DNA of 64,000 bases from Sulfitobacter sp. SK012 (GTDB lineage Bacteria > Pseudomonadota > Alphaproteobacteria > Rhodobacterales > Rhodobacteraceae), in NCBI RefSeq assembly GCF_003352085.1, contig NZ_CP025804.1, positions 4,092,001 through 4,156,000 of the forward strand, written 5' to 3'. This document shows positions 1-64,000 of this stretch, one piece after another; positions within the stretch are counted from its first letter, which is position 1, and each line of letters opens with the position of its first letter. The notes under the pieces were generated by a model. That model saw only the letters and a list, made by a program, of their open reading frames with translations. It ran no database searches and was not told the DNA's origin. A program made the position numbers and the translations under genes.

Positions 1-882
1 CTCTTGAACGCACTCCAAAAAGACACAGGGTTGCGTCATAGATTTTTCGAAAACCTAGACCTGATTTTCTATGCGGGCGCGTCGTTGCCGCAGGACGTTT
101 GGGAGGGGTTTGAGAATATGGCGATGGAAGTGAAAGGCGAGGTGCCCCTCATGACCTCGTCTTGGGGACTGACAGAAACCGCCCCTGCCCTGATGATCCA
201 ACAAGAGCCGACCGACCGGTCAGGTGTTGTTGGCGTGCCGGCCACGGGCGTCGTGGTGAAGCTGGTTCCGGACGACGAAATGCGATGCGAAGTCCGGGTC
301 AAAGGCCCCAATGTGATGGAAGGCTACCTGAATGCCCCGGAAAAGACAGCGGAGGCATTTGACGCCGAAGGTTTCTTTATCACGGGCGACGCGATGCGGT
401 TTGTGGACCCCGAGAACCCAAATAAAGGTCTCAAGTTCGATGGCCGGATGAGCGAAGATTTCAAACTGCTGACGGGTACTTGGGTGCGAGCAGGTCAGTT
501 GCGGCTTGATATGCTTGCCCGCCTTGCCCCTTTGGCCGCTGATCTGGTGATAACGGGTGCGGATAAGGATCAGATCGGGCTGATGATCTTTCCCAACATC
601 GCTGAGGTAAAGCGCGCTGGTTTTTCTGCCGTGCAGACAAATGGCGTGCTCTGTGACCCTAATCTGCGAAAAGAAATAGGCGACCGGTTGGTTGGAAACG
701 CCACCGGATCGAGCAGCTCAACATATGTATCGCGCGCGATTGTGCTGAGCGATCCTGCCTCCATGGCGCTTGGCGAAATGACGGCCAAGGGCAATCTGAA
801 TTTCAGGACAATACTAACACGCCGCGCGGATCTGTTAACGCGGCTCTATGACAACAACGACCCTGCGGTCGCAAAAATCTAA
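1..882 (+). CDS. Feruloyl-CoA synthase-like acyl-CoA ligase (5' truncated by window edge)
   Basis: Adenylate-forming enzyme that would activate an aromatic or other carboxylate to its CoA thioester using ATP. The frame is open from base 1, so only the C-terminal ~293 residues are present. Visible motifs: WGLTETAP (A5-type), FFITGDAMRF (A7-type TGD) and FDGRMSEDFKLLTGTWV. The last is the variant of the GR-x-D-x-K hinge typical of feruloyl-CoA synthases, with EDFKL where other ligases have D-x-IK. The typical length is about 600 residues, so the N-terminal half lies outside the window. The stop is ten bases before the ATG of the amidohydrolase, suggesting co-transcription. The subfamily is recognised from motifs; the actual substrate is not established. 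Confidence 0.85.
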   Translation, partial: LLNALQKDTGLRHRFFENLDLIFYAGASLPQDVWEGFENMAMEVKGEVPLMTSSWGLTETAPALMIQQEPTDRSGVVGVPATGVVVKLVPDDEMRCEVRVKGPNVMEGYLNAPEKTAEAFDAEGFFITGDAMRFVDPENPNKGLKFDGRMSEDFKLLTGTWVRAGQLRLDMLARLAPLAADLVITGADKDQIGLMIFPNIAEVKRAGFSAVQTNGVLCDPNLRKEIGDRLVGNATGSSSSTYVSRAIVLSDPASMALGEMTAKGNLNFRTILTRRADLLTRLYDNNDPAVAKI

Positions 883-892
883 GGAACGCCCT

Positions 893-1765
893 ATGGTCGA
901 TCTTTCAAAAATCCGCGCCATCGACATTCACACCCACGCCGAAGAGCCTTGCGGCTGCCATGGAGACGACGGATATGACGATCTGCAATCCGCAATGGCC
1001 ACGTACTTTCGCGCGCCCTGGGAACATCCGCCGACGATCCAAGACACCGCCGCGCATTACCGTGCGCAGAACATCGCGGCCGTGATCTTTCCCGTCGATA
1101 GCGAACGAGAAACGGGCTACCGGCGTTACAAAAACGAAGAGGTCGCCGCGTTGGCTGCCGAAAACGATGACGTGCTGATCCCTTTCGCCTCGATTGATCC
1201 ATGGAAAGGCAAAATGGGCGTGCGCGAGGCCCGCCGCCTGATCAGAGATTTTGGCATAAAAGGGTTCAAATTTCACCCCACGATGCAGGGGTTTTACCCT
1301 AACGACCCGATGGCCTACCCCCTTTACGAAGCGATCGCCGAAGAGGGTGGGATTGCCCTGTTCCATACTGGTCAAACCGGTGTTGGTTCGGGGATGCCCG
1401 GTGGCAATGGGATGCGGCTGAAGTATTCCAATCCGATGTACATGGATGATGTCGCGGTGGATTTTCCTCAGATGAAAATCATCCTCGCGCACCCATCCTT
1501 TCCCTGGCAGGAAGAGGCCCTTGCGGTCGCACAGCACAAGCCAAACGTCTATATTGATCTGTCCGGTTGGTCGCCAAAGTACTTCCCTGAAATTCTTGTT
1601 CGCTACTGCAATTCGATCCTCAAAAAGAAAGTCCTGTTCGGTTCTGATTGGCCCATGATTACACCCGAACGCTGGCTCTCAGATTTTGAGAAGATCGCAA
1701 TCAAGGACGAACTGCGCGACGACATCACCAAAGGCAACGCCGCACGTTTGCTAGGGCTGACGTAA
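893..1765 (+). CDS. Amidohydrolase family protein (TIM-barrel metal-dependent hydrolase/decarboxylase)
   Basis: A 290-residue protein of the amidohydrolase-2 family, whose members hydrolyse or decarboxylate (often aromatic) acids with a metal ion in a TIM barrel. Metal-site motifs: DIHTHAE near the N terminus, FKFHPTMQG and LFHTGQTG in the middle, IILAHPSFPW and FGSDWPM near the C terminus. The start at 893 (ATG, preceded by AAGGA) begins MVDLSKIRAIDIHTH; an upstream in-frame ATG at 848 overlaps the ligase gene and adds a non-homologous tail. It follows the feruloyl-CoA-synthase-like gene by 10 bases, which suggests a role in aromatic or related carboxylate metabolism (inference). The exact substrate is unknown. 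Confidence 0.8.
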   Translation: MVDLSKIRAIDIHTHAEEPCGCHGDDGYDDLQSAMATYFRAPWEHPPTIQDTAAHYRAQNIAAVIFPVDSERETGYRRYKNEEVAALAAENDDVLIPFASIDPWKGKMGVREARRLIRDFGIKGFKFHPTMQGFYPNDPMAYPLYEAIAEEGGIALFHTGQTGVGSGMPGGNGMRLKYSNPMYMDDVAVDFPQMKIILAHPSFPWQEEALAVAQHKPNVYIDLSGWSPKYFPEILVRYCNSILKKKVLFGSDWPMITPERWLSDFEKIAIKDELRDDITKGNAARLLGLT

Positions 1766-1813
1766 TTCTTGCACATGTGGAAATGCGTTTCATGCCGTGA
1801 AAGATATGCATGA

Positions 1814-1836
1814 TGGCGGCCCCGGAAGCTACCGAA
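1814..1836 (-). pseudogene. 3' end of a split tRNA-Arg(UCU) gene
   Basis: Read on the minus strand, these 23 bases look like a tRNA T loop (TTC followed by GGTA), a 3' T-stem strand, a 3' acceptor strand CGGGGCC, discriminator G and CCA. The acceptor strand pairs 7 of 7 (one G-U) with GGCTCCG, the 5' acceptor strand of the truncated tRNA at 10250-10256. Joining the two pieces at their shared TTC gives exactly 77 nt. The T stem pairs 4 of 5 and the T loop is not canonical, so the copy appears decayed. Interpretation: the downstream boundary of an island that split the host tRNA. Confidence 0.72.
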
Positions 1837-1935
1837 CCACTGATCATACATCGCCACAAACCCTTTACAATAAGTAACTTGGGTGGAATATATAGATCAC
1901 AACTGGTCACAGTTCAATTTAGTTAATCACAAAAA

Positions 1936-3129
1936 GTGAGTACGAAATTGATTAGAAAACTCACCGACAGCAAAGTCAAAACCGCCAAACCGGGAGATAA
2001 AGTTAAGCGCGTAGCAGACGGCAACGGCCTGACGCTGACCATCACGCCTAATGGAACAAAGACTTGGCATCTACGTTACCGTAGAGACGACAAGGCGACC
2101 ATGGTTAGTCTGGGGAGGTATCCCGATGTCAGTCTGGCAATAGCGCGGGAAAAGGCGGATCAGATGCGCGCGGCGCGCGCTACTGGCGTTGATCCGGTTC
2201 GGGAGAAAGAGCGCCAGCGGCGGCAACTTGCCGTTGCTCCGGGCGAGACGTTTGAGGAGGTCGCGGCCGACTTCTTCGCTCAAAACGCACCGGGTTGGTC
2301 TGACGCCCATGCTGACCGGTTTCGCTTCAGGATTGAGAAGGATGTGAATCCGGCCATCGGCAACATGCGCGTCGGCGATATCCGCCCGACAGATGTCTTG
2401 TCTGTGGTGCGCAGTATCGAAGGCAGGGGAGCCGTTAATAGCGGCCGTCGGGTAAAAGGCATGATCGGACAGGTGATGCGCTACGCGGTCGCTCTGGGCC
2501 TCGCGCCATTCGATCCCAGCCGAGACATAGGCGCGGCACTCAAGCCATCACCGAAGGCCAAGCACCGAGCTGCTCTGATCCACCCTGAAGAAATCGCCAA
2601 GTTCATGCGGCGGCTGTACGCCTATAATGGAACATCGATTGTGCGGCCTGCGCTGGAAGTTCTGGTCCGGACATTCCAAAGGCCGGGAGAGGTTCGCTGC
2701 ATGCGATGGGCTGACATCGATCTGGAAGATCGGATTTGGCGGGATGGCGTCACTAAGGTTGAGGGCGGGCACGCTGTGCCCTTGTCGCGGCAAGTTTTAC
2801 GCATCTTGGAAGAGCAAAGGGGAATATCCGGGCACCGGGAATATGTTTGGTCCAATCCGTACAAGCCATTCAGCGACGTTATGTTTTCCAAATTTCTGCG
2901 GACCAACCTGACTTACGATCAGTCCGAGGTTTCGGCCCATGGTTTTCGCGCGACTGCTCGCACAGTTCTGGCTGAACGCTTGAAGTACGAGCCGCGCATC
3001 ATTGAGCTGCAGCTATCCCATGCCGTGCCGGAAACTCATGGCGGGGCATATAACAGAGCGCTCTACATGGATCAGAGGTCAGAGATGATGCAGCATTATT
3101 CTGATTGGCTAGATCAGATCGCCTCTTGA
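1936..3129 (+). CDS. P4-type tyrosine integrase
   Basis: Site-specific recombinase of the P4/CP4-57 integrase group, which inserts islands into tRNA genes. About 397 residues, the usual family length. Domains: N-terminal arm-binding DUF4102-type domain (residues ~5-90, with DGNGLTL and SLGRYPDVSLA), SAM-like core-binding domain (~105-200), catalytic domain (~215-390). Catalytic residues are visible: R249 (FQRPGEVR), H335-x-x-R338 (HGFR), H362 (LSHA) and nucleophile Y372 (GAYNRA). The start is GTG at 1936; no ATG lies close by and the ribosome-binding site is weak. The gene begins ~100 bp from the 3' fragment of the split tRNA-Arg, fitting an integrase at an island edge. It appears intact. Confidence 0.9.
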   Translation: MSTKLIRKLTDSKVKTAKPGDKVKRVADGNGLTLTITPNGTKTWHLRYRRDDKATMVSLGRYPDVSLAIAREKADQMRAARATGVDPVREKERQRRQLAVAPGETFEEVAADFFAQNAPGWSDAHADRFRFRIEKDVNPAIGNMRVGDIRPTDVLSVVRSIEGRGAVNSGRRVKGMIGQVMRYAVALGLAPFDPSRDIGAALKPSPKAKHRAALIHPEEIAKFMRRLYAYNGTSIVRPALEVLVRTFQRPGEVRCMRWADIDLEDRIWRDGVTKVEGGHAVPLSRQVLRILEEQRGISGHREYVWSNPYKPFSDVMFSKFLRTNLTYDQSEVSAHGFRATARTVLAERLKYEPRIIELQLSHAVPETHGGAYNRALYMDQRSEMMQHYSDWLDQIAS

Positions 3130-3396
3130 ACTGGTCATGACCGGGTATTACCAATCAGGTTGACTGTGAGAAACGTTTAGTGTCGCGTCGATGTATCGAC
3201 CAGTAGGTCCGCGAAAGCGGTTTGAGGGGTGGCTCTCAGTAATCCGAATTCAGATGAAGTCTGGAATGAGCCAGATGGATCGCGTTCACGAAAGCCGAGG
3301 AAGCACGCCTTAATTTGGCGAGAATGCAGGTCCGGTGTCTGATCTTCCCCCGACACAGCGGCTAGGAGGGTCCCGAGAGGGGTCTGACTGGTTGCT
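3130..3396. other. Intergenic stretch without a supported gene
   Basis: I see no gene here. Short open frames on both strands lack ribosome-binding sites and recognisable motifs. The stretch lies between the integrase and a strong terminator hairpin. Confidence 0.4.
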
Positions 3397-3428
3397 GCCC
3401 TTCTCTCAAATCGAGGAGGGCTTTTTTT
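3397..3428 (+). terminator. Rho-independent terminator
   Basis: A nine-base-pair stem (3397-3405 with 3413-3421, one G-U pair), a 7-nt loop and seven T residues. It faces the plus strand. It could end integrase read-through, or be the tail of a gene that has been lost. Confidence 0.75.
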
Positions 3429-3522
3429 ATGCCCCAACCATATCCGGCAGAAGAACTGCCAATGAGCGGGTGGTTTACCGCGAAAGAAATCGTGTCCCGT
3501 GTCGCAAATCCCGGCCCGTATC

Positions 3523-4009
3523 CCTTCACAAACACCGCATCAGAATGTGGCAGGCTCATCACAAAGAAGTGGATCTTGCACTCCTTGCCGCCAATCACAC
3601 CAAGCGTCTCGCCAAAATCAACCTGCGCATGGCCCGGACGATGCGACAGCGGCACAAACACTTCCTTGGTCCGTCGCTTTTGCTCGCGCACGTAATACGT
3701 CACCGTCGTCTGACTGCCTGTATATTGGTGTTCGTCACGCAGAACCTCAAATATCCGTTTGGCTGTATGGCGCTGCTTTTTGATCAACGCTTTGTCTGTG
3801 CGCAGGATCTCATCAATAATCCCAACATAAGCATCAAGCGTTGGGCGACGGGGCTCCTCGGAACGCCGATAACCTGGGGGAAGTTCATGCCGCAGCATCT
3901 TCGCAATCGTCTTGCGATCTTTGTTGAAATACAGCGCCGCTGCACGCGCCGACATCCCATCCTTCAAACACGCTCGACGCACTCGACTATAAATATCCAC
4001 AGAATACAT
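3523..4009 (-). pseudogene. istA: IstA transposase, N-terminal fragment
   Basis: The IS21-family transposase normally has ~500 residues; here homology-like sequence covers only residues ~1-162. The helix-turn-helix region (MSARAAALYFNKDRKTIAKML) is followed by the start of the integrase core, HAQVDFGETL, with the first catalytic aspartate, and ends at FFVMSLPHSDAVFVK. The frame stays open beyond this point but no longer resembles IstA. No IstB ATPase partner is nearby. The gene cannot support transposition. Confidence 0.8.
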
Positions 4010-4115
4010 CTCCCGCCCTCCGCTTAAACGAAGGGCTCAAAGTGGCGGGATTTTACTCCGCGACAACCGCATCTCGCAGCCGTTTCTGTGGTCCAATATT
4101 GCTCCGCCTTTTACA
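3523..4115 (-). mobile_element. Truncated IS21-family element
   Basis: The intact end is near 4115, where the minus strand reads TGTAAAAGGCGGAGC. Two related blocks (GGCGGAGCAATATTGGACCAC-like and CGCGGAGTAAAATCCCGCCAC-like) follow within ~70 bp, as in the multiple terminal repeats of IS21 elements. The element is cut off near 3523, losing most of istA and all of istB. It sits inside an IS3-type fragment, showing nested insertion. Confidence 0.7.
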
Positions 4116-4251
4116 GTCCGGGCTTCCAGCCTTCAACGGTCGCCATTTCTTCTGCGGCATGCGCCTTCAGCACGCGGTAGGCCGTCGATTCAGATACAAA
4201 ATACCGCTCTTGGTTTGTGAACGTCACCGCCAATTGGTCGAGGGATCGCAT
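4111..4251 (-). pseudogene. IS3-family transposase (OrfB) fragment
   Basis: A 46-codon remnant on the minus strand contains LDQLAVTFTNQERYFVSEST and AYRVLKAH, a block typical of the region just before the integrase domain of IS3-type OrfB proteins. It ends at a stop formed where the IS21 terminal sequence joins, so the IS21 copy interrupted it. The upstream part of the transposase is missing. It is too short to be detected as an open frame of normal size. Confidence 0.6.
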
Positions 4252-4416
4252 CTGTCAGCCCGTCTGGCATTGGCCAAGCCGGGCATCCCGCGGACCACAT
4301 TTACAGTTGCCCAGTGCGATATCAAGGCACCGTTAAGGCCATCTTTGCGGCCGGCAACTGGCCGGAGTAAAATCATGGCCAAAAATCCAGCAAACCACTG
4401 TTTAAAAACAATAATT

Positions 4417-4493
4417 TGGCGACCCGGGGAGGATTCGAACCCCCGGCCAGATGCTTAGAAGGCAACTGCTCTATCCAGCTGAGCTACCGGGCC
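4417..4493 (-). tRNA. tRNA-Arg (anticodon TCT), intact, island-borne
   Basis: A complete 77-nt cloverleaf including an encoded CCA. Acceptor GGCCCGG pairs with CCGGGTC (one G-U), the D arm is GCTC/GAGC, the anticodon loop is CTTCTAA, and the T loop is TTCGAAT with a GGGGG/CCTCC stem (one G-U). The anticodon stem GTTGC/GCATC contains one U-U mismatch. It decodes AGA (and possibly AGG by wobble). Its sequence differs clearly from the split tRNA-Arg(UCU) at the island edges, so it is not a duplicate of it. Its position inside the island suggests it may supply the function lost there. Confidence 0.85.
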
Positions 4494-4966
4494 ACGGGCA
4501 TTCACTACCACCATGGCATTGGTGTTAAAAGTTAAAAAACAAAGTAAACAATTCGAAGTCATCAAGCCTTAACCTTTTCTTAACCGCCGGAAGGGGTCGG
4601 GTCTTATCCAGGCTGTCAGATAATTCGCATCTGTTCCCATCGCGCCCCTGAAAACCGAGCCAATCGTCTCGGTTTTCATTTCGCTCTGCGATGGCCAGCA
4701 AGGAACCCTCAACCCTTTGGGCTAGGTCTAGGGCTTTCTTCGTGACACCAGTTCTACGGCCAATCGTCAGCGTTTCGGTTTTTCCAACCATTAGGTAAGT
4801 TTACTGGGTCATATCCGGTGTTTAAGTTTACCCGCTCTAATACCGATTTCTGCGCTTCAATCTGTCAGCTATTCTGAGCATGGAGGCGACACCTGTGTAT
4901 CCTGATCAAATATTCCTCGTCAACTTAGCAAGGCTATGCAGTATGCGCTGCGGTCCACCAATTTTC
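4494..4966. other. Unassigned stretch between tRNA-Arg and the recombinase operon
   Basis: About 470 bp without a convincing gene. An 88-codon open frame on the minus strand (4525-4791, MVGKTETLTIGRRTG...) has no ribosome-binding site and no recognised family. The stretch has two AAGTTTAC copies (near 4800 and 4825). A 12-bp sequence, GAACCCTCAACC (4703-4714), is repeated at 10200-10211 within the truncated tRNA. Confidence 0.4.
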
Positions 4967-5593
4967 TTACCGCCCATCTTTCAGGCCTTTCCTCTTGCAC
5001 CACCCGATAAATGGCTGCGAAATATTTGCGCCAGCAATTATCTCATTTTCCTCAATGCCGGTTCTGTCTTCAATTGTATTTTTGGCGAAGTTTATCTCAA
5101 AAAACGCACGGGACAAAATTGCCTGAACCAGACTGTACGTTCGGTGACAGTCTTGTTCCCAGTCCACTTCATGGTCTTCAATCGAGGAGGCGGCCTCAAT
5201 CTGCGGGGTGCTGCTTTCCGAATCTTGCATTTTGCTGATAAACGCCTGCAAGCGACCGTTGTCTGCTGAGGCATTACTAAGTCGCAACTCGAGCTCAGTT
5301 ACCTTGTGTCTTAATTTATTCAGTTCAGCTTCCGCTCTCGACATGTATCCAGACTTGCCACCTTGTTCATTGATGTATTTTATTATTAGTACTCGGTATG
5401 CTTTATTGCGTCTTATCGTAACATCTGTAAGTCCCGTTGCCTTGGCTATAGCTTGCGACAAAGCTGTAATGGATTCGAAGTTTGCGCGGGCCTCCTTTAA
5501 CTTCGCGAGCTCCCCCTCAACTGAAGCTTTGTTTTTGGAAGTGATGGCATCCTGATATGCCTTTGCGTTTTTCGAACCTTTAGGAGCTGGCAT
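4967..5593 (-). CDS. GmtX-like recombinase-associated protein (third gene of trio)
   Basis: A 208-residue basic, helical protein starting MPAPKGSKNAKAYQD. Residues ~20-110 have a predicted winged-helix or coiled-coil look (TDVTIRRNKAYRVL, then heptad-like AELNKLRHKVTELELRL), followed by a variable C-terminal part. In position, size and composition it resembles GmtX of gamma-mobile-trio islands and, more distantly, TnpC of Tn554-type elements, which assist paired tyrosine recombinases. No catalytic motif is seen. Its ATG at 5593 overlaps the end of the 1030-residue recombinase gene by 14 bp, implying translational coupling. The assignment rests on context and overall features, not on a search. 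Confidence 0.6.
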   Translation of the reverse strand: MPAPKGSKNAKAYQDAITSKNKASVEGELAKLKEARANFESITALSQAIAKATGLTDVTIRRNKAYRVLIIKYINEQGGKSGYMSRAEAELNKLRHKVTELELRLSNASADNGRLQAFISKMQDSESSTPQIEAASSIEDHEVDWEQDCHRTYSLVQAILSRAFFEINFAKNTIEDRTGIEENEIIAGANISQPFIGWCKRKGLKDGR

Positions 5594-8500
5594 TTACGAG
5601 CCTCACTTCTGGTTTCGTGTCAGCGATAAGAGTCCCGAATTCTTGTTCGAGTAGTTCTCCTGCTTCATCCCATGTCTTACCGAGAACTTTCAGGCGAGTC
5701 TTAATTAGGCTGTAAAGCGTCAAAATTTCCTCATTCTCATCAGCAAAAACCTCCTGTTCAGACATGGCCAGTTTCCTCACCAAGCGAGACGCCTGACGCT
5801 GTAGAACTTCATCGCTCAACGACGGATACATTTTCGCGTCGACAATTCGATCCACCAAAAACTGGGCTGGTTGCACCTGCCGGACCACGCGATTTAGTTG
5901 AAGTTTGATAATGTCTGGGCTACCTGCAACGATACCTTCGGACTTTTTCTCCTCGAACAGCCGGCGGAGAGTGACGCTTGCGTCCTGCCAGCCCACCAAC
6001 TGGTAGCTGTCGGCCATGAGATTGCCATGGAGCGACCTCAGGCGAGCTCTATCCCTCCCTCCTCGCTTCTCCCTCACTAGAGAAGTACTCGTAGTCTGTA
6101 TGCGGGCTATGAGTACCCTACACTTGGCCTCGATAGCTGGTAGGTGGTCTACGGACTTACAGGCCAATTTGCAGGTGCCGCAGCGCATAGGGCCCCCAGC
6201 GGCTAAAATGACATCATCTGGGCACATTTCTCCAGCCGGGCAAATGTGGGTCTCACGGAACACCAATTCTGACGCTTGGCTGGATTTGAGAAGTTCAATC
6301 CCCTTTGGATCTTCGTTGCCGTCCTCCGATTCATGCAGATCTCGCAGGCTGCTGATACCAAACCGATGTATCACTTCTTCTGCACTATGGTCCGGCGATG
6401 TGAGCTGCGACCGCAATTCGCTTATTGAGGATGAGGCATCCAATGGCGGCCTATCTTGATGTTCGAGCACATCAACGATCTTATCAAAACCTGGGACATC
6501 GTAATACGGCGTAGAAACTGGATCGCTGTGCCCGATAAGTTCGGCCAAAACGACGTATTTTGTTGAACCAGAACGCCGAGTGACAAAGCTTGCCCTCGCC
6601 GAGTGAGGAGTGTGAACAGGCGACCAGTTCAATCGGCAAACGGCACATCCGTCAGGCCCGTCCTTTCCTGTGTCGTCTTCTTTTGGCGGCTTCACTTTTA
6701 TCAGAGGCTTAAAAGAAAAGCCACTTTCATGCAAAAAGCCCTGTAAACTAAGCAAAAGATCAACCCACACTCCCGAATAGCCCCCATCAGAAATTACCGA
6801 GCCATCCTCTTTGGCAAACAGCGGCACCAAAGGTTTGAATGGCGACAATGCGCGCCCTTCGTAGTCAGTAACAATTTCTGGTATTCCCTTTGACTGCCTA
6901 TGGTCCTGTTGGCGCTTCAGCATCTCGGCCACACGAGATAGCACTGGAATGTCCTTCGTTATCCCCGTCTTGTCTGTATTGATATGAATGAGTTTAATAG
7001 GGTCTTCATCGCTATACTTGTCGCTATGTTTGGCCCAGCTGCTTTCGTCAAGCCATTGTGAAGATTGTCCACGCAGACCAGTTTCAAGTATAAATATCAA
7101 AAGTCGGAACGCGCTAAGGTTTATGCCGTTTGATGCCCTCTTGGCCCCAACGATTAAGCGCTGAGGTATTTGAAAAACCCTAAAGACATCATCTTGATAG
7201 CTAATGTTGAACTCGGTATCGAGATCGCGAAGGTCAACCATGTGATCGGATGCTTGATTGGTGAAATTGCAAACTTTTCTTGCAATTTCGGGATGGGCCT
7301 CAAGATACATACCAATCCGCTCTACCTCTTGGACATAAAGGAACACGAGGGGATAGACCTCCTCTGTAAATGGGATCTTTGTAGTCCCAGTTGGTCGCGG
7401 GACGAACGGGAAATCCTTCCTGTGAAGTGGGCACTTGAATCCCGGCCCTGCGATATCTGTAAAATCTTGCGTTGCCAGATTCAATTCAACCCACTGAAAG
7501 AAATCGTAGATAGCGTATAGATTGGCTTTCTGGCTGGATTTCGCCAGGCCGCGTTTTTTGAGATATTCTAGATAGGTAGGGAAAGGCCTTTGTAGAAGCG
7601 TTTGGCTAACAAACGGGTATCGGGTAAATTTTCTCGGAGACACCGGCATATCGATAGGCTCTGAAGTGTGCATCTCAAATATTGGGAGCATTATCGCGAT
7701 GTAGTCGGCAAGAACATGTAAGGCCGGTCTTCTCCTTTCATTGGCAGAACGTCCAGTCTGCTCCCGGTGGATGATGTAATCAGCGAATAACTTATCCCAA
7801 AGTTGGACAGTGGTTACTGCGGGTGCAAATCCATCAACTTCTAATTGCGGGAGGAGATAGAAGTAGCTCTGATCAGATCTCCTTCGAGGAGTAATGAAGG
7901 CATTCAGCTCTTCCGGCCCTGAGCTCGTGTTACGAGCAGAGTTAAAGGCGTCCTTCTTTGCAACATTGTATTCATTTACGTCATGGTTGATGTATCCGCG
8001 TTCTGCAAATATCTTCACGGTTCTCTCAACTGAAGAAGGATTTCCTTTCCTATTTTTATTATAGTCAGACATGAAAACGTGCAGTTGTGCGGCTTCGATA
8101 CCCTTTATATCTGAAAAGTTGATCCAATCTGTGCAGTATATCCAACTCAGCGAGTATTGCGTCAGCCACTGCTGGATATGTTTTCCAAATTTCTTAACTT
8201 CTATGGATTCTGACACGTAGTTCGCTAATGTTCTGAGTACCAGAGACGGGCTTTCTTGCCTCATTTTTGGAGTTATGGCCTTCTCCATTTTGAATAGAAT
8301 TGGTAAAGTGACATCCCGCTCGCACCAAGAAAAGTACAGAACCATGCGGCAAAATTTTCGAATATGGTTCCGGCTCGAGCTTTTTTCAGTGAATGAGAAG
8401 TAATTGCAAGATAGTGCTATTTTATCATCTACACGTGCGTTTCGGGTTGCAATTTCGCAAAAAGACCTCACGATAGTTTGCGGATCATCTCTGTTTGTCA

Positions 8501-8672
8501 CTGAACTGGAGATGACCTCAGCTAGTCTCAGCTTTCTTTTCTGATCTCGACTGGGGAAATCTCCGACCTCCCGCTTAAGGGATGCGAATGTCGCATTCAT
8601 ATGGTGACGGAGTCTCTTGATAGTCAAACTATCTGAGATACTAGGCTTGTCCGATAAGTTAATCATTGCCAC
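5580..8672 (-). CDS. GmtZ-like large tyrosine recombinase (second gene of trio)
   Basis: A 1030-residue protein with a complete tyrosine-recombinase catalytic set in its second half: R534 (ETGLRGQ), H690-x-x-R693 (HSAR), H715 (LIGHSD) and Y723/Y724 (TPYYDV). The long N-terminal part (1-430) probably holds DNA-binding domains. A cysteine cluster follows the catalytic domain (C811, C817, C831, C834, C838, C851; CPAGEMC and CGTCKLAC), likely binding zinc, and a helical tail completes the protein. It is much larger than ordinary integrases, as in GmtZ and TnpB-type partners. The start is GTG 8672; ATG at 8666 is an alternative. Both overlap the upstream recombinase gene, indicating an operon. AT-rich relative to the flanks. 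Confidence 0.72.
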   Translation of the reverse strand: MAMINLSDKPSISDSLTIKRLRHHMNATFASLKREVGDFPSRDQKRKLRLAEVISSSVTNRDDPQTIVRSFCEIATRNARVDDKIALSCNYFSFTEKSSSRNHIRKFCRMVLYFSWCERDVTLPILFKMEKAITPKMRQESPSLVLRTLANYVSESIEVKKFGKHIQQWLTQYSLSWIYCTDWINFSDIKGIEAAQLHVFMSDYNKNRKGNPSSVERTVKIFAERGYINHDVNEYNVAKKDAFNSARNTSSGPEELNAFITPRRRSDQSYFYLLPQLEVDGFAPAVTTVQLWDKLFADYIIHREQTGRSANERRRPALHVLADYIAIMLPIFEMHTSEPIDMPVSPRKFTRYPFVSQTLLQRPFPTYLEYLKKRGLAKSSQKANLYAIYDFFQWVELNLATQDFTDIAGPGFKCPLHRKDFPFVPRPTGTTKIPFTEEVYPLVFLYVQEVERIGMYLEAHPEIARKVCNFTNQASDHMVDLRDLDTEFNISYQDDVFRVFQIPQRLIVGAKRASNGINLSAFRLLIFILETGLRGQSSQWLDESSWAKHSDKYSDEDPIKLIHINTDKTGITKDIPVLSRVAEMLKRQQDHRQSKGIPEIVTDYEGRALSPFKPLVPLFAKEDGSVISDGGYSGVWVDLLLSLQGFLHESGFSFKPLIKVKPPKEDDTGKDGPDGCAVCRLNWSPVHTPHSARASFVTRRSGSTKYVVLAELIGHSDPVSTPYYDVPGFDKIVDVLEHQDRPPLDASSSISELRSQLTSPDHSAEEVIHRFGISSLRDLHESEDGNEDPKGIELLKSSQASELVFRETHICPAGEMCPDDVILAAGGPMRCGTCKLACKSVDHLPAIEAKCRVLIARIQTTSTSLVREKRGGRDRARLRSLHGNLMADSYQLVGWQDASVTLRRLFEEKKSEGIVAGSPDIIKLQLNRVVRQVQPAQFLVDRIVDAKMYPSLSDEVLQRQASRLVRKLAMSEQEVFADENEEILTLYSLIKTRLKVLGKTWDEAGELLEQEFGTLIADTKPEVRLVNASS

Positions 8673-10050
8673 TCAGCCTCGCAGACCAAATATCATTCAG
8701 CCGTTTTGCCTGGTTGGAATGTTTTTCGGCCATCCACTTTACCAGCTGGTCAACTTCTGGTCCTTCATTCATAGCTTGCATATTCATGAATATAATCTTG
8801 GCATCGAGTGCATGCTTGTCCCGCCGCGCATATTTCATTGTCGTTTCGAGCTTCTCATGGCCCATCAGCCTTTGTACATCGACCGGCTCTAAGCCATATT
8901 TGTTGTTTCCGACGGGGACGTAGTTGAGCATAAAAGTGCCGTAAAAGTGCCGAAGGGAATGTGGAGTAAGCTCGCTTAAACCCAGTTTGGTTTCTGGTGT
9001 TCTTTTCTGAAGGCGTAGACATGCGCGATTAAAAGATTGCACTCTACTCTTGTCACTCACAGAAACATACGGCTTCTGGTCACCCTTTATTGACTGAAAA
9101 ACGAGCGTTTCATTAGGGTGGGGCATATACTCAGTCCTGATATAGCGTTCCAATGCCTTGAAAAACCGGTCTCGCAAGATTGGAATGAAATAGGTTTCGC
9201 TTACGGCTCGCCCCTTCCACCTTGCAATATACTCATCAGGCATTTGACTGGCGAAACGTCGGTTATGTGGATCTTCTACGACTACGGTTCTGCGAGTAAA
9301 GTCAATTTGATCCATTTCCATTAGGATTGCCTCGTGTGGTCGCATGCCTGTTCCTGCTTGCAATGCCCACAATGCTTCGTCTCTCGCGCAAGTAGCGCAA
9401 TCGAGAAAGGGGAGAATATGCTCTGCTGGAAAATCTTTGTCTCGGTTATTACTCGCGTCCTTGCCTCTCACTGTTAGGACTTTTCCAGCAGCTTTGGTTG
9501 GGTGATGGTTCATAACATTGACCAACATGCTGCTTTGGCAAATTCTCTTTATCTCAGCGCTGGACCTTTGCCGTGTCGAAACTTGGAAAATTTGTTGTGG
9601 CGCATTGCCTGCTACTCCGGTCTCCCAGTCTTCGATTTGCTGCATGTGCAATGCGTGATTGTCACTTCCAAGTAGGAATTTATTGATGGCCGCTGCATGG
9701 TTCTTGGCGGATGATTTTGTGAGCTTCGTCTGCCCCAGTATTTTGCGTGAGATAATGTCAAACTCGTTGCGAGCATTTGCCCCGGCCAGCCTGGCAGGCA
9801 AATATGCTTCGACAGCAGGCAGGATTTCGGACTGACGGCAAGGGTAACCAAACACCTTCGCTTCGGTCAAGAAGTCCAGGAACGCTGCAATATGATTTGA
9901 ATATGTCTCAACAGTTTTGGCATGGAGGCCTTCTTGGACAAGGCTATCCACGAAGAGGTCAAATGCATGAACTGAATCACCTGCGTTGTCGATCAGCGAG
10001 AACGCCTTTATGCGACCAGTTGACCGGTTCAAGCGAGTAAAGTTCTTCAT
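8659..10050 (-). CDS. GmtY-like tyrosine recombinase (first gene of trio)
   Basis: A 463-residue site-specific integrase. The N-terminal SAM-like core-binding domain covers residues ~25-130 and the catalytic domain ~205-420. Catalytic residues are R237 (TGMRPHEA), H364-x-x-R367 (HSLRH), H398 (LMGHEK) and Y407 (MKYARR). It is the first gene of a three-gene operon read toward lower coordinates, with a 14-bp overlap into the large recombinase gene. Order and sizes (463, 1030, 208) match the gamma-mobile-trio layout better than Tn554 (361, 630, 125). It starts ~145 bp from the truncated tRNA-Arg, so it marks the right island edge. Function in excision or insertion is inferred. Confidence 0.78.
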   Translation of the reverse strand: MKNFTRLNRSTGRIKAFSLIDNAGDSVHAFDLFVDSLVQEGLHAKTVETYSNHIAAFLDFLTEAKVFGYPCRQSEILPAVEAYLPARLAGANARNEFDIISRKILGQTKLTKSSAKNHAAAINKFLLGSDNHALHMQQIEDWETGVAGNAPQQIFQVSTRQRSSAEIKRICQSSMLVNVMNHHPTKAAGKVLTVRGKDASNNRDKDFPAEHILPFLDCATCARDEALWALQAGTGMRPHEAILMEMDQIDFTRRTVVVEDPHNRRFASQMPDEYIARWKGRAVSETYFIPILRDRFFKALERYIRTEYMPHPNETLVFQSIKGDQKPYVSVSDKSRVQSFNRACLRLQKRTPETKLGLSELTPHSLRHFYGTFMLNYVPVGNNKYGLEPVDVQRLMGHEKLETTMKYARRDKHALDAKIIFMNMQAMNEGPEVDQLVKWMAEKHSNQAKRLNDIWSARLSGND

Positions 10051-10199
10051 CTATTCCACCATTGAAGCCTAGTGGACGATGATAGTTATAAATGTGTATT
10101 AGTAAATATCTAAAAAGTACGTCGATAAATCGTTATAAAACAAATACGTAACAAACATCTGAGGACTGTTAATGCGTTCTGCGAGACTGGTTAACATAA

Positions 10200-10256
10200 G
10201 AACCCTCAACCTCGGACTTAGAAGGTCCTTGCTCTATCCAGTTGAGCTACGGAGCC
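10200..10256 (-). pseudogene. 5' part of a split tRNA-Arg(UCU) gene
   Basis: Minus strand: acceptor GGCTCCG, D arm GCTC/GAGC, anticodon stem AGGAC/GTCCG around the loop CTTCTAA, variable loop AGGTT, T stem GAGGG, then TTC. After 57 nt the sequence leaves the tRNA consensus (TTATGTTAACC follows instead of the rest of the T loop). The anticodon stem has an A-G mismatch at its outer pair, as expected for a decaying gene. The missing 20 nt fit the fragment at 1814-1833. This looks like the host's original tRNA-Arg(UCU). Confidence 0.8.
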
Positions 10257-10446
10257 GCGTGAAAACGGTTCGGAAAACCGTTCTCATGGGGTGTCTACCT
10301 GCCATGGTTCCTGAAATCAAAAGCAATTTTAGCCCTTGGCCCATCGATTTGGCGGTCCTTGCCAAAAACCGGTCGAGCGAGTGGTCCGAGATCTTGTCGA
10401 CAGGGCTACGTGCAAGCGCCTAGCACGGCTAAACTGCATGCAAGAA

Positions 10447-10812
10447 TCAACCCGTCAGCAGCGCCTTTTGAACTGCATCATCCCAACCTAGATAATACGT
10501 ATCCCCGTCGCGGATCACGGGGCGGGCCATGACTTTGGGCTTTGCAGATATCTGCGCCTCAGCCTCCGAATTTTTCAACCAGTCATTCAGAGCGCGGTAG
10601 TCATTCGATGTTCGATCCACCAACCGATCCCCAAATTCCACAATCAGATCAGCCAGTTCCGCCTCGCTCAAAGGGTCTGATCGGATATCTCGAAAAGTGA
10701 TATCTTTGCGTTCTGCCTCCAGCGCTTTTTGGGCTTTTTGGCAAATCGAACAGGTACTCAATCCATAAATAATGATGTCGCAACTTCCTTTGGCGTTGGC
10801 CCCTAACTTCAC
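10447..10812 (-). CDS. ArsC/Spx-family thioredoxin-fold protein
   Basis: A 121-residue protein of the ArsC-like reductase family (YffB type). The N-terminal motif YGLSTCSICQKA carries the CxxC-like pair (C-S-I-C), and the C-terminal half has the conserved block KVMARPVIRDGDTYYLGW, where ArsC-type proteins have an R-P motif. True arsenate reductases have a single active-site cysteine and are longer, so arsenate reduction is not assured; glutathione-linked or regulatory roles are possible. The only suitable start is GTG at 10812. It lies just outside the island and downstream of the flavin oxidoreductase, on the same strand, with a 68-bp gap. Confidence 0.75.
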   Translation of the reverse strand: MKLGANAKGSCDIIIYGLSTCSICQKAQKALEAERKDITFRDIRSDPLSEAELADLIVEFGDRLVDRTSNDYRALNDWLKNSEAEAQISAKPKVMARPVIRDGDTYYLGWDDAVQKALLTG

Positions 10813-10880
10813 CGCTTGGGCCCTCTAACGCAAGCCATTGGATGGGGGGTTTCCTAGGGGCCGGTCCGAAACCTGTCGCC

Positions 10881-12935
10881 CTACAGATCCTTAACGAGGC
10901 GCAGCGCATCATAGATCGCAGCATGCGTATTTCGGGCCGAGACCGCGTCACCGATACGGAACAATTGAAAGGTCCCCTCTTTGTTGCGTGTGACAGTCTG
11001 CGGGGTGCCCGCGATCAATGCATTATGATCCACAGCGCCACCATTTGAGCTGTGGGGCTTGAGATCAAAGTAAAGCGCGTCCAACGGCAGAGTGCCGTAG
11101 TTTACAACGACCTGATCGTAGTCTTTTGTATCAAAATGATCGCTGTAATCCGTGCCGATGGTGGCTGTCAGTTTGTTGCCATTGCGCTCAACCTCCAACA
11201 GGCGGCGAGTCACAGTAAAGGTCACATCCTTGTCCTGCAAAGACCGCATGTAGGGGACCAAATTCATCGCCATAATGTCAGGGGAAAACGTGCGGTCCGG
11301 GGTCATAATCTCGACCGTTGATCCAGCGGCCGCTGCGATTTCCGCCGCTTGCAGGGCAGGATGATCGCCGCTTTCATCATAGATCAGGATATTTTGTGCA
11401 GGCTTCACATCTCCCGCGATGATGTCCCACGACGAAACGACATGCGCCGCTTCTTTGCCGGTCTCATACAACTCCATATTTGGCATCCCCCCTGTCGCGA
11501 CGATCACCACGTCGGGGTTCAGGTCCGTCACGTCCGCGGCTTCGGCCCACGTGTTAAAGTAAAAGACCACATCGCGCGCGGCGCATTGGGACATTCGCCA
11601 ATCAATGATTGAAATCATCTCGCGGCGGCGCGGACTTTGGGCGGTTAAACGGACCTGTCCACCGGGATTTGGTTGCGCCTCAAACACAACAACATCATGG
11701 CCACGCTCAGCAGCAATACGCGCGGCTTCCAACCCAGCAGGCCCAGCCCCGATCACAACGATTTTGCGCTTTGTTTCAGCAGGCTGGATTACGTGGGGCA
11801 TCGTCAATTCGCGCCCAGTTGCCGCGTTATGAATGCATAGTGCCTCGCCCGCTTGATAGATGCGATCAAGACAATAGGTCGCCCCAACGCAAGGGCGGAT
11901 ATCATCTTCGCGACCTTGCATGATCTTTTGAACGATGTGCGGATCAGCCATATGCGCGCGCGTCATACCCACCATATCCAACAAGCCAGCATCAACCGCG
12001 TGACGTGCGGTTGCTACATCTGGAATCCTGGCGGCATGAAAAGTTGGCATCCCAGTTAGCTTTTTTACCTGCCCAGCAAAAGACAGATGCGGGGCACTGG
12101 CCATGCCTTGCACAGGGATCATATCAGTCATCGCTGGGTCTGTATGGATGCGTCCCCGATTGACATTAAGAAAGTCGAGTAGGCCTGTTGCCGACAGCTT
12201 TTTAGCAATCTCCAACCCATCTGCCGCAGTAATGCCGCCCTTCTGCACTTCATCCGCTGTAAAACGGAATCCCACGATAAACTCGGGACCAACCCGTTTA
12301 CGGACTGCGGCGAGGACATCCAAAGGGAACCGCATGCGGTTTTCAAGCGTGTCTGCACCGTATGGGCCCACCAGATCATTGGTCAGCGGTGACCAGAATT
12401 GATCCAGCAAGTGGCCATTAACCAGCAATTCAATGCCATCCATGCCGCCAGCTTTCATGCGTTCGGCCGCATCTGCAAAGTCGTTGATGATCCGGTCAAT
12501 ATCCCAGTCTTCGATCAATTTTGGGAACGCGCGATGTGAAGGCTCGCGGTGTTTAGATGAGGACACAGAAGGCAGCCAATCTCCCTTGTTCCAAGTGGTA
12601 CGTCGCCCAAGATGGGTCAACTGGATCATGACGGCGCACCCGTGCTCGTGACACCCATCAGTTAGGTTTTGAATCCATGGCACCACTTCGTCTTTGTAGG
12701 CCAGAATATTGTTGAAAACGGGCGGGCTGTCTTTGGACACCGCTGCTGATCCCGCTGTCATGCTCAGCGCTACGCCGGCTTTGGCGCGCTCTTCATGGTA
12801 CGCGCGGTAGCGTTCCTTGGGCATCCCGTCCTCTGGATATGCAGGTTCATGACTGGTCGTCATAATTCGGTTTTTCAACGTCAGGTGCTTTAGTTGAAAG
12901 GGCTGCAACAGCGGATCTTTGGTCATCAGGGTCAT
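10881..12935 (-). CDS. FMN/FAD iron-sulfur oxidoreductase (NADH:flavin oxidoreductase family, DgcA-like)
   Basis: A 684-residue multidomain enzyme of the 2,4-dienoyl-CoA reductase/trimethylamine dehydrogenase group. The N-terminal FMN TIM barrel (residues 1-~340) has HLGRRTTWN and the HLLDQFWSPLTND segment. It is followed by a cysteine motif, CVGATYC, with a further cysteine 12 residues on, for a 4Fe-4S cluster. The C-terminal FAD/NAD domain has VIGAGPAGLEAARIA (residues ~395-410). Family members demethylate methylated amines such as dimethylglycine, or reduce enoyl compounds; the substrate here is not known. A TetR-type regulator is divergent, with palindromes in the shared promoter region. 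One cysteine of the usual CxxC pair is an alanine, as seen in the DgcA-like subgroup. Confidence 0.8.
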   Translation of the reverse strand: MTLMTKDPLLQPFQLKHLTLKNRIMTTSHEPAYPEDGMPKERYRAYHEERAKAGVALSMTAGSAAVSKDSPPVFNNILAYKDEVVPWIQNLTDGCHEHGCAVMIQLTHLGRRTTWNKGDWLPSVSSSKHREPSHRAFPKLIEDWDIDRIINDFADAAERMKAGGMDGIELLVNGHLLDQFWSPLTNDLVGPYGADTLENRMRFPLDVLAAVRKRVGPEFIVGFRFTADEVQKGGITAADGLEIAKKLSATGLLDFLNVNRGRIHTDPAMTDMIPVQGMASAPHLSFAGQVKKLTGMPTFHAARIPDVATARHAVDAGLLDMVGMTRAHMADPHIVQKIMQGREDDIRPCVGATYCLDRIYQAGEALCIHNAATGRELTMPHVIQPAETKRKIVVIGAGPAGLEAARIAAERGHDVVVFEAQPNPGGQVRLTAQSPRRREMISIIDWRMSQCAARDVVFYFNTWAEAADVTDLNPDVVIVATGGMPNMELYETGKEAAHVVSSWDIIAGDVKPAQNILIYDESGDHPALQAAEIAAAAGSTVEIMTPDRTFSPDIMAMNLVPYMRSLQDKDVTFTVTRRLLEVERNGNKLTATIGTDYSDHFDTKDYDQVVVNYGTLPLDALYFDLKPHSSNGGAVDHNALIAGTPQTVTRNKEGTFQLFRIGDAVSARNTHAAIYDALRLVKDL

Positions 12936-12981
12936 CTCGCGATCAGAGGCTTAGGCTGGAGTGCCATTTCTTGCCGGTATC

Positions 12982-13033
12982 TTGACACATGTGTCATGTT
13001 CCAAGGATGCTGCATAATTGACATGTGTGTCAA
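12982..13033. promoter_or_regulatory. Two palindromic operators between flavin oxidoreductase and TetR regulator
   Basis: TGACACATGTGTCA at 12983-12996 is a perfect 14-bp palindrome. TTGACATGTGTGTCAA at 13018-13033 repeats the arms TTGACA/TGTCAA. The sites are 35 bp apart and lie within the 117 bp separating two divergent genes. Likely binding sites of the adjacent TetR-type protein, controlling both genes (inference). Confidence 0.75.
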
Positions 13034-13052
13034 GAAATATAGGGTGCCGCAT

Positions 13053-13670
13053 ATGACAGCGCCCTACCCTCGCCTACGCGGCTCGAAAGATCTCTGGCTC
13101 AATGCCGCCTATGAGCTTTTGATTTCTCAAGGGATTAACGCCGTAAAGGTGATGCCCTTGGCGAAAAAACTCAACCTGACCCGCACTGGGTTTTATTGGT
13201 ATTTTGAGGATATTTCTGAACTGCACAGCGCAATGGTTCAGCGCTGGGAAAGCAAAAACACCGGAAACCTTGTCGACCAGTGCAACACAGATGCCGCCAA
13301 TATTTGCGAGGCGCTTTTCAATCTGATGGATTGCTGGCTTGACCCGGAGCTTTTCGATGCGCGGCTTGATCTGGCCATTCGCAATTGGGCGCGCGTCGAT
13401 CCAGATCTGAAACTAAGGTTAAACGAAGCCGACGCTCGCCGGATAAAGGCCGTGGCAAACATGTTCACCTGCCATGCTTTTTCAAAAGAGCAAGCGGATG
13501 TCCGAAGCCTGACAGTCATCTACACGCAGATCGGCTATATCTCGATGCAAGTCGAAGAAACGAGAGAAGAGAGATTGGCGCGGGTTCAGCACTATGTTGA
13601 GCTTTTTGCAGGTGTCCGTCCAACGTCCGAAGATGTCGATCGTTTTCTAAACCGCCATCCACATCACTGA
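13053..13670 (+). CDS. TetR-family transcriptional regulator
   Basis: A 205-residue repressor-type protein. The N-terminal helix-turn-helix is at residues ~15-60 (LWLNAAYELLISQGINAVKV, LNLTRTGFYWYF), with a helical ligand-binding domain after it. The start chosen is ATG 13053 (MTAPYPRLRGSKDLW); upstream in-frame codons run through the operator region and are not protein-like. It is transcribed divergently from the flavin oxidoreductase with two palindromes between them, so it probably represses that gene and itself. The inducer is unknown. It ends convergently, 31 bp from the LysR gene. Confidence 0.85.
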   Translation: MTAPYPRLRGSKDLWLNAAYELLISQGINAVKVMPLAKKLNLTRTGFYWYFEDISELHSAMVQRWESKNTGNLVDQCNTDAANICEALFNLMDCWLDPELFDARLDLAIRNWARVDPDLKLRLNEADARRIKAVANMFTCHAFSKEQADVRSLTVIYTQIGYISMQVEETREERLARVQHYVELFAGVRPTSEDVDRFLNRHPHH

Positions 13671-13701
13671 TGCCGACACTTCAGCTGGCTGTGCTGCAGC
13701 T

Positions 13702-14625
13702 CTATTTTTCAACAATGCATCGTTCGGGGCCAACACCCGAGAAATGCGCGCGGCATTCATCGACAAAATGCTGAACAAGCTTGCGAGGGCGGGATTTGTC
13801 ATACGCGACCGCAAGCGTCAAAGGCGGAAGATTATCAGAAATTGGGAGCCCGACCACGTCTTCGCCACTGTAGCTAGTCACCGTCAGGGGCTGCATGTTT
13901 AGAATTGCGCACCCATAGCCCTCGCTCACGAGGCTCCGGACCATTTCGGTCGAGTTTGCATAGGCCGCAATGGAAACACCGTGGGTCTGAGTATCAAAAA
14001 GGCCTCGATAATAAGCTGAGGCGACCGGGCGATTTAGGACGACCAAGGGTTCTTGGGCGATTTGGGCTAAACTGATGCTGCTCTGGCCCGCTAAGTCGTG
14101 CGATTTGGGGAGAAGGCAATATGCAGGAGCCTCAACCAACACGTCAAACTCGACCGAAGGGCGGGCATCTTCGCTGACAAATAGAATGGCATCGTATTTT
14201 CCATTCAACAGGCCCTCTTGGGCGGTATCATTGTCACATTCATCAAGGTGCAGAACGATATCGCTTGCTTCAGGCACGAAGGATGACAGGATTTTTGGCA
14301 AAAAAGCTGGAGCGATCGGTGCGTAGTATCCGATACACAAAGCGCCGCTCAGCGCTTGTTTTAGGGCGGTCCCTTCACTGAGCACCGAGCGGTAATCTTC
14401 TAGCAACCGCTCAAATTTACGCGCAATTGCCAGTCCGCTGGCATTTGGCTTTATGCCTCGGGACCGCTGCCTAGTGATCAAGGTCAGATCAAACGCTGCC
14501 TCAACTTGATCAATGGCCGTGGACACGGCGGAGGCTGCGATATTCAGTTCAGCCGCAGCTTTAGCAATGTTGCCATGACGCAAAGCGGTCGTGAAATAGG
14601 CCATCGCCTTTAGTGAAACGGCCAT
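13702..14625 (-). CDS. LysR-family transcriptional regulator
   Basis: A 307-residue LysR-type regulator. The winged helix-turn-helix occupies residues ~1-60 (AKAAAELNIAASAVSTAIDQ, then RQRSRGIKPNASG), followed by a periplasmic-binding-like effector domain (~90-295). The third helix is typical; the linker is short. It is divergent from the sterol-desaturase-like gene with a ~105-bp intergenic region, the usual arrangement for a LysR protein controlling its neighbour. The effector is unknown. Confidence 0.88.
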   Translation of the reverse strand: MAVSLKAMAYFTTALRHGNIAKAAAELNIAASAVSTAIDQVEAAFDLTLITRQRSRGIKPNASGLAIARKFERLLEDYRSVLSEGTALKQALSGALCIGYYAPIAPAFLPKILSSFVPEASDIVLHLDECDNDTAQEGLLNGKYDAILFVSEDARPSVEFDVLVEAPAYCLLPKSHDLAGQSSISLAQIAQEPLVVLNRPVASAYYRGLFDTQTHGVSIAAYANSTEMVRSLVSEGYGCAILNMQPLTVTSYSGEDVVGLPISDNLPPLTLAVAYDKSRPRKLVQHFVDECRAHFSGVGPERCIVEK

Positions 14626-14730
14626 ACTACCTCTAATAATCAGATCTTATTCGCACTTTAAAACTGTTTTTCATATGAAGTGCGTTCTGTCAAACTGCAG
14701 CACAGACGCAGCCCAACCAAGGTGACCAAG

Positions 14731-15711
14731 ATGCCCGATGCCCCCCTCAAAGGGTGGAACCATGTTCCTGCCGTTCCACTGACAGTGTCTCCGTTTTTTC
14801 GGTGGCCATTACGGCCGCTAGAAATGTTGGCCTGGGTTTGGAATTCTTGGTTTTTGATTACCGAAAAGCTGATCATCGTTGGGATCGCTTTTATCTCTTT
14901 TTATTGGTTTCAACCCCCTCTGGAGGAAACCAAAACACTTGCGGTCGGCTGGATCGCTGAAATGTATGTCCGCAACCTTGTCTTGATGGCAGCTGTCGCG
15001 GGCGGGCTGCATCTGTATTTCTACACTTTTTCCAAACAGGGTCAGACGCTGAAATATGACCCACGGCCGCTGATGAAAAACGGCAGGCAGTTCACGTTAG
15101 GGGGTCAAATTCGGGACAATATGTTTTGGACTTTGGGCAGCGGTGTATTTGTCTGGACCGCCTACGAAGTGCTCATGTTTTGGGCATTGGCCAATGGCTA
15201 CGCCCCCTTGCTGACATGGGCTGCGCATCCAGTTTGGTTCATCGCGATGTTCCTGTTGATCCCAATTTGGGAGAGCTTTTGTTTTTACTGGATACACCGC
15301 CTGCTGCACGTCCCGTTCTTGTATAAACATGTGCATTCGCTCCACCACCGCAACATCAATGTGGGCCCCTGGTCTGGCCTATCCATGCATCCCGTTGAGC
15401 ATGTGATCTACCTTGGTACGGTCTTGATCCATTGGGTCGTTGCCGCCAGCCCGGTCCATATTTTGTTTCACCTGCAATACTACACGCTGACTGCGGCCAC
15501 GACGCATACAGGGTTCGAAGGTTTGATGGTCAAAGATGAAAACCGCCTCAAGCTGGGCACTTTCCACCACCAAATGCATCACCGGTATTTCGAGTGTAAC
15601 TACGGGTCGCTGGAAATACCGTGGGACAAATTTTTCGGGTCATTTCACGACGGCACCTCGGCGGCGAATGAACGGATGAAAGAACGTCGCAAGCGGATCA
15701 TGGGGAGCTAA
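14731..15711 (+). CDS. Sterol desaturase/fatty acid hydroxylase family protein
   Basis: A 326-residue integral membrane di-iron oxygenase-like protein. Several hydrophobic spans lie between residues ~30 and ~200. The histidine clusters that ligate iron are present: HRLLH, HSLHHRN, HPVEH and HHQMHHR. Family members hydroxylate or desaturate lipids using O2. The ATG at 14731 follows a purine-rich AAGGTGACCAAG; the upstream in-frame ATG (14680) would add 17 basic residues. Divergent from a LysR regulator and three bases ahead of the PanB-like gene, so the two probably form one operon. The substrate is not known; a sterol is unlikely in a bacterium of this type. Confidence 0.82.
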   Translation: MPDAPLKGWNHVPAVPLTVSPFFRWPLRPLEMLAWVWNSWFLITEKLIIVGIAFISFYWFQPPLEETKTLAVGWIAEMYVRNLVLMAAVAGGLHLYFYTFSKQGQTLKYDPRPLMKNGRQFTLGGQIRDNMFWTLGSGVFVWTAYEVLMFWALANGYAPLLTWAAHPVWFIAMFLLIPIWESFCFYWIHRLLHVPFLYKHVHSLHHRNINVGPWSGLSMHPVEHVIYLGTVLIHWVVAASPVHILFHLQYYTLTAATTHTGFEGLMVKDENRLKLGTFHHQMHHRYFECNYGSLEIPWDKFFGSFHDGTSAANERMKERRKRIMGS

Positions 15712-15714
15712 GTC

Positions 15715-16494
15715 ATGAAAGGACTGTCTGTAAAAGAGCTGCTGGAAGCCAAGGGCAAACGGAAGCTGGCCTATGTTCAGGTTACGCGAGAAGAAGAGGC
15801 CATCGCAGCCGGAGAGGCTGGCATGGATATGATCGGTACTGCGTTCATTCCGGAGCGCGCACATTTTGCCAAGGCGGTGCCTGGCACCCATTTTCAGTTT
15901 GGTTTGCCGTGGGGGAAACACGCGAGTGCCACAGAAGCATTGCGCGACGCGATGGCCGCAATGCAAGCCGGCGCGCAATCGGTTTATTGCGGCATGAGCC
16001 CGGCGGTCGTCGAAGTGCTTGCCCGCGAAGGCGTTCCGGTAATTTGCCACGTAGGATTGGTCCCGCCAAAGGCCACATGGACGGGCGGCTACCGCGCTGT
16101 GGGCAAAACGTTGGAACAAGCAAAGACAGTTTGGCGCCAAGTGCAGGCGTTTGAGGACGCCGGGGCTTTTGCGGTTGAGTTGGAAGTCGTCGCGGCCAAC
16201 CTTGCCTCCGAGATCAGCCCCCGCACATCTATGCTGACAATTTCGCTTGGTTCAGGCGGTGGCTGTGACGCGCAGTATCTGTTCTCGGCCGATTTACTTG
16301 GTGAAAATCGCGGACATATTCCGCGCCATGCCAAAACATACCGCAACTTTGCAGAAGAGCGCGACCGGCTCCAAAGCGAACGCATCGCCGCTTATCAAGA
16401 GTACATCGCCGACGTGACAAACGGGGCCTTCCCCGATGCAGAACATATTGTCGAGATGGACGAGAGCGCGTTAGGCAAAGTCTGGCAGGATTGA
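15715..16494 (+). CDS. PanB-like (3-methyl-2-oxobutanoate hydroxymethyltransferase family) protein
   Basis: A 259-residue TIM-barrel protein with segments shaped like PanB: HVGLVPPKATWTGGYRAVGK (PanB GHIGLTPQ...GGY), VELEVVAANLA with the catalytic-type glutamate, and GHIPRHAKTYRNF near the end. However, the N-terminal metal-binding motifs of true PanB (the GDS and D-MPFGSY regions) are not evident; GTAFIPERA and FGLPWGKH occupy those places. It may therefore act on a related oxo-acid or phosphonate-type substrate rather than in pantothenate synthesis. It starts three bases after the sterol-desaturase-like stop, so is probably co-expressed. The true function is unknown. Confidence 0.65.
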   Translation: MKGLSVKELLEAKGKRKLAYVQVTREEEAIAAGEAGMDMIGTAFIPERAHFAKAVPGTHFQFGLPWGKHASATEALRDAMAAMQAGAQSVYCGMSPAVVEVLAREGVPVICHVGLVPPKATWTGGYRAVGKTLEQAKTVWRQVQAFEDAGAFAVELEVVAANLASEISPRTSMLTISLGSGGGCDAQYLFSADLLGENRGHIPRHAKTYRNFAEERDRLQSERIAAYQEYIADVTNGAFPDAEHIVEMDESALGKVWQD

Positions 16495-16514
16495 CCGGAG
16501 CCGCGACACGCTGC

Positions 16515-17432
16515 TTAGGCCGCTTCTTTGACTGCAAGCTCGGCCATTTGAAGTGCCGCCTCTCGGGTGCTGGCCACAGCAATAAAGCGGCCGTTGTGGC
16601 AAAATTTCGCACCTTGAACGCCAGAAGCTTGCTCAAGTTCAGCATCTGTTAGTCCGGCCCATGCCGCAGGTAGATCGGCGCGCTGTTCAAAACTGTCCCC
16701 GCTTAGGCGAATGCCGATGATCGCCCAATCATCGTCGCGCGGATGAACAACGAACAAAAGATGATCCGCGCCGGCCTTTTCAATGGCTGATCGAAACGGC
16801 ATGCCCATCGGCAATTCCAACACCTGCGCAGAGCCTGCGTTGGCGATGGATGCCAAAACCGCAGCCTCGGCGCGGCGCTTGGCAGATTTGCCAGCGATAG
16901 ACGCCTCAACGAATGCACGCGCAATAGGTAGAGCAGCTGCAAAGGCCTTGTCATCAGCATCAGCGCCGCGGCTATCAAAGACGGGCTTCAACGTCTCGAG
17001 CAGGACCGGCAAAGTCATACCAGCAAGCTGGCCTGCCGTGGCAGGTGCTAAGGCGCCATTGTCCACCAGATCAATCGGCACCACAAAACTCTTGTCAAAG
17101 CTGTGGTGGATGTCGTCAACATCCGCGTCCGGCACGTCGAGCGCACGCAGGTATTCACGCCCGTAGAAAGTCCAGATCAGTCCGAAAGAACTGTAGGGCT
17201 GGTCATCCTCGCGCAGCGGCGTGGGGCGCTGATGATGGTCAAATATCTGCGCGTCGGCGTCAAATTCCCGACCAACATCATAGATAATTTTCTCTGGTGA
17301 CGGTGTGATCCAAGCCGCATCACGGCTGCGAACCAACTCGGCTTTTGGGAAAAGGCGGGTAAGGATCACCGAAGACAGCAATTCATCCGCATGAAAGCCG
17401 CCCGAATGGGTAACAAGGTGGGTAATGGTCAT
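16515..17432 (-). CDS. MYG1-family metal-dependent hydrolase
   Basis: A 305-residue protein of the MYG1 (UPF0160/GAMM1) family, DHH-like phosphoesterases; eukaryotic MYG1 is an RNA exonuclease. Visible motifs: THSGGFHADELLSSVIL at the N terminus, DVGREFDADAQIFDHHQ (the DHH-type motif) and FDKSFVVPIDLVDNGA. The start at ATG 17432 begins MTITHLVTHSGGFHADE; the longer frame to 17486 adds an arginine-rich tail. It is convergent with the PanB-like gene. Bacterial role not defined. Confidence 0.8.
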   Translation of the reverse strand: MTITHLVTHSGGFHADELLSSVILTRLFPKAELVRSRDAAWITPSPEKIIYDVGREFDADAQIFDHHQRPTPLREDDQPYSSFGLIWTFYGREYLRALDVPDADVDDIHHSFDKSFVVPIDLVDNGALAPATAGQLAGMTLPVLLETLKPVFDSRGADADDKAFAAALPIARAFVEASIAGKSAKRRAEAAVLASIANAGSAQVLELPMGMPFRSAIEKAGADHLLFVVHPRDDDWAIIGIRLSGDSFEQRADLPAAWAGLTDAELEQASGVQGAKFCHNGRFIAVASTREAALQMAELAVKEAA

Positions 17433-17626
17433 CGGTGCGGTCCTATCGATCAATAAGCGAAAAAAGCGACCGGGTGGGCCGCTCACATCATGTAGGGGAG
17501 GTGCTGGCTTGATGAGATTTCATTCAGCGCAGTGCTTTAGGGAGAATTAATCTCAAGGTGAATTGCAAGAGCGGCGGCTAGATATGTACAGAAATTCCGC
17601 CCAACATCATTCGCAATTCACAAAAT

Positions 17627-17938
17627 TTAATGCGTCCACGCTCCACGACGGCCTGTCGCGAAATTCTCGCCATACCCGCCAGCACGTATGTTGGGCTTGC
17701 GTTTTTGGGGATCTTGAATTTGTGCGTCTATGCCGTTTTCACTAGCATATTCAACGGCTTCTTCACGCGTATCAAATTGAAGCCGGACTTGGGACTGAGT
17801 GTCGTTGGACGATGTCCAACCCATAAGCGGATCGACCTCACGCGCTTCGGATTGGGTAAATTCCAGAAGCCATACGTGGGTCTTGGCGGAGCCAGAGGAC
17901 ATCGCTGTTCTGGCTGGCTGGTAGATTCTCGCGCGCAT
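17627..17938 (-). CDS. ETC complex I subunit (NDUFS4/18-kDa-like)
   Basis: A 103-residue protein of the ETC_C1_NDUFA4 family, an accessory subunit of respiratory complex I found in mitochondria and alphaproteobacteria. Motifs: ARIYQPARTAMSSG at the start, WLLEFTQSEAREVDPLMGWT and VRLQFDTREEAVEYASENG, the family signature. Encoded alone, away from the nuo operon, as is usual in this group. Its promoter lies in the 17939-18079 interval, shared divergently with the next small gene. Confidence 0.88.
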   Translation of the reverse strand: MRARIYQPARTAMSSGSAKTHVWLLEFTQSEAREVDPLMGWTSSNDTQSQVRLQFDTREEAVEYASENGIDAQIQDPQKRKPNIRAGGYGENFATGRRGAWTH

Positions 17939-18079
17939 GGGGACTCCAATTTATGTTGCGCCCTATTTATCGGGCGATACACTCAAAAAGCAAGAGCATG
18001 ACGGTAAACATCAGTTTTTCCCCTTACAATGCTGCAGTGCAGCAATTATGTAAGAATTCATGCCAATTAGGAGGCTACA

Positions 18080-18364
18080 ATGACTCCCCTTTCACTCTTC
18101 GCGCTTCAAGCACGTGCAACATCGTTAATGTTTGAAACCCAAACGGTCATGGCCCTACGTGTAATGGGGATGAGCGGCGCAATACCGGCACATTCAGATG
18201 AAAATCTGAGAATGCTCACTGAAAAAGGCCCCGCGATGGCCGAGGCGTTCGTTGCTGGCAATTCTGCGATCCTACAAGGCAAAAACCCAGAAGAGATTAT
18301 GAACGCCACACTGGACCCACTCGTCGAAGCGGTGCGGGCCAACCGCGTGCGTCTGACGGAATAA
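18080..18364 (+). CDS. Conserved small protein, function unknown
   Basis: A 94-residue protein (MTPLSLFALQARATSLMFE...) predicted to be mainly helical, with no signal peptide. The pattern of AFVAGNSAILQGKNPEEIMN resembles short phasin-like or so-called antifreeze proteins annotated in Rhodobacteraceae, but I cannot assign a role. A good AGGAGG-like ribosome-binding site (TTAGGAGGCTACA) precedes the ATG, which supports it as real. A stem (CCTGTCA/TGACAGG) without a T tract follows the stop, before uvrB. Confidence 0.7.
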   Translation: MTPLSLFALQARATSLMFETQTVMALRVMGMSGAIPAHSDENLRMLTEKGPAMAEAFVAGNSAILQGKNPEEIMNATLDPLVEAVRANRVRLTE

Positions 18365-18464
18365 GGCCTTCCTCCTGTCAGAAATTGACAGGAATGCAGG
18401 CTAGCAGGGCTTGAAGTTACGGGCGTTGCAGCCAACTGTAAGGCAGCCCCCGAAGGATCACGCA

Positions 18465-20669
18465 ATGCCCTACGCTCAGACAGACCGCTCCGATGGGGAA
18501 CCGATCCTTGCCAACGCAGCAGAAGACGTTCGCAAACGGCTCAAACTTGAAGGCGGGCGCGCGTTCAAACTCCAGACAGAATTTGAACCTGCCGGCGACC
18601 AACCAACGGCAATAAAAGAGCTGTCTGAAGGCATCCGCAACGGTGAGCGCAATCAGGTTCTTTTGGGTGCCACGGGGACGGGCAAGACCTTTACCATGGC
18701 CAAGCTCATTGAGCAGACCCAGCGGCCCGCCATTATCCTAGCCCCCAACAAAACCCTCGCCGCCCAACTTTTTGGGGAGTTCAAAGGGTTCTTCCCGGAG
18801 AATGCCGTCGAGTATTTCGTCAGCTTCTATGACTATTACCAGCCCGAAGCATATGTAGCGCGGTCTGATACTTTCATCGAGAAAGAAAGCCAGATCAACG
18901 AACAGATCGATCGGATGCGGCATTCGGCGACCCGTTCGTTACTGGAACGTGACGATGTAATCATCGTGGCCTCGGTATCATGCATCTACGGAATTGGGTC
19001 GGTCGAGACCTACGGTGCCATGACCCAAGATCTGAAGGTTGGCGAAAGCTACGACCAGCGGCAAGTAATTGCCGACCTTGTGGCTCAGCAATACAAACGC
19101 AACGATGCGGCATTCCAGCGCGGCTCGTTCCGAGTGCGCGGCGATTCACTCGAAATTTTTCCGGCGCACCTTGATGACCGCGCCTGGCGCCTGTCGTTCT
19201 TTGGCGAGGAGCTGGAAAGCATCACTGAATTTGACCCGCTGACTGGCGAAAAAACCGATAATTTCGAACAGATCCGCGTCTATGCAAACAGCCACTACGT
19301 CACGCCAAAGCCCACCATGAGCCAAGCCGTGATTGGCATCAAGAAGGAGCTGCGCATTCGGCTTGATCAGTTGGTCGGCGACGGAAAACTGCTGGAAGCG
19401 CAACGGCTTGAGCAGCGCACCAACTTTGATCTTGAGATGCTGGAAGCGACAGGCGTTTGCAACGGGATCGAGAACTACTCACGCTATCTAACAGGTCGCG
19501 CACCGGGTGAGCCGCCCCCCACCCTGTTCGAATTCATCCCTGACAACGCGATTGTCTTTGCGGATGAGAGCCATGTCTCCGTTCCCCAAATCGGCGGCAT
19601 GTATAAAGGCGACTTTAGACGTAAAATGACACTGGCCGAACACGGCTTTCGCCTGCCGTCGTGCATGGATAACCGCCCCCTCAAGTTTGAGGAATGGGAT
19701 GCTATGCGACCTCAATCGGTGTTTGTTTCTGCCACGCCTGCTTCGTGGGAAATTGAGCAGACCGGCGGCGTTTTCACAGAACAGATCATCCGCCCAACCG
19801 GCCTGATTGACCCTCCGATTGAGATACGCCCCGTTGAAATGCAGGTCGATGACCTCTTGGATGAAGTGCGCAAAGTGTCGGCTGCGGGGATGCGGACGCT
19901 CTGCACTACCTTAACCAAGCGTATGGCCGAAGACCTGACCGAATACATGCACGAGCAGAGCATCCGCGTGCGCTACATGCACAGCGACATTGACACAATT
20001 GAGCGTATCGAAATCCTGCGCGATTTGCGTTTGGGGGCGTTTGACGTGCTGATCGGGATCAACCTTTTGCGCGAGGGCCTCGATATTCCTGAATGTGGGC
20101 TGGTTGCTATTTTGGACGCGGACAAGGAGGGCTTTCTGCGCTCTGAGACGTCGCTCATTCAAACGATTGGGCGTGCGGCACGGAACGCTGAGGGCCGTGT
20201 GATCATGTATGCTGACCGCATCACCGGATCCATGGAACGCGCGATGGGTGAAACAGAGCGCCGACGTGTGAAACAGGTCGCTTATAATGAAAAGCACGGC
20301 ATCACGCCGACGACCGTTAAGAAGAACGTCGAAGACATCCTTGCAGGCCTCTACAAGGGCGACGTCGACATGAACCGTGTCACTGCCAAAATCGACAACC
20401 CGCTGGCCGGGGGCAATCTGAAGACCGTACTGGAAGGCTTGCGTACCGATATGCGCAAGGCAGCTGAGAACTTGGAATTCGAAGAAGCGGCGCGCCTGCG
20501 GGACGAAGTCAAAAGACTAGAGGCGGTGGATCTTGCGATCGCGGACGATCCGATGGCCCGCCAATATGCTGTCGAAAAGGCCGTAAATGACGCACACAAA
20601 GCCTCTGGCCGCTCGACGATGGGCCGTGGTGGGATGCACGGTGGTGTGAAACGGCGGGGCAAAAAGTAG
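18465..20669 (+). CDS. uvrB: Excinuclease ABC subunit UvrB
   Basis: The damage-verifying helicase of nucleotide excision repair; it is loaded by UvrA and recruits UvrC. 734 residues, slightly above the usual ~670. Visible: Walker [14 protein letters not shown], the beta-hairpin region [23 protein letters not shown]-type motif FADESHVS, helicase motif [11 protein letters not shown], and a C-terminal UVR domain ([19 protein letters not shown]) that contacts UvrC. ATG 18465 has AAGGATCACGCA upstream; a longer in-frame start (18411) adds 18 unrelated residues. No alphaproteobacterial LexA box (GTTC-N7-GTTC) was seen in the 100 bp upstream. Confidence 0.97.
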
Positions 20670-20895
20670 AGGCTGCGTCAAACTCGGTTTGTTAATTCAG
20701 CCACCATTTGCAATTCCGTGCGATAGGCGTCTTCGCGAGACAAACGCCCTCTTCGTAGAGCAACCCGTAGCCCTAAAATGCACCCACTGGCATCCCAAAT
20801 CCGTTCTCATTTTTTGGATTAAATTTAACACTTTCCGCTCTGAGTAAGTAATTATTAACCGTGATTAATGACACTGCACGTCGGGAGACGGCTCT

Positions 20896-21564
20896 GTGTT
20901 ACGATTAATCACTTCACTTTTAATCTTTTTGTCTACAGCCGGCCCCATGCAGGCTGGTGCTTGGCTGCGTGAAAAAGGTAGCACGTTTACGTCGATCTCC
21001 TTCACCTCAACCTGGTTTCTTGAGACGGCTAACGCCACCTATCTGGAATTTGGGGTTCGCGACGACCTAACCCTTGGCATCGACGCGAATATTTACCGCA
21101 GTCCGATTCAAGGACAGGCAGGCACTGTGACGCTTTTTCTGCGCCGGCCACTGGGTGATCGGGACGGCAAACACCGCTGGGCTTACGAGCTTGGTGTTGG
21201 TGCAGACTGGATCGGTGATGTCATCATTCCGCATGTCCGTACCGGCATTAGTTGGGGGCGTGGATTTTCCCTTGGTGAAAAAAACGGCTGGATGGCAGTC
21301 GATGCATCTGTAAATTGGGATTTGGGACAGGGTCTACATTTGACAAAAATCGACAGCACTTTGGGGCTAAGTCTCTCTGATCGGTTTTCGGGAATGCTTC
21401 AGGTTTACCTAGGATCTGTTGGCGGCGAGAGTTATGGCACCCTAGCGCCGTCCTTCATTTTTGCTCCGCGCAAGACTAAATTCAAGCTCCAACTCGGAGC
21501 TGAAGCGCGCGTCGGCGCGTTTGAGAATACTGGTTTAAAGATTGGCCTGTGGCGCGAATTCTAA
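20896..21564 (+). CDS. Predicted outer-membrane beta-barrel protein with signal peptide
   Basis: A 222-residue protein with an N-terminal signal peptide (MLRLITSLLIFLSTAGPMQA, cleavage before GAWL) and alternating hydrophobic/aromatic strands ending in the aromatic terminus LWREF, typical of outer-membrane barrels. The start is GTG 20896. No named family is recognised. The 226 bp before it hold no gene; they contain an AT-rich stretch (TTAAATTTAACAC..ATTATTAACC) suited to a promoter. It converges on the beta-helix protein gene. Confidence 0.65.
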   Translation: MLRLITSLLIFLSTAGPMQAGAWLREKGSTFTSISFTSTWFLETANATYLEFGVRDDLTLGIDANIYRSPIQGQAGTVTLFLRRPLGDRDGKHRWAYELGVGADWIGDVIIPHVRTGISWGRGFSLGEKNGWMAVDASVNWDLGQGLHLTKIDSTLGLSLSDRFSGMLQVYLGSVGGESYGTLAPSFIFAPRKTKFKLQLGAEARVGAFENTGLKIGLWREF

Positions 21565-21634
21565 CGTCAAAAACCCCGGCGCTCTTTGGCACCGAGGGTT
21601 CATGATGTCTTCTTCCCGTATCAACTCGCTCGCT

Positions 21635-23926
21635 TTAGACGTCGTTGTCCATACGGACCGTCAGCTGAACTGTCCCTCGTACGGGCTGGTCCCAGATCAA
21701 ATGAATTTGATCATTGTTTGGCCCTTGCTGAGCACGAATATAGGGCATGGTATCGACCACCTGATTGGCGGCATTGCGGATCGTGTTCTTGGCAACAAGG
21801 GAATCTACATTCAGCGCCCAACCGCCAAACGGCAATCCTTCACCCGCATCGATAACCCAAGTTTGAGCGACCGCCGCTTCATTATGGCTAAAGCGGTACG
21901 GATTCTGAACCGAAGTGCTGACCCCATGGAATGAGTTGCCAGATACATTCACATTGCGCATCCGCTGAAACGCGAGGTTCGCAAAGCTGGTGTCAACCCT
22001 CTCCACCCGGTCTATATATCCGTTGATGCTCCGAAACCGATTGCCCGAAATGTTTAGCCCATTGATGAAATGCCCCGCCCCATGTGGACGCACGACAAAA
22101 TAGCTAAACCATGTTGCGACTTCACCTGACAGAAAAATGTTGCTCGTCACATCAAGTGAACTGAAGGAGAATTCATTTTGATATTCCGGGGCCGGATCAC
22201 GTTCATTCGTCCACTCAATAAAGCAGTTATCGACATAGTTATGCGACACAATCGACGATGTATGTTGCGCCGCCAGCACCAGCCCTGCGGATCTGACACC
22301 GCCAGCAACAGTGTCTCCCTGAAAAAAGTGATTGCCGGTCACGAGGTTGTTCTGCCCTGCCAGAATAGCAAAATGGCGGAAACGCGTGGCGCGGTTATTG
22401 CGCAGTTTCACGTCGTTGGCGTTGGTGTTCAACGCGATACTCACACGCTGGGGCACATTCAGTTGATCTTCGCTAGATAGGAACTGGCAACGCTCGACAA
22501 ACATCCCCTGACAGCCACCGCCCGAAGAGGTGATACCCCTGTCCTTTGGCGCAGTAATAAAGCAGTCCTTTACAGAAAAGATCGTGCCCGCGGGTGCCAA
22601 CATGATCCCACTCGAAACGCCAGAACATTGGAACTCGATGTCATGCAAAGCAAACTTACTCAGAACCGTAAACCCGCTAAAATCCAAAAGGTATTTGAAG
22701 CGGCGAAAGGTGAAGTTCTGCGTCCCTTCTGCATCGTGTAGTGCCGCGTTCAAAGTGATCTCGTTGGCTGCGACATTCTTGGACCGGACATAAACTTCAC
22801 GGCCAACGCCAGCCCCAGAAACATGCGCCCCGACGGGGATGTTGGCAATGTTGCTGACATTGCTCAGCGTGCGCGTGCTATTGGTATTATAGGTACCGCT
22901 TGCCACGACAGTTTCCGTGGCCCAATCCCCATCTGAGGCCGCGAGCAGCTGACCGTTGTGGATGACCCGGCGCGTTCCATAGCTGGTGCGATTGCCCACG
23001 GCTGCTTGCATGTCGATCGGGGCCGTGACGTTGACCTTACGTCCACTAAGATCGAGGGATTCGTGATCTGCGTTGTTCAAAAGCGCTTGGAACGCTTTCT
23101 TAAAGGCCAACTCTTCATTGCCAAAAGCATCGATATAATTGGCGAGATCGTAATTCTGGCGCAGCAGCAGCACGGCATCATCGGCCATCCGAACAGTGCC
23201 CTCAAACCGGGTCGGCGCGTCAAAGGTAACGCTGCCTTCTAGACGAAAAATCCCTGCTGGGACCAACACAGTTCGCCCGCTTGAAGCATTATTGGCGGCC
23301 TCAAAGGCCGCGGTATCATCAGTTGTGCCATCGCCAATTGCGCCATAATCGCGCACGTCCACCGTGGCCACAATGTCGCTGAGGAAAACCGAGCTGATGT
23401 CTTCAACCCTGATGTCATCGATGCGCACCAGACCGCCGTTCTGTCCAACCAGATCGATCCCTAAATGACCATAAACCGCCGCAGGACCCCAAACCATGTC
23501 GACCCCGCGCCGGTCACCGCCGCCGATAATCGCGCTGACTTCGACCACCTCACCGTAAGATGTCAGCGGAACCGCGACAGAGAACTCAGGCACGCCGCCG
23601 ATTTTGCCGCCCCCTGCACCGCCCGGATACCCCGAGATGCGCACGGACGGCAAATTGCCACTTATTGCTTTTATCCGAACCGTAACTTTCAGGTAGCACC
23701 CCGGCAACAGAGGCGTCTCGCCCATGTAGCGCAGGCGTTGCACGCTTTGCGTCTTGGCCAATTCCAACGCGCCACCAAAATCCTGATCAGCTGGGACAAA
23801 GGCAGCGTTCGATGCATTCGCATATGTCCCTGAACCCGGCGTCCCGTCCCCGCTTGACCACACGCCTAACCCATTCGCAAATACTGGCGGCATTAAAAGC
23901 ACACCCTCGGTAATCGCCTTATTCAT
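21635..23926 (-). CDS. Right-handed beta-helix protein, glycoside hydrolase 28/pectate-lyase-like
   Basis: A 763-residue protein. The N-terminal ~170 residues look like a carbohydrate-binding jelly-roll (GCYLKVTVRIKAISGNLPSV). Then comes the linker VDVRDYGAIGDGTTDDTAAF, the hallmark start of GH28-related/pectate-lyase-3 helices, followed by many N-x-x-x-G-N-type coils (HNYVDNC, ISGNRF, VSGNSFHGV). No signal peptide is evident, so it is either exported by another route or surface-linked through a secretion system. The ATG at 23926 has AAGGGA upstream (in-frame TTG at 23929 is less likely). Possible roles: polysaccharide cleavage or attachment, like phage tailspikes. It stands alone. Confidence 0.72.
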   Translation of the reverse strand: MNKAITEGVLLMPPVFANGLGVWSSGDGTPGSGTYANASNAAFVPADQDFGGALELAKTQSVQRLRYMGETPLLPGCYLKVTVRIKAISGNLPSVRISGYPGGAGGGKIGGVPEFSVAVPLTSYGEVVEVSAIIGGGDRRGVDMVWGPAAVYGHLGIDLVGQNGGLVRIDDIRVEDISSVFLSDIVATVDVRDYGAIGDGTTDDTAAFEAANNASSGRTVLVPAGIFRLEGSVTFDAPTRFEGTVRMADDAVLLLRQNYDLANYIDAFGNEELAFKKAFQALLNNADHESLDLSGRKVNVTAPIDMQAAVGNRTSYGTRRVIHNGQLLAASDGDWATETVVASGTYNTNSTRTLSNVSNIANIPVGAHVSGAGVGREVYVRSKNVAANEITLNAALHDAEGTQNFTFRRFKYLLDFSGFTVLSKFALHDIEFQCSGVSSGIMLAPAGTIFSVKDCFITAPKDRGITSSGGGCQGMFVERCQFLSSEDQLNVPQRVSIALNTNANDVKLRNNRATRFRHFAILAGQNNLVTGNHFFQGDTVAGGVRSAGLVLAAQHTSSIVSHNYVDNCFIEWTNERDPAPEYQNEFSFSSLDVTSNIFLSGEVATWFSYFVVRPHGAGHFINGLNISGNRFRSINGYIDRVERVDTSFANLAFQRMRNVNVSGNSFHGVSTSVQNPYRFSHNEAAVAQTWVIDAGEGLPFGGWALNVDSLVAKNTIRNAANQVVDTMPYIRAQQGPNNDQIHLIWDQPVRGTVQLTVRMDNDV

Positions 23927-24088
23927 CAATATCCCTTTCCCACAGCACCCACGCTGACCTTCGCCAGTGCAACGCGCCGATTGATTGATCCCGCCACTGA
24001 CGATGCTGCCAGTGCGAGGTAGGGAAATATCAACGATGGGTTAAAGCGCGGCTACACCACCGTCACGGTGCCCGTTGCGCAAATGGGA

Positions 24089-24490
24089 TTATACGTTCGC
24101 GGCAGGTTCCTTGAGGATTTGCACGCCATTGATGCGCCATCCCTCATTGGTCTGAAGCATCCGGTATTCCAGCACGTGCACCGCACCTTTGTCGTCTGTG
24201 ATCATGACCTTTTGCCAATAGGTCCCGCTGGACTCGCGTAGTTCAAGAAAACGCACGTCTGCAGGTTTCCAAACCATTGGATAGCCTTGGGTAACCATGG
24301 CCCGGAAATTATCCGGCGTGCGAAACATTTGTTGCAGCGACGGACTTGCAAACTCAAAGGCCTGAGCGAAATCATCTGCCCTGAAAGCGTCGAACTGCTG
24401 GGAGATTGTGCCCTTTATCCCAGCGTCCTGCGCCTGAGCGCCAAACGCCCCAATCACACAGAACATTAACGAAAAAACCACCGTCCGCAT
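24089..24490 (-). CDS. DUF4864 domain-containing exported protein
   Basis: A 133-residue protein with a signal peptide (MRTVVFSLMFCVIGAFGAQA) and a compact NTF2-like domain of the DUF4864 family (FRADDFAQAFEFASPSLQQM, QGYPMVWKPADV, WRINGVQI). Common in alphaproteobacteria; no function is established. Probably periplasmic. It lies between the beta-helix gene and lysK on the same strand, with a 63-bp gap to lysK. Confidence 0.82.
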   Translation of the reverse strand: MRTVVFSLMFCVIGAFGAQAQDAGIKGTISQQFDAFRADDFAQAFEFASPSLQQMFRTPDNFRAMVTQGYPMVWKPADVRFLELRESSGTYWQKVMITDDKGAVHVLEYRMLQTNEGWRINGVQILKEPAANV

Positions 24491-24553
24491 TGCAACTCTC
24501 CATGTCAGCCCACGTACCTTAGGGTAAGGCGCGCGAGCCGCAGGGCAAGTATA

Positions 24554-26134
24554 TCATCCAGAAATCAGTTTTCCTGCCAGCGCATCCTCGATGAGCGTGA
24601 TGGTTTCTTGCACGCCATAAAGCGCTATGAACCCGCCAAAACGCGGTCCCTGGCTGGCACCTAGCAACACCTCATAGAGGGCTGTAAACCAACCGCGCAG
24701 CGGATCAAAACGTTCCTTGCCGACCGCAAACACCATGGTTTGCAGCGCCTCAGCGTCCAAACCACCGTCCCATTTCACCAATTCGTCACGTAGCTCTTCA
24801 AGCGCTTCTCGCTCCAGATCGCTAGGCGCGCGGAACACTTTGGCCGGCTTCACAAAATCATTGTAGTACCGCACCGCGTGACCCGCCGCTGCGTCCATGC
24901 CGGGGTTTATTTCTGGCGTCGCATCAGGCGCATAGCGCTGAATAAAGCCCCAGAGTTGTGATTTGTCCTGAGCTGAAGACACTGACGCGAGGTTCAGCAG
25001 CATCGAGTATGGCACGACCATGTCTGATTTGGGCACATCCCCGCCGTGGATATGCCAAACCGGGTTGTTCAACTGCGCTTTGATATCCTGGCCCTCATAG
25101 GCGCGAAGCTGTTGGTGGTACTCGTCCACAGCTTTGGGAATCACATCAAAATGCATGCGCTTGGCCGTCTTTGGCTTGAGATACATGAAATACGACAGCG
25201 ATTCCGTGCTGGCATAGCTCAGCCATTGATCGATTGAGATGCCGTTGCCTGACGACTTCGAAATCTTCTGGCCGTTTTCATCCAAAAACAGCTCATAACT
25301 AAAGTGTTCTGGCTTTTTGCCCCCCAAAATCTCACAAATCCGGTCATAAATTGCGGTATTGGTGGCGTGTTCCTTGCCATACATTTCGAAGTCGACATCC
25401 AACGCGGCCCAGCGCGCGCCAAAATCCGGCTTCCATTGCAATTTCACATGACCGCCCGTGACCGGCAAAGTCATTTCTTCGCCTTCCTCGGTATCAAAGG
25501 TGATCGTGCCACCCTTGGCATTAACCTCCTTGATCGGGACGTACAGAACTTTGCCTGTCTCAGGATGAATTGGCAAAAAGATCGAATACGTCTGACGGCG
25601 TTCTTCGCGCAAGGTTTTCAACATAACATCCATGATGTCATCATAACGCGCCGCAGCACGCAGTAGGATTTCATCAAAATGGCCCGCCCGGTAGAATTCC
25701 CGTGCGGAGTAAAACTCATATTCGAACCCGAATGTGTCAAGAAACCGACGCAGCATCGCGTTGTTATAATGACCAAAACTCTCAAACTCTCCGAACGGGT
25801 CCGGCACGCTGGTGAGCGGTTTGTGCATGTGTTCCGCCAGCATTTCTTGCTGTGGCACGTTGCCCGGGATTTTGCGCATTCCATCCAGATCATCTGAAAA
25901 ACAAATCATCTTGGTGGGGATTTCAGAAATTTCCTCAAACGCGCGCTTGATCATAGTGGTCCGCAGCACTTCACCAAACGTCCCGATATGTGGCAAGCCT
26001 GACGGACCATAGCCGGTCTCAAACAGCACATATCCCTTTTCAGGCATCTTGCCATGATAGCGTTTCAGCACGCGCCGCGCCTCTTCAAAGGGCCACGCTT
26101 TGCTCTGCATTGCTGCATCCCGCATCTCAGACAT
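24554..26134 (-). CDS. lysS: Lysyl-tRNA synthetase, class I
   Basis: Charges tRNA-Lys with lysine. This is the class I (archaeal-type, LysK/LysS1) enzyme with a Rossmann core, which replaces the class II enzyme in most alphaproteobacteria. 526 residues. Motifs: [13 protein letters not shown] (HIGH-type) near residue 45 and KISKSSGNG (KMSKS-type) near residue 290. The start [19 protein letters not shown] fits the family. No other gene appears to share the transcript. Confidence 0.95.
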
Positions 26135-26254
26135 TCAGATCACCTAGATTTGCGCCAACTGCGTCCCATACGCCCGGCTGGCCTTGTTCCTATTGCCTCC
26201 CCCGTGGGGCGTCAATAATCTGCACCTCATGAAGGCAGAGCAAAGGAAAACAAG

Positions 26255-26680
26255 ATGCCCAACAGCACCGAACCACACGCGCTCAGCGCACAGGACTGCC
26301 TCGTAGCCCTGATGATCGCCGTTTCAGCGTCAGATGAAGAGATCCGAACGACTGAATTAATCAAGATTCAGGCGGCAGTGAACCTATTGCCGGTCTTTGC
26401 GAGCTTCGACATCGACCGCATCAGTACCATCAGCCAGACGGTATTTGACCTTTTTGAGCAAGAAGACGGGCTTGATGCGCTGTTCGGCCTGATCCGCGAA
26501 TCTCTGCCAGAACGGATGAACGAAACCGCCTATGCGCTGGCCTGCGATGTGGCCGCTGCTGATGGCAGGTTGGATGAGGCAGAATTACGACTGCTCGAAG
26601 AAATTCGATATGAGCTGAACATTGATCGCCTGCACGCGGCCGCCATTGAGCGTGGCGCACGGGCGCGCCACCTTACCTAA
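26255..26680 (+). CDS. TerB-family protein
   Basis: A 141-residue all-helical protein of the TerB (tellurite-resistance-like) fold. The internal duplication shows as SASDEEIRTTEL and AADGRLDEAELRLLEEI, acidic loops that in TerB bind metal. No other ter genes are nearby, so tellurite resistance should not be inferred; stand-alone TerB proteins are widespread. The ATG follows AAGGAAAACAAG. It converges with the carboxypeptidase gene, six bases away. Confidence 0.8.
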   Translation: MPNSTEPHALSAQDCLVALMIAVSASDEEIRTTELIKIQAAVNLLPVFASFDIDRISTISQTVFDLFEQEDGLDALFGLIRESLPERMNETAYALACDVAAADGRLDEAELRLLEEIRYELNIDRLHAAAIERGARARHLT

Positions 26681-26686
26681 ACTGGC

Positions 26687-28180
26687 TTAGGAGGCGTAGA
26701 GCAGCGCCCAGCGCTCAATCAGCGCCAATTGCAATGTCTTTGCCCGCCCGTTCCAGCTTCGGCTGCCGGGCGGGCGTTCTCGGTCCTCGCGCTTGATTGT
26801 CGCTCGGATGTCTTCGTCAGCGGCAAAGATGGCAAAAGCGAGCTCTGTGCCATCCTCGCCGGTAATATAGCCCGCGAGGGCAGATACAAAATTCAAAGTG
26901 CCGGTCTTGGCGACGACTTTGACAGGGTGATCGCGCACCGGGCGTCCTTTGGAATCGCGAAGTGCAACGGGCTTGAGTATCTCATGAAAATCGCTGCCTT
27001 GCATGGCGACCAATGCACAAACCATATCGGGTGCCGTGACCCGACTGGCGTCACCCAACCCCGAATGATCCACCAGCGCCGGAGACGCCATGCCCAGCGT
27101 CATCTTGGCCCATGCGTTCATTTCAGCCGCAGAAGCCTCTAGTGTCTCTATCCGGCCAATCCGCTTCTGGCTTGCAGCCATCCCCACTATTTCAGCGGTT
27201 AGGTTCGTGGAATACTTCAACATATCATGCAGGATGACCCGCAGTTCTTTGCTAAGGTGGCGCACCAACATAGTCGTTTCCGGCAGTGTATCGATCAATT
27301 CGGGCTTGCCCAGTTTGATGCCTTGCGCACCCGCCAGCACTGCAAAGACTTCGCCCGCATAAAGCCCCGGCTTGCGCACAGGTAACCAACGCGCTCCGGC
27401 CTTGCCCAGCGCACCCTTGGCCACGGTCCAGACGTCACGCGTGCCTGAATCGCTATAGGTAAAAATCGGCGTGCTGCGGTCTTTGACTGCCATGCTGGCC
27501 ATGTGGACCGCAGGACGCAGCCCATCTGACCGACCCTCCATCGTAACGGCATATCCGTTCGAGCCGCGCTTCCATTCAAAATGCACGCGGTTGAAATTCA
27601 GTGCGATACCCGAAATGCCAGGGTTGTACCCAACATGATCAGGCTGACCGGGGTCGATATCGCGCAAAGTTGGCAGCGCGCCATCATAAACCTTAATGCC
27701 ACCGCGGACAGCCGTGACCCCCGCCGTCTTGAGGGTCTGCGCCATCGAGGCCAGTCCGTTGGTATCTAGCGTCGGATCACCCCCACCGACAAGCAGAAGA
27801 TCACCCAGAATTTCGCCATCCTCGATGCCCCCCGTGAACATCAACCGTGTCGAAAAACGATGATCCTCGCCCAGTGTATCCAATGCATAAAGGGCGGTTA
27901 GCGCTTTGGCGACGCTGGCAGGCGGCTTGGCCAATGCGGCATCTTCGGCTTCAAGCGCCTTGCCACTGGCGGCCTCAACAACGGCAAAAGACACTTTGCC
28001 CTGCAACCGCGCACGGCCCAGGATTTCTTCTACGGTACGCGCCGTGCGCTTGCGCATTTTTGGATCGCGCGGCACCGGACGCAATGACGTCTCAGGTGGC
28101 GCAGCAATCGCAACGCGCGGCAGGACCACGCCCGCGAGGGTTGATCCAACAAAAACGCGCCGTGAGATGTTGCCTTTCAT
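26687..28180 (-). CDS. dacB: D-alanyl-D-alanine carboxypeptidase/endopeptidase (PBP4, S13 family)
   Basis: A periplasmic enzyme that trims or cuts peptidoglycan peptide bridges. 497 residues with a signal peptide (RRVFVGSTLAGVVLPRVAIA; an arginine pair suggests possible Tat export). Active-site motifs in order: PPASVAKAL (SxxK), KYSTNLTAE (SxN) and AKTGTLNF (KTG). The large insertion between SxxK and SxN is typical of S13 enzymes. Single gene, divergent from the DMT transporter. Confidence 0.92.
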   Translation of the reverse strand: MKGNISRRVFVGSTLAGVVLPRVAIAAPPETSLRPVPRDPKMRKRTARTVEEILGRARLQGKVSFAVVEAASGKALEAEDAALAKPPASVAKALTALYALDTLGEDHRFSTRLMFTGGIEDGEILGDLLLVGGGDPTLDTNGLASMAQTLKTAGVTAVRGGIKVYDGALPTLRDIDPGQPDHVGYNPGISGIALNFNRVHFEWKRGSNGYAVTMEGRSDGLRPAVHMASMAVKDRSTPIFTYSDSGTRDVWTVAKGALGKAGARWLPVRKPGLYAGEVFAVLAGAQGIKLGKPELIDTLPETTMLVRHLSKELRVILHDMLKYSTNLTAEIVGMAASQKRIGRIETLEASAAEMNAWAKMTLGMASPALVDHSGLGDASRVTAPDMVCALVAMQGSDFHEILKPVALRDSKGRPVRDHPVKVVAKTGTLNFVSALAGYITGEDGTELAFAIFAADEDIRATIKREDRERPPGSRSWNGRAKTLQLALIERWALLYAS

Positions 28181-28225
28181 AGACCAGAGTTAACCCAACC
28201 TGCGCGCCACCTTCAAGCCAAGCCT

Positions 28226-29092
28226 ATGACATTCCTTTTACTACATCGGCATGATAGCGCCTGTGCAATGCAACGCGTTGTTCTGATCATGTTTGTCGCC
28301 ATGTCTCTGGTCCCTGCTGGAGACAGCGCGGGGAAACTCTTGTCGAGCCAACTGGGCGTTGCACCGGCGTTCATCGCTTGGTCGCGATTCTTGATTGGTA
28401 CGCTTTTTGTGCTCCCGTTTTTGCCCAAAGGTTGCATCGCACTTTTTGCAAATTGGCGCATCTGGTTTCGCGCAGTTTTGCTGTCTTTCGGCATCACATC
28501 CATCCAGATCGCCCTACAGACCGAGATGATCGCAACCGTCTTTGCAGCGTTCTTTATCGGCCCCCTGATCAGTTTTGTCCTCGCTGCGATATTTCTACGC
28601 GAACCTGTCACACCTTTGCGCTCAATTCTGATCGCGTTTGGTTTCCTCGGCGTGCTGGTCGTCGTGCGACCTGGGATGGGTGCTTCTACAGGCCTGTTAT
28701 GGGCGGTGGCCGCGGGGTGCAGCTACGGCGCGTTTCTGACAACATCGCGCTGGCTCAACACACTTGGCTCTCCTATTGCGGTGGTGTTTTCACAACTCGC
28801 AATCAGCGCACTTCTGCTTGCCCCCTTCGGGCTGACACAACTGCCCCCGTTCACGGGCACAATTGCAGCGCTGACAATCACGTCGGCCTTTTGCTCGATG
28901 TTGGGAAATTTGTTGCTGCTTTATGCGTGTCAGCTGGTCCCTGCGACCCGTGTGGCCCCGTTGGTCTATTTTCAATTGGTTGCTGCCGTTGGGCTCGGCT
29001 GGGCCGTCTTTGGCGATCTACCCGACAGCTGGACCTGGATTGGTCTCAGCATCATCATCACGTCCGGCCTCGCCTCAACCCGACTCCGCTGA
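28226..29092 (+). CDS. EamA/DMT-family transporter
   Basis: An inner-membrane protein with about ten predicted transmembrane helices in two EamA repeats (residues ~15-145 and ~155-285), the drug/metabolite transporter superfamily. The substrate is not predictable. Two starts are possible: ATG 28226 or ATG 28268 ([14 protein letters not shown]); the latter gives a cleaner first helix. The 3' end overlaps nadD on the other strand by 18 bp. Confidence 0.85.
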
Positions 29093-29686
29093 CCAATCTC
29101 CTGCCGCGCGAATAGCACTCGAAGATATGTCCACCATCGGCACGTTTACAAAACACCACGCCGGTGCATCTGCGCGCGCCAGAAGCTGACTAAACCGCCC
29201 CGGTATTCGGTAAGGTGCATAAAGCGACGCAGCCCGGCTCATCCGCGCTGAGATACGCTGCCCGGGGCGCGCCAAAACGCCGATGGGTACCGTTTCGGCG
29301 ATCTGCCGCCAGTCTTGCCACAGATGAAACTGGGCCAGATTATCTGCCCCCATCAACCAAACAAACTTCACTTGCGGGTATCTGCGTTGCAACGCGGCCA
29401 ATGTTTGTGCCGTATAACGCGTGCCCAGATGGGTTTCGATGTCTGTCACCGTCACGCGGGGGTGTCGCATAACCTCCCGAGCACGCGCCAATCGCGCAGG
29501 CAACGGTGCTGGTCCGAGCTTCTTCAGGGGATTGCCCGGGCTCACCAGCCACCAGACCTTATCCAGGCCAAACCGCTTAAGCGCCTCACGGGTGATATGC
29601 GCGTGACCCGCGTGCGCAGGGTCAAACGATCCACCCAAAAGACCAATCACTTGGCCGGGGTGCGCAAAGGGAAAGTGATGGCGCAA
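29075..29686 (-). CDS. nadD: Nicotinate-nucleotide adenylyltransferase
   Basis: Converts nicotinate mononucleotide to deamido-NAD with ATP, the penultimate step of NAD synthesis; the last enzyme, NadE, is encoded at 61938-63596. About 203 residues. Motifs: [14 protein letters not shown] (nucleotidyltransferase GGSFDP-x-H-x-GH) and [14 protein letters not shown], with DISSSAIRA near the C terminus. The start is uncertain: the frame opens at TTG 29686, which lies inside the terminator of the upstream transporter gene; GTG 29650 ([11 protein letters not shown]) is an alternative. Confidence 0.93.
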
Positions 29687-29721
29687 AAAAACGGCCCCCG
29701 AAATCTAATCCGGGGGCCGTT
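29685..29721 (-). terminator. Rho-independent terminator of the AGCS transporter gene
   Basis: Minus strand: a GC-rich stem of about 11 bp (AACGGCCCCCG with CGGGGGCCGTT), a 9-nt loop, then seven T residues. It lies 34 bp after the transporter stop and overlaps the presumed nadD start. Confidence 0.85.
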
Positions 29722-29754
29722 AGGGCGCCTTGCGGCACCTGTGTCAACCAAAGC

Positions 29755-31308
29755 TCAGTGACCGTGCTTGACGATCTCACCTGATTTCAGGCGCGCGAAG
29801 TAGCTGATCATCTCAGCCTTTACGATCGGCATCAGAACGTAGAGCGCCGAAATGTTCACCACAGCCATCGCAAAGATCGCAGCATCGGAGAAGTCGATAA
29901 CCGGACCAAGGCTTGCTGCCGCACCGATCACGATGAAGATGCAAAAGATAACCTTGAACACAAGTTCGGTCGTCTTGCCTTCACCAAACAGGTACGTCCA
30001 TGCCTTCAGTCCATAGTAGGACCAGCTGATCATGGTCGAGAAAGCAAACAGAACCACTGCAATCGCCAGTACGAATGGGAACCAGCTAAAGCCTGTCGCA
30101 AACGCCGCCGAAGTCAGTGACACACCGGAGTTACCATCCACTGTTGCAATCGCGGTACCCGCTTCATTCAACATGTAATTGCCCGTTGCCGGATCAATAA
30201 TCAGCTGACCTGAAATGGTGATGACCAATGCTGTCATGGTACAGATCACGACAGTATCGATGAAGGGCTCCAGCAAGGAAACCACACCTTCTGTGATAGG
30301 CTCTTTGGTCTTGACCGCAGAGTGCGCGATCGCCGCAGAACCAACACCAGCCTCGTTAGAGAATGCAGCCCGCTTAAAGCCTTGGATCAAAGCGCCAACA
30401 AAGCCGCCTGCAACCCCAAGACCGGTAAACGCACCGGCAAAGATTTGACCAAAGGCCCAACCAATCTGATCATAGTTGACCAGCAGAACCACCAGCGCCG
30501 CTGCTACGTAAAGGATGCCCATGAATGGCACGACCTTTTCAGTAACCTGCGCAATGGATTTGATACCGCCAACGATCACAGCAAAAACCACACCAGCAAA
30601 GATGATGCCCGTGATCCAGCCAGGATAGTCGCCTACGATGCCAGAGATTTGCGCATGTGCTTGGTTGGCTTGGAACATGTTCCCGCCGCCCAACGCACCA
30701 AGGATACAGAAGATCGAGAACAAGACCGCAAGGAACTTGCCACCCGGTGCGCCGCGCTCAGCAAAACCCTTTGAAATGTAATACATCGGGCCACCAGAGA
30801 CCGATCCATCAGCATATTCATTCCGGTACTTCACGCCCAGCGTACATTCAGTGAACTTAGACGCCATGCCCAGAAGGCCCGCAGCTATCATCCAGAACGT
30901 CGCACCCGGCCCACCGATGCCTACAGCAACAGCCACGCCGGCAATGTTACCAAGTCCGACAGTTCCCGAAAGTGCTGTCGCAAGGGCCTGAAAGTGACTG
31001 ACCTCGCCCGCATCATTGGGATCGGAATAATCGCCTTTTACGAGGCTAATCGCATGACCAAACGCCTTGATCTGGATGAAACCAAAGTAGATCGTAAAGA
31101 TCGACGCGCCGATCACCAACCACATCACAATCCAAGGAAAGGATGTGCCGGGGATTGGAGCGAAAATCAGGCTTACAAACCAGCCCGTCGAGCTGGCAAA
31201 TATGCTGTTGATCTTTTCGTCCATGCTGCCCGCTTCCTGAGCGGCGGCAAGTGTCGGTAGGCTCAGCGTCGCTGCTGCAGCCAGAACCGGATTGAGAAAA
31301 TTCTTCAT
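29755..31308 (-). CDS. Alanine/glycine:cation symporter (AGCS family)
   Basis: An inner-membrane Na+/H+-coupled importer of alanine or glycine. 517 residues with a signal-like first segment and about 11 predicted helices. Family motifs: GTVGLGNIAGVAVAVGIGGPG (substrate-binding region), MYYISKGFAERG and ANQAHAQ. It is followed directly by a terminator, and preceded 17 bp upstream by a universal stress protein gene on the same strand, so the two are likely co-transcribed. Confidence 0.93.
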   Translation of the reverse strand: MKNFLNPVLAAAATLSLPTLAAAQEAGSMDEKINSIFASSTGWFVSLIFAPIPGTSFPWIVMWLVIGASIFTIYFGFIQIKAFGHAISLVKGDYSDPNDAGEVSHFQALATALSGTVGLGNIAGVAVAVGIGGPGATFWMIAAGLLGMASKFTECTLGVKYRNEYADGSVSGGPMYYISKGFAERGAPGGKFLAVLFSIFCILGALGGGNMFQANQAHAQISGIVGDYPGWITGIIFAGVVFAVIVGGIKSIAQVTEKVVPFMGILYVAAALVVLLVNYDQIGWAFGQIFAGAFTGLGVAGGFVGALIQGFKRAAFSNEAGVGSAAIAHSAVKTKEPITEGVVSLLEPFIDTVVICTMTALVITISGQLIIDPATGNYMLNEAGTAIATVDGNSGVSLTSAAFATGFSWFPFVLAIAVVLFAFSTMISWSYYGLKAWTYLFGEGKTTELVFKVIFCIFIVIGAAASLGPVIDFSDAAIFAMAVVNISALYVLMPIVKAEMISYFARLKSGEIVKHGH

Positions 31309-31325
31309 CGGTATGCCCCTTCAGG

Positions 31326-31766
31326 TTATGGAATGATTGTGACAGGCACGGATGCCGTGGCGACAAGACGACCCGACACACCACCGAAAAGGCGCTCTTT
31401 CAGCCCCCGTGCGCCGACCCGGCCCACAACGATCTGACTGGCACCATGCTGCTTAGCAAGGTCTTCTAAAGTATCGGCAACATCGCCGTGGCGTACGATA
31501 CCAACAACGTCAAAGCCTTCTTTTTTAGCCGCCGCGACCGCGGGATCCAGAACGCGTTCGTTTACGGTCTGCAGCTCTTCTTCGCGGCGCTTATGGCGCA
31601 TTTCGTTCTCTTCAGGTGTCTGAAAGCTGAACGGTGACCATTCGATCACGTAGCACAGCGCAATAGCGCAGTCCCCGATCCGCGTGGCCTGTTCCTTGGC
31701 ATAGGTGAGCGCTCGTGCGCCTGCCTCTGACCCATCCAGACCCACAATGATTGTGGTTTTTGTCAT
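31326..31766 (-). CDS. Universal stress protein (UspA family)
   Basis: A 146-residue cytoplasmic protein with the USP fold: TTIIVGLDGSEAGARALTYA at the start and the ATP-binding-type motif VGRVGARGLKERLFGGVSG-RL near the end (G-x2-G-x9-G-S/T variant). It precedes the AGCS transporter by 17 bp; USP-transporter pairs are frequent in marine alphaproteobacteria and may link transport to energy state (inference). The 225 bp upstream are AT-rich and without a gene. Confidence 0.88.
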   Translation of the reverse strand: MTKTTIIVGLDGSEAGARALTYAKEQATRIGDCAIALCYVIEWSPFSFQTPEENEMRHKRREEELQTVNERVLDPAVAAAKKEGFDVVGIVRHGDVADTLEDLAKQHGASQIVVGRVGARGLKERLFGGVSGRLVATASVPVTIIP

Positions 31767-31991
31767 GTCGATGTCCCTGTTAATTATCTCGTGCCTTTCG
31801 ACTGCACCTAATTAAAGAGGATCGCTGAACGCTCTCCCCTTCGCAAGTCTAACAAATTCCAGAAAGTCTAATTAACCGAATGCTCGATATATAACAGTCA
31901 TCTGAACTGCAATTCAAAGAAATGGCAGCCTTATCGGATATCTATTTTTGATTCAGTGGATGGCCCTGCGTCAATTTGACCACCTTGGGTG

Positions 31992-33020
31992 CTATCGATC
32001 GGACTCAATCACGATTTCTGGCAAGCGCTCGAGTGGATAATTTGACTGCAACACCCAAACGCCGTCCTCATCCGCTTCTAGGGGGCGCAATGTACCGCCG
32101 GGAAAGGCGCGGGTGCGCAATGCCAGCACGATATCTGACAGCACGGCAGGATTATTGCGAAGGTACGAATGGCTGTCAGCTCTACCGGCTCCCTCTACGC
32201 GGATAAACTGAATCAGATCTTCTTTAGCCAGTCGGGCAATTTCGACACGGCTAAAGTCATCTTGGCGCAGCGCTCCAATGCGCGGCGTTTTGGTCAGGAA
32301 CGATGACACGCGAATGGCAGTATCATCCGGGTTCACATAAACATTCACCTGCTCAAACGCCTCTGAGAACCGCTCAGAAAGCAAGCGTTGGCGTACAATC
32401 CCGGTATCCAGATCAGCAGCCGCCAAAATCAAAGTGCCCGTCTTCAACCCCAGCTTTGGGTTCACACCCCGACCGCGCTGAAAGATGATCAACTCACGCA
32501 ACGCCTGTGTCATCACGTCTGTGCCGCGCGAATGCGCAACGATATCAATGTCTTCGACTTCTGGCATTGCAGCTAGCATGCGCAGGAATTCTTTGGCGTG
32601 AAAGACGCTGAAATCTCCCGCGGCGCGGTCTCGGAAATAGCCCAGCGGCCCGCGATTACCCGCCGGCCAACTGAACGAAATCGGGATAGAGCGACGGCCG
32701 GTAAAGTGCCACAGGTTCGCCAATGTGGTTAAACTGTCGTCAAATTCATTTCGAACGCCGTGCACGTAAACCAAAATACGTCCATGACCGGTGTGCTTGA
32801 TTTGTGCGCGCACTTCATCTTGGAACGCTACGGTCTGCGCCTCATAAGATTGCTCGGCTACGGTTTCGACCCGCAATCCCCCATCCAGGCGCGTGGCCGC
32901 GAGAGGTGCGGGATCAAATCGTACGAACTCTTCGACGCCAATGACATCCAACCGCGACAAACGCCCACCTCGGTCCACATGGGTCCGCGCCACTAGATCG
33001 TCCCAGTCTTCAGCCCCGAA
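31992..33020 (-). pseudogene. Alpha/beta-hydrolase (DUF900) lipoprotein, C-terminal part, split by insertion sequences
   Basis: Holds the catalytic domain of a DUF900-type hydrolase: oxyanion/HG motif VYVHGVRNEFDDS, nucleophile motif DIVAHSRGTDV, and VNVYVNPDDTAIRVS. The original protein begins at 36099 and is broken after codon 86. The first native codon here is TTC at 33018-33020. Joining GTC-CAA (35845-35847, then 35844 plus 34493-34492) to TTC-GGG restores an in-frame K-V-Q-F-G-A-E-D-W. An ATG in the insertion (33044) could give a cytoplasmic fragment, but the lipoprotein signal is lost. Confidence 0.85.
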
Positions 33021-34491
33021 CCTGATGGGGTCGTCTAATCGCATAGTGTTTTGCAAGCACTTTTTCCCATAACCCAGCAATCGCGGTACCTTTTCGGGCT
33101 CCTACGTAGATTGGCAAAGCTGGTCTTGCACTTTGCTCCTGAGGGTCGAGATCTCGTATGCCGGGTGCAGGGTCGTCTTCGCGGTCGACATATAGCCGCC
33201 GCATGATGGGTTTAGCAGGTGGAGCTTCCAATGTGGATGACGCACTCAACAGTGAATGCCGGTGCAGCCCATCAAACGGAATTACTCAACCCACGTCCCG
33301 GCAGGGACGTCTCGCCGCGCTCAGGATGTCGAGCGCAAGAGGGTGTTTAGAGGCTTAATGGTTGAGCAATCGGATTGAACGCTGATCCGGTTTTCAGCAT
33401 CGCATGCATTGTGACTGCCAATTTGCGTGCCAATGCGACTGCTGCGCGTTTCGTGCCAACACGTTCCTTAAGCTTGAGCGCCCATGTTCGCAGATCACTT
33501 TGCATCTTTGACCGGGTTAGGATGACGAGTGCGGCCTCGTAAAGGAGCCCTCTGAGATGTCGATCTCCGCGGCGAGATACCCTGCCGCTGTAATCAACCT
33601 CCCCAGATTGGTATCGTCGGCTGGTCAGTCCGAGCCAGGCCCCGACAGCGCGTGAGTTTTTGAAGTTACCCGGATCTTCAATAGCTGTCGCATAGGACGT
33701 GGCTGTAATTGCACCCACTCCAGGGATGGTCATGAGAAGTCGACAGGCGTGGCTTTTGCGCGCCACCGCGAGCAGCAGTTTTGTAAGATCCGCTGCGCGC
33801 ATCCGCATGTCGTGCCAAGCATTCAACAGTGGCAATAGAATGTTGGAGAGCTCGGTCTGATCCACCAGAAGTCTACGAACATTTGCGTCAAAGCTGCGTC
33901 CTTTGCCCGAAGGCACAATCAATCCGAACGTCTTCATGAGCCCACGGATTTGGTTTGACAATTCGACTGTGATCCTGACCAGTCGAGTTCGCGCAGCTAT
34001 CAGTGAACGAGCAAGCATACTGTCATAACCTTTCACGCGAACCTCTCGATAAAAACCGACCTCAGCTAACTGAGCCAGACCATCTGCATCATTTGCATCC
34101 GTTTTGTTCGCCGCCATGTCGAGCGCCGCCTTAGCGTGGCGTGCATCGATACAAATAGCAGGCAGTCCCTCTTCCTTCAAAGCATGATAAAACCACACTG
34201 ACAGCGGACCAGTTTCGAAAATCACCCGCACGACGCCGGGTGCGCGCTTTCTAACAATTTGCGCAATTCGCGCTGGATCTGAATTGCATTTCCCTCGCCA
34301 AACGCGCGCACCTGCGCGCCGAATGGAAATCGCAGTCTCTTTCATTGATACGTCGAGTCCGATATAATCGGCCATGGCTGTTCTCCAATGATGCTTGGGC
34401 CAGACACCTCGTCATGAGCCCGTATTTTCATCTTATCGGGGAACAACCACCATCAACTTCTTTTGAAGTTTCATGGCGACTCATCCCGCGA
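33021..34491 (-). mobile_element. IS110-family element (IS110 group)
   Basis: The ends are defined by the interrupted hydrolase: native sequence stops at 33020 and resumes at 34492. The length is about 1.47 kb with no clear terminal inverted repeats or target duplication, as expected for IS110 elements. Noncoding parts: ~116 bp before the transposase and ~326 bp after it. The latter includes a 7-bp hairpin (ACGTCCC/GGGACGT, 33293-33310) and an unrecognised 79-codon frame. Confidence 0.7.
33347..34375 (-). CDS. IS110-family transposase
   Basis: A 342-residue RNA-guided DEDD-type recombinase. The N-terminal RuvC-like domain has YIGLDVSMKETAISI, VIFETGPLS and KTDANDADGLAQLA, supplying the D-E-D-D residues. 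The C-terminal Tnp_20 domain has MTIPGVGAITATSYATAI and KNSRAVGAWLGLT; the catalytic serine lies in this region (RYQSGEVDYSG is conserved nearby). Full length and apparently intact. It faces away from the IS1111-type transposase at 34581. Confidence 0.92.
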   Translation of the reverse strand: MADYIGLDVSMKETAISIRRAGARVWRGKCNSDPARIAQIVRKRAPGVVRVIFETGPLSVWFYHALKEEGLPAICIDARHAKAALDMAANKTDANDADGLAQLAEVGFYREVRVKGYDSMLARSLIAARTRLVRITVELSNQIRGLMKTFGLIVPSGKGRSFDANVRRLLVDQTELSNILLPLLNAWHDMRMRAADLTKLLLAVARKSHACRLLMTIPGVGAITATSYATAIEDPGNFKNSRAVGAWLGLTSRRYQSGEVDYSGRVSRRGDRHLRGLLYEAALVILTRSKMQSDLRTWALKLKERVGTKRAAVALARKLAVTMHAMLKTGSAFNPIAQPLSL

Positions 34492-34500
34492 TTACACCAT

Positions 34501-34515
34501 GTGGATGGCTCTTGC
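34501..34515 (+). repeat. Left subterminal inverted repeat of the IS1111-type element
   Basis: GTGGATGGCTCTTGC. It matches the reverse complement of 35826-35840 at 14 of 15 positions. Confidence 0.85.
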
Positions 34516-34580
34516 TCCAACCGGCGTCGCAATGCGCCATACTGTAGATGTCCATATCTGCTTATAGGAGGAGCCACCCA

Positions 34581-35600
34581 ATGCGAGTTACCACAATCGG
34601 CCTTGATCTGGCCAAGAACATTTTCCAAGTTCACGGGATCACGAAAGACGACGAGGTCGCCTTCAACCGGCCTTTGAGACGGGCACAATTGTTGCCGTTC
34701 TTCTCCAAGATCGAACCTTGCCTGATTGGCATGGAAGCTTGTAGCAGCGCGCATCATTGGGCACGCGAGCTGACGAAGTTTGGCCATGACGTTCGGTTGA
34801 TCCCACCGATTTATGTGAAACCATACGTGAAGCGCGGCAAGTCCGATGCCATTGATGCGGAAGCCATTTGTGAGGCCGTTACCCGTCCTACAATGCGGTT
34901 TGTGGCAATAAAAACCGTTGAGCAACAAGCTTTGTTGTCACTCCATCGCGCACGAGCTCTGCTTGTCCGCCAACGCACGCAGCTGATCAATGGCTTGCGT
35001 GGTATGGTCGCTGAGTTTGGGGTTTACATTGCGAGGGGCCTCGCCCAGGTCATCGGATTTGCGGAGGATATTTTAGCAGGCGAAGTGCTTGACCTGCCCG
35101 CGATTGCCAATGAGGTGATCCATAACCTTTGCGAACATCTCATGGCATTACATTTACGGCTCCGCTGGTATGAAGACCGGCTGAAGCTTGTCGCCAAGGA
35201 AGATGCGCGGGTCCGTTTGTTGCGCACCATACCAGGCGTCGGCGCTGTGACCGCCTCGGCAATCATCGCCAGCATTGGGGATGGTCATCAGTTCAGCAAT
35301 GGCCGCGAGTTTGCAGCATGGCTCGGTCTGACGCCTGCGAACAAATCCAGCGGCGGCAAAGAGAAGCTCGGTCGCATTACAAAAATGGGCGATCAATACT
35401 TACGATCATTGTTGGTCGTTGGCATGACATCGCTTGTCCGACAGACCAAATCGCACCCAGAGCGCGCAAGTAAATGGCTGGTATCGCTGCTGGAACGAAA
35501 ACCCGCGCGCTTGGCAACTGTCGCTATGGCCAACAAGACTGCTCGGATCGTCTGGGCCGTTCTCACCCGCAACCAACCTTATACACCGCACACGGCCTAA
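34581..35600 (+). CDS. IS1111-type transposase
   Basis: A 339-residue IS110-family recombinase of the IS1111 subgroup. N-terminal DEDD domain: TTIGLDLAKNIFQVHG, LIGMEACSSAHHWAREL and KSDAIDAEAICEAV. C-terminal domain: LRTIPGVGAVTASAIIASIG, FAAWLGLTPANKSSGGKEKLG with the conserved serines, and ITKMGDQYLRSLLV. The ATG at 34581 follows GGAGGAGCC; an upstream in-frame ATG (34548) is less likely. Intact. Confidence 0.92.
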   Translation: MRVTTIGLDLAKNIFQVHGITKDDEVAFNRPLRRAQLLPFFSKIEPCLIGMEACSSAHHWARELTKFGHDVRLIPPIYVKPYVKRGKSDAIDAEAICEAVTRPTMRFVAIKTVEQQALLSLHRARALLVRQRTQLINGLRGMVAEFGVYIARGLAQVIGFAEDILAGEVLDLPAIANEVIHNLCEHLMALHLRLRWYEDRLKLVAKEDARVRLLRTIPGVGAVTASAIIASIGDGHQFSNGREFAAWLGLTPANKSSGGKEKLGRITKMGDQYLRSLLVVGMTSLVRQTKSHPERASKWLVSLLERKPARLATVAMANKTARIVWAVLTRNQPYTPHTA

Positions 35601-35603
35601 AAG

Positions 35604-35825
35604 GAAAAAGAACAAAGAGTTAGCAAGACCCGCGAGATGATGGTGCATAAGTCTGCCGCCAAAACCAGGACACCCCGTCGAAGGTCCCGGGCGTCATAGC
35701 CCGCTAAGCTGTAAGGGACTTGGTTTGCGGAACCCATCAGGGCCAGCGGTCAAAACCGCGCAAACAGGCCGGACACATGACTGCTTCTGACAAATGCACA
35801 AATCTGATCAAAAATGTCTTGCTAT
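35604..35825 (+). ncRNA. Candidate seekRNA (guide RNA) of the IS1111-type element
   Basis: The ~220-nt region between transposase stop and right repeat, where IS1111 elements encode their guide RNA. It contains nested stems (GTCCC/GGGAC at 35684-35688 and 35715-35719, GGGC/GCCC at 35689-35692 and 35699-35702) and a hairpin GCGGT/ACCGC (35746-35759). CGAAGGTCC at 35679-35687 is the exact reverse complement of the first nine bases of the right target flank (35844-35852). CCCGCGA at 35630-35636 equals bases close to the left end (34485-34491). The arrangement of a same-strand left guide followed by a complementary right guide fits the bridge-RNA model; transcription is not shown. Confidence 0.5.
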
Positions 35826-35840
35826 GCAGGAGCCATCCAC
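35826..35840 (-). repeat. Right subterminal inverted repeat of the IS1111-type element
   Basis: Minus strand reads GTGGATGGCTCCTGC, the partner of the repeat at 34501-34515. Confidence 0.85.
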
Positions 35841-35843
35841 ACA

Positions 35844-36099
35844 GGACCTTCGCTGCGCCGAATGCCATGCCCTGTGAACGGGCCCGCGAATAGCTTGTTT
35901 GGCCGCTATCCGCATCCACTGGCGCACGGTCTGTTACATAAAAAATATTCGGCTCGATGGTTTGCAAAGAGGCCGGAACCAGTTCAGCCGGATAGTTTTT
36001 CCCATTAAGGTACAGGTTCGGCGGTGCCGACAAACGAGCTGCAACACTGCACCCCACCAGAAGAAGCGCCAGGCCCACCAAGAAAAAATTGCGCATCAT
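35844..36099 (-). pseudogene. Alpha/beta-hydrolase (DUF900) lipoprotein, N-terminal part
   Basis: The first ~85 codons of the hydrolase whose catalytic part is at 31992-33020. It has a lipoprotein signal (MMRNFFLVGLALLLVGC, lipobox LVGC with C17), then NIFYVTDRAPVDADSG and SRARSQGMAFGAAKV, the conserved N-terminal block of DUF900 hydrolases. It runs into the IS1111 right end directly after GTC-C. The reading frame continues for 35 codons of IS sequence. Confidence 0.85.
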
Positions 36100-36208
36100 C
36101 CGCCCCTAAAACACTGCTTTAATCAGACGATCTGACCACGCTGCGTTGATCTTGCCCGGCGTCAGCGATATTGCAACCCAAACGTCTCTACTTTGAAGGA
36201 ATGCCGCA

Positions 36209-37864
36209 ATGGCCGCTTATCAATATGTCTACCACATGCAAGGTGTCTCCAAGACCTATCCTGGCGGCAAAAAATGCTTTGAGAACATCCACCTGAACTT
36301 CCTGCCGGGCGTAAAAATCGGTGTAGTTGGTGTGAACGGCGCGGGTAAATCCACGCTGATGAAGATCATGGCCGGCATGGACAAAGACTTCACCGGCGAG
36401 GCGTGGGTCGCAGAAGGAGCCCGCGTAGGCTACCTGCCGCAAGAGCCCAAACTGGACGAAACGCTGTCTGTACGCGAAAACGTGATGCTTGGTGTGGCTC
36501 CTAAAAAGGCGATCCTTGATCGGTACAACGATCTGGCGATGAACTACTCCGACGAGACCGCCGATGAAATGGCGCAGTTGCAGGACCAGATCGACGCAGA
36601 GGACCTTTGGGATCTCGACAGCCAAATCGACGTGTCGATGGAAGCGTTGCGCTGCCCACCTGATGATGCGCGTATTTCGGACCTTTCAGGCGGTGAAGCG
36701 CGCCGGGTGGCGCTGTGCAAGCTGCTGCTTGAAGCGCCTGAAATGTTGCTCTTGGATGAACCGACCAACCACTTGGACGCTGAAACCATCGCGTGGCTCC
36801 AGCAACACTTGATCAACTACAAAGGGACGATCTTAATCGTCACGCACGATCGCTATTTCTTGGACGATATCACCAGCTGGATCCTTGAACTGGATCGCGG
36901 CAAGGGCATTCCCAACGAAGGCAACTATTCCGATTGGCTTGAGCAGAAAGCAAAACGCCTCGGCCAAGAAGCCCGGGAGGATAAATCCAAGCAGAAAACG
37001 CTGGAGCGCGAACTGGAATGGATGCGCCAAGGGGCCAAAGCCCGTCAGGCGAAATCCAAAGCCCGGATCAAATCTTATAATGAAATGGCTGAAACGTCCG
37101 AGCGCGAAAAGCTTACCCGCGCTCAAATCGTCATCCCCAACGGACCTCGCTTGGGCAACAAAGTTATCGAAGTCAGTGGCCTGCAAAAAGCCATGGGCGA
37201 CAAGCTTCTGGTAGAAGGTCTTGATTTCTCACTGCCGCCCGGCGGCATTGTCGGCGTGATCGGACCGAACGGTGCGGGTAAATCAACGCTGTTCAAAATG
37301 TTGACCGGCCAAGAAGAGCCTGATGCCGGGACGATTGAATATGGCGATACGGTCGACCTCTCTTATGTCGATCAGTCGCGCGATGATCTCAAAGCCGATG
37401 ATAACGTATGGCAAGCCATCTCAGGCGGTGCTGAATTGATCCAACTTGGTGATGCCGAGGTGAATTCGCGCGCCTATTGTTCATCGTTCAACTTCAAAGG
37501 TGGCGATCAGCAAAAGAAAGTCGGGCAACTTTCAGGTGGTGAACGTAACCGCGTTCACATGGCGCGGCTTTTGAAAGAAGGCGGCAACGTGCTGCTGCTT
37601 GACGAACCGACAAACGATTTGGACGTTGAAACACTGCGCGCCCTCGAAGATGCGCTGGTAGATTTTGCTGGTTGCGCCGTCGTGATCTCGCACGACCGTT
37701 TCTTCTTGGACCGCATTTGTACGCATATGTTGGCCTTTGAAGGCAACGCGCATGTCGAATGGTTTGAAGGTGGCTTTACCGACTATGAAGAAGACAAGAA
37801 GCTCCGTCTGGGTGCCGACGCTTTGGAACCAAAGCGTTTGAAGCACAAGAAATTCGTTCGCTAA
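36209..37864 (+). CDS. ettA: Energy-dependent translational throttle protein EttA (ABC-F ATPase)
   Basis: A ribosome-associated ABC-F protein that couples translation elongation to the ATP/ADP ratio. 551 residues, near the E. coli length. Two ATPase domains: Walker A GVNGAGKSTLMKI and GPNGAGKSTLFKM; signatures LSGGEARRVALCK and LSGGERNRVHMAR; Walker B LLLDEPTNHLD and LLLDEPTNDLD. They are joined by a basic coiled linker (residues ~240-305, P-site tRNA-interacting motif). It lacks transmembrane segments. A GC-rich hairpin follows the stop. Confidence 0.95.
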   Translation: MAAYQYVYHMQGVSKTYPGGKKCFENIHLNFLPGVKIGVVGVNGAGKSTLMKIMAGMDKDFTGEAWVAEGARVGYLPQEPKLDETLSVRENVMLGVAPKKAILDRYNDLAMNYSDETADEMAQLQDQIDAEDLWDLDSQIDVSMEALRCPPDDARISDLSGGEARRVALCKLLLEAPEMLLLDEPTNHLDAETIAWLQQHLINYKGTILIVTHDRYFLDDITSWILELDRGKGIPNEGNYSDWLEQKAKRLGQEAREDKSKQKTLERELEWMRQGAKARQAKSKARIKSYNEMAETSEREKLTRAQIVIPNGPRLGNKVIEVSGLQKAMGDKLLVEGLDFSLPPGGIVGVIGPNGAGKSTLFKMLTGQEEPDAGTIEYGDTVDLSYVDQSRDDLKADDNVWQAISGGAELIQLGDAEVNSRAYCSSFNFKGGDQQKKVGQLSGGERNRVHMARLLKEGGNVLLLDEPTNDLDVETLRALEDALVDFAGCAVVISHDRFFLDRICTHMLAFEGNAHVEWFEGGFTDYEEDKKLRLGADALEPKRLKHKKFVR

Positions 37865-37869
37865 CAATA

Positions 37870-37893
37870 TTGGTGGGCGGCACCGCCCACCAA
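37870..37893 (+). terminator. Hairpin after ettA
   Basis: A perfect 10-bp stem (TTGGTGGGCG/CGCCCACCAA) with a 4-nt loop, 5 bp after the stop. There is no T tract, so termination strength is uncertain. Confidence 0.5.
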
Positions 37894-37984
37894 ACTCCCG
37901 CCGATTTCACCTGAGATTTCGACGCCTATCCACCCAGCATGACTGCCGCTGTGGATTGAACCTGATGGCTAATCTTCTGGTCGA

Positions 37985-38932
37985 TCAGCTGCGACCAAAC
38001 CGATATTCTGTCACTTGTTCATAAACCTCTTCGGCCTTCAGCCGAATGCTTGGAAACGCCGCGTTGTTGGGTGCATCTGGCCAACCTTGCGCCTCAAGCG
38101 CGACCCCGGCGCGCGGCCCATATTGCCGCCCGTCAAGCCCTGCCAAACCGTCTGGAATTCCCTCGCCTGTATAGACATGCAGGCCCGGTTGCGTTGTCCA
38201 GACTTCCATCACCACGGCACCACCGCTTAGCCGTCCGGCAAAGGCCACCGGCCCCATTGGGGCACTCGACAGACAAAAGGTATTATCAAACGCATCTGCG
38301 CCAATCTGGTGAGGTGCTCGGAAATCAGACGGGCCATCAACCCCCACAACCTCGCCTGTCGGCAAGGCCGTTTCGTCTGCTGGCAGATATCGATCTGCCG
38401 CGATCTCTAGCGAATGGTCATTGATTGTCGGGGCTCCGTCAAAATTGAAGTAGGGATGGTGGCATAGGTTCAACAACGTCTCTGCCGAACTGCGCGCAGT
38501 CAGGGTTAATCGCAAAATCGGCCCCTCAACGATCTCATAGTGGGCGGTCACATCAACCGAGCCGGCATAACCTTGATCGCCAGCCTGACTGTGAAGAGCC
38601 AATGCAGCATATTGATCGCTGCGCCCCACTACTTGCCAGTCACGCTGGGAAAACCCTCCCGGTCCCCCATGCAGATGATGGGGGTCACCGTTTATGGGCA
38701 GTTGAACGTTGTTGCCTGCGATCTGCGTTCGCCCGTATCCGATCCGCCCTGCGACGCGGCCAACAACCGTTCCAAAATAGAGGTTTGCGTGCGCGCGGAC
38801 GTCTTCTGGAGCCAAACCCACGACCAAAGGATGCGAAACCCCGTCGATCCGCAGATCGCGCAAGGTCGCACCAAACGAAAGTAGGCTTGCCTTAAGGCCG
38901 AACCCTTCAAGAATGATCTCATCTGAATGCAA
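37985..38932 (-). CDS. galM: Aldose 1-epimerase
   Basis: Interconverts alpha and beta anomers of aldoses. 315 residues. Motifs: NLCHHPYFNFDG with the acid histidine, DNTFCLS in substrate binding, LHVYTGEGI, and VALEAQGWPDAPN with the catalytic-base glutamate. The family fold (galactose-mutarotase-like beta-sandwich) is consistent along the whole length. No sugar operon is adjacent. Confidence 0.92.
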   Translation of the reverse strand: MHSDEIILEGFGLKASLLSFGATLRDLRIDGVSHPLVVGLAPEDVRAHANLYFGTVVGRVAGRIGYGRTQIAGNNVQLPINGDPHHLHGGPGGFSQRDWQVVGRSDQYAALALHSQAGDQGYAGSVDVTAHYEIVEGPILRLTLTARSSAETLLNLCHHPYFNFDGAPTINDHSLEIAADRYLPADETALPTGEVVGVDGPSDFRAPHQIGADAFDNTFCLSSAPMGPVAFAGRLSGGAVVMEVWTTQPGLHVYTGEGIPDGLAGLDGRQYGPRAGVALEAQGWPDAPNNAAFPSIRLKAEEVYEQVTEYRFGRS

Positions 38933-39425
38933 CGCCAGTGCCCTCCGGTTGACATGGTCAGGGGCAAGCTCTCACATTGTTGGCCGGATTGCGACAGAAC
39001 AGACCTTTCCCTTGCGACAATCTTCTAAGCCCGTCCAAGCCACAAATAGCTACAATTAGCGCATCCGAAAGTAGCAAATTCCACGCGTCTAAAGCAGAAA
39101 AATCGTGCTCCGTAGGCCGCTTTTGCCATGAATTTCCCGGCACAGTTGCGTCGCAAACAGACCCATTTAAGTCAACCTAACGAAAACGTGATGCGTTCCT
39201 TTCATCGATTTCCTCAATAAAATAGCGATTACCGGCACAAATATGCCTATCCGCGAGCCGAGCCGGGGTCCATCTTGAACGAATCACCTTGGAATGCCAT
39301 ATCCAAAGAGCAAACGTTATTCTATTTCGACCCACTGTCTCCCTAATACGGCGCTCAGTTCGATCCAGACCGACAACGCCGGGCCATCGCACAACGCGGA
39401 TGGCATGAAGATGGAGACTACGGAT
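38933..39425 (+). promoter_or_regulatory. Long untranslated region upstream of the cold-shock gene
   Basis: About 490 bp with no convincing gene on either strand. The part nearest the cold-shock gene probably contains its promoter and a long 5' leader, as in other csp genes, whose leaders act as cold-responsive RNA elements. The ribosome-binding region is weak (ACTACGGAT before the ATG). No clear promoter or leader boundaries can be set from sequence alone. Confidence 0.35.
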
Positions 39426-39632
39426 ATGGCCACTGGCACCGTAAAATGGTTCAACACAACAAAAGGCTTCGGCTTTATCGCACCCGATGGCGGCAGCAAA
39501 GATGTGTTCGTGCACATTTCTGCCGTTGAGCGCGCAGGCCTGACAGGTCTGGCCGACAACCAGAAAGTTACTTTCGATATCGAAGCAGGCCGTGACGGCC
39601 GCGAATCTGCGTCAAACATCGCACTCGCCTAA
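39426..39632 (+). CDS. Cold-shock domain protein
   Basis: A 68-residue single CSD protein that binds single-stranded RNA/DNA and acts as an RNA chaperone. RNP1 is KGFGFIAP and RNP2 is VFVHISAV. The start ATG 39426 gives [17 protein letters not shown], the standard family N terminus; longer in-frame starts upstream add non-family residues. A strong terminator follows 29 bp after the stop. Confidence 0.95.
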
Positions 39633-39661
39633 GCTTTCGTCGCAAGAGACACGAAAACTTG

Positions 39662-39694
39662 ACCGGCCATTCCGCAACGGATGGCCGGTTTTTT
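39662..39694 (+). terminator. Rho-independent terminator of the cold-shock gene
   Basis: Stem ACCGGCCAT/ATGGCCGGT, extended by CCG/CGG around a short loop, then six T residues. Confidence 0.85.
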
Positions 39695-39768
39695 GATGCG
39701 ATGGGTTGCTAAAACGGCGTGTTTTGGCAATCTAAGTGATAATTATGCCCTTAAAATAGGATATTTTC

Positions 39769-40320
39769 ATGCGCCGCCGTACATTCATTGCAAGCACTGC
39801 TGCTGCTGCAATTTTGCCCCAAGTCCTTTCCGCACAGTCACTTGCGTTTGATCCGACCCCACAAGAGGTGAAGATCAAGAAGACATACCAGCCCGGCCAA
39901 CTCTTGATTCTGCCGCGCAGCTACTACCTCTATTTTGTGACTGCACCAGGTACTGCCTACCGCTACGGCGTTGGCGTTGGCAAAGCTGGCCTTGAGTTTT
40001 CGGGCACCGCGACAATCTCTGTGAAAAAAGAGTGGCCCACATGGCGTCCCACAGATGAGATGATCGAGCGTGACCCCAGCGCCTATTCCCGCTTCATCGG
40101 CAACACCGAAGCGCAACCAGGTGGCCCAGGCAACCCATTGGGTGCGCGCGCGCTTTACCTGTTCCAAGGCGGCAAAGACACGTACTTCCGGATCCACGGC
40201 ACCATCGCTCCGAAATCTATCGGTCGCTCAGTTTCTAGCGGCTGCATTCGGATGCTAAATGCGCATGTCGAAGATCTGTATGAGCGCGTCCCACTCGGAA
40301 CGGTCGTCACCGTACTGTAA
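39769..40320 (+). CDS. L,D-transpeptidase (YkuD domain), exported
   Basis: A periplasmic enzyme that forms 3-3 peptidoglycan crosslinks or attaches lipoproteins. 183 residues. It has an N-terminal signal (RRRTFIASTAAAAILPQVLS-A; the arginine start suggests Tat) and then the YkuD domain with RIHGT and SSGCIRMLNAHVEDLY, the HxGT...SxGCxRM motif whose cysteine is the nucleophile. Stand-alone gene with its own terminator. Confidence 0.92.
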   Translation: MRRRTFIASTAAAAILPQVLSAQSLAFDPTPQEVKIKKTYQPGQLLILPRSYYLYFVTAPGTAYRYGVGVGKAGLEFSGTATISVKKEWPTWRPTDEMIERDPSAYSRFIGNTEAQPGGPGNPLGARALYLFQGGKDTYFRIHGTIAPKSIGRSVSSGCIRMLNAHVEDLYERVPLGTVVTVL

Positions 40321-40341
40321 AAGACACAAAATCGATTGAAC

Positions 40342-40368
40342 GGGTCGGAGGAAACTCCGGCCCTTTTT
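40342..40368 (+). terminator. Rho-independent terminator of the L,D-transpeptidase gene
   Basis: A nine-bp stem (GGGTCGGAG/CTCCGGCCC, one G-U), a GAAA loop and a T5 tract followed by CGTTTT. Confidence 0.85.
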
Positions 40369-40396
40369 CGTTTTGCCCCCTAAAACCAATGGGCAC

Positions 40397-40430
40397 AAAA
40401 AAGGCCGACGTTATGGCCGGCCTTTTCTTT
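40397..40430 (-). terminator. Terminator at the end of the pyrimidine-catabolism operon
   Basis: A nine-bp stem AAAAGGCCG/CGGCCTTTT with a ~10-nt loop. A and T runs on both sides let it work in both directions. It lies 18 bp after the substrate-binding protein gene. Confidence 0.75.
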
Positions 40431-40447
40431 AGCGTTGATGCAAAGAG

Positions 40448-41437
40448 TTAGTTCAGCGCTTTATCCGTGATCGCGTGCGTCCAAGCACCTTCAGGAGCTT
40501 TGGAAATCACCGGGTCCGAACCGCCAGACAACAGCGAGTCGACTGTGCGCTGATAATCTGCCTCATCAAGAGCGCCGTTTGAGCCCGCTGTCAGCTTGGC
40601 TACCTCGCCCATCATCCGACGCTGGTGCTCTTCGGTTTGTGCACCCGAAGCGTCATTTTCCAGAACGATGTCAGCCGCTTCTTCGATATTATCTTCGGCG
40701 TATTTCCAACCCTTCATCGATGCGCGTACAAAACGGACCATTTTGTCCTCGAACGCAGGATCAGACAGCTTGTCTTCCAGCACATAAAGACCATCTTCCA
40801 GCGTCGCGACGCCTTGGTCTTCGTATTTGAACACTTGCAGATCTTCAGGCGTCAGGCCCGCATCAATCACCTGCCAATATTCATTATAGGTCATCGTGGA
40901 CACGCAAGCCGCCTGCTTTTGCAAGAGCGGATCAACATTGAAACCTTGCTTGAGCACGGTCACACCGTCATCGCCGCCATCAGTGCTGAGGCCAAGCTTG
41001 TTCATCCAGCTCAGGAATGGGAACTCATTGCCAAAGAACCAGACGCCCAAAGTTTGGCCTTTGAAATCATCCGTAGTTTCGATCCCGGCATCCTTGCGGC
41101 AGGTCAGCATCATGCCCGACGATTTGAAAGGCTGCGCGATGTTGACCATCGCCAGACCCTTTTCACGCGCAGACAGGGCCGATGGCATCCAGTCCACAGT
41201 CACGTCAGCGCCGCCGCCAGCGAGCACTTGAGTGGGTGCAATATCCGGTCCACCGGGCTTGATCGTGACATTCAAGTCTTCTTCTTCGTAGAACCCTTTG
41301 TCGAGCGCGACGTAATAGCCTGCAAACTGCGCCTGCGTGACCCACTTCAGTTGTAGTGTTACATCATCCGCCGCCAAGGCTTGCGTGCCCAACAAGCCCA
41401 TCGCCGTCGCTGCGGCTGCATATGTGATCTTTTTCAT
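40448..41437 (-). CDS. ABC transporter substrate-binding protein (NMT1/THI5-like)
   Basis: A periplasmic ligand-binding protein of 329 residues with a signal peptide (MKKITYAAAATAMGLLGTQALA). The mature part starts VTLQLKWVTQAQFAGYYVAL, the signature of the THI5/ThiY group that binds aminopyrimidines, hydroxymethylpyrimidine or related compounds. It is the last gene of an operon running from the carbamoylase gene (47177), so the likely cargo is a pyrimidine base or dihydropyrimidine (inference). It works with the two permeases and the ATPase encoded just upstream. Confidence 0.85.
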   Translation of the reverse strand: MKKITYAAAATAMGLLGTQALAADDVTLQLKWVTQAQFAGYYVALDKGFYEEEDLNVTIKPGGPDIAPTQVLAGGGADVTVDWMPSALSAREKGLAMVNIAQPFKSSGMMLTCRKDAGIETTDDFKGQTLGVWFFGNEFPFLSWMNKLGLSTDGGDDGVTVLKQGFNVDPLLQKQAACVSTMTYNEYWQVIDAGLTPEDLQVFKYEDQGVATLEDGLYVLEDKLSDPAFEDKMVRFVRASMKGWKYAEDNIEEAADIVLENDASGAQTEEHQRRMMGEVAKLTAGSNGALDEADYQRTVDSLLSGGSDPVISKAPEGAWTHAITDKALN

Positions 41438-41477
41438 TATGGTATCTCCCTTTGGTTGGTCGTTCGTTTCTATCTTA

Positions 41478-42314
41478 TTAGCGTTGGCTTGGATGCCAAA
41501 ATGTCACTGCCCGCTCAATCAATGTCATCGTGCCATAAAAGGCAGAGCCTGCAATCGCGGCCACAACAATCTCAGCCCATACGAGATCAAGCGCAAGTTG
41601 GCCGACACTCGTTGAGATACGAAAACCCATCCCCCGCGTCGGAGAGCCAAAAAACTCAGCAACAATCGCACCGATGAGGGCCAAGGTCGTGCCGATCTTG
41701 AGCCCGTTAAAGATGAAGGGCATCGCCGCTGGCAGCCGTAACTTGGCCAGAGTACGCCAGTACCCCGCAGCATAGGTCCGCATCAAATCACGCTGCATGG
41801 CATCTGTTGATTGCAGCCCTTGCACGGTGTTCACCAGCATCGGGAAAAACACCATTACCACGACAACAGCAGCCTTTGATTGCCAGTCGAAACCGAACCA
41901 CATCACCAAAATTGGGGCCATCCCAATCACCGGCAATGCTGCCACGAAGTTCCCGACGGGCAGCAATCCGCGCCGCAGAAAATCAAACCGATCTACTGCA
42001 ATCGCAATCAGGAATGCCGCACCACATCCAATGACATATCCCGAAAGCGCGCCTTTCAGGACTGTCTGCACGAAATCCACCCAAAGGATGTCCAACGACG
42101 TGGCAAACCGCGCTGCAATCGCTGAGGGTGCCGGCAACAGAACTTGGCTGATCTGAAACCCGCGCACGATCCCTTCCCACACTGCAATCAGCGTCAGGCC
42201 AAAAACAATCGGCGCAGCGAGCCCGCGTACGCGCGACGGTTTCTGGCGCGCGAGCGTCATGTTGATGGCCATGCCAATCACCCAGGCCGCGACCGCAAAG
42301 ATGAGCCAGCCCAC
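41478..42314 (-). CDS. ABC transporter permease
   Basis: An inner-membrane permease of 278 residues, binding-protein-dependent (BPD_transp_1) type with six predicted helices. The EAA-like loop MRTYAAGYWRTLAKLRLPAAMP contacts the ATPase. It starts at GTG 42314, sharing one base with the stop of the previous permease (GTAGTGG), which indicates translational coupling. Part of the THI5-type importer in the pyrimidine operon. Confidence 0.88.
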   Translation of the reverse strand: MGWLIFAVAAWVIGMAINMTLARQKPSRVRGLAAPIVFGLTLIAVWEGIVRGFQISQVLLPAPSAIAARFATSLDILWVDFVQTVLKGALSGYVIGCGAAFLIAIAVDRFDFLRRGLLPVGNFVAALPVIGMAPILVMWFGFDWQSKAAVVVVMVFFPMLVNTVQGLQSTDAMQRDLMRTYAAGYWRTLAKLRLPAAMPFIFNGLKIGTTLALIGAIVAEFFGSPTRGMGFRISTSVGQLALDLVWAEIVVAAIAGSAFYGTMTLIERAVTFWHPSQR

Positions 42315-43177
42315 TACGCCATCCCCATCCGCTTAAGCGTGACCCGCTGGATCACCCCGATAATGCCCACCAGCGCTGCTGCCAAAGCCGCCGCCATGAT
42401 CAACGCACTCCAGATTTGAATGGTTTGTCCGTAGTAGCTTCCGGCCAACAGCCGTGCGCCTAAACCTGCAATTGCGCCTGTCGGCAGCTCCCCGACGATC
42501 GCCCCAACCAACGACGCCGCCATCCCGATCTTTAGCGAGGTAAAAAGATACGGCATCGATGCAGGCAAACGCAGTTTCCAAAACGTCTGTGCAGCACTCG
42601 CATGCCATGTGCGCATCTGATCAAGTTGCATCACATCCGGGCTGCGCAATCCCTTCACCATGCCCACGACAACCGGGAAAAACGAAAGGTACATGGAAAT
42701 CATAGCCTTGGGCAGCAATCCAGAAATGCCCACTGCGTTCAGCACCACGATGATCATCGGTGCAATCGCCAAAATGGGAATGGTCTGGCTGGTGATCACC
42801 CACGGCATTACGCTCATATCCATTACGCGGTTGAACACGATCCCAACCGCAAGCAAAATGCCCAATCCCGTTCCCATCGCGAACCCAAGTAAAGTTGCGC
42901 TCAGCGTCACCCAGCTGTGGTAAACCAGCGACCGCTTGGACGTGATATTCTTCTCTACGGTCGTTTTCCAAATTTCGGTTACAACCTGATGAGGTGCCGG
43001 CAGCTTTGGCTTATCTTGTGACCAAGTATCCGCGACCAGCATGCGCGCTGTCAGGTCCTCCCCTGACCGCGTCGCCTTGTCATAGGCCCAAGGCGCATTC
43101 AGCCAAACAGCCGCCGCATACCACAACACAACCAGCAGGCCGACAATGGTCAAAACAGGTAAAACGCTGCGGCTCAT
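42314..43177 (-). CDS. ABC transporter permease
   Basis: A second inner-membrane permease, 287 residues, paralogous to the one at 41478-42314. The EAA loop is MRTWHASAAQTFWKLRLPAS-MP. An N-terminal helix is followed by an extra periplasmic stretch and five further helices. It forms a heterodimer with the neighbour (inference from pairing). It begins 84 bp after the ATPase stop. Confidence 0.88.
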   Translation of the reverse strand: MSRSVLPVLTIVGLLVVLWYAAAVWLNAPWAYDKATRSGEDLTARMLVADTWSQDKPKLPAPHQVVTEIWKTTVEKNITSKRSLVYHSWVTLSATLLGFAMGTGLGILLAVGIVFNRVMDMSVMPWVITSQTIPILAIAPMIIVVLNAVGISGLLPKAMISMYLSFFPVVVGMVKGLRSPDVMQLDQMRTWHASAAQTFWKLRLPASMPYLFTSLKIGMAASLVGAIVGELPTGAIAGLGARLLAGSYYGQTIQIWSALIMAAALAAALVGIIGVIQRVTLKRMGMA

Positions 43178-43261
43178 GCGGAGGCCTCCTGTTTCGCCAT
43201 TCCCAGCAATCTCGATCCACTCATGCCGCGGATGTTCAATGCTTTGGCCTGCGCAGAAAAC

Positions 43262-44044
43262 TCAGTCATCCGCATGCCCCGCGCGTAACCCGTCCCGCAC
43301 ACGGTGCGCGATCTCCAGAAATTCTGGACTGTCGCGAATGTCCAAGGGCCGTTCTCGCGGCAAAGGACTGTCGATCACATCCGTAATCCGTCCCGGTCGC
43401 GGAGACATCACAACGATCTTGGTGCTCAGGTAAACCGCCTCTGGGATCGAATGGGTCACAAACGCGATGGTCTTGCCGGTCCGGCCCCACAGCTTCAAGA
43501 GCTGCTCATTCAGGTGGTCTCGAACGATTTCGTCCAAGGCACCAAACGGTTCATCCATCAACAAGATGTCCGCATCAAAACTCAGCGCCCGCGCAATAGA
43601 GGCGCGCTGCTGCATGCCTCCAGAAAGCTGCCAAGGGAATTTGTTTTCAAACCCAGCCAATTCAACCAGCTCTAAAACCCGCGCCACGCGTTCGATCTGC
43701 TCGGCCTTGGGCAATCCCATAATTTCGAGCGGTAAGCGAATGTTGCCGCCAATCGTGCGCCAAGGATAAAGCCCCGCCGCCTGAAACACATACCCATAGG
43801 CCCGAGCGCGCCGCGCCGCTTCGGGGCTCACCCCGTTCACGGTCACATTGCCCCCGGTTGGTCGCTCGAGATCCGCCATCACCCGCAGGAACGTCGTTTT
43901 GCCGCAACCCGATGGCCCGATGAAACTGACGAATTCGCCTTTTTCAATGTCGAGGGATACGTCCTTCAACGCGTGGACCGGCCCATCGTTCGTTTGGAAC
44001 GTCAGGTCCAAATTCTTCGCAGAAATTACAGTGCTGGTAGTCAT
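43262..44044 (-). CDS. ABC transporter ATP-binding protein
   Basis: The ATPase of the THI5-type importer, 260 residues. Walker A FIGPSGCGKTTFLRV, Q-loop VFQAAGLYPW, signature LSGGMQQRASIARAL, Walker B ILLMDEPFGALDE and H-loop FVTHSIPEA, as in the SsuB/TauB/ThiZ group. The start ATG 44044 overlaps the hydA stop by one base (TGATG), and upstream extension would run into hydA. The overlap shows that hydA and the transporter form one transcript. Confidence 0.92.
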   Translation of the reverse strand: MTTSTVISAKNLDLTFQTNDGPVHALKDVSLDIEKGEFVSFIGPSGCGKTTFLRVMADLERPTGGNVTVNGVSPEAARRARAYGYVFQAAGLYPWRTIGGNIRLPLEIMGLPKAEQIERVARVLELVELAGFENKFPWQLSGGMQQRASIARALSFDADILLMDEPFGALDEIVRDHLNEQLLKLWGRTGKTIAFVTHSIPEAVYLSTKIVVMSPRPGRITDVIDSPLPRERPLDIRDSPEFLEIAHRVRDGLRAGHADD

Positions 44045-45504
44045 CAAATGCCCGCAGGAATGTTGAGCGGATCGCGTTTGATCATCTTGGGACTGTTCAG
44101 TTCTTTCCACTTAGAAAGTGCGACATTTGCCGACGGGAATGCAGGCCGTGGAATGAATTTGCCTCGGCCCGGATTAGGTTGCGAATTCTGCCCCCATGCC
44201 CAGATCACTTCACCTCGGCTCAGCGTATATCGGCTTTGTGCTTTCACCTCAAAGCCCTCGAACACGTTATAATCCAACACTGAATGGTGGTTAGCGGGTG
44301 ATATCGTCTTGCTTATCTTCGGATCCCACACCACGATGTCTGCATCAGCCCCTTCAACGATCGCGCCCTTGCGAGGATAGATATTGAGGATTTTGGCCAC
44401 GTTTGTGCTGGTCGCTGCGACAAACTCATTGGGCGTGAGGCGACCCGTTTCCACGCCTTCGGTCCACAGTACGGCAAGGCGTTCTTCCAGCCCATTGGAC
44501 CCGTTCGGGATGATCCGAAAATCATCGCGCCCTGCCCGCTTTTGCTCGGTGTTGAACGCGGCGTGGTCCGTCGCAACCACCTGCAATGACCCGGACTGCA
44601 AACCAGCCCAAAGACTGTCCTGATGGTCTTTGCTTCGAAACGGCGGCGACATTACGCGACGGGCTGCATGGTCCCAATCTTTGTTAAAATACTCAGATTC
44701 GTCCAACGTCAGGAACTGAATAAGCGGCTCGCCATACACCCGCATCCCCTTTTGGCGCGCACGGCGGATCGCCTCATGGGTCTGCTCGCAAGACACATGC
44801 ACAATGTACAAAGGCACCCCTGCGGTGTCGGCGATCGTGATCGCCCGGTTCGCAGCTTCGCCTTCCAACTCGGGAGGCCGCGAATAAGCATGACCCTCTG
44901 GCCCGGTGATCCCCAGATCAAAATATTTCTGCTGCAGCTCCGCGACCAAATTGCCGTTCTCCGCATGCACCATCGGCAGCGCGCCCAACTCTGCACAGCG
45001 CTTGAAAGAGGCGAACATCTCGTCATCCTCAATCATCAACGCGCCCTTATAGGCCATGAAGTGTTTGAAGGAATTAACGCCCATCTCAACGGCGTCTTTC
45101 ATCTCGTCAAAGACGTTCTCGTTCCATCCGGTTATCGCCATGTGATAGCCGACGTCCGAGCATATCTGTGGCGCAGATTTGCGGTGCCACTCATTGATCG
45201 CGTTTTTGATCGATCCATCCGCACCGGGCAGACAGAAATCGACGATCATCGTGGTCCCACCAACGGCCGCAGCCCAGGTTCCGCTCTCGAAAGTCTCGGC
45301 GGCAGTTGTACCCATAAACGGCATCTCAAGATGTGTATGGGGATCGATCCCACCCGGAATAACGTAGGCTCCTTCCGCGTCGATATACTCGTCGCCCACC
45401 AGATCTTCGCCAATGCGAATGATCTTTTCGCCTTCGATCAGCACATCCGCTTTCCAAGTCCGGTCCGCAGTGCAAACCATGCCGCCTTTGATCACTTTGC
45501 TCAT
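44044..45504 (-). CDS. hydA: Dihydropyrimidinase (D-hydantoinase)
   Basis: Hydrolyses dihydrouracil/dihydrothymine to N-carbamoyl-beta-amino acids, the second step of reductive pyrimidine breakdown. 486 residues. Metal-site residues: DPHTHLEMPF (HxH), MAYKGALMIEDDE (carbamylated lysine), MVHAENGN, VHVSCEQTHEAI and VATDHAAFN. Start ATG 45504 with GGGAGAAA upstream; a GTG immediately before it is in frame. It lies between a small unknown gene and the importer ATPase in an operon. Confidence 0.95.
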   Translation of the reverse strand: MSKVIKGGMVCTADRTWKADVLIEGEKIIRIGEDLVGDEYIDAEGAYVIPGGIDPHTHLEMPFMGTTAAETFESGTWAAAVGGTTMIVDFCLPGADGSIKNAINEWHRKSAPQICSDVGYHMAITGWNENVFDEMKDAVEMGVNSFKHFMAYKGALMIEDDEMFASFKRCAELGALPMVHAENGNLVAELQQKYFDLGITGPEGHAYSRPPELEGEAANRAITIADTAGVPLYIVHVSCEQTHEAIRRARQKGMRVYGEPLIQFLTLDESEYFNKDWDHAARRVMSPPFRSKDHQDSLWAGLQSGSLQVVATDHAAFNTEQKRAGRDDFRIIPNGSNGLEERLAVLWTEGVETGRLTPNEFVAATSTNVAKILNIYPRKGAIVEGADADIVVWDPKISKTISPANHHSVLDYNVFEGFEVKAQSRYTLSRGEVIWAWGQNSQPNPGRGKFIPRPAFPSANVALSKWKELNSPKMIKRDPLNIPAGI

Positions 45505-45595
45505 CACGTTTCTCCCAATCGCACGACCCCAGAGTTACCGAGGGTCTGATTTCATCTCTCCCGAAAAGCTTCGGGAATTTACAGGGCTGCCTAGC

Positions 45596-45919
45596 CTAGA
45601 CCGATCCGTAGCACCCAAGTGCTGGTCCATGCACGCCAATGTCCAAGGGCCCGAAATCACTTTCAACGCAAAGCGAAAAATACCCTGCTGTGGGCAGATA
45701 CACCACCCGGTAGGTTCCATCACCTTTTGAAACCGACCAGCATGTCTGTGCCATTCCGCCCGAAAAATTGACCGTCACTTCGCGGGGTGTGCGTCGTGTC
45801 TGCACAAAAGCCTGCGCTGTCTTGCGCGTCACCCGATCCTTGCTGCTGAGTGCCATGGAAAGCTCGTCATCGATTAGGGCATCGATCTTTCCAGACGTTG
45901 GTTGACCCACCACAATCAT
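45596..45919 (-). CDS. Small conserved protein of the pyrimidine operon, function unknown
   Basis: About 107 residues, no signal peptide. It has a basic middle (SSKDRVTRKTAQAFVQTRR) and a compact C-terminal half rich in V, G and Y (MAQTCWSVSKGDGTYRVVYL, then YFSLCVESDFGPLDIGVHG). I recognise no family. The ATG at 45919 is seven bases after the carbamoylase stop, and hydA follows after 88 bp, so it is co-transcribed with pyrimidine catabolic genes. Possible roles include an accessory or chaperone function for the hydrolases; this is only context. Confidence 0.65.
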   Translation of the reverse strand: MIVVGQPTSGKIDALIDDELSMALSSKDRVTRKTAQAFVQTRRTPREVTVNFSGGMAQTCWSVSKGDGTYRVVYLPTAGYFSLCVESDFGPLDIGVHGPALGCYGSV

Positions 45920-45926
45920 GCTCGGT

Positions 45927-47177
45927 TCACCCAATAACCTCTGCCGTCTCGACAACCGCATGGAGCAGTACATCCGCACCCGCCATTGCCCATTCTTTGG
46001 TGATTTCTTCCGCCTCGTTGTGGCTTAATCCATCAACACAAGGGCACATCACCATCGCAGTCGGAGCCACTCGGTTGACCCAACACGCATCATGTCCCGC
46101 GCCTGAGATCAAATCCATATGGCTATACCCCAGACGTTGCGCCGCCTCGCGCACGGCCGTCACGCAGCCCTCATCAAAGGCTACAGGATCAAACCCCCCT
46201 ACCTTTTCAAACTCGATCGCCAAGCCCATGTTATTCGCGACCGCTTGAGCCTCGACGCGCAAACGCGCCTCCATGTCTTCGATCACACTCAGATCTGGGG
46301 ACCGGAAATCAACGGTAAAGACAACTTTGCCCGGGATGACATTGCGCGAGTTTGGATAGACATCGATATGGCCCGCTGCACCCACAGCATGAGGCGCGTG
46401 GCTTAGTGCGATCTCGTTCACCTTCTCCAAGATGCGCGCCATACCCAGACCCGCATCTTTGCGCATCGGCATCGGCGTTGATCCTGTATGGCTGTCCTTG
46501 CCGGTTACCGTAACCTGCGTCCAGCTCAGGCCCTGGCCATGTGTCACCACCCCAATGTCCTTCCCTGCTGCTTCAAGGATCGGCCCTTGCTCAATATGTA
46601 GCTCAAAGAACGCATGCATCTTGCGCGCGCCAACTTCTTCTTCTCCGCGCCATCCTATGCGGGCCAGTTCATCGCCAAAACTCTTGCCATCTGCGTCGAC
46701 ACGATCATACGCCCAATCCTGCGTGTGAATGCCCGCAAACACCCCCGAGGATAGCATCGCAGGCGCATACCGCGTGCCTTCTTCGTTGGTGAAATTTGTC
46801 ACAACGATGGGGTGTTTTGTCTTGATGCCAAGATCGTTGAGCGTGCGCAGAATCTCGAGCCCGCCTAGCACGCCTAGAACTCCGTCATATTTCCCGCCCG
46901 TAGGTTGGGTATCCAAATGCGATCCAACATAAACCGGGAGTGCTTCAGGGTCCGTGCCTTCGCGGTGCGCAAACATATTGCCCATCTGGTCTAGACCCAT
47001 GGTGCAGCCCGCAGCTTCGCACCAAGATTGGAACAAGGCGCGACCTTCAGCATCAGCATCCGTGAGCGTCTGTCGGTTGTTGCCCCCTGCAACACCTGGG
47101 CCAATCGTAGCCATCTCCATCAGGCTATCCCACAAGCGGTCTGGGTTGATCTTGAGGTTCTCTCCTGGCGCGGCCAT
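45927..47177 (-). CDS. N-carbamoyl-beta-alanine amidohydrolase (M20 Zn-dependent carbamoylase)
   Basis: Releases beta-alanine or beta-aminoisobutyrate, CO2 and NH3 from the ring-opened pyrimidine, the third step of the reductive pathway. 416 residues, typical for the hydantoinase/carbamoylase family. Metal motifs: GSHLDTQPTGGKYDGVLGV, FTNEEGTRYAPAML (tandem glutamates), ELHIEQGPILE and SGAGHDACW. First gene of the operon read toward 40448. GGAG lies 8 bases before ATG 47177, and a RutR-type palindrome lies ~30 bp upstream. Confidence 0.9.
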   Translation of the reverse strand: MAAPGENLKINPDRLWDSLMEMATIGPGVAGGNNRQTLTDADAEGRALFQSWCEAAGCTMGLDQMGNMFAHREGTDPEALPVYVGSHLDTQPTGGKYDGVLGVLGGLEILRTLNDLGIKTKHPIVVTNFTNEEGTRYAPAMLSSGVFAGIHTQDWAYDRVDADGKSFGDELARIGWRGEEEVGARKMHAFFELHIEQGPILEAAGKDIGVVTHGQGLSWTQVTVTGKDSHTGSTPMPMRKDAGLGMARILEKVNEIALSHAPHAVGAAGHIDVYPNSRNVIPGKVVFTVDFRSPDLSVIEDMEARLRVEAQAVANNMGLAIEFEKVGGFDPVAFDEGCVTAVREAAQRLGYSHMDLISGAGHDACWVNRVAPTAMVMCPCVDGLSHNEAEEITKEWAMAGADVLLHAVVETAEVIG

Positions 47178-47206
47178 TACTGGCTCCTTTTGCTGGGGTG
47201 GCGTTT

Positions 47207-47222
47207 TTTACCATTTGGTAAA
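47207..47222. promoter_or_regulatory. Predicted RutR operator in the carbamoylase/rutR intergenic region
   Basis: TTTACCATTTGGTAAA, a palindrome with 7-bp arms and a 2-bp centre. It lies 30 bp upstream of the carbamoylase gene and ~92 bp upstream of the divergent rutR. It resembles the E. coli RutR site form TTGACCA-n2-TGGTCAA. A related site lies at 51641-51656. Confidence 0.75.
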
Positions 47223-47313
47223 GCTACGATTGCGGTTAGGCTCAAATCTGTCAAGAACTGCTTTGCCGCTTTACCCAATGTCCTGCGCGCAGAGCCTCAT
47301 TTGGCGACACAAC

Positions 47314-47955
47314 ATGGAGACCACGATGGCGCAATCTACCGGGAAAGAACCAAGTCGTATCCAAAAGCGCAACCGGCTATTGATTTTGGATGCCGCGCTG
47401 GAGGTCTTTTCTGCCCACGGATTTCGCGGCGCGACCCTTGATATGATCTCGGCTCAAGCGGGCCTCAGTAAGCCAAACCTGCTTTATTATTTCGACAGCA
47501 AGGAAGACATTCACGTCACCCTGCTTAGCCAACTCATGGAGACATGGCTCGATCCGTTGGTCGAATTGCATCCGGACGGGGACCCGATTGAGGAAATCCT
47601 CAGCTATGTACAACGCAAACTTGACATGGCCCGTGATCTGCCACGTGAAAGCCGCTTGTTCGCCGGGGAAATCCTTCAGGGTGCGCCGCGCATGCTGCCG
47701 CATCTACAGGCTGATCTGAAACCTCTATTCGATGCAAAATGCGCCGTGATCCAAGACTGGATTGATGCCGGGCGGCTTGCCCCGTTAGACCCTGCGCATC
47801 TAATCTTTTCGATCTGGGCAACAACGCAGCATTATGCAGATTTTGGGGCCCAAGTTGCTGTGTTGTTGACCCCAGAAGACCCTCATGCGCGTGCCTCGGC
47901 ACATTTGCGCAGTCTTTTTCTACACCAGCTGGCCCCAACACTAGGCAAGAATTAA
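47314..47955 (+). CDS. rutR: TetR-family regulator RutR
   Basis: A pyrimidine-responsive repressor; E. coli RutR is released from DNA by uracil. 213 residues. HTH region: LILDAALEVFSAHGFRGATL and AGLSKPNLLYYFDSKEDI. The C-terminal part closely resembles E. coli RutR (RDLPRESRLFAGEILQGAP, IFSIWATTQHYADFG). ATG 47314 is chosen, with ATG 47326 as an alternative; the longer frame upstream covers the operator. Divergent from the carbamoylase operon with a palindrome between them. Confidence 0.9.
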   Translation: METTMAQSTGKEPSRIQKRNRLLILDAALEVFSAHGFRGATLDMISAQAGLSKPNLLYYFDSKEDIHVTLLSQLMETWLDPLVELHPDGDPIEEILSYVQRKLDMARDLPRESRLFAGEILQGAPRMLPHLQADLKPLFDAKCAVIQDWIDAGRLAPLDPAHLIFSIWATTQHYADFGAQVAVLLTPEDPHARASAHLRSLFLHQLAPTLGKN

Positions 47956-48060
47956 CCACCCTTTGCGATAACCGCAGGCATTAACTTCGCGTTCATATCT
48001 AAGGCGCAAATTTGTTGTCAGGTGGCGGGCTCCTCTTTTGGAATAAGATGGAGATAGCAG

Positions 48061-48561
48061 ATGAGTTCAATTCTATTGGGCGGCCTGACTGTGCAACAAG
48101 CGCCGGCCCCGCAAACCCCGCAATCGGCCACACCAAAAGGCGAGGCACAAGGCGTCCAAGCGGTCGCCCCTGCGCAATCTGGCAACGCCAGCACCAACAA
48201 CGGCACGCCGACTTCGCACTCTGGTTTGGGCGGCGGCTATGGCACTGGAAGCGGGAGCGCGCCGCCAATAGCGCCGTTTCGAAGGTTCTCTGCCGGCCCA
48301 ATACAGACAACCGATGCGACCCGCAGCTCTGTGGTAAATGCACAGGTTCAAAATGCGCAAACCCCACAACCTGACACCAACAGCAGGCGGCGTTTGGTTG
48401 AATCGGGGCTCGACGCGGCGCGACGCTCTGCTCAAACGGAAAGCACAGGCGATGACGCAGGCGAGCCTGTCCCTTTTGGCAGCAACCTTCCCAAAGTAGA
48501 CCCGCCCGATCCTCTACCAACTTCACCGATGCTGAAACGGCTATCTGGCAGAGATGACTAA
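48061..48561 (+). CDS. Low-complexity Pro/Ala/Gln/Ser/Thr-rich protein, function unknown
   Basis: A 166-residue, mostly disordered protein (MSSILLGGLTVQQAPAPQTP..., GLGGGYGTGSGSAPP), hydrophilic, with no signal peptide or membrane span. GGAGATAGCAG precedes the ATG. Codon use looks like the neighbours. No family is recognised. It ends four bases before the end of preA, which converges on it. It could be a rapidly evolving lineage-specific protein; expression needs evidence. Confidence 0.55.
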   Translation: MSSILLGGLTVQQAPAPQTPQSATPKGEAQGVQAVAPAQSGNASTNNGTPTSHSGLGGGYGTGSGSAPPIAPFRRFSAGPIQTTDATRSSVVNAQVQNAQTPQPDTNSRRRLVESGLDAARRSAQTESTGDDAGEPVPFGSNLPKVDPPDPLPTSPMLKRLSGRDD

Positions 48562-48565
48562 CGCG

Positions 48566-49867
48566 TTACTCCGCCGCTTTGGCCATTGGGTTGTTGGGAT
48601 GCGTCGTCCAGTTGGCATATTCAAGCTCGACAATGCGGCCGGTGCGAGGATCGGTTGTACCGGGGGCCATTTGCTCCATTGTGATGCAAGCCTCAACTGG
48701 GCAGACATTAACGCACAGATTACATGCCACGCATTCATCGTCGATCACCGTAAATGTGCGGTCCTCAGACATGGCAATTGCTTGGTGTGATGTGTCTTCG
48801 CAGGCTGCAAAGCAACGCCCACAAGAAATGCACAGGTCCTGATTAATCTTGGCCTTCGCAACATAGTTGAGGTTCAACTGGTTCCAATTCGTGACGTTCG
48901 GCACCGCGCGGCCAACGATCTCATCGACCGATGTCATCCCCTTTTTGTCCATATAGTCTGACAAACCGCTGATCATTTCCTCAACGATCTTAAAACCATA
49001 AGTCATTACAGCCGTGCAAACCTGCACGTTACCCGCGCCCAACGTCATGAATTCGGCGGCGTCGCGCCACGTCGTTATGCCACCGATCCCGCTGATCGGC
49101 AGGCCGTGCATGTCGGGATCGCGCGCAATTTCAGCCACCATGTTCAGCGCGATGGGTTTCACGGCAGGGCCGCAATAGCCGCCATGCGCACCTTTGCCGT
49201 CTATGGTAGGTTCGGGTGCAAACAGGTCCAGATCAACGCTTGTGATCGAGTTGATCGTGTTGATCAGGCTTACCGCATCCGCGCCGCCATTCTTGGCTGC
49301 TTCCGCTGGTTTGCGCACATCCGTGATGTTGGGCGTCAGCTTTACGATCACAGGCATCCGTGTGTTCGCCTTGACCCAGCGGGTCACCATTTCGATGTAT
49401 TCAGGCACCTGCCCCACAGCACTGCCCATCCCGCGTTCTGACATGCCGTGTGGGCAGCCGAAGTTCAGCTCGACCCCGTCGGCCCCAGTTTCTTCGACCA
49501 AGGGTAAGATGAACTTCCAAGGGTCTTCTTCGCAGGGCACCATCAAGGAAACGATCATTGCGCGATCAGGATAGTCGCGCTTGACCGCCTTGATCTCAGC
49601 CAAATTTGTTTCCAACGGCCGGTCGGTGATCAACTCGATGTTGTTAAGCCCCAAAAGCCGCCGGTCCGCCCCGTAGATTGCGCCATAGCGCGGACCATTT
49701 ACGTTGACCACATGCGGGTCCAACCCCAGCGTCTTCCAAACCACACCACCCCAACCGGCCTCAAAGGCGCGGCGGACGTTGTATTCTTTGTCCGTGGGCG
49801 GCGCAGAGGCCAACCAAAACGGATTAGGTGATTTGATCCCGATAAAGGTGCTGGTGAGGTCGGCCAT
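48566..49867 (-). CDS. preA: NAD-dependent dihydropyrimidine dehydrogenase, PreA subunit
   Basis: The catalytic FMN subunit that reduces uracil and thymine to the dihydro forms. 433 residues. FMN TIM barrel with the active-site cysteine in LNFGCPHGMSERGMGSAVG. C-terminal ferredoxin domain with two 4Fe-4S motifs: CISCGRCFAACEDTSH and CVACNLCVNVCPVEAC. Last gene of the preT operon. Together with hydA and the carbamoylase it completes the reductive pathway in this window. Confidence 0.96.
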   Translation of the reverse strand: MADLTSTFIGIKSPNPFWLASAPPTDKEYNVRRAFEAGWGGVVWKTLGLDPHVVNVNGPRYGAIYGADRRLLGLNNIELITDRPLETNLAEIKAVKRDYPDRAMIVSLMVPCEEDPWKFILPLVEETGADGVELNFGCPHGMSERGMGSAVGQVPEYIEMVTRWVKANTRMPVIVKLTPNITDVRKPAEAAKNGGADAVSLINTINSITSVDLDLFAPEPTIDGKGAHGGYCGPAVKPIALNMVAEIARDPDMHGLPISGIGGITTWRDAAEFMTLGAGNVQVCTAVMTYGFKIVEEMISGLSDYMDKKGMTSVDEIVGRAVPNVTNWNQLNLNYVAKAKINQDLCISCGRCFAACEDTSHQAIAMSEDRTFTVIDDECVACNLCVNVCPVEACITMEQMAPGTTDPRTGRIVELEYANWTTHPNNPMAKAAE

Positions 49868-49878
49868 ATCTGCTGCTC

Positions 49879-50226
49879 CTAAGTGTCGAGCAGGGTCTCG
49901 AACCCTGCATAAATCATCCGTTTTCCGTCAAACGGCATCTCACCCATCGCTGCAAAGCGGGGGTCTTGCATTGCGTTGCCGATATTGGCGTCACACGTGG
50001 CCTTGTCGGGCCATTCTTGCCAGCCAGTCACGACGGTTTCGTCCTCGTTTGCCGCCACCGCTAGGGGGTAGGATGTCATCTTTCCGGGCGGCACTTCGGT
50101 CCCCCAGCATTCTACGACACGCACTGCGCCGTGGGATTTGAAAATCTGGGCAGCGGCAGTGCAGTGGGCTTCATATTCAGCGCGTTTCGCCGTTGGTACG
50201 GCGGCAACAAAACTCATGATGTACAT
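49879..50226 (-). CDS. DUF1428 domain-containing protein
   Basis: A 115-residue ferredoxin-like alpha/beta protein of the DUF1428 (YbaA) family: MYIMSFVAAVPTAKRAEYEA, FKSHGAVRVVECWGTEVPPG, MPFDGKRMIYAGFE. No catalytic function is established; dimeric alpha-beta barrel proteins of this fold include small monooxygenases. It sits between preT (25 bp) and preA (11 bp), so it is co-expressed with dihydropyrimidine dehydrogenase. The start at ATG 50226 agrees with the family; the longer frame overlaps preT. Confidence 0.85.
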   Translation of the reverse strand: MYIMSFVAAVPTAKRAEYEAHCTAAAQIFKSHGAVRVVECWGTEVPPGKMTSYPLAVAANEDETVVTGWQEWPDKATCDANIGNAMQDPRFAAMGEMPFDGKRMIYAGFETLLDT

Positions 50227-50251
50227 TGTGCAGTCCTCCCTGATGCGGGGT

Positions 50252-51583
50252 TCAACCCGCGTTTTTCGAAAGCGCTGCATGGATGTCCATTGCAGCGTCA
50301 CGGCCCTCAGCGACGGCAGTCACAGTAAGGTCATCCCCGCCTGATGCACAGTCACCTCCGGCCCAAACTCCGCTCACGGAAGTCTGGCCTACAGCGTCCA
50401 CCTTGATCTTGCCTGCGTCAAGTACTGGCAGGTCAGCGCCTTCAAGCGTCTGGCCGATGGCCTTAAAAACCTGATCCACAGCCAGTTGCAGTGTCTCGCC
50501 TGTTGGCTGCATTTGATCGTCCACATAGTCAAATTCGATCTCGCGCGCGGCTCCATTGCCGTGCACCGCTTTTGGCATGGCATGAGTGACGATCCGCACC
50601 CCTTTTGAGGCTGCAAGGTCTTGTTCAAAACCAGATGCGTTCATGGCACCGCGCCCGCGACGGTACACAAGTGTAACATTCAGCGCACCCAACAGCTTGG
50701 CCTGCACTGCGGCGTCCACTGCCGTCATGCCGCCCCCAATCACCACAACATCGCGACCCACTGGGATCTGCCCCAAATCGCCCGCTTGCCGCAAATCTGA
50801 GATAAAATCGACTGCATCCAAAACATTGTCTTTATCGGCTCCCGGCACGCTTAGCCCATTCACACCGCCAAGCCCCATGCCAAGGAAAACCGCGTCATGT
50901 TCAGATTTCAGGCCATCAAGGCTCAGATCAGAGCCCAGCGTTTTGCCATGCTGGATGCTGATTCCACCGATTTGCATTAACCAATCGACCTCGGCCTGCG
51001 CAAAGCCGTCAGGCGTCTTATAGGCCGCGATTCCATATTCATTCAGCCCACCGGGCTTGGGTTGTGCGTCATAGATGACGACGTCGTTGCCCAGCATCGC
51101 AAGTCGGTGCGCGCATGACAGTCCAGCGGGGCCCGCGCCAACAACAGCGACGCTTTTCCCCGTAGTTTCAGCGCGCGTGAAGGGATGCATGTCTTGGGCT
51201 TGTAAATGATCGGTGGCATAGCGCTGCAGCTGACCAATCAGCACAGGTTTGCCTTCAGCAACCTCCCGCACGCAGGCTTGTTCACACAGCTGTTCTGTCG
51301 GGCAAACTCGAGCGCACATACCGCCCAGGATGTTCTGGCTCAGGATTGTGCGGGCCGCTGCATCGGGCGTACCCGTCGCGATCTGGCGGATAAACAACGG
51401 GATATCGATGTCCGTGGGGCAAGCCGTGATGCAGGGCGCATCATGACAGAAATAGCAGCGATCAGAAGCGACAAGCGCCTCATGCGTGTCCAGCGCCGGA
51501 TGCAAATCTGAGAAGTGATCCGCATATGCCTCGGCCGTTAGTCGCCCTGCCTTGATCCCCGGCTCAAATACCTTGTCGCCCAT
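50252..51583 (-). CDS. preT: NAD-dependent dihydropyrimidine dehydrogenase, PreT subunit
   Basis: The FAD and iron-sulfur subunit passing electrons from NADH to PreA. 443 residues. The N-terminal cysteine-rich domain (CYFCHDAPCITACPTDIDI; GGMCARVCPTEQLCEQACV) holds Fe-S clusters as in GltD-type proteins. FAD motif VAVVGAGPAGLSCAHRLA, NAD(P) motif VVVIGGGMTAVDAAVQA, and C-terminal WAGGDCASGG. First gene of the operon; a RutR-type palindrome lies 58 bp upstream. Confidence 0.95.
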   Translation of the reverse strand: MGDKVFEPGIKAGRLTAEAYADHFSDLHPALDTHEALVASDRCYFCHDAPCITACPTDIDIPLFIRQIATGTPDAAARTILSQNILGGMCARVCPTEQLCEQACVREVAEGKPVLIGQLQRYATDHLQAQDMHPFTRAETTGKSVAVVGAGPAGLSCAHRLAMLGNDVVIYDAQPKPGGLNEYGIAAYKTPDGFAQAEVDWLMQIGGISIQHGKTLGSDLSLDGLKSEHDAVFLGMGLGGVNGLSVPGADKDNVLDAVDFISDLRQAGDLGQIPVGRDVVVIGGGMTAVDAAVQAKLLGALNVTLVYRRGRGAMNASGFEQDLAASKGVRIVTHAMPKAVHGNGAAREIEFDYVDDQMQPTGETLQLAVDQVFKAIGQTLEGADLPVLDAGKIKVDAVGQTSVSGVWAGGDCASGGDDLTVTAVAEGRDAAMDIHAALSKNAG

Positions 51584-51640
51584 CTAAGATCCCTTTGCGT
51601 AATGCCCTCTAATCCAAAAAATCTCGCACAGGCTCATTTT

Positions 51641-51656
51641 TTTATCAACTGGTAAA
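51641..51656. promoter_or_regulatory. Predicted RutR operator upstream of preT
   Basis: TTTATCAACTGGTAAA: the same 16-bp form as the site at 47207, with one mismatch between the arms. It lies 58 bp before the preT start. Two sites of this kind flank the two pyrimidine operons. Confidence 0.65.
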
Positions 51657-51822
51657 ATTAATAATGAGCATTTTGCATGTGACGCCAGTTCGCCTATGTC
51701 TTAAAACTGGTATTTCATTGGAGGTTCAGGGGCGTTCCCACGCCACGCTACAAAAGGCAGGAAATCGCCTTTCCTGCAGGCGTCCCATAACCCCTAGGAT
51801 GCAAATCTTACTTTCAAAGCCT

Positions 51823-52476
51823 TTATTCTTTGATTGTATCGATCAGTGCCAAAACCTCAGGGCCGATGCGCGTCACAATATTGGCGACGCCCTCGGCGTT
51901 GGGGTGAATGCCATCTGCTTGAAACCAGCGCTGCAAACTGGCGGGGTCCGTGGCCTGAGCGCTCTCAAGCAACCCTGCGAAAAAGTTCTGCATCAAAAGC
52001 ACATTATGTTTGGTCGCGAGTTCGGGATAGACCGCATCAAACCGCGCCTTGTAGTCGGCCCCGAAATTCCCAGGGGCCTGCATTCCGATAAGCAACACCT
52101 CGACCTGTTTGGAATTTGCGGCACTAAGTATCCCGTCGATGTTGGTACGGGCATCCTCGGGGGCGAGGCCGCGCAGCAGGTCATTGCCACCCAGCGCTAC
52201 GATCATCGCGTCCACGTCGGGCGTCAGCGTCCAATCAACCCGCGACAGCCCTCCGGCCGTCGTATCACCGGACACACCGGCGTTAAGTAGGACCACGTCG
52301 GCCCTTTGCGCATCAAGCCAACGTTGAAGTTGCGGCACCAGACCATCCTCGGCCGGCAGCCCGTAGCCTTGGGTCAAGCTATCCCCAAGTACTGCAATCA
52401 CAATATCGTCAGCCTGCGCCATGAGCGGCTGGCAGAGTGACAAACTCATAAGAATGTAGGCGATCACCTTGCGCAT
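51823..52476 (-). CDS. Arylesterase/thioesterase I-like SGNH hydrolase
   Basis: A periplasmic esterase of the TesA/EstA type, ~217 residues with a signal peptide (MRKVIAYILMSLSLCQPLMAQA). SGNH blocks: IAVLGDSLTQGYG (nucleophile serine), GVSGDTTAGG, VALGGNDLLRG and DGIHPNAEG (catalytic D and H). ATG 52476 is chosen; the longer frame to 52554 overlaps the divergent ABC gene. Divergent pairing with a YbbA/YbbP-like ABC system is the same arrangement as tesA-ybbAP of E. coli. Confidence 0.9.
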   Translation of the reverse strand: MRKVIAYILMSLSLCQPLMAQADDIVIAVLGDSLTQGYGLPAEDGLVPQLQRWLDAQRADVVLLNAGVSGDTTAGGLSRVDWTLTPDVDAMIVALGGNDLLRGLAPEDARTNIDGILSAANSKQVEVLLIGMQAPGNFGADYKARFDAVYPELATKHNVLLMQNFFAGLLESAQATDPASLQRWFQADGIHPNAEGVANIVTRIGPEVLALIDTIKE

Positions 52477-52527
52477 TGCGTTTTTTCCTCCATATCCCAA
52501 AGGGTACGCGTAACCAAAGGTGGCCCG

Positions 52528-53196
52528 ATGAGCGATCCCGTCTTCTCTCTCCAAGATGCAGTGTTGAGCCTGAATGGCAATGCCGGTCGTGTGGATATCC
52601 TCAAGGGCATCACGCTTGAGATCAACGCTGGTGAAACGGTGGGGCTGGTTGGGCCGTCCGGATCGGGCAAGTCATCACTGCTGATGGTTATGGGCGGGCT
52701 TGAACAAGCAACGGGCGGGACCATTTCAGCCTTGGGCCAAAACCTAAGCGCGATGAACGAAGATGAGTTGGCGCTGTTTCGGCGTGACCGGATGGGAATT
52801 GTGTTCCAGTCCTTTCATCTGATCCCTACGATGACAGCGCTCGAAAATGTTGCGACGCCACTAGAACTTGCTGGCCATGCAGATGCGTTTGACCGCGCAG
52901 AGGTCGCCCTTAATGCTGTCGGGCTTGGCGACCGGATGGGCCATTACCCTGCGCAGTTATCAGGGGGCGAGCAGCAGCGCGTCGCATTGGCCCGAGCCAC
53001 GGCACCTGAACCTGCGATATTGCTGGCAGATGAACCAACCGGAAACCTCGACAGCACAAATGGTGCCGCGATCATGGATCTACTCTTTGATCTGCGCGAC
53101 CGTTACGGGGCCACTTTAGTACTGGTTACACATTCAGATGAATTGGCAGCGCGCTGTGATCGGGTGATCCGGCTGCATGACGGGCGCGTCGCATGA
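52528..53196 (+). CDS. ABC transporter ATP-binding protein (YbbA/LolD-like)
   Basis: An ATPase of 222 residues. Walker A VGPSGSGKSSLLMVMGG, Q-loop VFQSFHLIPTMTALENVA (the LolD/MacB-type pattern), signature LSGGEQQRVALARA and Walker B ILLADEPTGNLD. Its stop overlaps the FtsX-like permease start by four bases (ATGA). Works with that permease; the substrate is not known, with an envelope or lipid-related function likely. Confidence 0.92.
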   Translation: MSDPVFSLQDAVLSLNGNAGRVDILKGITLEINAGETVGLVGPSGSGKSSLLMVMGGLEQATGGTISALGQNLSAMNEDELALFRRDRMGIVFQSFHLIPTMTALENVATPLELAGHADAFDRAEVALNAVGLGDRMGHYPAQLSGGEQQRVALARATAPEPAILLADEPTGNLDSTNGAAIMDLLFDLRDRYGATLVLVTHSDELAARCDRVIRLHDGRVA

Positions 53197-55721
53197 GCCT
53201 AAAACTGGCGGCCCGGTTTGCCCGGCGTGAATTACGCGGAGGGTTGCGGGGATTTCGCCTGTTTCTGGCCTGTCTCGCCCTTGGTGTCGCTGCAATTGCG
53301 GCCGTTGGATCCGTCCGAGCCGCAATTGAAGGCGGTCTTGCACGAGAAGGTGCGGCACTTTTAGGCGGTGATGCAGAGCTGGACCTGACATACCGGTTTG
53401 CCACAGATTCTGAGCGCGCATGGATGCAGACCCAAGCGCTCGCGATGTCCGAAGTTGCAGAGTTCCGTTCCATGGCCGTCGTCGGGGATGGCGGGGCCGC
53501 GGATCGTGCGTTGACCCAAGTCAAATCAGTTGATGACGCCTATCCTTTGATCGGCACCATGTTGCTTGAACCCGATATCTCTTTGCAGGCCGCCCTTGCA
53601 GTCGAGGACGGTGTCCCCGGTGCCGCGATGGAACGTGCGTTGAGCGACCGATTGGGCCTTGAAGTGGGAGACAGCTTCAACCTCGGGACACAGCCTTACC
53701 GATTGTCCGCGCTAATTGCGCGCGAACCCGACAGCGCGGGCAGTGGCTTTGCTCTTGGGCCCCGGACGTTGGTGCGCACCGACAGCCTTGCCGAGTCCGG
53801 TTTGTTATCCCCGGGCACACTTTATTCAACGAAATACCGACTAGACCTGCCGGCTGACGCCGACCTCGATACGCTCAAAGATCAAGCGGCGGACGCTTTT
53901 GCTGATAGTGGCATGCGGTGGCGTGACGCGCGCAATGGTGCTCCCGGCGTCGCTCGCTTTGTAGAGCGGCTATCGGCGTTCTTGATCCTTGTGGGGCTGT
54001 CTGGTCTTGCCGTGGGCGGTGTCGGGGTCTCAGCGGCAGTGCGCAGCTATCTGGCGCGCAAAACCGAAGTTATCGCGACATTGCGAGCCCTTGGCGGTGA
54101 CCGGGCCACGATATTTCAGACGTATTTCTTGCAGATTGGCACGCTGAGCTTGCTTGGCGTCGGTATCGGCGTCGTTTTGGGCGCGCTGGCTCCTGTTCTG
54201 CTTGCGCCCTTGATTGAGGCGCGGCTGCCGATCCCAGCGGCCTTCGCAGTATACCCTGCACCGCTGATCGAGGCGGCAGCGTATGGATTACTGACCGCGT
54301 TCATTTTCACACTTTGGCCGCTGGCCCGCACCGAACAGGTTCGTGCAGCGACGCTCTTTCGCGATTCCTGGGATGGGGCTGCACGTTGGCCCGCAGGGCG
54401 CTATGTCTTTGCGACACTGGCCGCAATCGCGCTGCTTGTTGGCCTTGCCGGTTGGTTCAACGGCAGTTGGTGGCTCACGCTTTGGACGCTGGGCGGAATC
54501 GCCGCGGCCCTTTTGTTGCTTGTAGGGGCCGCAGCGCTGATCCGGGTTGGGGCACGGCGCGGTGCACAATTGGCGCGTGGACGACCACGCTTGCGGTGGG
54601 CATTATCGGCAATCGGTGGGACCGGTGAAGGTGCTGGGGCCGTTGTGCTTTCTCTTGGATTGGGTTTGTCGGTGCTCGCTTCTGTTGGGCAAATCGATGG
54701 GAACCTAAGGCAGGCTATTTCAGGCAACCTGCCCGATGTCGCCCCGTCATACTTCTTTGTCGATATCCAAAAGGATCAAATGGAAGGCTATACCGCTCGC
54801 CTTTTGGGCGATCCGGCCGTCAGCGCTGTGGACAGCGCTCCCATGCTGCGCGGGGTCGTCCGCGAGATCAACGGCAAGCCAGCGCGCGAGGTCGGTGGCG
54901 ATCATTGGGTGCTGCGGGGTGATCGCGGTGTGACTTATGCAGCCGCCCCAGACCAGGACACAATTATCACCGAAGGCAGTTGGTGGGACGCGGATTACAC
55001 CGGCCCGCCGCTGATCAGCTTTGCCGCCGAAGAAGGCGCCGAAATGGGGCTTAGCCTTGGCGACACCCTGACCATCAACGTGCTTGGCCGTGACGTAACT
55101 GGAACCATCGCCAGCTTTCAAGAGGTCGATTTTTCGACGGCGGGTATCGGCTTTATCCTGACCATGAACCCCAGCGCCCTTTCGGGTGCGCCGCATACGT
55201 TTATTTCCACCGTCTATGCCGAGCCCGAAGCCGAAGCCGCGATCCTGCGAGACCTCGCAGGCCAGTTCCCCAACATCACCGCAATTCGCGTCCGTGATGC
55301 GATTGACCGGGTGGCGTCAGTTCTTACAGGGTTAGCAGCCGCTGTATCTTACGGGGCCGCGGCGACATTGCTTACCGGGTTTTTGGTTCTGATCGGCGCG
55401 GCAGCGGCAGGGGCCGAGGCGCGCACGTACGAGGCCGCGCTTTTGAAAACCATGGGGGCTTCTCGGCGCGCCATTGCTGCGAGTTTCATCTTTCGTGCTG
55501 CATTCTTGGGCCTGTGTGCAGGGGCTGTGGCTTTGCTAGCCGGAATATTGGGTGGATGGGCCGTGAGCCGTTTTGTAATGGAGACAGATTTCACCATTAT
55601 TTGGTCCTCAGCGTTGCTAATCGTCGCGGGCGGAATCGCAGCTACAGTGTTGGCGGGCGTTGGTTTTGCCCTGCGCTCGCTTAATACCCGGCCTGCACAA
55701 GTGCTGCGTGCGCGCGAATAG
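53193..55721 (+). CDS. FtsX-like ABC permease (YbbP-like)
   Basis: An 842-residue inner-membrane protein. An N-terminal helix (FRLFLACLALGVAAIAAVG) is followed by a periplasmic MacB-type domain (residues ~45-245). Two FtsX domains follow (~250-400 and ~720-840), with a central set of hydrophobic segments and a second large periplasmic region. The order matches YbbP-type permeases. Translationally coupled with the ATPase upstream. It probably extrudes or handles lipids or lysophospholipids together with the TesA-like esterase (inference from synteny). Confidence 0.88.
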   Translation: MSLKLAARFARRELRGGLRGFRLFLACLALGVAAIAAVGSVRAAIEGGLAREGAALLGGDAELDLTYRFATDSERAWMQTQALAMSEVAEFRSMAVVGDGGAADRALTQVKSVDDAYPLIGTMLLEPDISLQAALAVEDGVPGAAMERALSDRLGLEVGDSFNLGTQPYRLSALIAREPDSAGSGFALGPRTLVRTDSLAESGLLSPGTLYSTKYRLDLPADADLDTLKDQAADAFADSGMRWRDARNGAPGVARFVERLSAFLILVGLSGLAVGGVGVSAAVRSYLARKTEVIATLRALGGDRATIFQTYFLQIGTLSLLGVGIGVVLGALAPVLLAPLIEARLPIPAAFAVYPAPLIEAAAYGLLTAFIFTLWPLARTEQVRAATLFRDSWDGAARWPAGRYVFATLAAIALLVGLAGWFNGSWWLTLWTLGGIAAALLLLVGAAALIRVGARRGAQLARGRPRLRWALSAIGGTGEGAGAVVLSLGLGLSVLASVGQIDGNLRQAISGNLPDVAPSYFFVDIQKDQMEGYTARLLGDPAVSAVDSAPMLRGVVREINGKPAREVGGDHWVLRGDRGVTYAAAPDQDTIITEGSWWDADYTGPPLISFAAEEGAEMGLSLGDTLTINVLGRDVTGTIASFQEVDFSTAGIGFILTMNPSALSGAPHTFISTVYAEPEAEAAILRDLAGQFPNITAIRVRDAIDRVASVLTGLAAAVSYGAAATLLTGFLVLIGAAAAGAEARTYEAALLKTMGASRRAIAASFIFRAAFLGLCAGAVALLAGILGGWAVSRFVMETDFTIIWSSALLIVAGGIAATVLAGVGFALRSLNTRPAQVLRARE

Positions 55722-55781
55722 TCCCCTTGCCCCGGCGGACCCAAGAGGGTCAAATGCTCCCAATTAAAGGAGCCATCCACG

Positions 55782-56666
55782 ATGACCGCGACTGAAACTG
55801 AGAGCCTGCCCGCCAAGCTCGCCCCGGCGCTGAGCAATGCGCAGCAAAATCACGTCATAAACACCGTGCGCCGCGCGGCCCGTGCCGAGATCCTGCCGCG
55901 GTTTCGCGCGCTGTCCCAAGACGCAATTCGCAGCAAATCAAGCCCGGATGACTTGGTCACTGAAGCGGACACCGCCGCTGAAGCGATGATCGCCCGCGCT
56001 TTGCAGATCGCCTTTCCGCACGCGCTGGTCATCGGCGAAGAGGCTGCATCAACCAACCCAAAGCTGCTGGTCGGTATTGGTGATGCTCAGCTGGCTTTTC
56101 ATATTGATCCAGTGGATGGGACCTGGAATTTCGCCCATGACATGGCCCTTTTTGGGGTGATCATCGCCGCCACCCGCTATGGCAAGCCGGTGTTCGGGAT
56201 GATCTATGATCCCATCGCCGACAACTGGGCGATTGCGGATGAAGACGGCATACCGCAGTTGCAGCGCTCCTTTGGCCCCGCACGTGACCTCAAGGCCGCG
56301 ATGGGCAAACCGGTTGAGGCGCTCTCGGGCTTTATTCCGCTGAGTATATTTGCCCATCACCACAAACCCGCGCTGGCCGCGACCTTTCCTAGCTTTGCAA
56401 AGGTTGGGTCGTTGCGCTGTTCAGCACATGAATACCGGATGCTTGCACAAGGCTATGCGGATTTCTTGTTAACGGCCTCGTTGCATCCGTGGGATCACGC
56501 CGCAGGCGCGTTGATCTGCGCGCGCGCTGGTGCCCATGTTGAGATGCTGGATGGTGGTGATTATTCCGCAGCACGGCTTGAGGGACATCTGTTGGTCGCG
56601 CCGGATAAGGTCACATGGAACAAGCTGAAGAAGATCTTCAGCTTTTTGTTGGAACCCGCTGGCTGA
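55782..56666 (+). CDS. Inositol monophosphatase family protein
   Basis: A Mg2+-dependent phosphatase of 294 residues. Metal-site motifs: VTEADTAAEAMI, IGEEAAS, HIDPVDGTWNFAHDM (DPxDGT) and LHPWDHAAGALI (WD motif). The substrate could be inositol phosphate, histidinol phosphate or PAP; motifs do not decide. AAAGGAGCC precedes the ATG. Follows the ABC permease by 60 bp and may be co-transcribed. Confidence 0.88.
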   Translation: MTATETESLPAKLAPALSNAQQNHVINTVRRAARAEILPRFRALSQDAIRSKSSPDDLVTEADTAAEAMIARALQIAFPHALVIGEEAASTNPKLLVGIGDAQLAFHIDPVDGTWNFAHDMALFGVIIAATRYGKPVFGMIYDPIADNWAIADEDGIPQLQRSFGPARDLKAAMGKPVEALSGFIPLSIFAHHHKPALAATFPSFAKVGSLRCSAHEYRMLAQGYADFLLTASLHPWDHAAGALICARAGAHVEMLDGGDYSAARLEGHLLVAPDKVTWNKLKKIFSFLLEPAG

Positions 56667-56782
56667 GGCGAAGCGCCGCCTTAACCCAAGATCACGGATC
56701 CACCTCACGCATCTGAGGTAAACGTTAGGGTCTTGGCCTGTGCCGGGGCATTCAATTGGCCAATTTCGAAGTTGGGAAATAT

Positions 56783-57145
56783 TCAGGCGACAAATTTCTG
56801 ATAGGCAGCTTCATCCATGAATTCGTCCATCTGGGACGGGTCGCTTAGCTTCAATTTAAAGAACCATGCTTCGCCCTGTGCGTCTTCATTGACCATGCTG
56901 GGCGTGTCAGACAGCGCGCCATTTACCTCGGTTATTTCGCCGTCAACTGGGGCCAGAATATCCGACGCAGCTTTAACGCTTTCGATCACGACCACTTCGT
57001 CATCTTTGCTGATGGTGGTGCCTTCATCGGGCAGATCGACAAAGACCACATCGCCCAACTGCTCTGCGGCGTGGATGGTAATGCCTACCAAAACTTCATC
57101 GCCCTCAACGCGCAGCCACTCATGCTCTTCAGTAAATTTCATCAT
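56783..57145 (-). CDS. gcvH: Glycine cleavage system H protein
   Basis: The lipoyl carrier protein that shuttles the aminomethyl group in glycine cleavage. 120 residues, standard length. The lipoylated lysine is in [30 protein letters not shown] is the typical N terminus. No gcvT or gcvP gene is adjacent on either side, which is unusual because the three commonly form one operon. No glycine-riboswitch-like structure was seen in the ~260 bp upstream, which contain no gene. Confidence 0.95.
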
Positions 57146-57410
57146 GCGTTTGTTCTCCGTTTTCTATTTTCTGAAATTTGCATCTAGAAAGAGCAGTTTG
57201 GCAACCTGAAACGGCAATCACCCACCACGAATTTCGCGCAGCACGGTCGATCCTTGGGATCTTCAAGCGTCTCCGCGCAGTTGGTCCTTTGTTATTGGCA
57301 AGCCACATCGGCCTAACCTTTGACATGGCCATGCAAGTGTTACCTCAGATGCCCTTGTGACGGAGCACACAAAATGATTGGGTAAAAGCCAATGATTGCG
57401 GAGCCTTGAT

Positions 57411-57965
57411 ATGACCCCTTACTTCTTTGGCTACGGCAGCCTGGTCAACCGCGCGACCCATGACTACCCCGATGCTCGGCATGCCCAACTACAGGGTTGG
57501 CGGCGCGCTTGGGTTCGGACCCATGGCCGCGACATTGTTTACCTTACCGTCGTCCCTGATCCCTCCAGTGCCATCGATGGGCTTATTGCAGCCGTACCGG
57601 ATGCAGATTGGGGAGCGCTTGATCTTCGAGAGACTGGATATCAGCGGCACAGCTCGGGCCCTGCGGTCGTGCATGAGATGACGCCACCCCCACAGATTGC
57701 GCACTACGTCGTTCCACCAGAAAGCCAGAAAATCGGCGGCGATCACCACATTCTGTTGAGCTACCTCGACGTCGTGACGCAAGGGTTTCACCGTGAATTT
57801 GGAACCGCTGGTGTCACGGGTTTCTATGACACGACAGATGGCTGGGACACGCCTGTCTTTAACGACCGCACAGCACCCCGGTACCCGCGTGCTCAAGAGC
57901 TTTCTGCAGAAGAAACCGCTTTGGTGGATCACCACCTTGGGCGTGTTAACGCGCTGGTTCGCTGA
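57411..57965 (+). CDS. Gamma-glutamylcyclotransferase family protein
   Basis: A 184-residue GGCT-like protein. The N-terminal YFFGYGSLVNRAT is the substrate-binding YGSL motif, and the family glutamate region falls near GALDLRETGYQ. Members act on gamma-glutamyl peptides or glutathione; bacterial versions are poorly defined. ATG 57411 gives the standard N terminus; the extra five codons from 57396 lack support. It converges on gltX. Confidence 0.8.
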   Translation: MTPYFFGYGSLVNRATHDYPDARHAQLQGWRRAWVRTHGRDIVYLTVVPDPSSAIDGLIAAVPDADWGALDLRETGYQRHSSGPAVVHEMTPPPQIAHYVVPPESQKIGGDHHILLSYLDVVTQGFHREFGTAGVTGFYDTTDGWDTPVFNDRTAPRYPRAQELSAEETALVDHHLGRVNALVR

Positions 57966-58000
57966 CTGAGGCTCTAAGCATCGGCTAAGCAGCGCGCTGT

Positions 58001-59335
58001 TCAGCCCCGCGCCTTCAATACCTGCAACAGCGGCATCAAGGATGCCATTTCCGGCCCGTGGGCTTGCCCTGTCAACGCTTTGCGCAGTGGCATGAACAGG
58101 CCTTTGCCTTTGCGCCCGGTTGCCTCCTTGACCGCAGTTGTCCAGTTGGACCACGTCTGACCATCAAAGGGCGCATCCGGCAGCAGCGTCATCGCTTGTG
58201 CAATAAATTCACGGTCTTCTGGCTCGATATCGGGCTCGGCCCCTTCGCTAAACATCTTCCACCACGGCGCAAGATCATGCAGCGTTGTGATGTTGTCATG
58301 TGTCACGTCCCAGAATTGTGCTGCGAGTTCTGCTGGCACGCCAGCGGCTTCGACTTCGGCTGCGACGTCTTCTAATGACAACGTCTGCAAGTAACGCGCG
58401 GTCAACGGCATCAGATCAGCATCATCAAGTTTTGTTGGCGAGGAGCCAAAGCGCCCGATGTCAAAGCCATCAATCAGCTCGGCCATATCTGTGCGCAATT
58501 CAACCGGATCAGACGACCCAAGACGCGACATCAGGCTTAGTAAAGCAAAGGGCTTCACGCCGCGTTCACGCAAGTCGCGCAAAGCCAAAACGCCGAGACG
58601 TTTTGACAGCGCTTCGCCTTGCGGGCCGGTCAGCAGTGAATGATGTGCAAAGGATGGCACGGCACCGCCAAGTGCGTTCATGATCTGAATTTGTGTGGCC
58701 GTATTGGTCACATGGTCAGAGCCGCGCACCACATCGGTAACGCCCATATCCGTATCGTCAACAACGCTAGCCAGCGTATAAAGGATCTGCCCATCGCCCC
58801 GGATCAAGACCGGGTCCGAGACCGATGCCGCGTCGATTGAGATATCACCAAGGATACCATCGGGCCATTCGATCCGCTCGCGGTCGAGCTTGAAGCGCCA
58901 CACACCTGCTCCGCGATCCGCCCGCAATGCGTCTTTTTCCGCATCCGTCAACGCCATCGCCGCACGGTCATAGACCGGAGGTTTGCCCATATTGAGCTGC
59001 TTTTTGCGCTTTAGGTCCAGCTCGGTTGGCGTCTCAAATGCTTCATAGAACCGATCCATCTTGCGCAGTTCTTCAGCGGCGGCTTCATAGCGATCCATCC
59101 GCAATGATTGCCGCTCCACCCGGTCCCAATGCAGACCCAACCATTCAAGATCACGCTTGATGCCGTCGACATATTCTTCTTTGGAGCGCACCGGGTCCGT
59201 ATCGTCGATGCGCAGAATAAATTCGCCGCCTGCTTTGCGTGCGATCAGGTAGTTCATCAGCGCTGTGCGCAAGTTGCCCACATGGATCCAACCGGTGGGG
59301 GATGGGGCGAAGCGGGTGATGGTTTTGGCGGACAT
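58001..59335 (-). CDS. gltX: Glutamyl-tRNA synthetase
   Basis: A class I aminoacyl-tRNA synthetase, 444 residues, slightly short for the family. HIGH-type FAPSPTGWIHVGNLRTA at the N terminus; KMSKS-type GEALSKRLGVLAL near residue 240; an anticodon-binding helical domain at the C terminus. Alphaproteobacteria often carry two GltX paralogues, and the short form with this start sequence may be the second one (inference). The start MSAKTITRFAPSPTG fits. Its direction opposes the next gene. Confidence 0.94.
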   Translation of the reverse strand: MSAKTITRFAPSPTGWIHVGNLRTALMNYLIARKAGGEFILRIDDTDPVRSKEEYVDGIKRDLEWLGLHWDRVERQSLRMDRYEAAAEELRKMDRFYEAFETPTELDLKRKKQLNMGKPPVYDRAAMALTDAEKDALRADRGAGVWRFKLDRERIEWPDGILGDISIDAASVSDPVLIRGDGQILYTLASVVDDTDMGVTDVVRGSDHVTNTATQIQIMNALGGAVPSFAHHSLLTGPQGEALSKRLGVLALRDLRERGVKPFALLSLMSRLGSSDPVELRTDMAELIDGFDIGRFGSSPTKLDDADLMPLTARYLQTLSLEDVAAEVEAAGVPAELAAQFWDVTHDNITTLHDLAPWWKMFSEGAEPDIEPEDREFIAQAMTLLPDAPFDGQTWSNWTTAVKEATGRKGKGLFMPLRKALTGQAHGPEMASLMPLLQVLKARG

Positions 59336-59540
59336 ATCGGGGTTCTCCTGTTCGATGTGGATTTGTCACAGCACTGTGGATTTGTCCAGTTGGCTGCTGG
59401 TGCCTGCGCGTTCAAATGAGATGCACCCGAGGCTGCCGCCCCCCTTGACCTGACGAAAAAATGAGCACCCTTCCCTGTGCTTGCGCGGGAAAAGCGCTAA
59501 AGTAGGACACCAGAGCGAAATCTTACATAGGAGATCCACT

Positions 59541-60467
59541 GTGACCAACACACCTTCATTCACCCGTCGTGCCGCACTTGCCGGGGCCGCTTCATTGCCA
59601 CTTGCCGCCGCAGGGGCCAGTGCCGTCCGCGCCAGCGCACCGATGCAAGGATTGGGCATTGCCCCCTATCAGCGCGTCAAGCTGGGTGCGTTCGAAGTGA
59701 CCACGATTTTGGCAGGCACACGTCCCGTTGAAGGCCCGCACAATATTTTTGGCCTCAACGTCGATGAAGCCACCTTTAATGAAGTATCGGCCGCTGCAAA
59801 CCTGCCGACAGATGTCGCACAGTTTTTCTTCACGCCAACAGTTGTCAACACCGGATCAGAACTGATCTTGTTCGACACTGGCCTTGATGGCGCAGCGACC
59901 GCTGCGGCGCTGATGGCTGCGGGTTATAGCTCTGACCAGATTGATGTTGTGGTTCTGACGCATATGCACGGAGATCACATCGGCGGGCTGACCACCGGAG
60001 ACGCACGCACATTTGCAAATGCCCGCTATGTCACCGGCTCAACTGAATTCGATGCATGGGCCAAGGCGGAAAACGAAGGGTTCGAAGCCAAAGTACGCCC
60101 GCTCGCAGATGAAACCACCATGCTAGATGATGGTGGTAGCGTCGCATCAGGCATTACGGCAATGGCAGCCTTTGGCCATACACCCGGGCACATGGCTTAT
60201 ATGCTGGAATCAGACGGTAAGCAGCTGTTGTTGGGCGCAGATTTCGCCAACCACTATGTCTGGTCGCTTGCGCATCCCGATTGGGAGGTCAAGTTTGACC
60301 AAGATAAAGCCGCCGCCGCCGCGACCCGCCGTACCATGCTGGGCATGCTTGCCGCCGACAAGACACCCTTTGTTGGCTATCACATGCCATGGCCTGCTGT
60401 CGGTTATGTTGATTCAAAAGACGATGGATTTGTTTATGTGCCGCACAGCTACCAGCTGTTGGTCTGA
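59541..60467 (+). CDS. Metallo-beta-lactamase-fold hydrolase with Tat-type signal
   Basis: A 308-residue exported protein. The signal region TRRAALAGAASLPLAAAGA contains a twin-arginine. The metal site LTHMHGDHIGGLT (HxHxDH) and later histidines (GHTPGHMAY, GYHMPWPAVGY) are present. The fold resembles AHL lactonase/quinolone-lactonase-like hydrolases of the MBL superfamily; the substrate is undetermined. The start is GTG 59541 with TAGGAGATCCACT before it; the longer frame from 59481 lacks support. Confidence 0.88.
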   Translation: MTNTPSFTRRAALAGAASLPLAAAGASAVRASAPMQGLGIAPYQRVKLGAFEVTTILAGTRPVEGPHNIFGLNVDEATFNEVSAAANLPTDVAQFFFTPTVVNTGSELILFDTGLDGAATAAALMAAGYSSDQIDVVVLTHMHGDHIGGLTTGDARTFANARYVTGSTEFDAWAKAENEGFEAKVRPLADETTMLDDGGSVASGITAMAAFGHTPGHMAYMLESDGKQLLLGADFANHYVWSLAHPDWEVKFDQDKAAAAATRRTMLGMLAADKTPFVGYHMPWPAVGYVDSKDDGFVYVPHSYQLLV

Positions 60468-60515
60468 TCCTTCCCGGGCTGGCACCAATTTGTCAGCCCG
60501 CACCACCCACTGAGA

Positions 60516-60920
60516 TCAAGTCGGGTTTACGGGCCAATGGCTTTGGAGATTCTTGAGACCTGCGCGGATCAGTTCAGCCAGCACATCAAGATCGGCATCA
60601 TCCAGCTTGTTCAGATACAAACAAGATTGCCCCATCTTATGCCGACCCAAACGGCTCAGAATATCGTCAAAATCCGCATAGCCCGGCAGAATGTAGATCG
60701 AAAGCTTGGCCTTGCGTGGTGCAAACCCGGTCGCAAAATAGCTCCCTCGGCGACCAGATTTGTACCGGTAATCGTAGCTGCCATACCCTAACATACCGCC
60801 AGAATAGAGCACTGGCTGCCAACCGGTAACATCTCGGAAAAACGCATCTAGGCGCACTGCTTCATCCTGCCTGTTGGCCGGTGTGACGTTTTCCAGAAAT
60901 GCCGCAATATCGTCTGACAT
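60516..60920 (-). CDS. DUF1801 domain-containing protein
   Basis: A 134-residue YdhG-like protein: DAFFRDVTGWQPVLYSGGM-type core, then FAPRKAKLSIYILPGY and LGRHKMGQSCLYL, the family pattern. Function unknown; cytoplasmic. It starts just eight bases after the stop of the upstream esterase-type gene on the same strand, implying one transcript. Confidence 0.85.
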   Translation of the reverse strand: MSDDIAAFLENVTPANRQDEAVRLDAFFRDVTGWQPVLYSGGMLGYGSYDYRYKSGRRGSYFATGFAPRKAKLSIYILPGYADFDDILSRLGRHKMGQSCLYLNKLDDADLDVLAELIRAGLKNLQSHWPVNPT

Positions 60921-60928
60921 GGCCGAGC

Positions 60929-61741
60929 TTATAGCTTGTTTACGTCCCGCAGGCGACCGATGCCAAATTGCAAATACTCAGTTCGGAACGAATGGCCGCC
61001 CTTAAACAAGCAGAACTCCAGAATTTCGCCACCCGGGCTGGTGCGCGTCTCGCAATTAAGCCCTGGCCCCTGGGACGGCTTGGTCGGGCCGAAACTCCCA
61101 AAATCCGCGTACATGCTTAGCGCTTCGGCAACGGAACCCTGTTTGGTCTCGCGAATTTCACGACCATTCAGAGGGACGGTGCCATCCCTGTCGCCGTGGA
61201 TGTGCACAATGCTGGTAACGGGCGCGTCGCATGTCTCCGGCGTCTTCAGCCAATAGGTGCCTGAGAGCGGCACAAAACCCACGTAATCCTCAGAGCGCGC
61301 GCAGGCCAACGTCCATGTCATCATGCCACCTGCGCTGAATCCGCTTGCCACAAGATGCGACTTATCAAGTGGAAATTGCTCGGCTGCGTCTTCGATAACT
61401 GCGTCAAAATAGGCCAGTTCCGCCTCGCCTGTGCTGGCCATATCGCGCGGATTGTTGGGAATATCCCAACCGCCACCCTTTGCCTCAACCGCGATAAGCG
61501 CCAAGCCTTGGGCTGCTACCATTTTGCGCAAACTGCCGTTGCGCATCACGCCTGCGGAGCTTCCACCATACCCATGCGACCAGATCACCGCCCCAATCGG
61601 CGTTTGCCCGTCGTATCCTTCGGGCAGAGCAATCTGGTAATGGCGGTCGCCGATTTTGCATTCGCTGTCTGAGCCGCACGCCAGCGCAGGGCTTGCGAAA
61701 CCAAGGAAGACAAAGGCCGCGGCCCAACGTGTGACAGACAT
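60929..61741 (-). CDS. Exported alpha/beta-hydrolase (PHB depolymerase/LpqC-like esterase)
   Basis: A 270-residue protein with a signal peptide (MSVTRWAAAFVFLGFASPALA). GSDSECKIGDRHYQIALPEGY and VIWSHGYGGSSAGV give the oxyanion region. The nucleophile is in SGFSAGGMMTW (G-x-S-x-G), the acid in HGDRDGTVPL and the histidine in FKGGHSFRTE. This is the pattern of LpqC/poly(3-hydroxybutyrate) depolymerase-like esterases; the substrate is undefined. Four cysteines in the mature part suggest periplasmic disulfides. Confidence 0.85.
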   Translation of the reverse strand: MSVTRWAAAFVFLGFASPALACGSDSECKIGDRHYQIALPEGYDGQTPIGAVIWSHGYGGSSAGVMRNGSLRKMVAAQGLALIAVEAKGGGWDIPNNPRDMASTGEAELAYFDAVIEDAAEQFPLDKSHLVASGFSAGGMMTWTLACARSEDYVGFVPLSGTYWLKTPETCDAPVTSIVHIHGDRDGTVPLNGREIRETKQGSVAEALSMYADFGSFGPTKPSQGPGLNCETRTSPGGEILEFCLFKGGHSFRTEYLQFGIGRLRDVNKL

Positions 61742-61937
61742 GAAAAAACTCCGGTGAATTGGTTATCCGGTTCAGTCTGACAACGCGGCGAGAAGTTCAC
61801 AAGTCACAGAGCCGTGGTCAGCGGCATTCAAGCTCAACTTTCGGCGTATGACCGCCGCGGCTCATCGGAGATGGTCAAAGTTTCTTAGGCTGCCGCCCTT
61901 CGATGAAATCGCATGGGGCAGCACACAATTACCGCGC

Positions 61938-63596
61938 TCAGCTTGGATCGCGCCAACGGTTTGCGATGGGATAACGGCGATCAAGCCAGAAGGCACCTTT
62001 TGTCAAACGTGGACCGGGTGCCGATTGGAAGCGTTTGTATTCGCTGATATAAATCAGATGCTCGACCTTCTTTGCCACGTCGCGGTCAAAACCCGCTGCG
62101 ACGCAATCAGCCACGCTGCCATCCGCATCAACGAGGATGCCAAGGATCGCATCCAATACTGGGTAATCAGGCAAACTGTCGCTGTCTTTTTGGTCATCGC
62201 GCAGTTCGGCCGAAGGGGCTTTGGTGATGATATTATCGGGAACCACGGCCCCTTTTGGGCCCATCATCCAATCGCGGTGATTGTTATTGCGCCAGCGGCA
62301 GGTCTCAAACACACGCATTTTATAAAGGTCTTTGATTGGATTATAGCCACCCGCCATGTCGCCATAAATGGTCGCATAGCCAACGGCGACTTCGGATTTA
62401 TTCCCAGTGGTAAGTAACATCTCACCGAATTTGTTGGACATCGCCATCAACAGCAATCCACGCAGACGAGATTGGATATTTTCCTCTGTCAGGTCAGGCT
62501 CAGTGCCATCAAAGATCGGAGCAAGCGTGTCGGTAATGGCTGCGCGACTTTGGGCTATGGGCACATAGTCATATTGGCAACCCAGCGCGGTCGCACAGGC
62601 CTGAGCATCATCCAGCGAACTTTGCGAAGTGTATTCCGAAGGCAGCATGACACAGCGGACATTCTGGGGGCCCAAGGCATCGGCTGCGATTGTTGCCACA
62701 AGCGCCGAATCGATGCCACCGGACATACCAAGCAGGACCTTTTTAAATCCGGTTTTGCGCATGTAATCCCGCAAACCTTGTACCATCACGCGGTAGTCTT
62801 GCTCATATTGGTCGGGTTGCGGCGCTTTTTCACCATCAACGATGCGCCAACCCTCAGTACCTTGCTCCAGATCAATATGAGCCACAGTGCTGTCAAAGAC
62901 CGGCATCTGAAATGCCAATTTGGCACCCGGATTGAGGCCAAAGCTCGCACCGTCGAACACCTGATCGTCTTGGCCACCGACCATATTAAGGTAAATCAGC
63001 GGCAGCTCCGTCTCGATTACGCGGGCCACCATATGGTTTAACCGGGTCTCAAATTTGCCGCGGTAGTAGGGTGATCCATTGGGCACCAGCAAGAATTCCG
63101 CGCCTGTCTCAGCCAGCGTTTCTGCGACGTCTTCATGCCATGCATCTTCGCAAATAGGGCTGCCAATTCGGGTATTCCCGACGGAGTAAGGACCGCCCAA
63201 AGGACCGCTGTCAAAGATGCGCACTTCGTCAAAAACGGTTTCATTGGGCAAATGATGCTTAAGCATACGGCTGGCGATCTTGCCGCCTTTGAGGATGAGA
63301 TAGGCATTAAAAAGCTCGGTGCCCTCTGCCCAAGGCGCACCAATTGCCAGTGCCGGGCCATCTGCGCAATCCGCAGCCAACGCGTTGATGTGGGTCATCA
63401 CATCAAGCTGAAAAGCGCGTTTCATCACAAGGTCCTGAGCATTGTAGCCCGTAAGGAACATCTCGGGCAGCGCAACCAGATCGGCACCCGCCTCTTTTCC
63501 TTTGGCCCACGTGTCACGCGCCAAATCAGCATTGCCTGCGAGATCCCCAACAGTTGGGTTTAGTTGCCCCAATGTGATGCGAAAACGTGCTGTCAT
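61938..63596 (-). CDS. nadE: Glutamine-dependent NAD+ synthetase
   Basis: Amidates deamido-NAD to NAD using glutamine. 552 residues, typical of the two-domain enzyme. The N-terminal nitrilase-like glutaminase domain has catalytic Glu in ALPEMFLTGY, Lys in MLKHHLPNE and Cys in SPICEDAWHED. The C-terminal synthetase domain has LLGMSGGIDSALVATIA (PP-loop SGGxDS). ATG 63596 begins MTARFRITLGQLNPTVGD; the frame stays open 107 codons upstream without homology. Works downstream of NadD (29075-29686). Confidence 0.95.
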   Translation of the reverse strand: MTARFRITLGQLNPTVGDLAGNADLARDTWAKGKEAGADLVALPEMFLTGYNAQDLVMKRAFQLDVMTHINALAADCADGPALAIGAPWAEGTELFNAYLILKGGKIASRMLKHHLPNETVFDEVRIFDSGPLGGPYSVGNTRIGSPICEDAWHEDVAETLAETGAEFLLVPNGSPYYRGKFETRLNHMVARVIETELPLIYLNMVGGQDDQVFDGASFGLNPGAKLAFQMPVFDSTVAHIDLEQGTEGWRIVDGEKAPQPDQYEQDYRVMVQGLRDYMRKTGFKKVLLGMSGGIDSALVATIAADALGPQNVRCVMLPSEYTSQSSLDDAQACATALGCQYDYVPIAQSRAAITDTLAPIFDGTEPDLTEENIQSRLRGLLLMAMSNKFGEMLLTTGNKSEVAVGYATIYGDMAGGYNPIKDLYKMRVFETCRWRNNNHRDWMMGPKGAVVPDNIITKAPSAELRDDQKDSDSLPDYPVLDAILGILVDADGSVADCVAAGFDRDVAKKVEHLIYISEYKRFQSAPGPRLTKGAFWLDRRYPIANRWRDPS

Positions 63597-63779
63597 GTGC
63601 AGGGCCTCTTTCAACAAACCTACGCTCCGATGTAGCAGAACCGCGGCCGAGGGAAAGACCGTGCGTAACATATGCTGCCCAAAAGAAGATTGCCCAGTTG
63701 CACCTGCGCCATTAGGCTGCGGTTTAGCACCCATGCTGAGCATGGCGTGATGATCCTTGACGCCGACAGCAGGTACACC

Positions 63780-64000
63780 ATGATATTTCGCCGTTTGATC
63801 CTTGCAGCCACCACCTTGCCACTCGCCTTTGCGCACCCCGCCGCGGCTCAGGTTGAGAGCAAGCAATACGATGATGGCGGGGTTTATGAGGGTACCTTCA
63901 AAGAAGGGCTGCAACACGGCAATGGCACCTACCGCCTCCCCAATGGCTATGAGTATTCCGGTGAATGGGTAGAGGGTGAGATCAAAGGCGAAGGGATCGC
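63780..64000 (+). CDS. MORN-repeat protein (3' truncated by window edge)
   Basis: The N-terminal 73 residues of an exported protein. A signal peptide (MIFRRLILAATTLPLAFA, cleavage near HPAAAQ) is followed by MORN repeats (GGVYEGTFKEGLQHGNGTY, then GYEYSGEWVEGEIKGEG), 23-residue motifs that bind phospholipids or form extended sheets. The rest lies outside the window. Function unknown. Confidence 0.85.
   Translation, partial: MIFRRLILAATTLPLAFAHPAAAQVESKQYDDGGVYEGTFKEGLQHGNGTYRLPNGYEYSGEWVEGEIKGEGI

Follow-up and report, generated by a model that had tools for sequence, protein, structure and literature searches.

A transposon-like element that very probably split the single-copy tRNA-Arg(UCU) gene of a Sulfitobacter genome and brought a foreign replacement

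Gamma-mobile-trio (GMT) islands combine an ordinary and a large tyrosine recombinase with small protein(s) and carry defence cargo. An ordinary and a large tyrosine recombinase with small protein(s), together with a footprint of a few bp, are also described for Tn554-related transposons and SEs (strand-biased circularizing elements) in excerpts of PMC10214605, whose main text uses the word tRNA 0 times. In the tRNA-dependent lysogeny of actinobacteriophages such as Fionnbharth, a tyrosine recombinase uses a non-redundant tRNA gene and a short common core, listed as 8-17 bp in a table of PMC10865867, and according to the excerpted text of that paper the tRNA is not rebuilt. Excerpts of PMC8631192 and PMC11476347 describe rhizobial prophages in which a broken tRNA-Leu is presumed to be replaced by an element-borne copy, the replacement in PMC11476347 being most like the tRNA of another genus. 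The logic of phage tRNA-dependent lysogeny is already known; we found no literature report of a replacement tRNA in transposon-like elements of the kind described below, and excerpts of PMC8371274, PMC9897764 and PMC10872708 offered no closer precedent.

Here we describe an element in the genome analysed (G000, Sulfitobacter sp. SK012) for which we consider it very probable that a trio of genes moved it, that its arrival split the single-copy tRNA-Arg(UCU) gene, and that it brought a foreign replacement. The split gene, the trio and the sole intact UCU tRNA found, which lies in the element, are all present at this locus (Table 1). Coordinates without a prefix are positions in the window, the whole 64,000-nt stretch of DNA that was analysed.

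Table 1. Features of the element and of the tRNA gene that it interrupts (window positions).
Feature	Position	Strand	Details
Native tRNA-Arg(UCU) 3' end, last 15 nt	1814..1828	-	CTTCCGGGGCCGCCA; exact match to natives
Right-junction spacer, 5 nt	1829..1833	-	GGTAG; GGTTC directly before
Integrated element, 8.4 kb	1829..10199	.	flanked by the two tRNA pieces
P4-type (arm-domain) integrase	1936..3129	+	Pfam PF13356, PF22022, PF00589
IS21-family transposase fragment	3362..4009	-	NCBIfam NF033546 positions 3-154 of 294; 117 bits, cut-off 160
Intact tRNA-Arg(UCU), putative replacement	4417..4493	-	downstream of gene C, same strand; ARAGORN and Rfam, 61.5 bits
Gene C, small protein, 208 aa	4967..5593	-	overlaps B; G027 homolog 34% identical, same order
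Gene B, large second tyrosine recombinase, 1030 aa	5580..8672	-	invariant motif residues
Gene A, tyrosine recombinase, 463 aa	8659..10050	-	PF00589 E 5e-17; ~150 bp inside left junction
Left-junction spacer, 5 nt	10195..10199	-	TTATG; replaces the target's five letters; then TTAACC inward
Native tRNA-Arg(UCU) 5' piece, first 57 nt	10200..10256	-	break after GGTTC in T loop

A first-pass annotation had proposed that a tRNA is split here into a 57-nt 5' piece and a 3' end, and comparison with native genes in relatives confirms it. The 5' piece is identical over 57/57 nt to the start of an intact tRNA-Arg(UCU) in G007, G017, G026, G034 and G472. The 3' piece at 1836-1814 on the minus strand reads TTCGGTAGCTTCCGGGGCCGCCA, and its final 15-mer occurs once each in 6 of 62 genomes of the genus, namely these five and G000; the match is not due to chance, because the 15-mer is restricted to the genomes with the native tRNA and to G000. 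A whole-genome search of G000 gave no second exact copy, and a search of 72 kb allowing up to 3 mismatches returned only the end of the intact tRNA itself and one other place with 3 mismatches. Joined through the TTC common to both, the pieces make 77 nt, and every difference from the natives falls within positions 58-62. An A-G mismatch in the anticodon stem and a poor T loop had been read as decay, a reading that does not hold: the mismatch is native, being found in intact relatives too, and the T loop reflects a 5-nt replacement at the junction rather than scattered differences. Since 57/57 and 15/15 nt are still native, decay after loss of function is unsupported. We also rejected a joining of the tRNA in trans, since neither piece holds the letters that the native tRNA has at positions 58-62.

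GGTTC (5 nt) is common to the junctions of G000 and to the target. At the spacer position the native genes have GAGTC (G007), AAGTC (G034) or GATTC (G017, G026, G472), and G000 has two sequences that differ from each other (TTATG vs GGTAG). Inverted-repeat arms at the element ends agree at 6/9 positions at a chosen offset, yet for the inner ends the best 12-mer match is at chance level, a fraction of 0.91 of 500 random pairs doing as well. An uninterrupted amidohydrolase/tRNA/ArsC order with the same flanks was not found in relatives; of the five genomes that have the native tRNA, G007 alone matches G000, and only on the tRNA-Thr(GGU) side (for G472, 10 kb were compared). In a further genome, G476, an island in the same tRNA-Arg(UCU) gene keeps a complete tRNA and a partial 3' copy. 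It supplies the contrast drawn in the first-pass annotation with the usual island, which restores its tRNA: unlike this island, the element of G000 leaves no complete tRNA at the site, in the same target gene.

Both recombinases of the trio preserve motif residues, with R223, H364, R367, H398 and Y407 invariant across 19 sequences for gene A, and R534, H690-xx-R693 and Y724, whose roles were assigned by eye, invariant across 16 sequences for gene B. Unlike the gamma-mobile-trio recombinases, they score far below the family cut-offs (A against NCBIfam GmtY, 21.4 bits, E 1.3e-4, cut-off 340 bits; B against GmtZ, 11.3 bits, E 0.058, cut-off 600 bits), and the Tn554-like layout of the trio was judged by motif and length. 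A PHROG integrase family matches gene B at E 0.031 and its homolog in genome G027 at 1.7e-6. Fold models of A and B were of low confidence (pLDDT 64.6 and 54.1) and were not used. A homolog of gene A is present in 1 of 61 other genomes of the genus, G027 (E <= 1e-10), and in 0 of 393 other genomes of the family (E <= 1e-20). GTDB contigs, viral contigs and plasmids gave no close trio homologs, with matches of 24-31% identity only. Outside these collections, the closest homologs of the trio come from Sulfitobacter and metagenomes, and the sources of trio homologs include Sulfitobacter dubius, unclassified Sulfitobacter and Leisingera daeponensis. The trio, a three-gene operon, is likely the agent of the integration, and we infer that it cut the tRNA gene.

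The intact tRNA had been described as one of the same anticodon and different sequence, and both ARAGORN and Rfam agree; its best matches, at 70/77, are to UCU tRNAs from other genera. ARAGORN typing of all 38 tRNA matches that Rfam gave for the genome yielded a single UCU. The 38 lack tRNA-Tyr, so this search is not exhaustive, and two whole-genome pattern searches added only the 5' piece, a tRNA-Arg(CCU) that had been typed before, and a single site outside the tRNA list. The check for further UCU tRNAs that the annotation had proposed thus leaves the copy in the element as the only intact one found.

A second case is found in G027, where a trio-homologous element breaks tRNA-Thr(UGU) after GGTTC, at the same T-loop position as in G000. 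The 5' piece lies at L165 13570-13515; the 3'-terminal 15 nt occupy G027:C20:58032-58018, and the spacer TTCTC directly precedes them. TTCTC stands in place of GAGTC at both ends, where the spacers agree and the sequence is GGTTCTTCTC; the same five positions are lost, and in G000 and G027 alike the target's letters are missing at both ends. Between the two genomes gene A is 45% and (N-terminal piece) 39% identical, gene B 32% and gene C 34%. The replacement tRNA-Thr(UGU), at L164 7431-7759, is interrupted by a 253-nt group I intron, without which it equals 56/56 nt of the 5' piece and 15/15 nt of the 3' piece. It lies on the trio's strand and downstream of the trio, after C, so that the trio and a same-strand replacement tRNA after C are common to both elements. 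Judged from sequence, the G027 element does to tRNA-Thr(UGU) what that of G000 does to tRNA-Arg(UCU), a parallel that, with no other UCU tRNA found, supports the earlier proposal that the host tRNA is inactivated by the element, which then supplies a substitute. On its 5' side, the split gene of G027 has a flank that shares synteny with the locus of the intact tRNA-Thr(UGU) in G000 (71% over 904 bp); downstream of that locus the match is contig C60 and not the C20 sequence past the 3' piece, so synteny is established for the 5' flank only. The G027 element spans three contigs, which a split gene A and a split parA-like gene appear to link, with IS sequence recognised by eye at the links, and about 1.15 of 4.2 Mb of the genome was covered, so that another tRNA-Thr(UGU) could lie outside.

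We propose that the three-gene set would move the 8.4 kb transposon-like element into the single-copy tRNA-Arg(UCU) gene of the host, within its T loop, and that an exchange of strands in the interval from GGTTC to the final 15 nt would swap the 5-nt target spacer for element sequence. Neither element end would then rebuild the tRNA, because the target spacer is replaced, and the cell would stay viable because the element brings a foreign but complete tRNA-Arg(UCU), placed after C on the same strand. Several observations speak against this explanation: a plain conservative exchange is not predicted to lose the target letters at both ends, the two spacers of G000 differ where those of G027 agree, the inner ends of the element share no more than chance similarity, the P4-type integrase starts close to the native 3' end, and synteny in G027 is established for the 5' flank only. 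In lacking the target's letters at both ends, the locus also departs from Tn554-related transposons and SEs, for which the excerpts of PMC10214605 give a donor spacer at one end and a target spacer at the other.

The P4-type integrase, probably a passenger, invites another reading, in which this gene, as a prophage or satellite remnant, was responsible for both the split tRNA and its replacement by ordinary phage tRNA-dependent lysogeny, the trio arriving later as passenger. It starts at a usual place, 107 bp away from the 3' end of the native tRNA, and in G476 another integrase starts near the partial tRNA copy in the same orientation as in G000; phages do exactly this, some with attP inverted relative to the genome, according to excerpts of PMC10865867. 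We nevertheless consider it improbable. The four other matches in the genus (E <= 1e-60) all have a sense tRNA 3' end directly upstream (Leu, Met, Thr and a partial Thr copy), whereas the tRNA end in G000 is antisense, and such an integrase was not found in the examined pieces of the G027 element, yet its tRNA is broken at the same position. No close homolog was found in 393 other genomes of the family (E <= 1e-75). Phage structural families were absent from the element proteins scanned in G000 (six ORFs in Pfam, four in PHROGs) and in G027 (eight ORFs in PADLOC/Pfam, seven in PHROGs); the G027 ORFs comprise restriction, SIR2, HerA and ParA functions, with PHROG matches to integrase, methyltransferase and unknown families, and a single terminase match that falls on the HerA ATPase (E 1e-14).

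It is very unlikely that a canonical island restored the tRNA and a later deletion took the restored 3' end, the foreign tRNA being chance cargo; the IS fragment is a sign that rearrangements took place and G476 shows a restoring island using this gene in the genus, but in G027 another tRNA has, at the same position, both a break after GGTTC and a replacement of 5 nt. Least likely of all is an assembly error or a missed further UCU tRNA, with nothing lost or replaced: the split is read from an assembly and the Rfam list lacks tRNA-Tyr, but the split tRNA is contained in one 4.79 Mb contig, the arrangement recurs in G027, and the two pattern searches, which are independent, gave no other UCU tRNA.

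Under the trio-driven explanation, the locus resembles tRNA-dependent lysogeny, as excerpted from PMC10865867, in having no functional tRNA at either end in G000 and G027, with the acting recombinase presumed, and an intact tRNA in the element (Arg-UCU in G000, Thr-UGU with the intron removed in G027). It differs from the actinobacteriophages described there in that no phage genes were found, in the two recombinases with a small protein, in the T-loop break, in the alphaproteobacterial hosts, in the defence cargo of G027, and in the tRNAs concerned, tRNA-Arg(UCU) and an intron-bearing tRNA-Thr(UGU). With the rhizobial prophages, as far as excerpts of PMC8631192 and PMC11476347 describe them, it shares alphaproteobacterial hosts; those elements are prophages and their target is tRNA-Leu. 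We lean, without great confidence, towards a wider family of non-phage recombinase-trio islands that live by tRNA swapping, disrupting a single-copy tRNA gene at this one T-loop site while bringing a matching spare tRNA, changing target with the tRNA carried, making the host dependent and perhaps adding phage defence, as the island of G027 does. If this holds, tRNA-dependent integration would no longer be confined to phages but would include a further kind of mobile element, tRNA cargo would predict the insertion site, and the foreign replacement of single-copy tRNA genes would find an explanation.

A transposon-like island could then be hard to lose without any toxin, through owning a needed tRNA. 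The replacement would anchor the element in its host, which may be unable to lose it; that the island is costly to lose can soundly be expected from the sequence, as the first reading held. This supposes that the replacement tRNA-Arg(UCU) is expressed and essential; a search of 4200-5000 gave no consensus promoter. Of the 36 mechanical ORFs of at least 200 aa that the window has beyond the element, 12 contain AGA, the codon read by the anticodon UCU; AGA makes up 22 of the 121 arginine codons of the trio genes.

The genome of Sulfitobacter sp. SK012 (G000; 5.18 Mb in four contigs, with the window at C1:4092001-4156000) contains a tRNA-Arg(UCU) split into two pieces, and ARAGORN and Rfam place a single tRNA in the window, an intact tRNA-Arg(UCU) lying between them. 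Among at least 120 matches to a flanking host gene, the three best with a name belong to Sulfitobacter (two at 91%) or Paracoccaceae and several others to Sulfitobacter, which points to a marine Rhodobacteraceae-like host. When 60 genomes (including G000) were searched by pattern, the D-arm and anticodon stretch of the 5' piece turned up exactly in the intact tRNA-Arg(UCU) of four (G007, G017, G026 and G034); a later search, over 62 genus genomes, brought in a fifth (G472). All 57 nt of the piece are identical to these native genes. The 3' piece terminates in CTTCCGGGGCCGCCA, the native 3' 15-mer, which occurs once each in these five genomes and in G000 (6 of 62). Differences between the joined pieces and the native tRNA are confined to positions 58-62, which vary among the natives themselves (GAGTC, AAGTC or GATTC). 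The first-pass annotation had read an A-G mismatch in the anticodon stem of the 5' piece and a poor T loop in the 3' piece as consistent with decay after loss of function. Since the mismatch is native, being present in intact relatives too, and the pieces are native outside positions 58-62, this reading was abandoned, and the five-nucleotide change is, on sequence comparison, a mark of the junction and no sign of decay. About 20 kb, including the first genes of the window, separates tRNA-Thr(GGU) from the 3' piece in G000, versus only about 0.2 kb between tRNA-Thr(GGU) and tRNA-Arg(UCU) in G007.

That annotation's proposal that the host tRNA is not restored was borne out, and the searches found no other UCU tRNA in G000, the condition under which it expected the island to be costly to lose. 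No second exact copy of the native 3' 15-mer was found in the G000 genome, and a 72-kb search that tolerated as many as 3 mismatches yielded, besides the end of the intact tRNA itself, a single further place. All 38 tRNA matches of G000 were typed and one is UCU, in a list that lacks tRNA-Tyr and so is not exhaustive; two genome-wide patterns contributed nothing more than the 5' piece, tRNA-Arg(CCU), which had been typed before, and one place outside the tRNA matches. The inside tRNA shares most (70 of 77 nt) with UCU tRNAs of family members outside the genus, and 72 of 394 family genomes, G000 among them, match it at E <= 1e-14. Similarity to its two best matches extends no more than a few bases beyond the tRNA, and one other match (L258) continues 27 nt upstream. 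By its sequence, the inside tRNA looks foreign. AGA makes up 22 of the 121 Arg codons in the trio genes versus 17 of 848 in 36 mechanical ORFs of at least 200 aa in the window outside the element, so the element itself would lean on a UCU tRNA.

Between the tRNA pieces lie an operon of overlapping genes A, B and C, the same-strand tRNA, an IS21 fragment and a P4-type integrase. Gene A encodes a tyrosine recombinase, and gene B a large protein that combines tyrosine-recombinase motifs with an invariant cysteine cluster. Protein searches returned 30 matches for A (18 nearly full-length at 64-75% identity) and 22 for B, both counts including the window's own protein, with Sulfitobacter, Paracoccaceae and Leisingera as named sources; no close relative of the trio was found among GTDB contigs, viral contigs or plasmids. 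A tRNA gene lies slightly more than 100 bp from each of two distant archaeal recombinases (L137, L138).

Locations of the features (positions without prefix are those of the window)
Feature	Genome	Location
tRNA-Arg(UCU), 5' piece	G000	10256-10200(-)
tRNA-Arg(UCU) 3' piece, native 15 nt	G000	1828-1814(-)
Inside tRNA-Arg(UCU)	G000	4493-4417(-)
Trio genes	G000	4967-10050
P4-type integrase	G000	1936-3129(+)
tRNA-Thr(GGU) to 3' piece	G000	C1:4073945-4093814
Replacement tRNA-Thr(UGU)	G027	L164:7431-7759 (C56)
Type III restriction-modification with methylase split in two (cargo)	G027	L165:4854-11277
SIR2-HerA (cargo)	G027	L164:8365-11242
Further SIR2 gene (cargo)	G027	L332:17730-18620
tRNA-restoring island, sites (L218-L220)	G476	C1:704353; 739131-739207
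Partial tRNA-Arg(UCU) 3' copy (L241)	G179	C11:43146

Among the 61 other genus genomes, one (G027) has a trio homolog (identities of 45% for A, 32% for B and 34% for C), fragmented over contigs that bear IS-like sequence (by eye) at their ends; the analysis covered about 1.15 of 4.2 Mb of G027, with the element over three contigs and one assembly per genome. Contig C41 carries a tRNA-Thr(UGU) 5' piece, type III restriction-modification and the start of A; C56 the rest of A, B, C, a tRNA-Thr, SIR2-HerA and the start of a parA-like gene; and C20 the end of this parA-like gene (by eye), a SIR2 gene and the tRNA-Thr 3' piece, in consistent order and strand. The 5' piece stops at GGTTC, followed by TTCTC, and the matching 3' piece is preceded by GGTTC TTCTC, where tRNA-Thr(UGU) of G000 and G017 and the G027 replacement read GAGTC. 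Upstream, the flank of the 5' piece shows synteny with the intact G000 locus for tRNA-Thr(UGU); the flank downstream of that locus matches contig C60 and not C20, limiting the evidence of synteny to the 5' side. The replacement tRNA is carried by the mobile element, on the strand of C and downstream of it. A group I intron of 253 nt interrupts this tRNA directly behind the anticodon (Rfam RF00028 at 41 bits, short of the gathering score, 50; E 4e-7 and 1.2e-8 in two scans); without the intron the tRNA equals the 5' piece over 56/56 nt and the 3' piece over 15/15. Order, strand and junctions therefore indicate that the same kind of element broke another tRNA, at the same position in its structure.

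Because the G027 element did likewise, we hold the trio, and not the P4-type integrase inside the G000 element, to be responsible for the split; moreover, all four other genus matches of that integrase (E <= 1e-60) show the opposite tRNA orientation to that in G000.

The sequences show the two junctions, the five letters that were replaced, the replacement tRNAs and the recombinase pair. Strand exchange by A and B would take place around a spacer roughly 5 nt long, bounded by GGTTC and TTA(A)CC, and the element's spacer would land at both junctions, which would require mismatched-spacer repair or a copying step. According to PMC10214605, Tn554-related elements and strand-biased circularizing elements (SEs) combine an ordinary tyrosine recombinase with a large one and have a footprint of 6 bp at one end. 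SEs are described there as moving in a copy-out-like manner that leaves no empty site; if the trio worked similarly, excision would not mend the broken tRNA and the replacement would be permanent. Deletion experiments demonstrated tRNA-dependent lysogeny in mycobacteriophages (PMC10865867), and it has been inferred for prophages of rhizobia (PMC8631192; PMC11476347; PMC12429752); we found no report in the open literature, judged mostly by title and abstract start, of tRNA-dependent integration by recombinase-trio or other non-phage transposon-like elements. A tRNA swap by a non-phage recombinase trio would thus be a variation on this known theme, and a family-wide rule would be a bold reading.

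Seven genus members (G004, G011, G027, G455, G458, G460 and G464; L221-L227) share a very different 78-nt tRNA-Arg(UCU) and another odd form occurs in G010 (L229), so that, by sequence, this gene may have undergone several replacements within the genus. The G476 island in tRNA-Arg(UCU) retains the gene: a complete tRNA is present and, 35 kb from it, a second, partial 3' copy with an integrase beside it. In G179, some 70 bp separate the complete gene from a partial 3' copy downstream of it, which may be an attachment-site scar.
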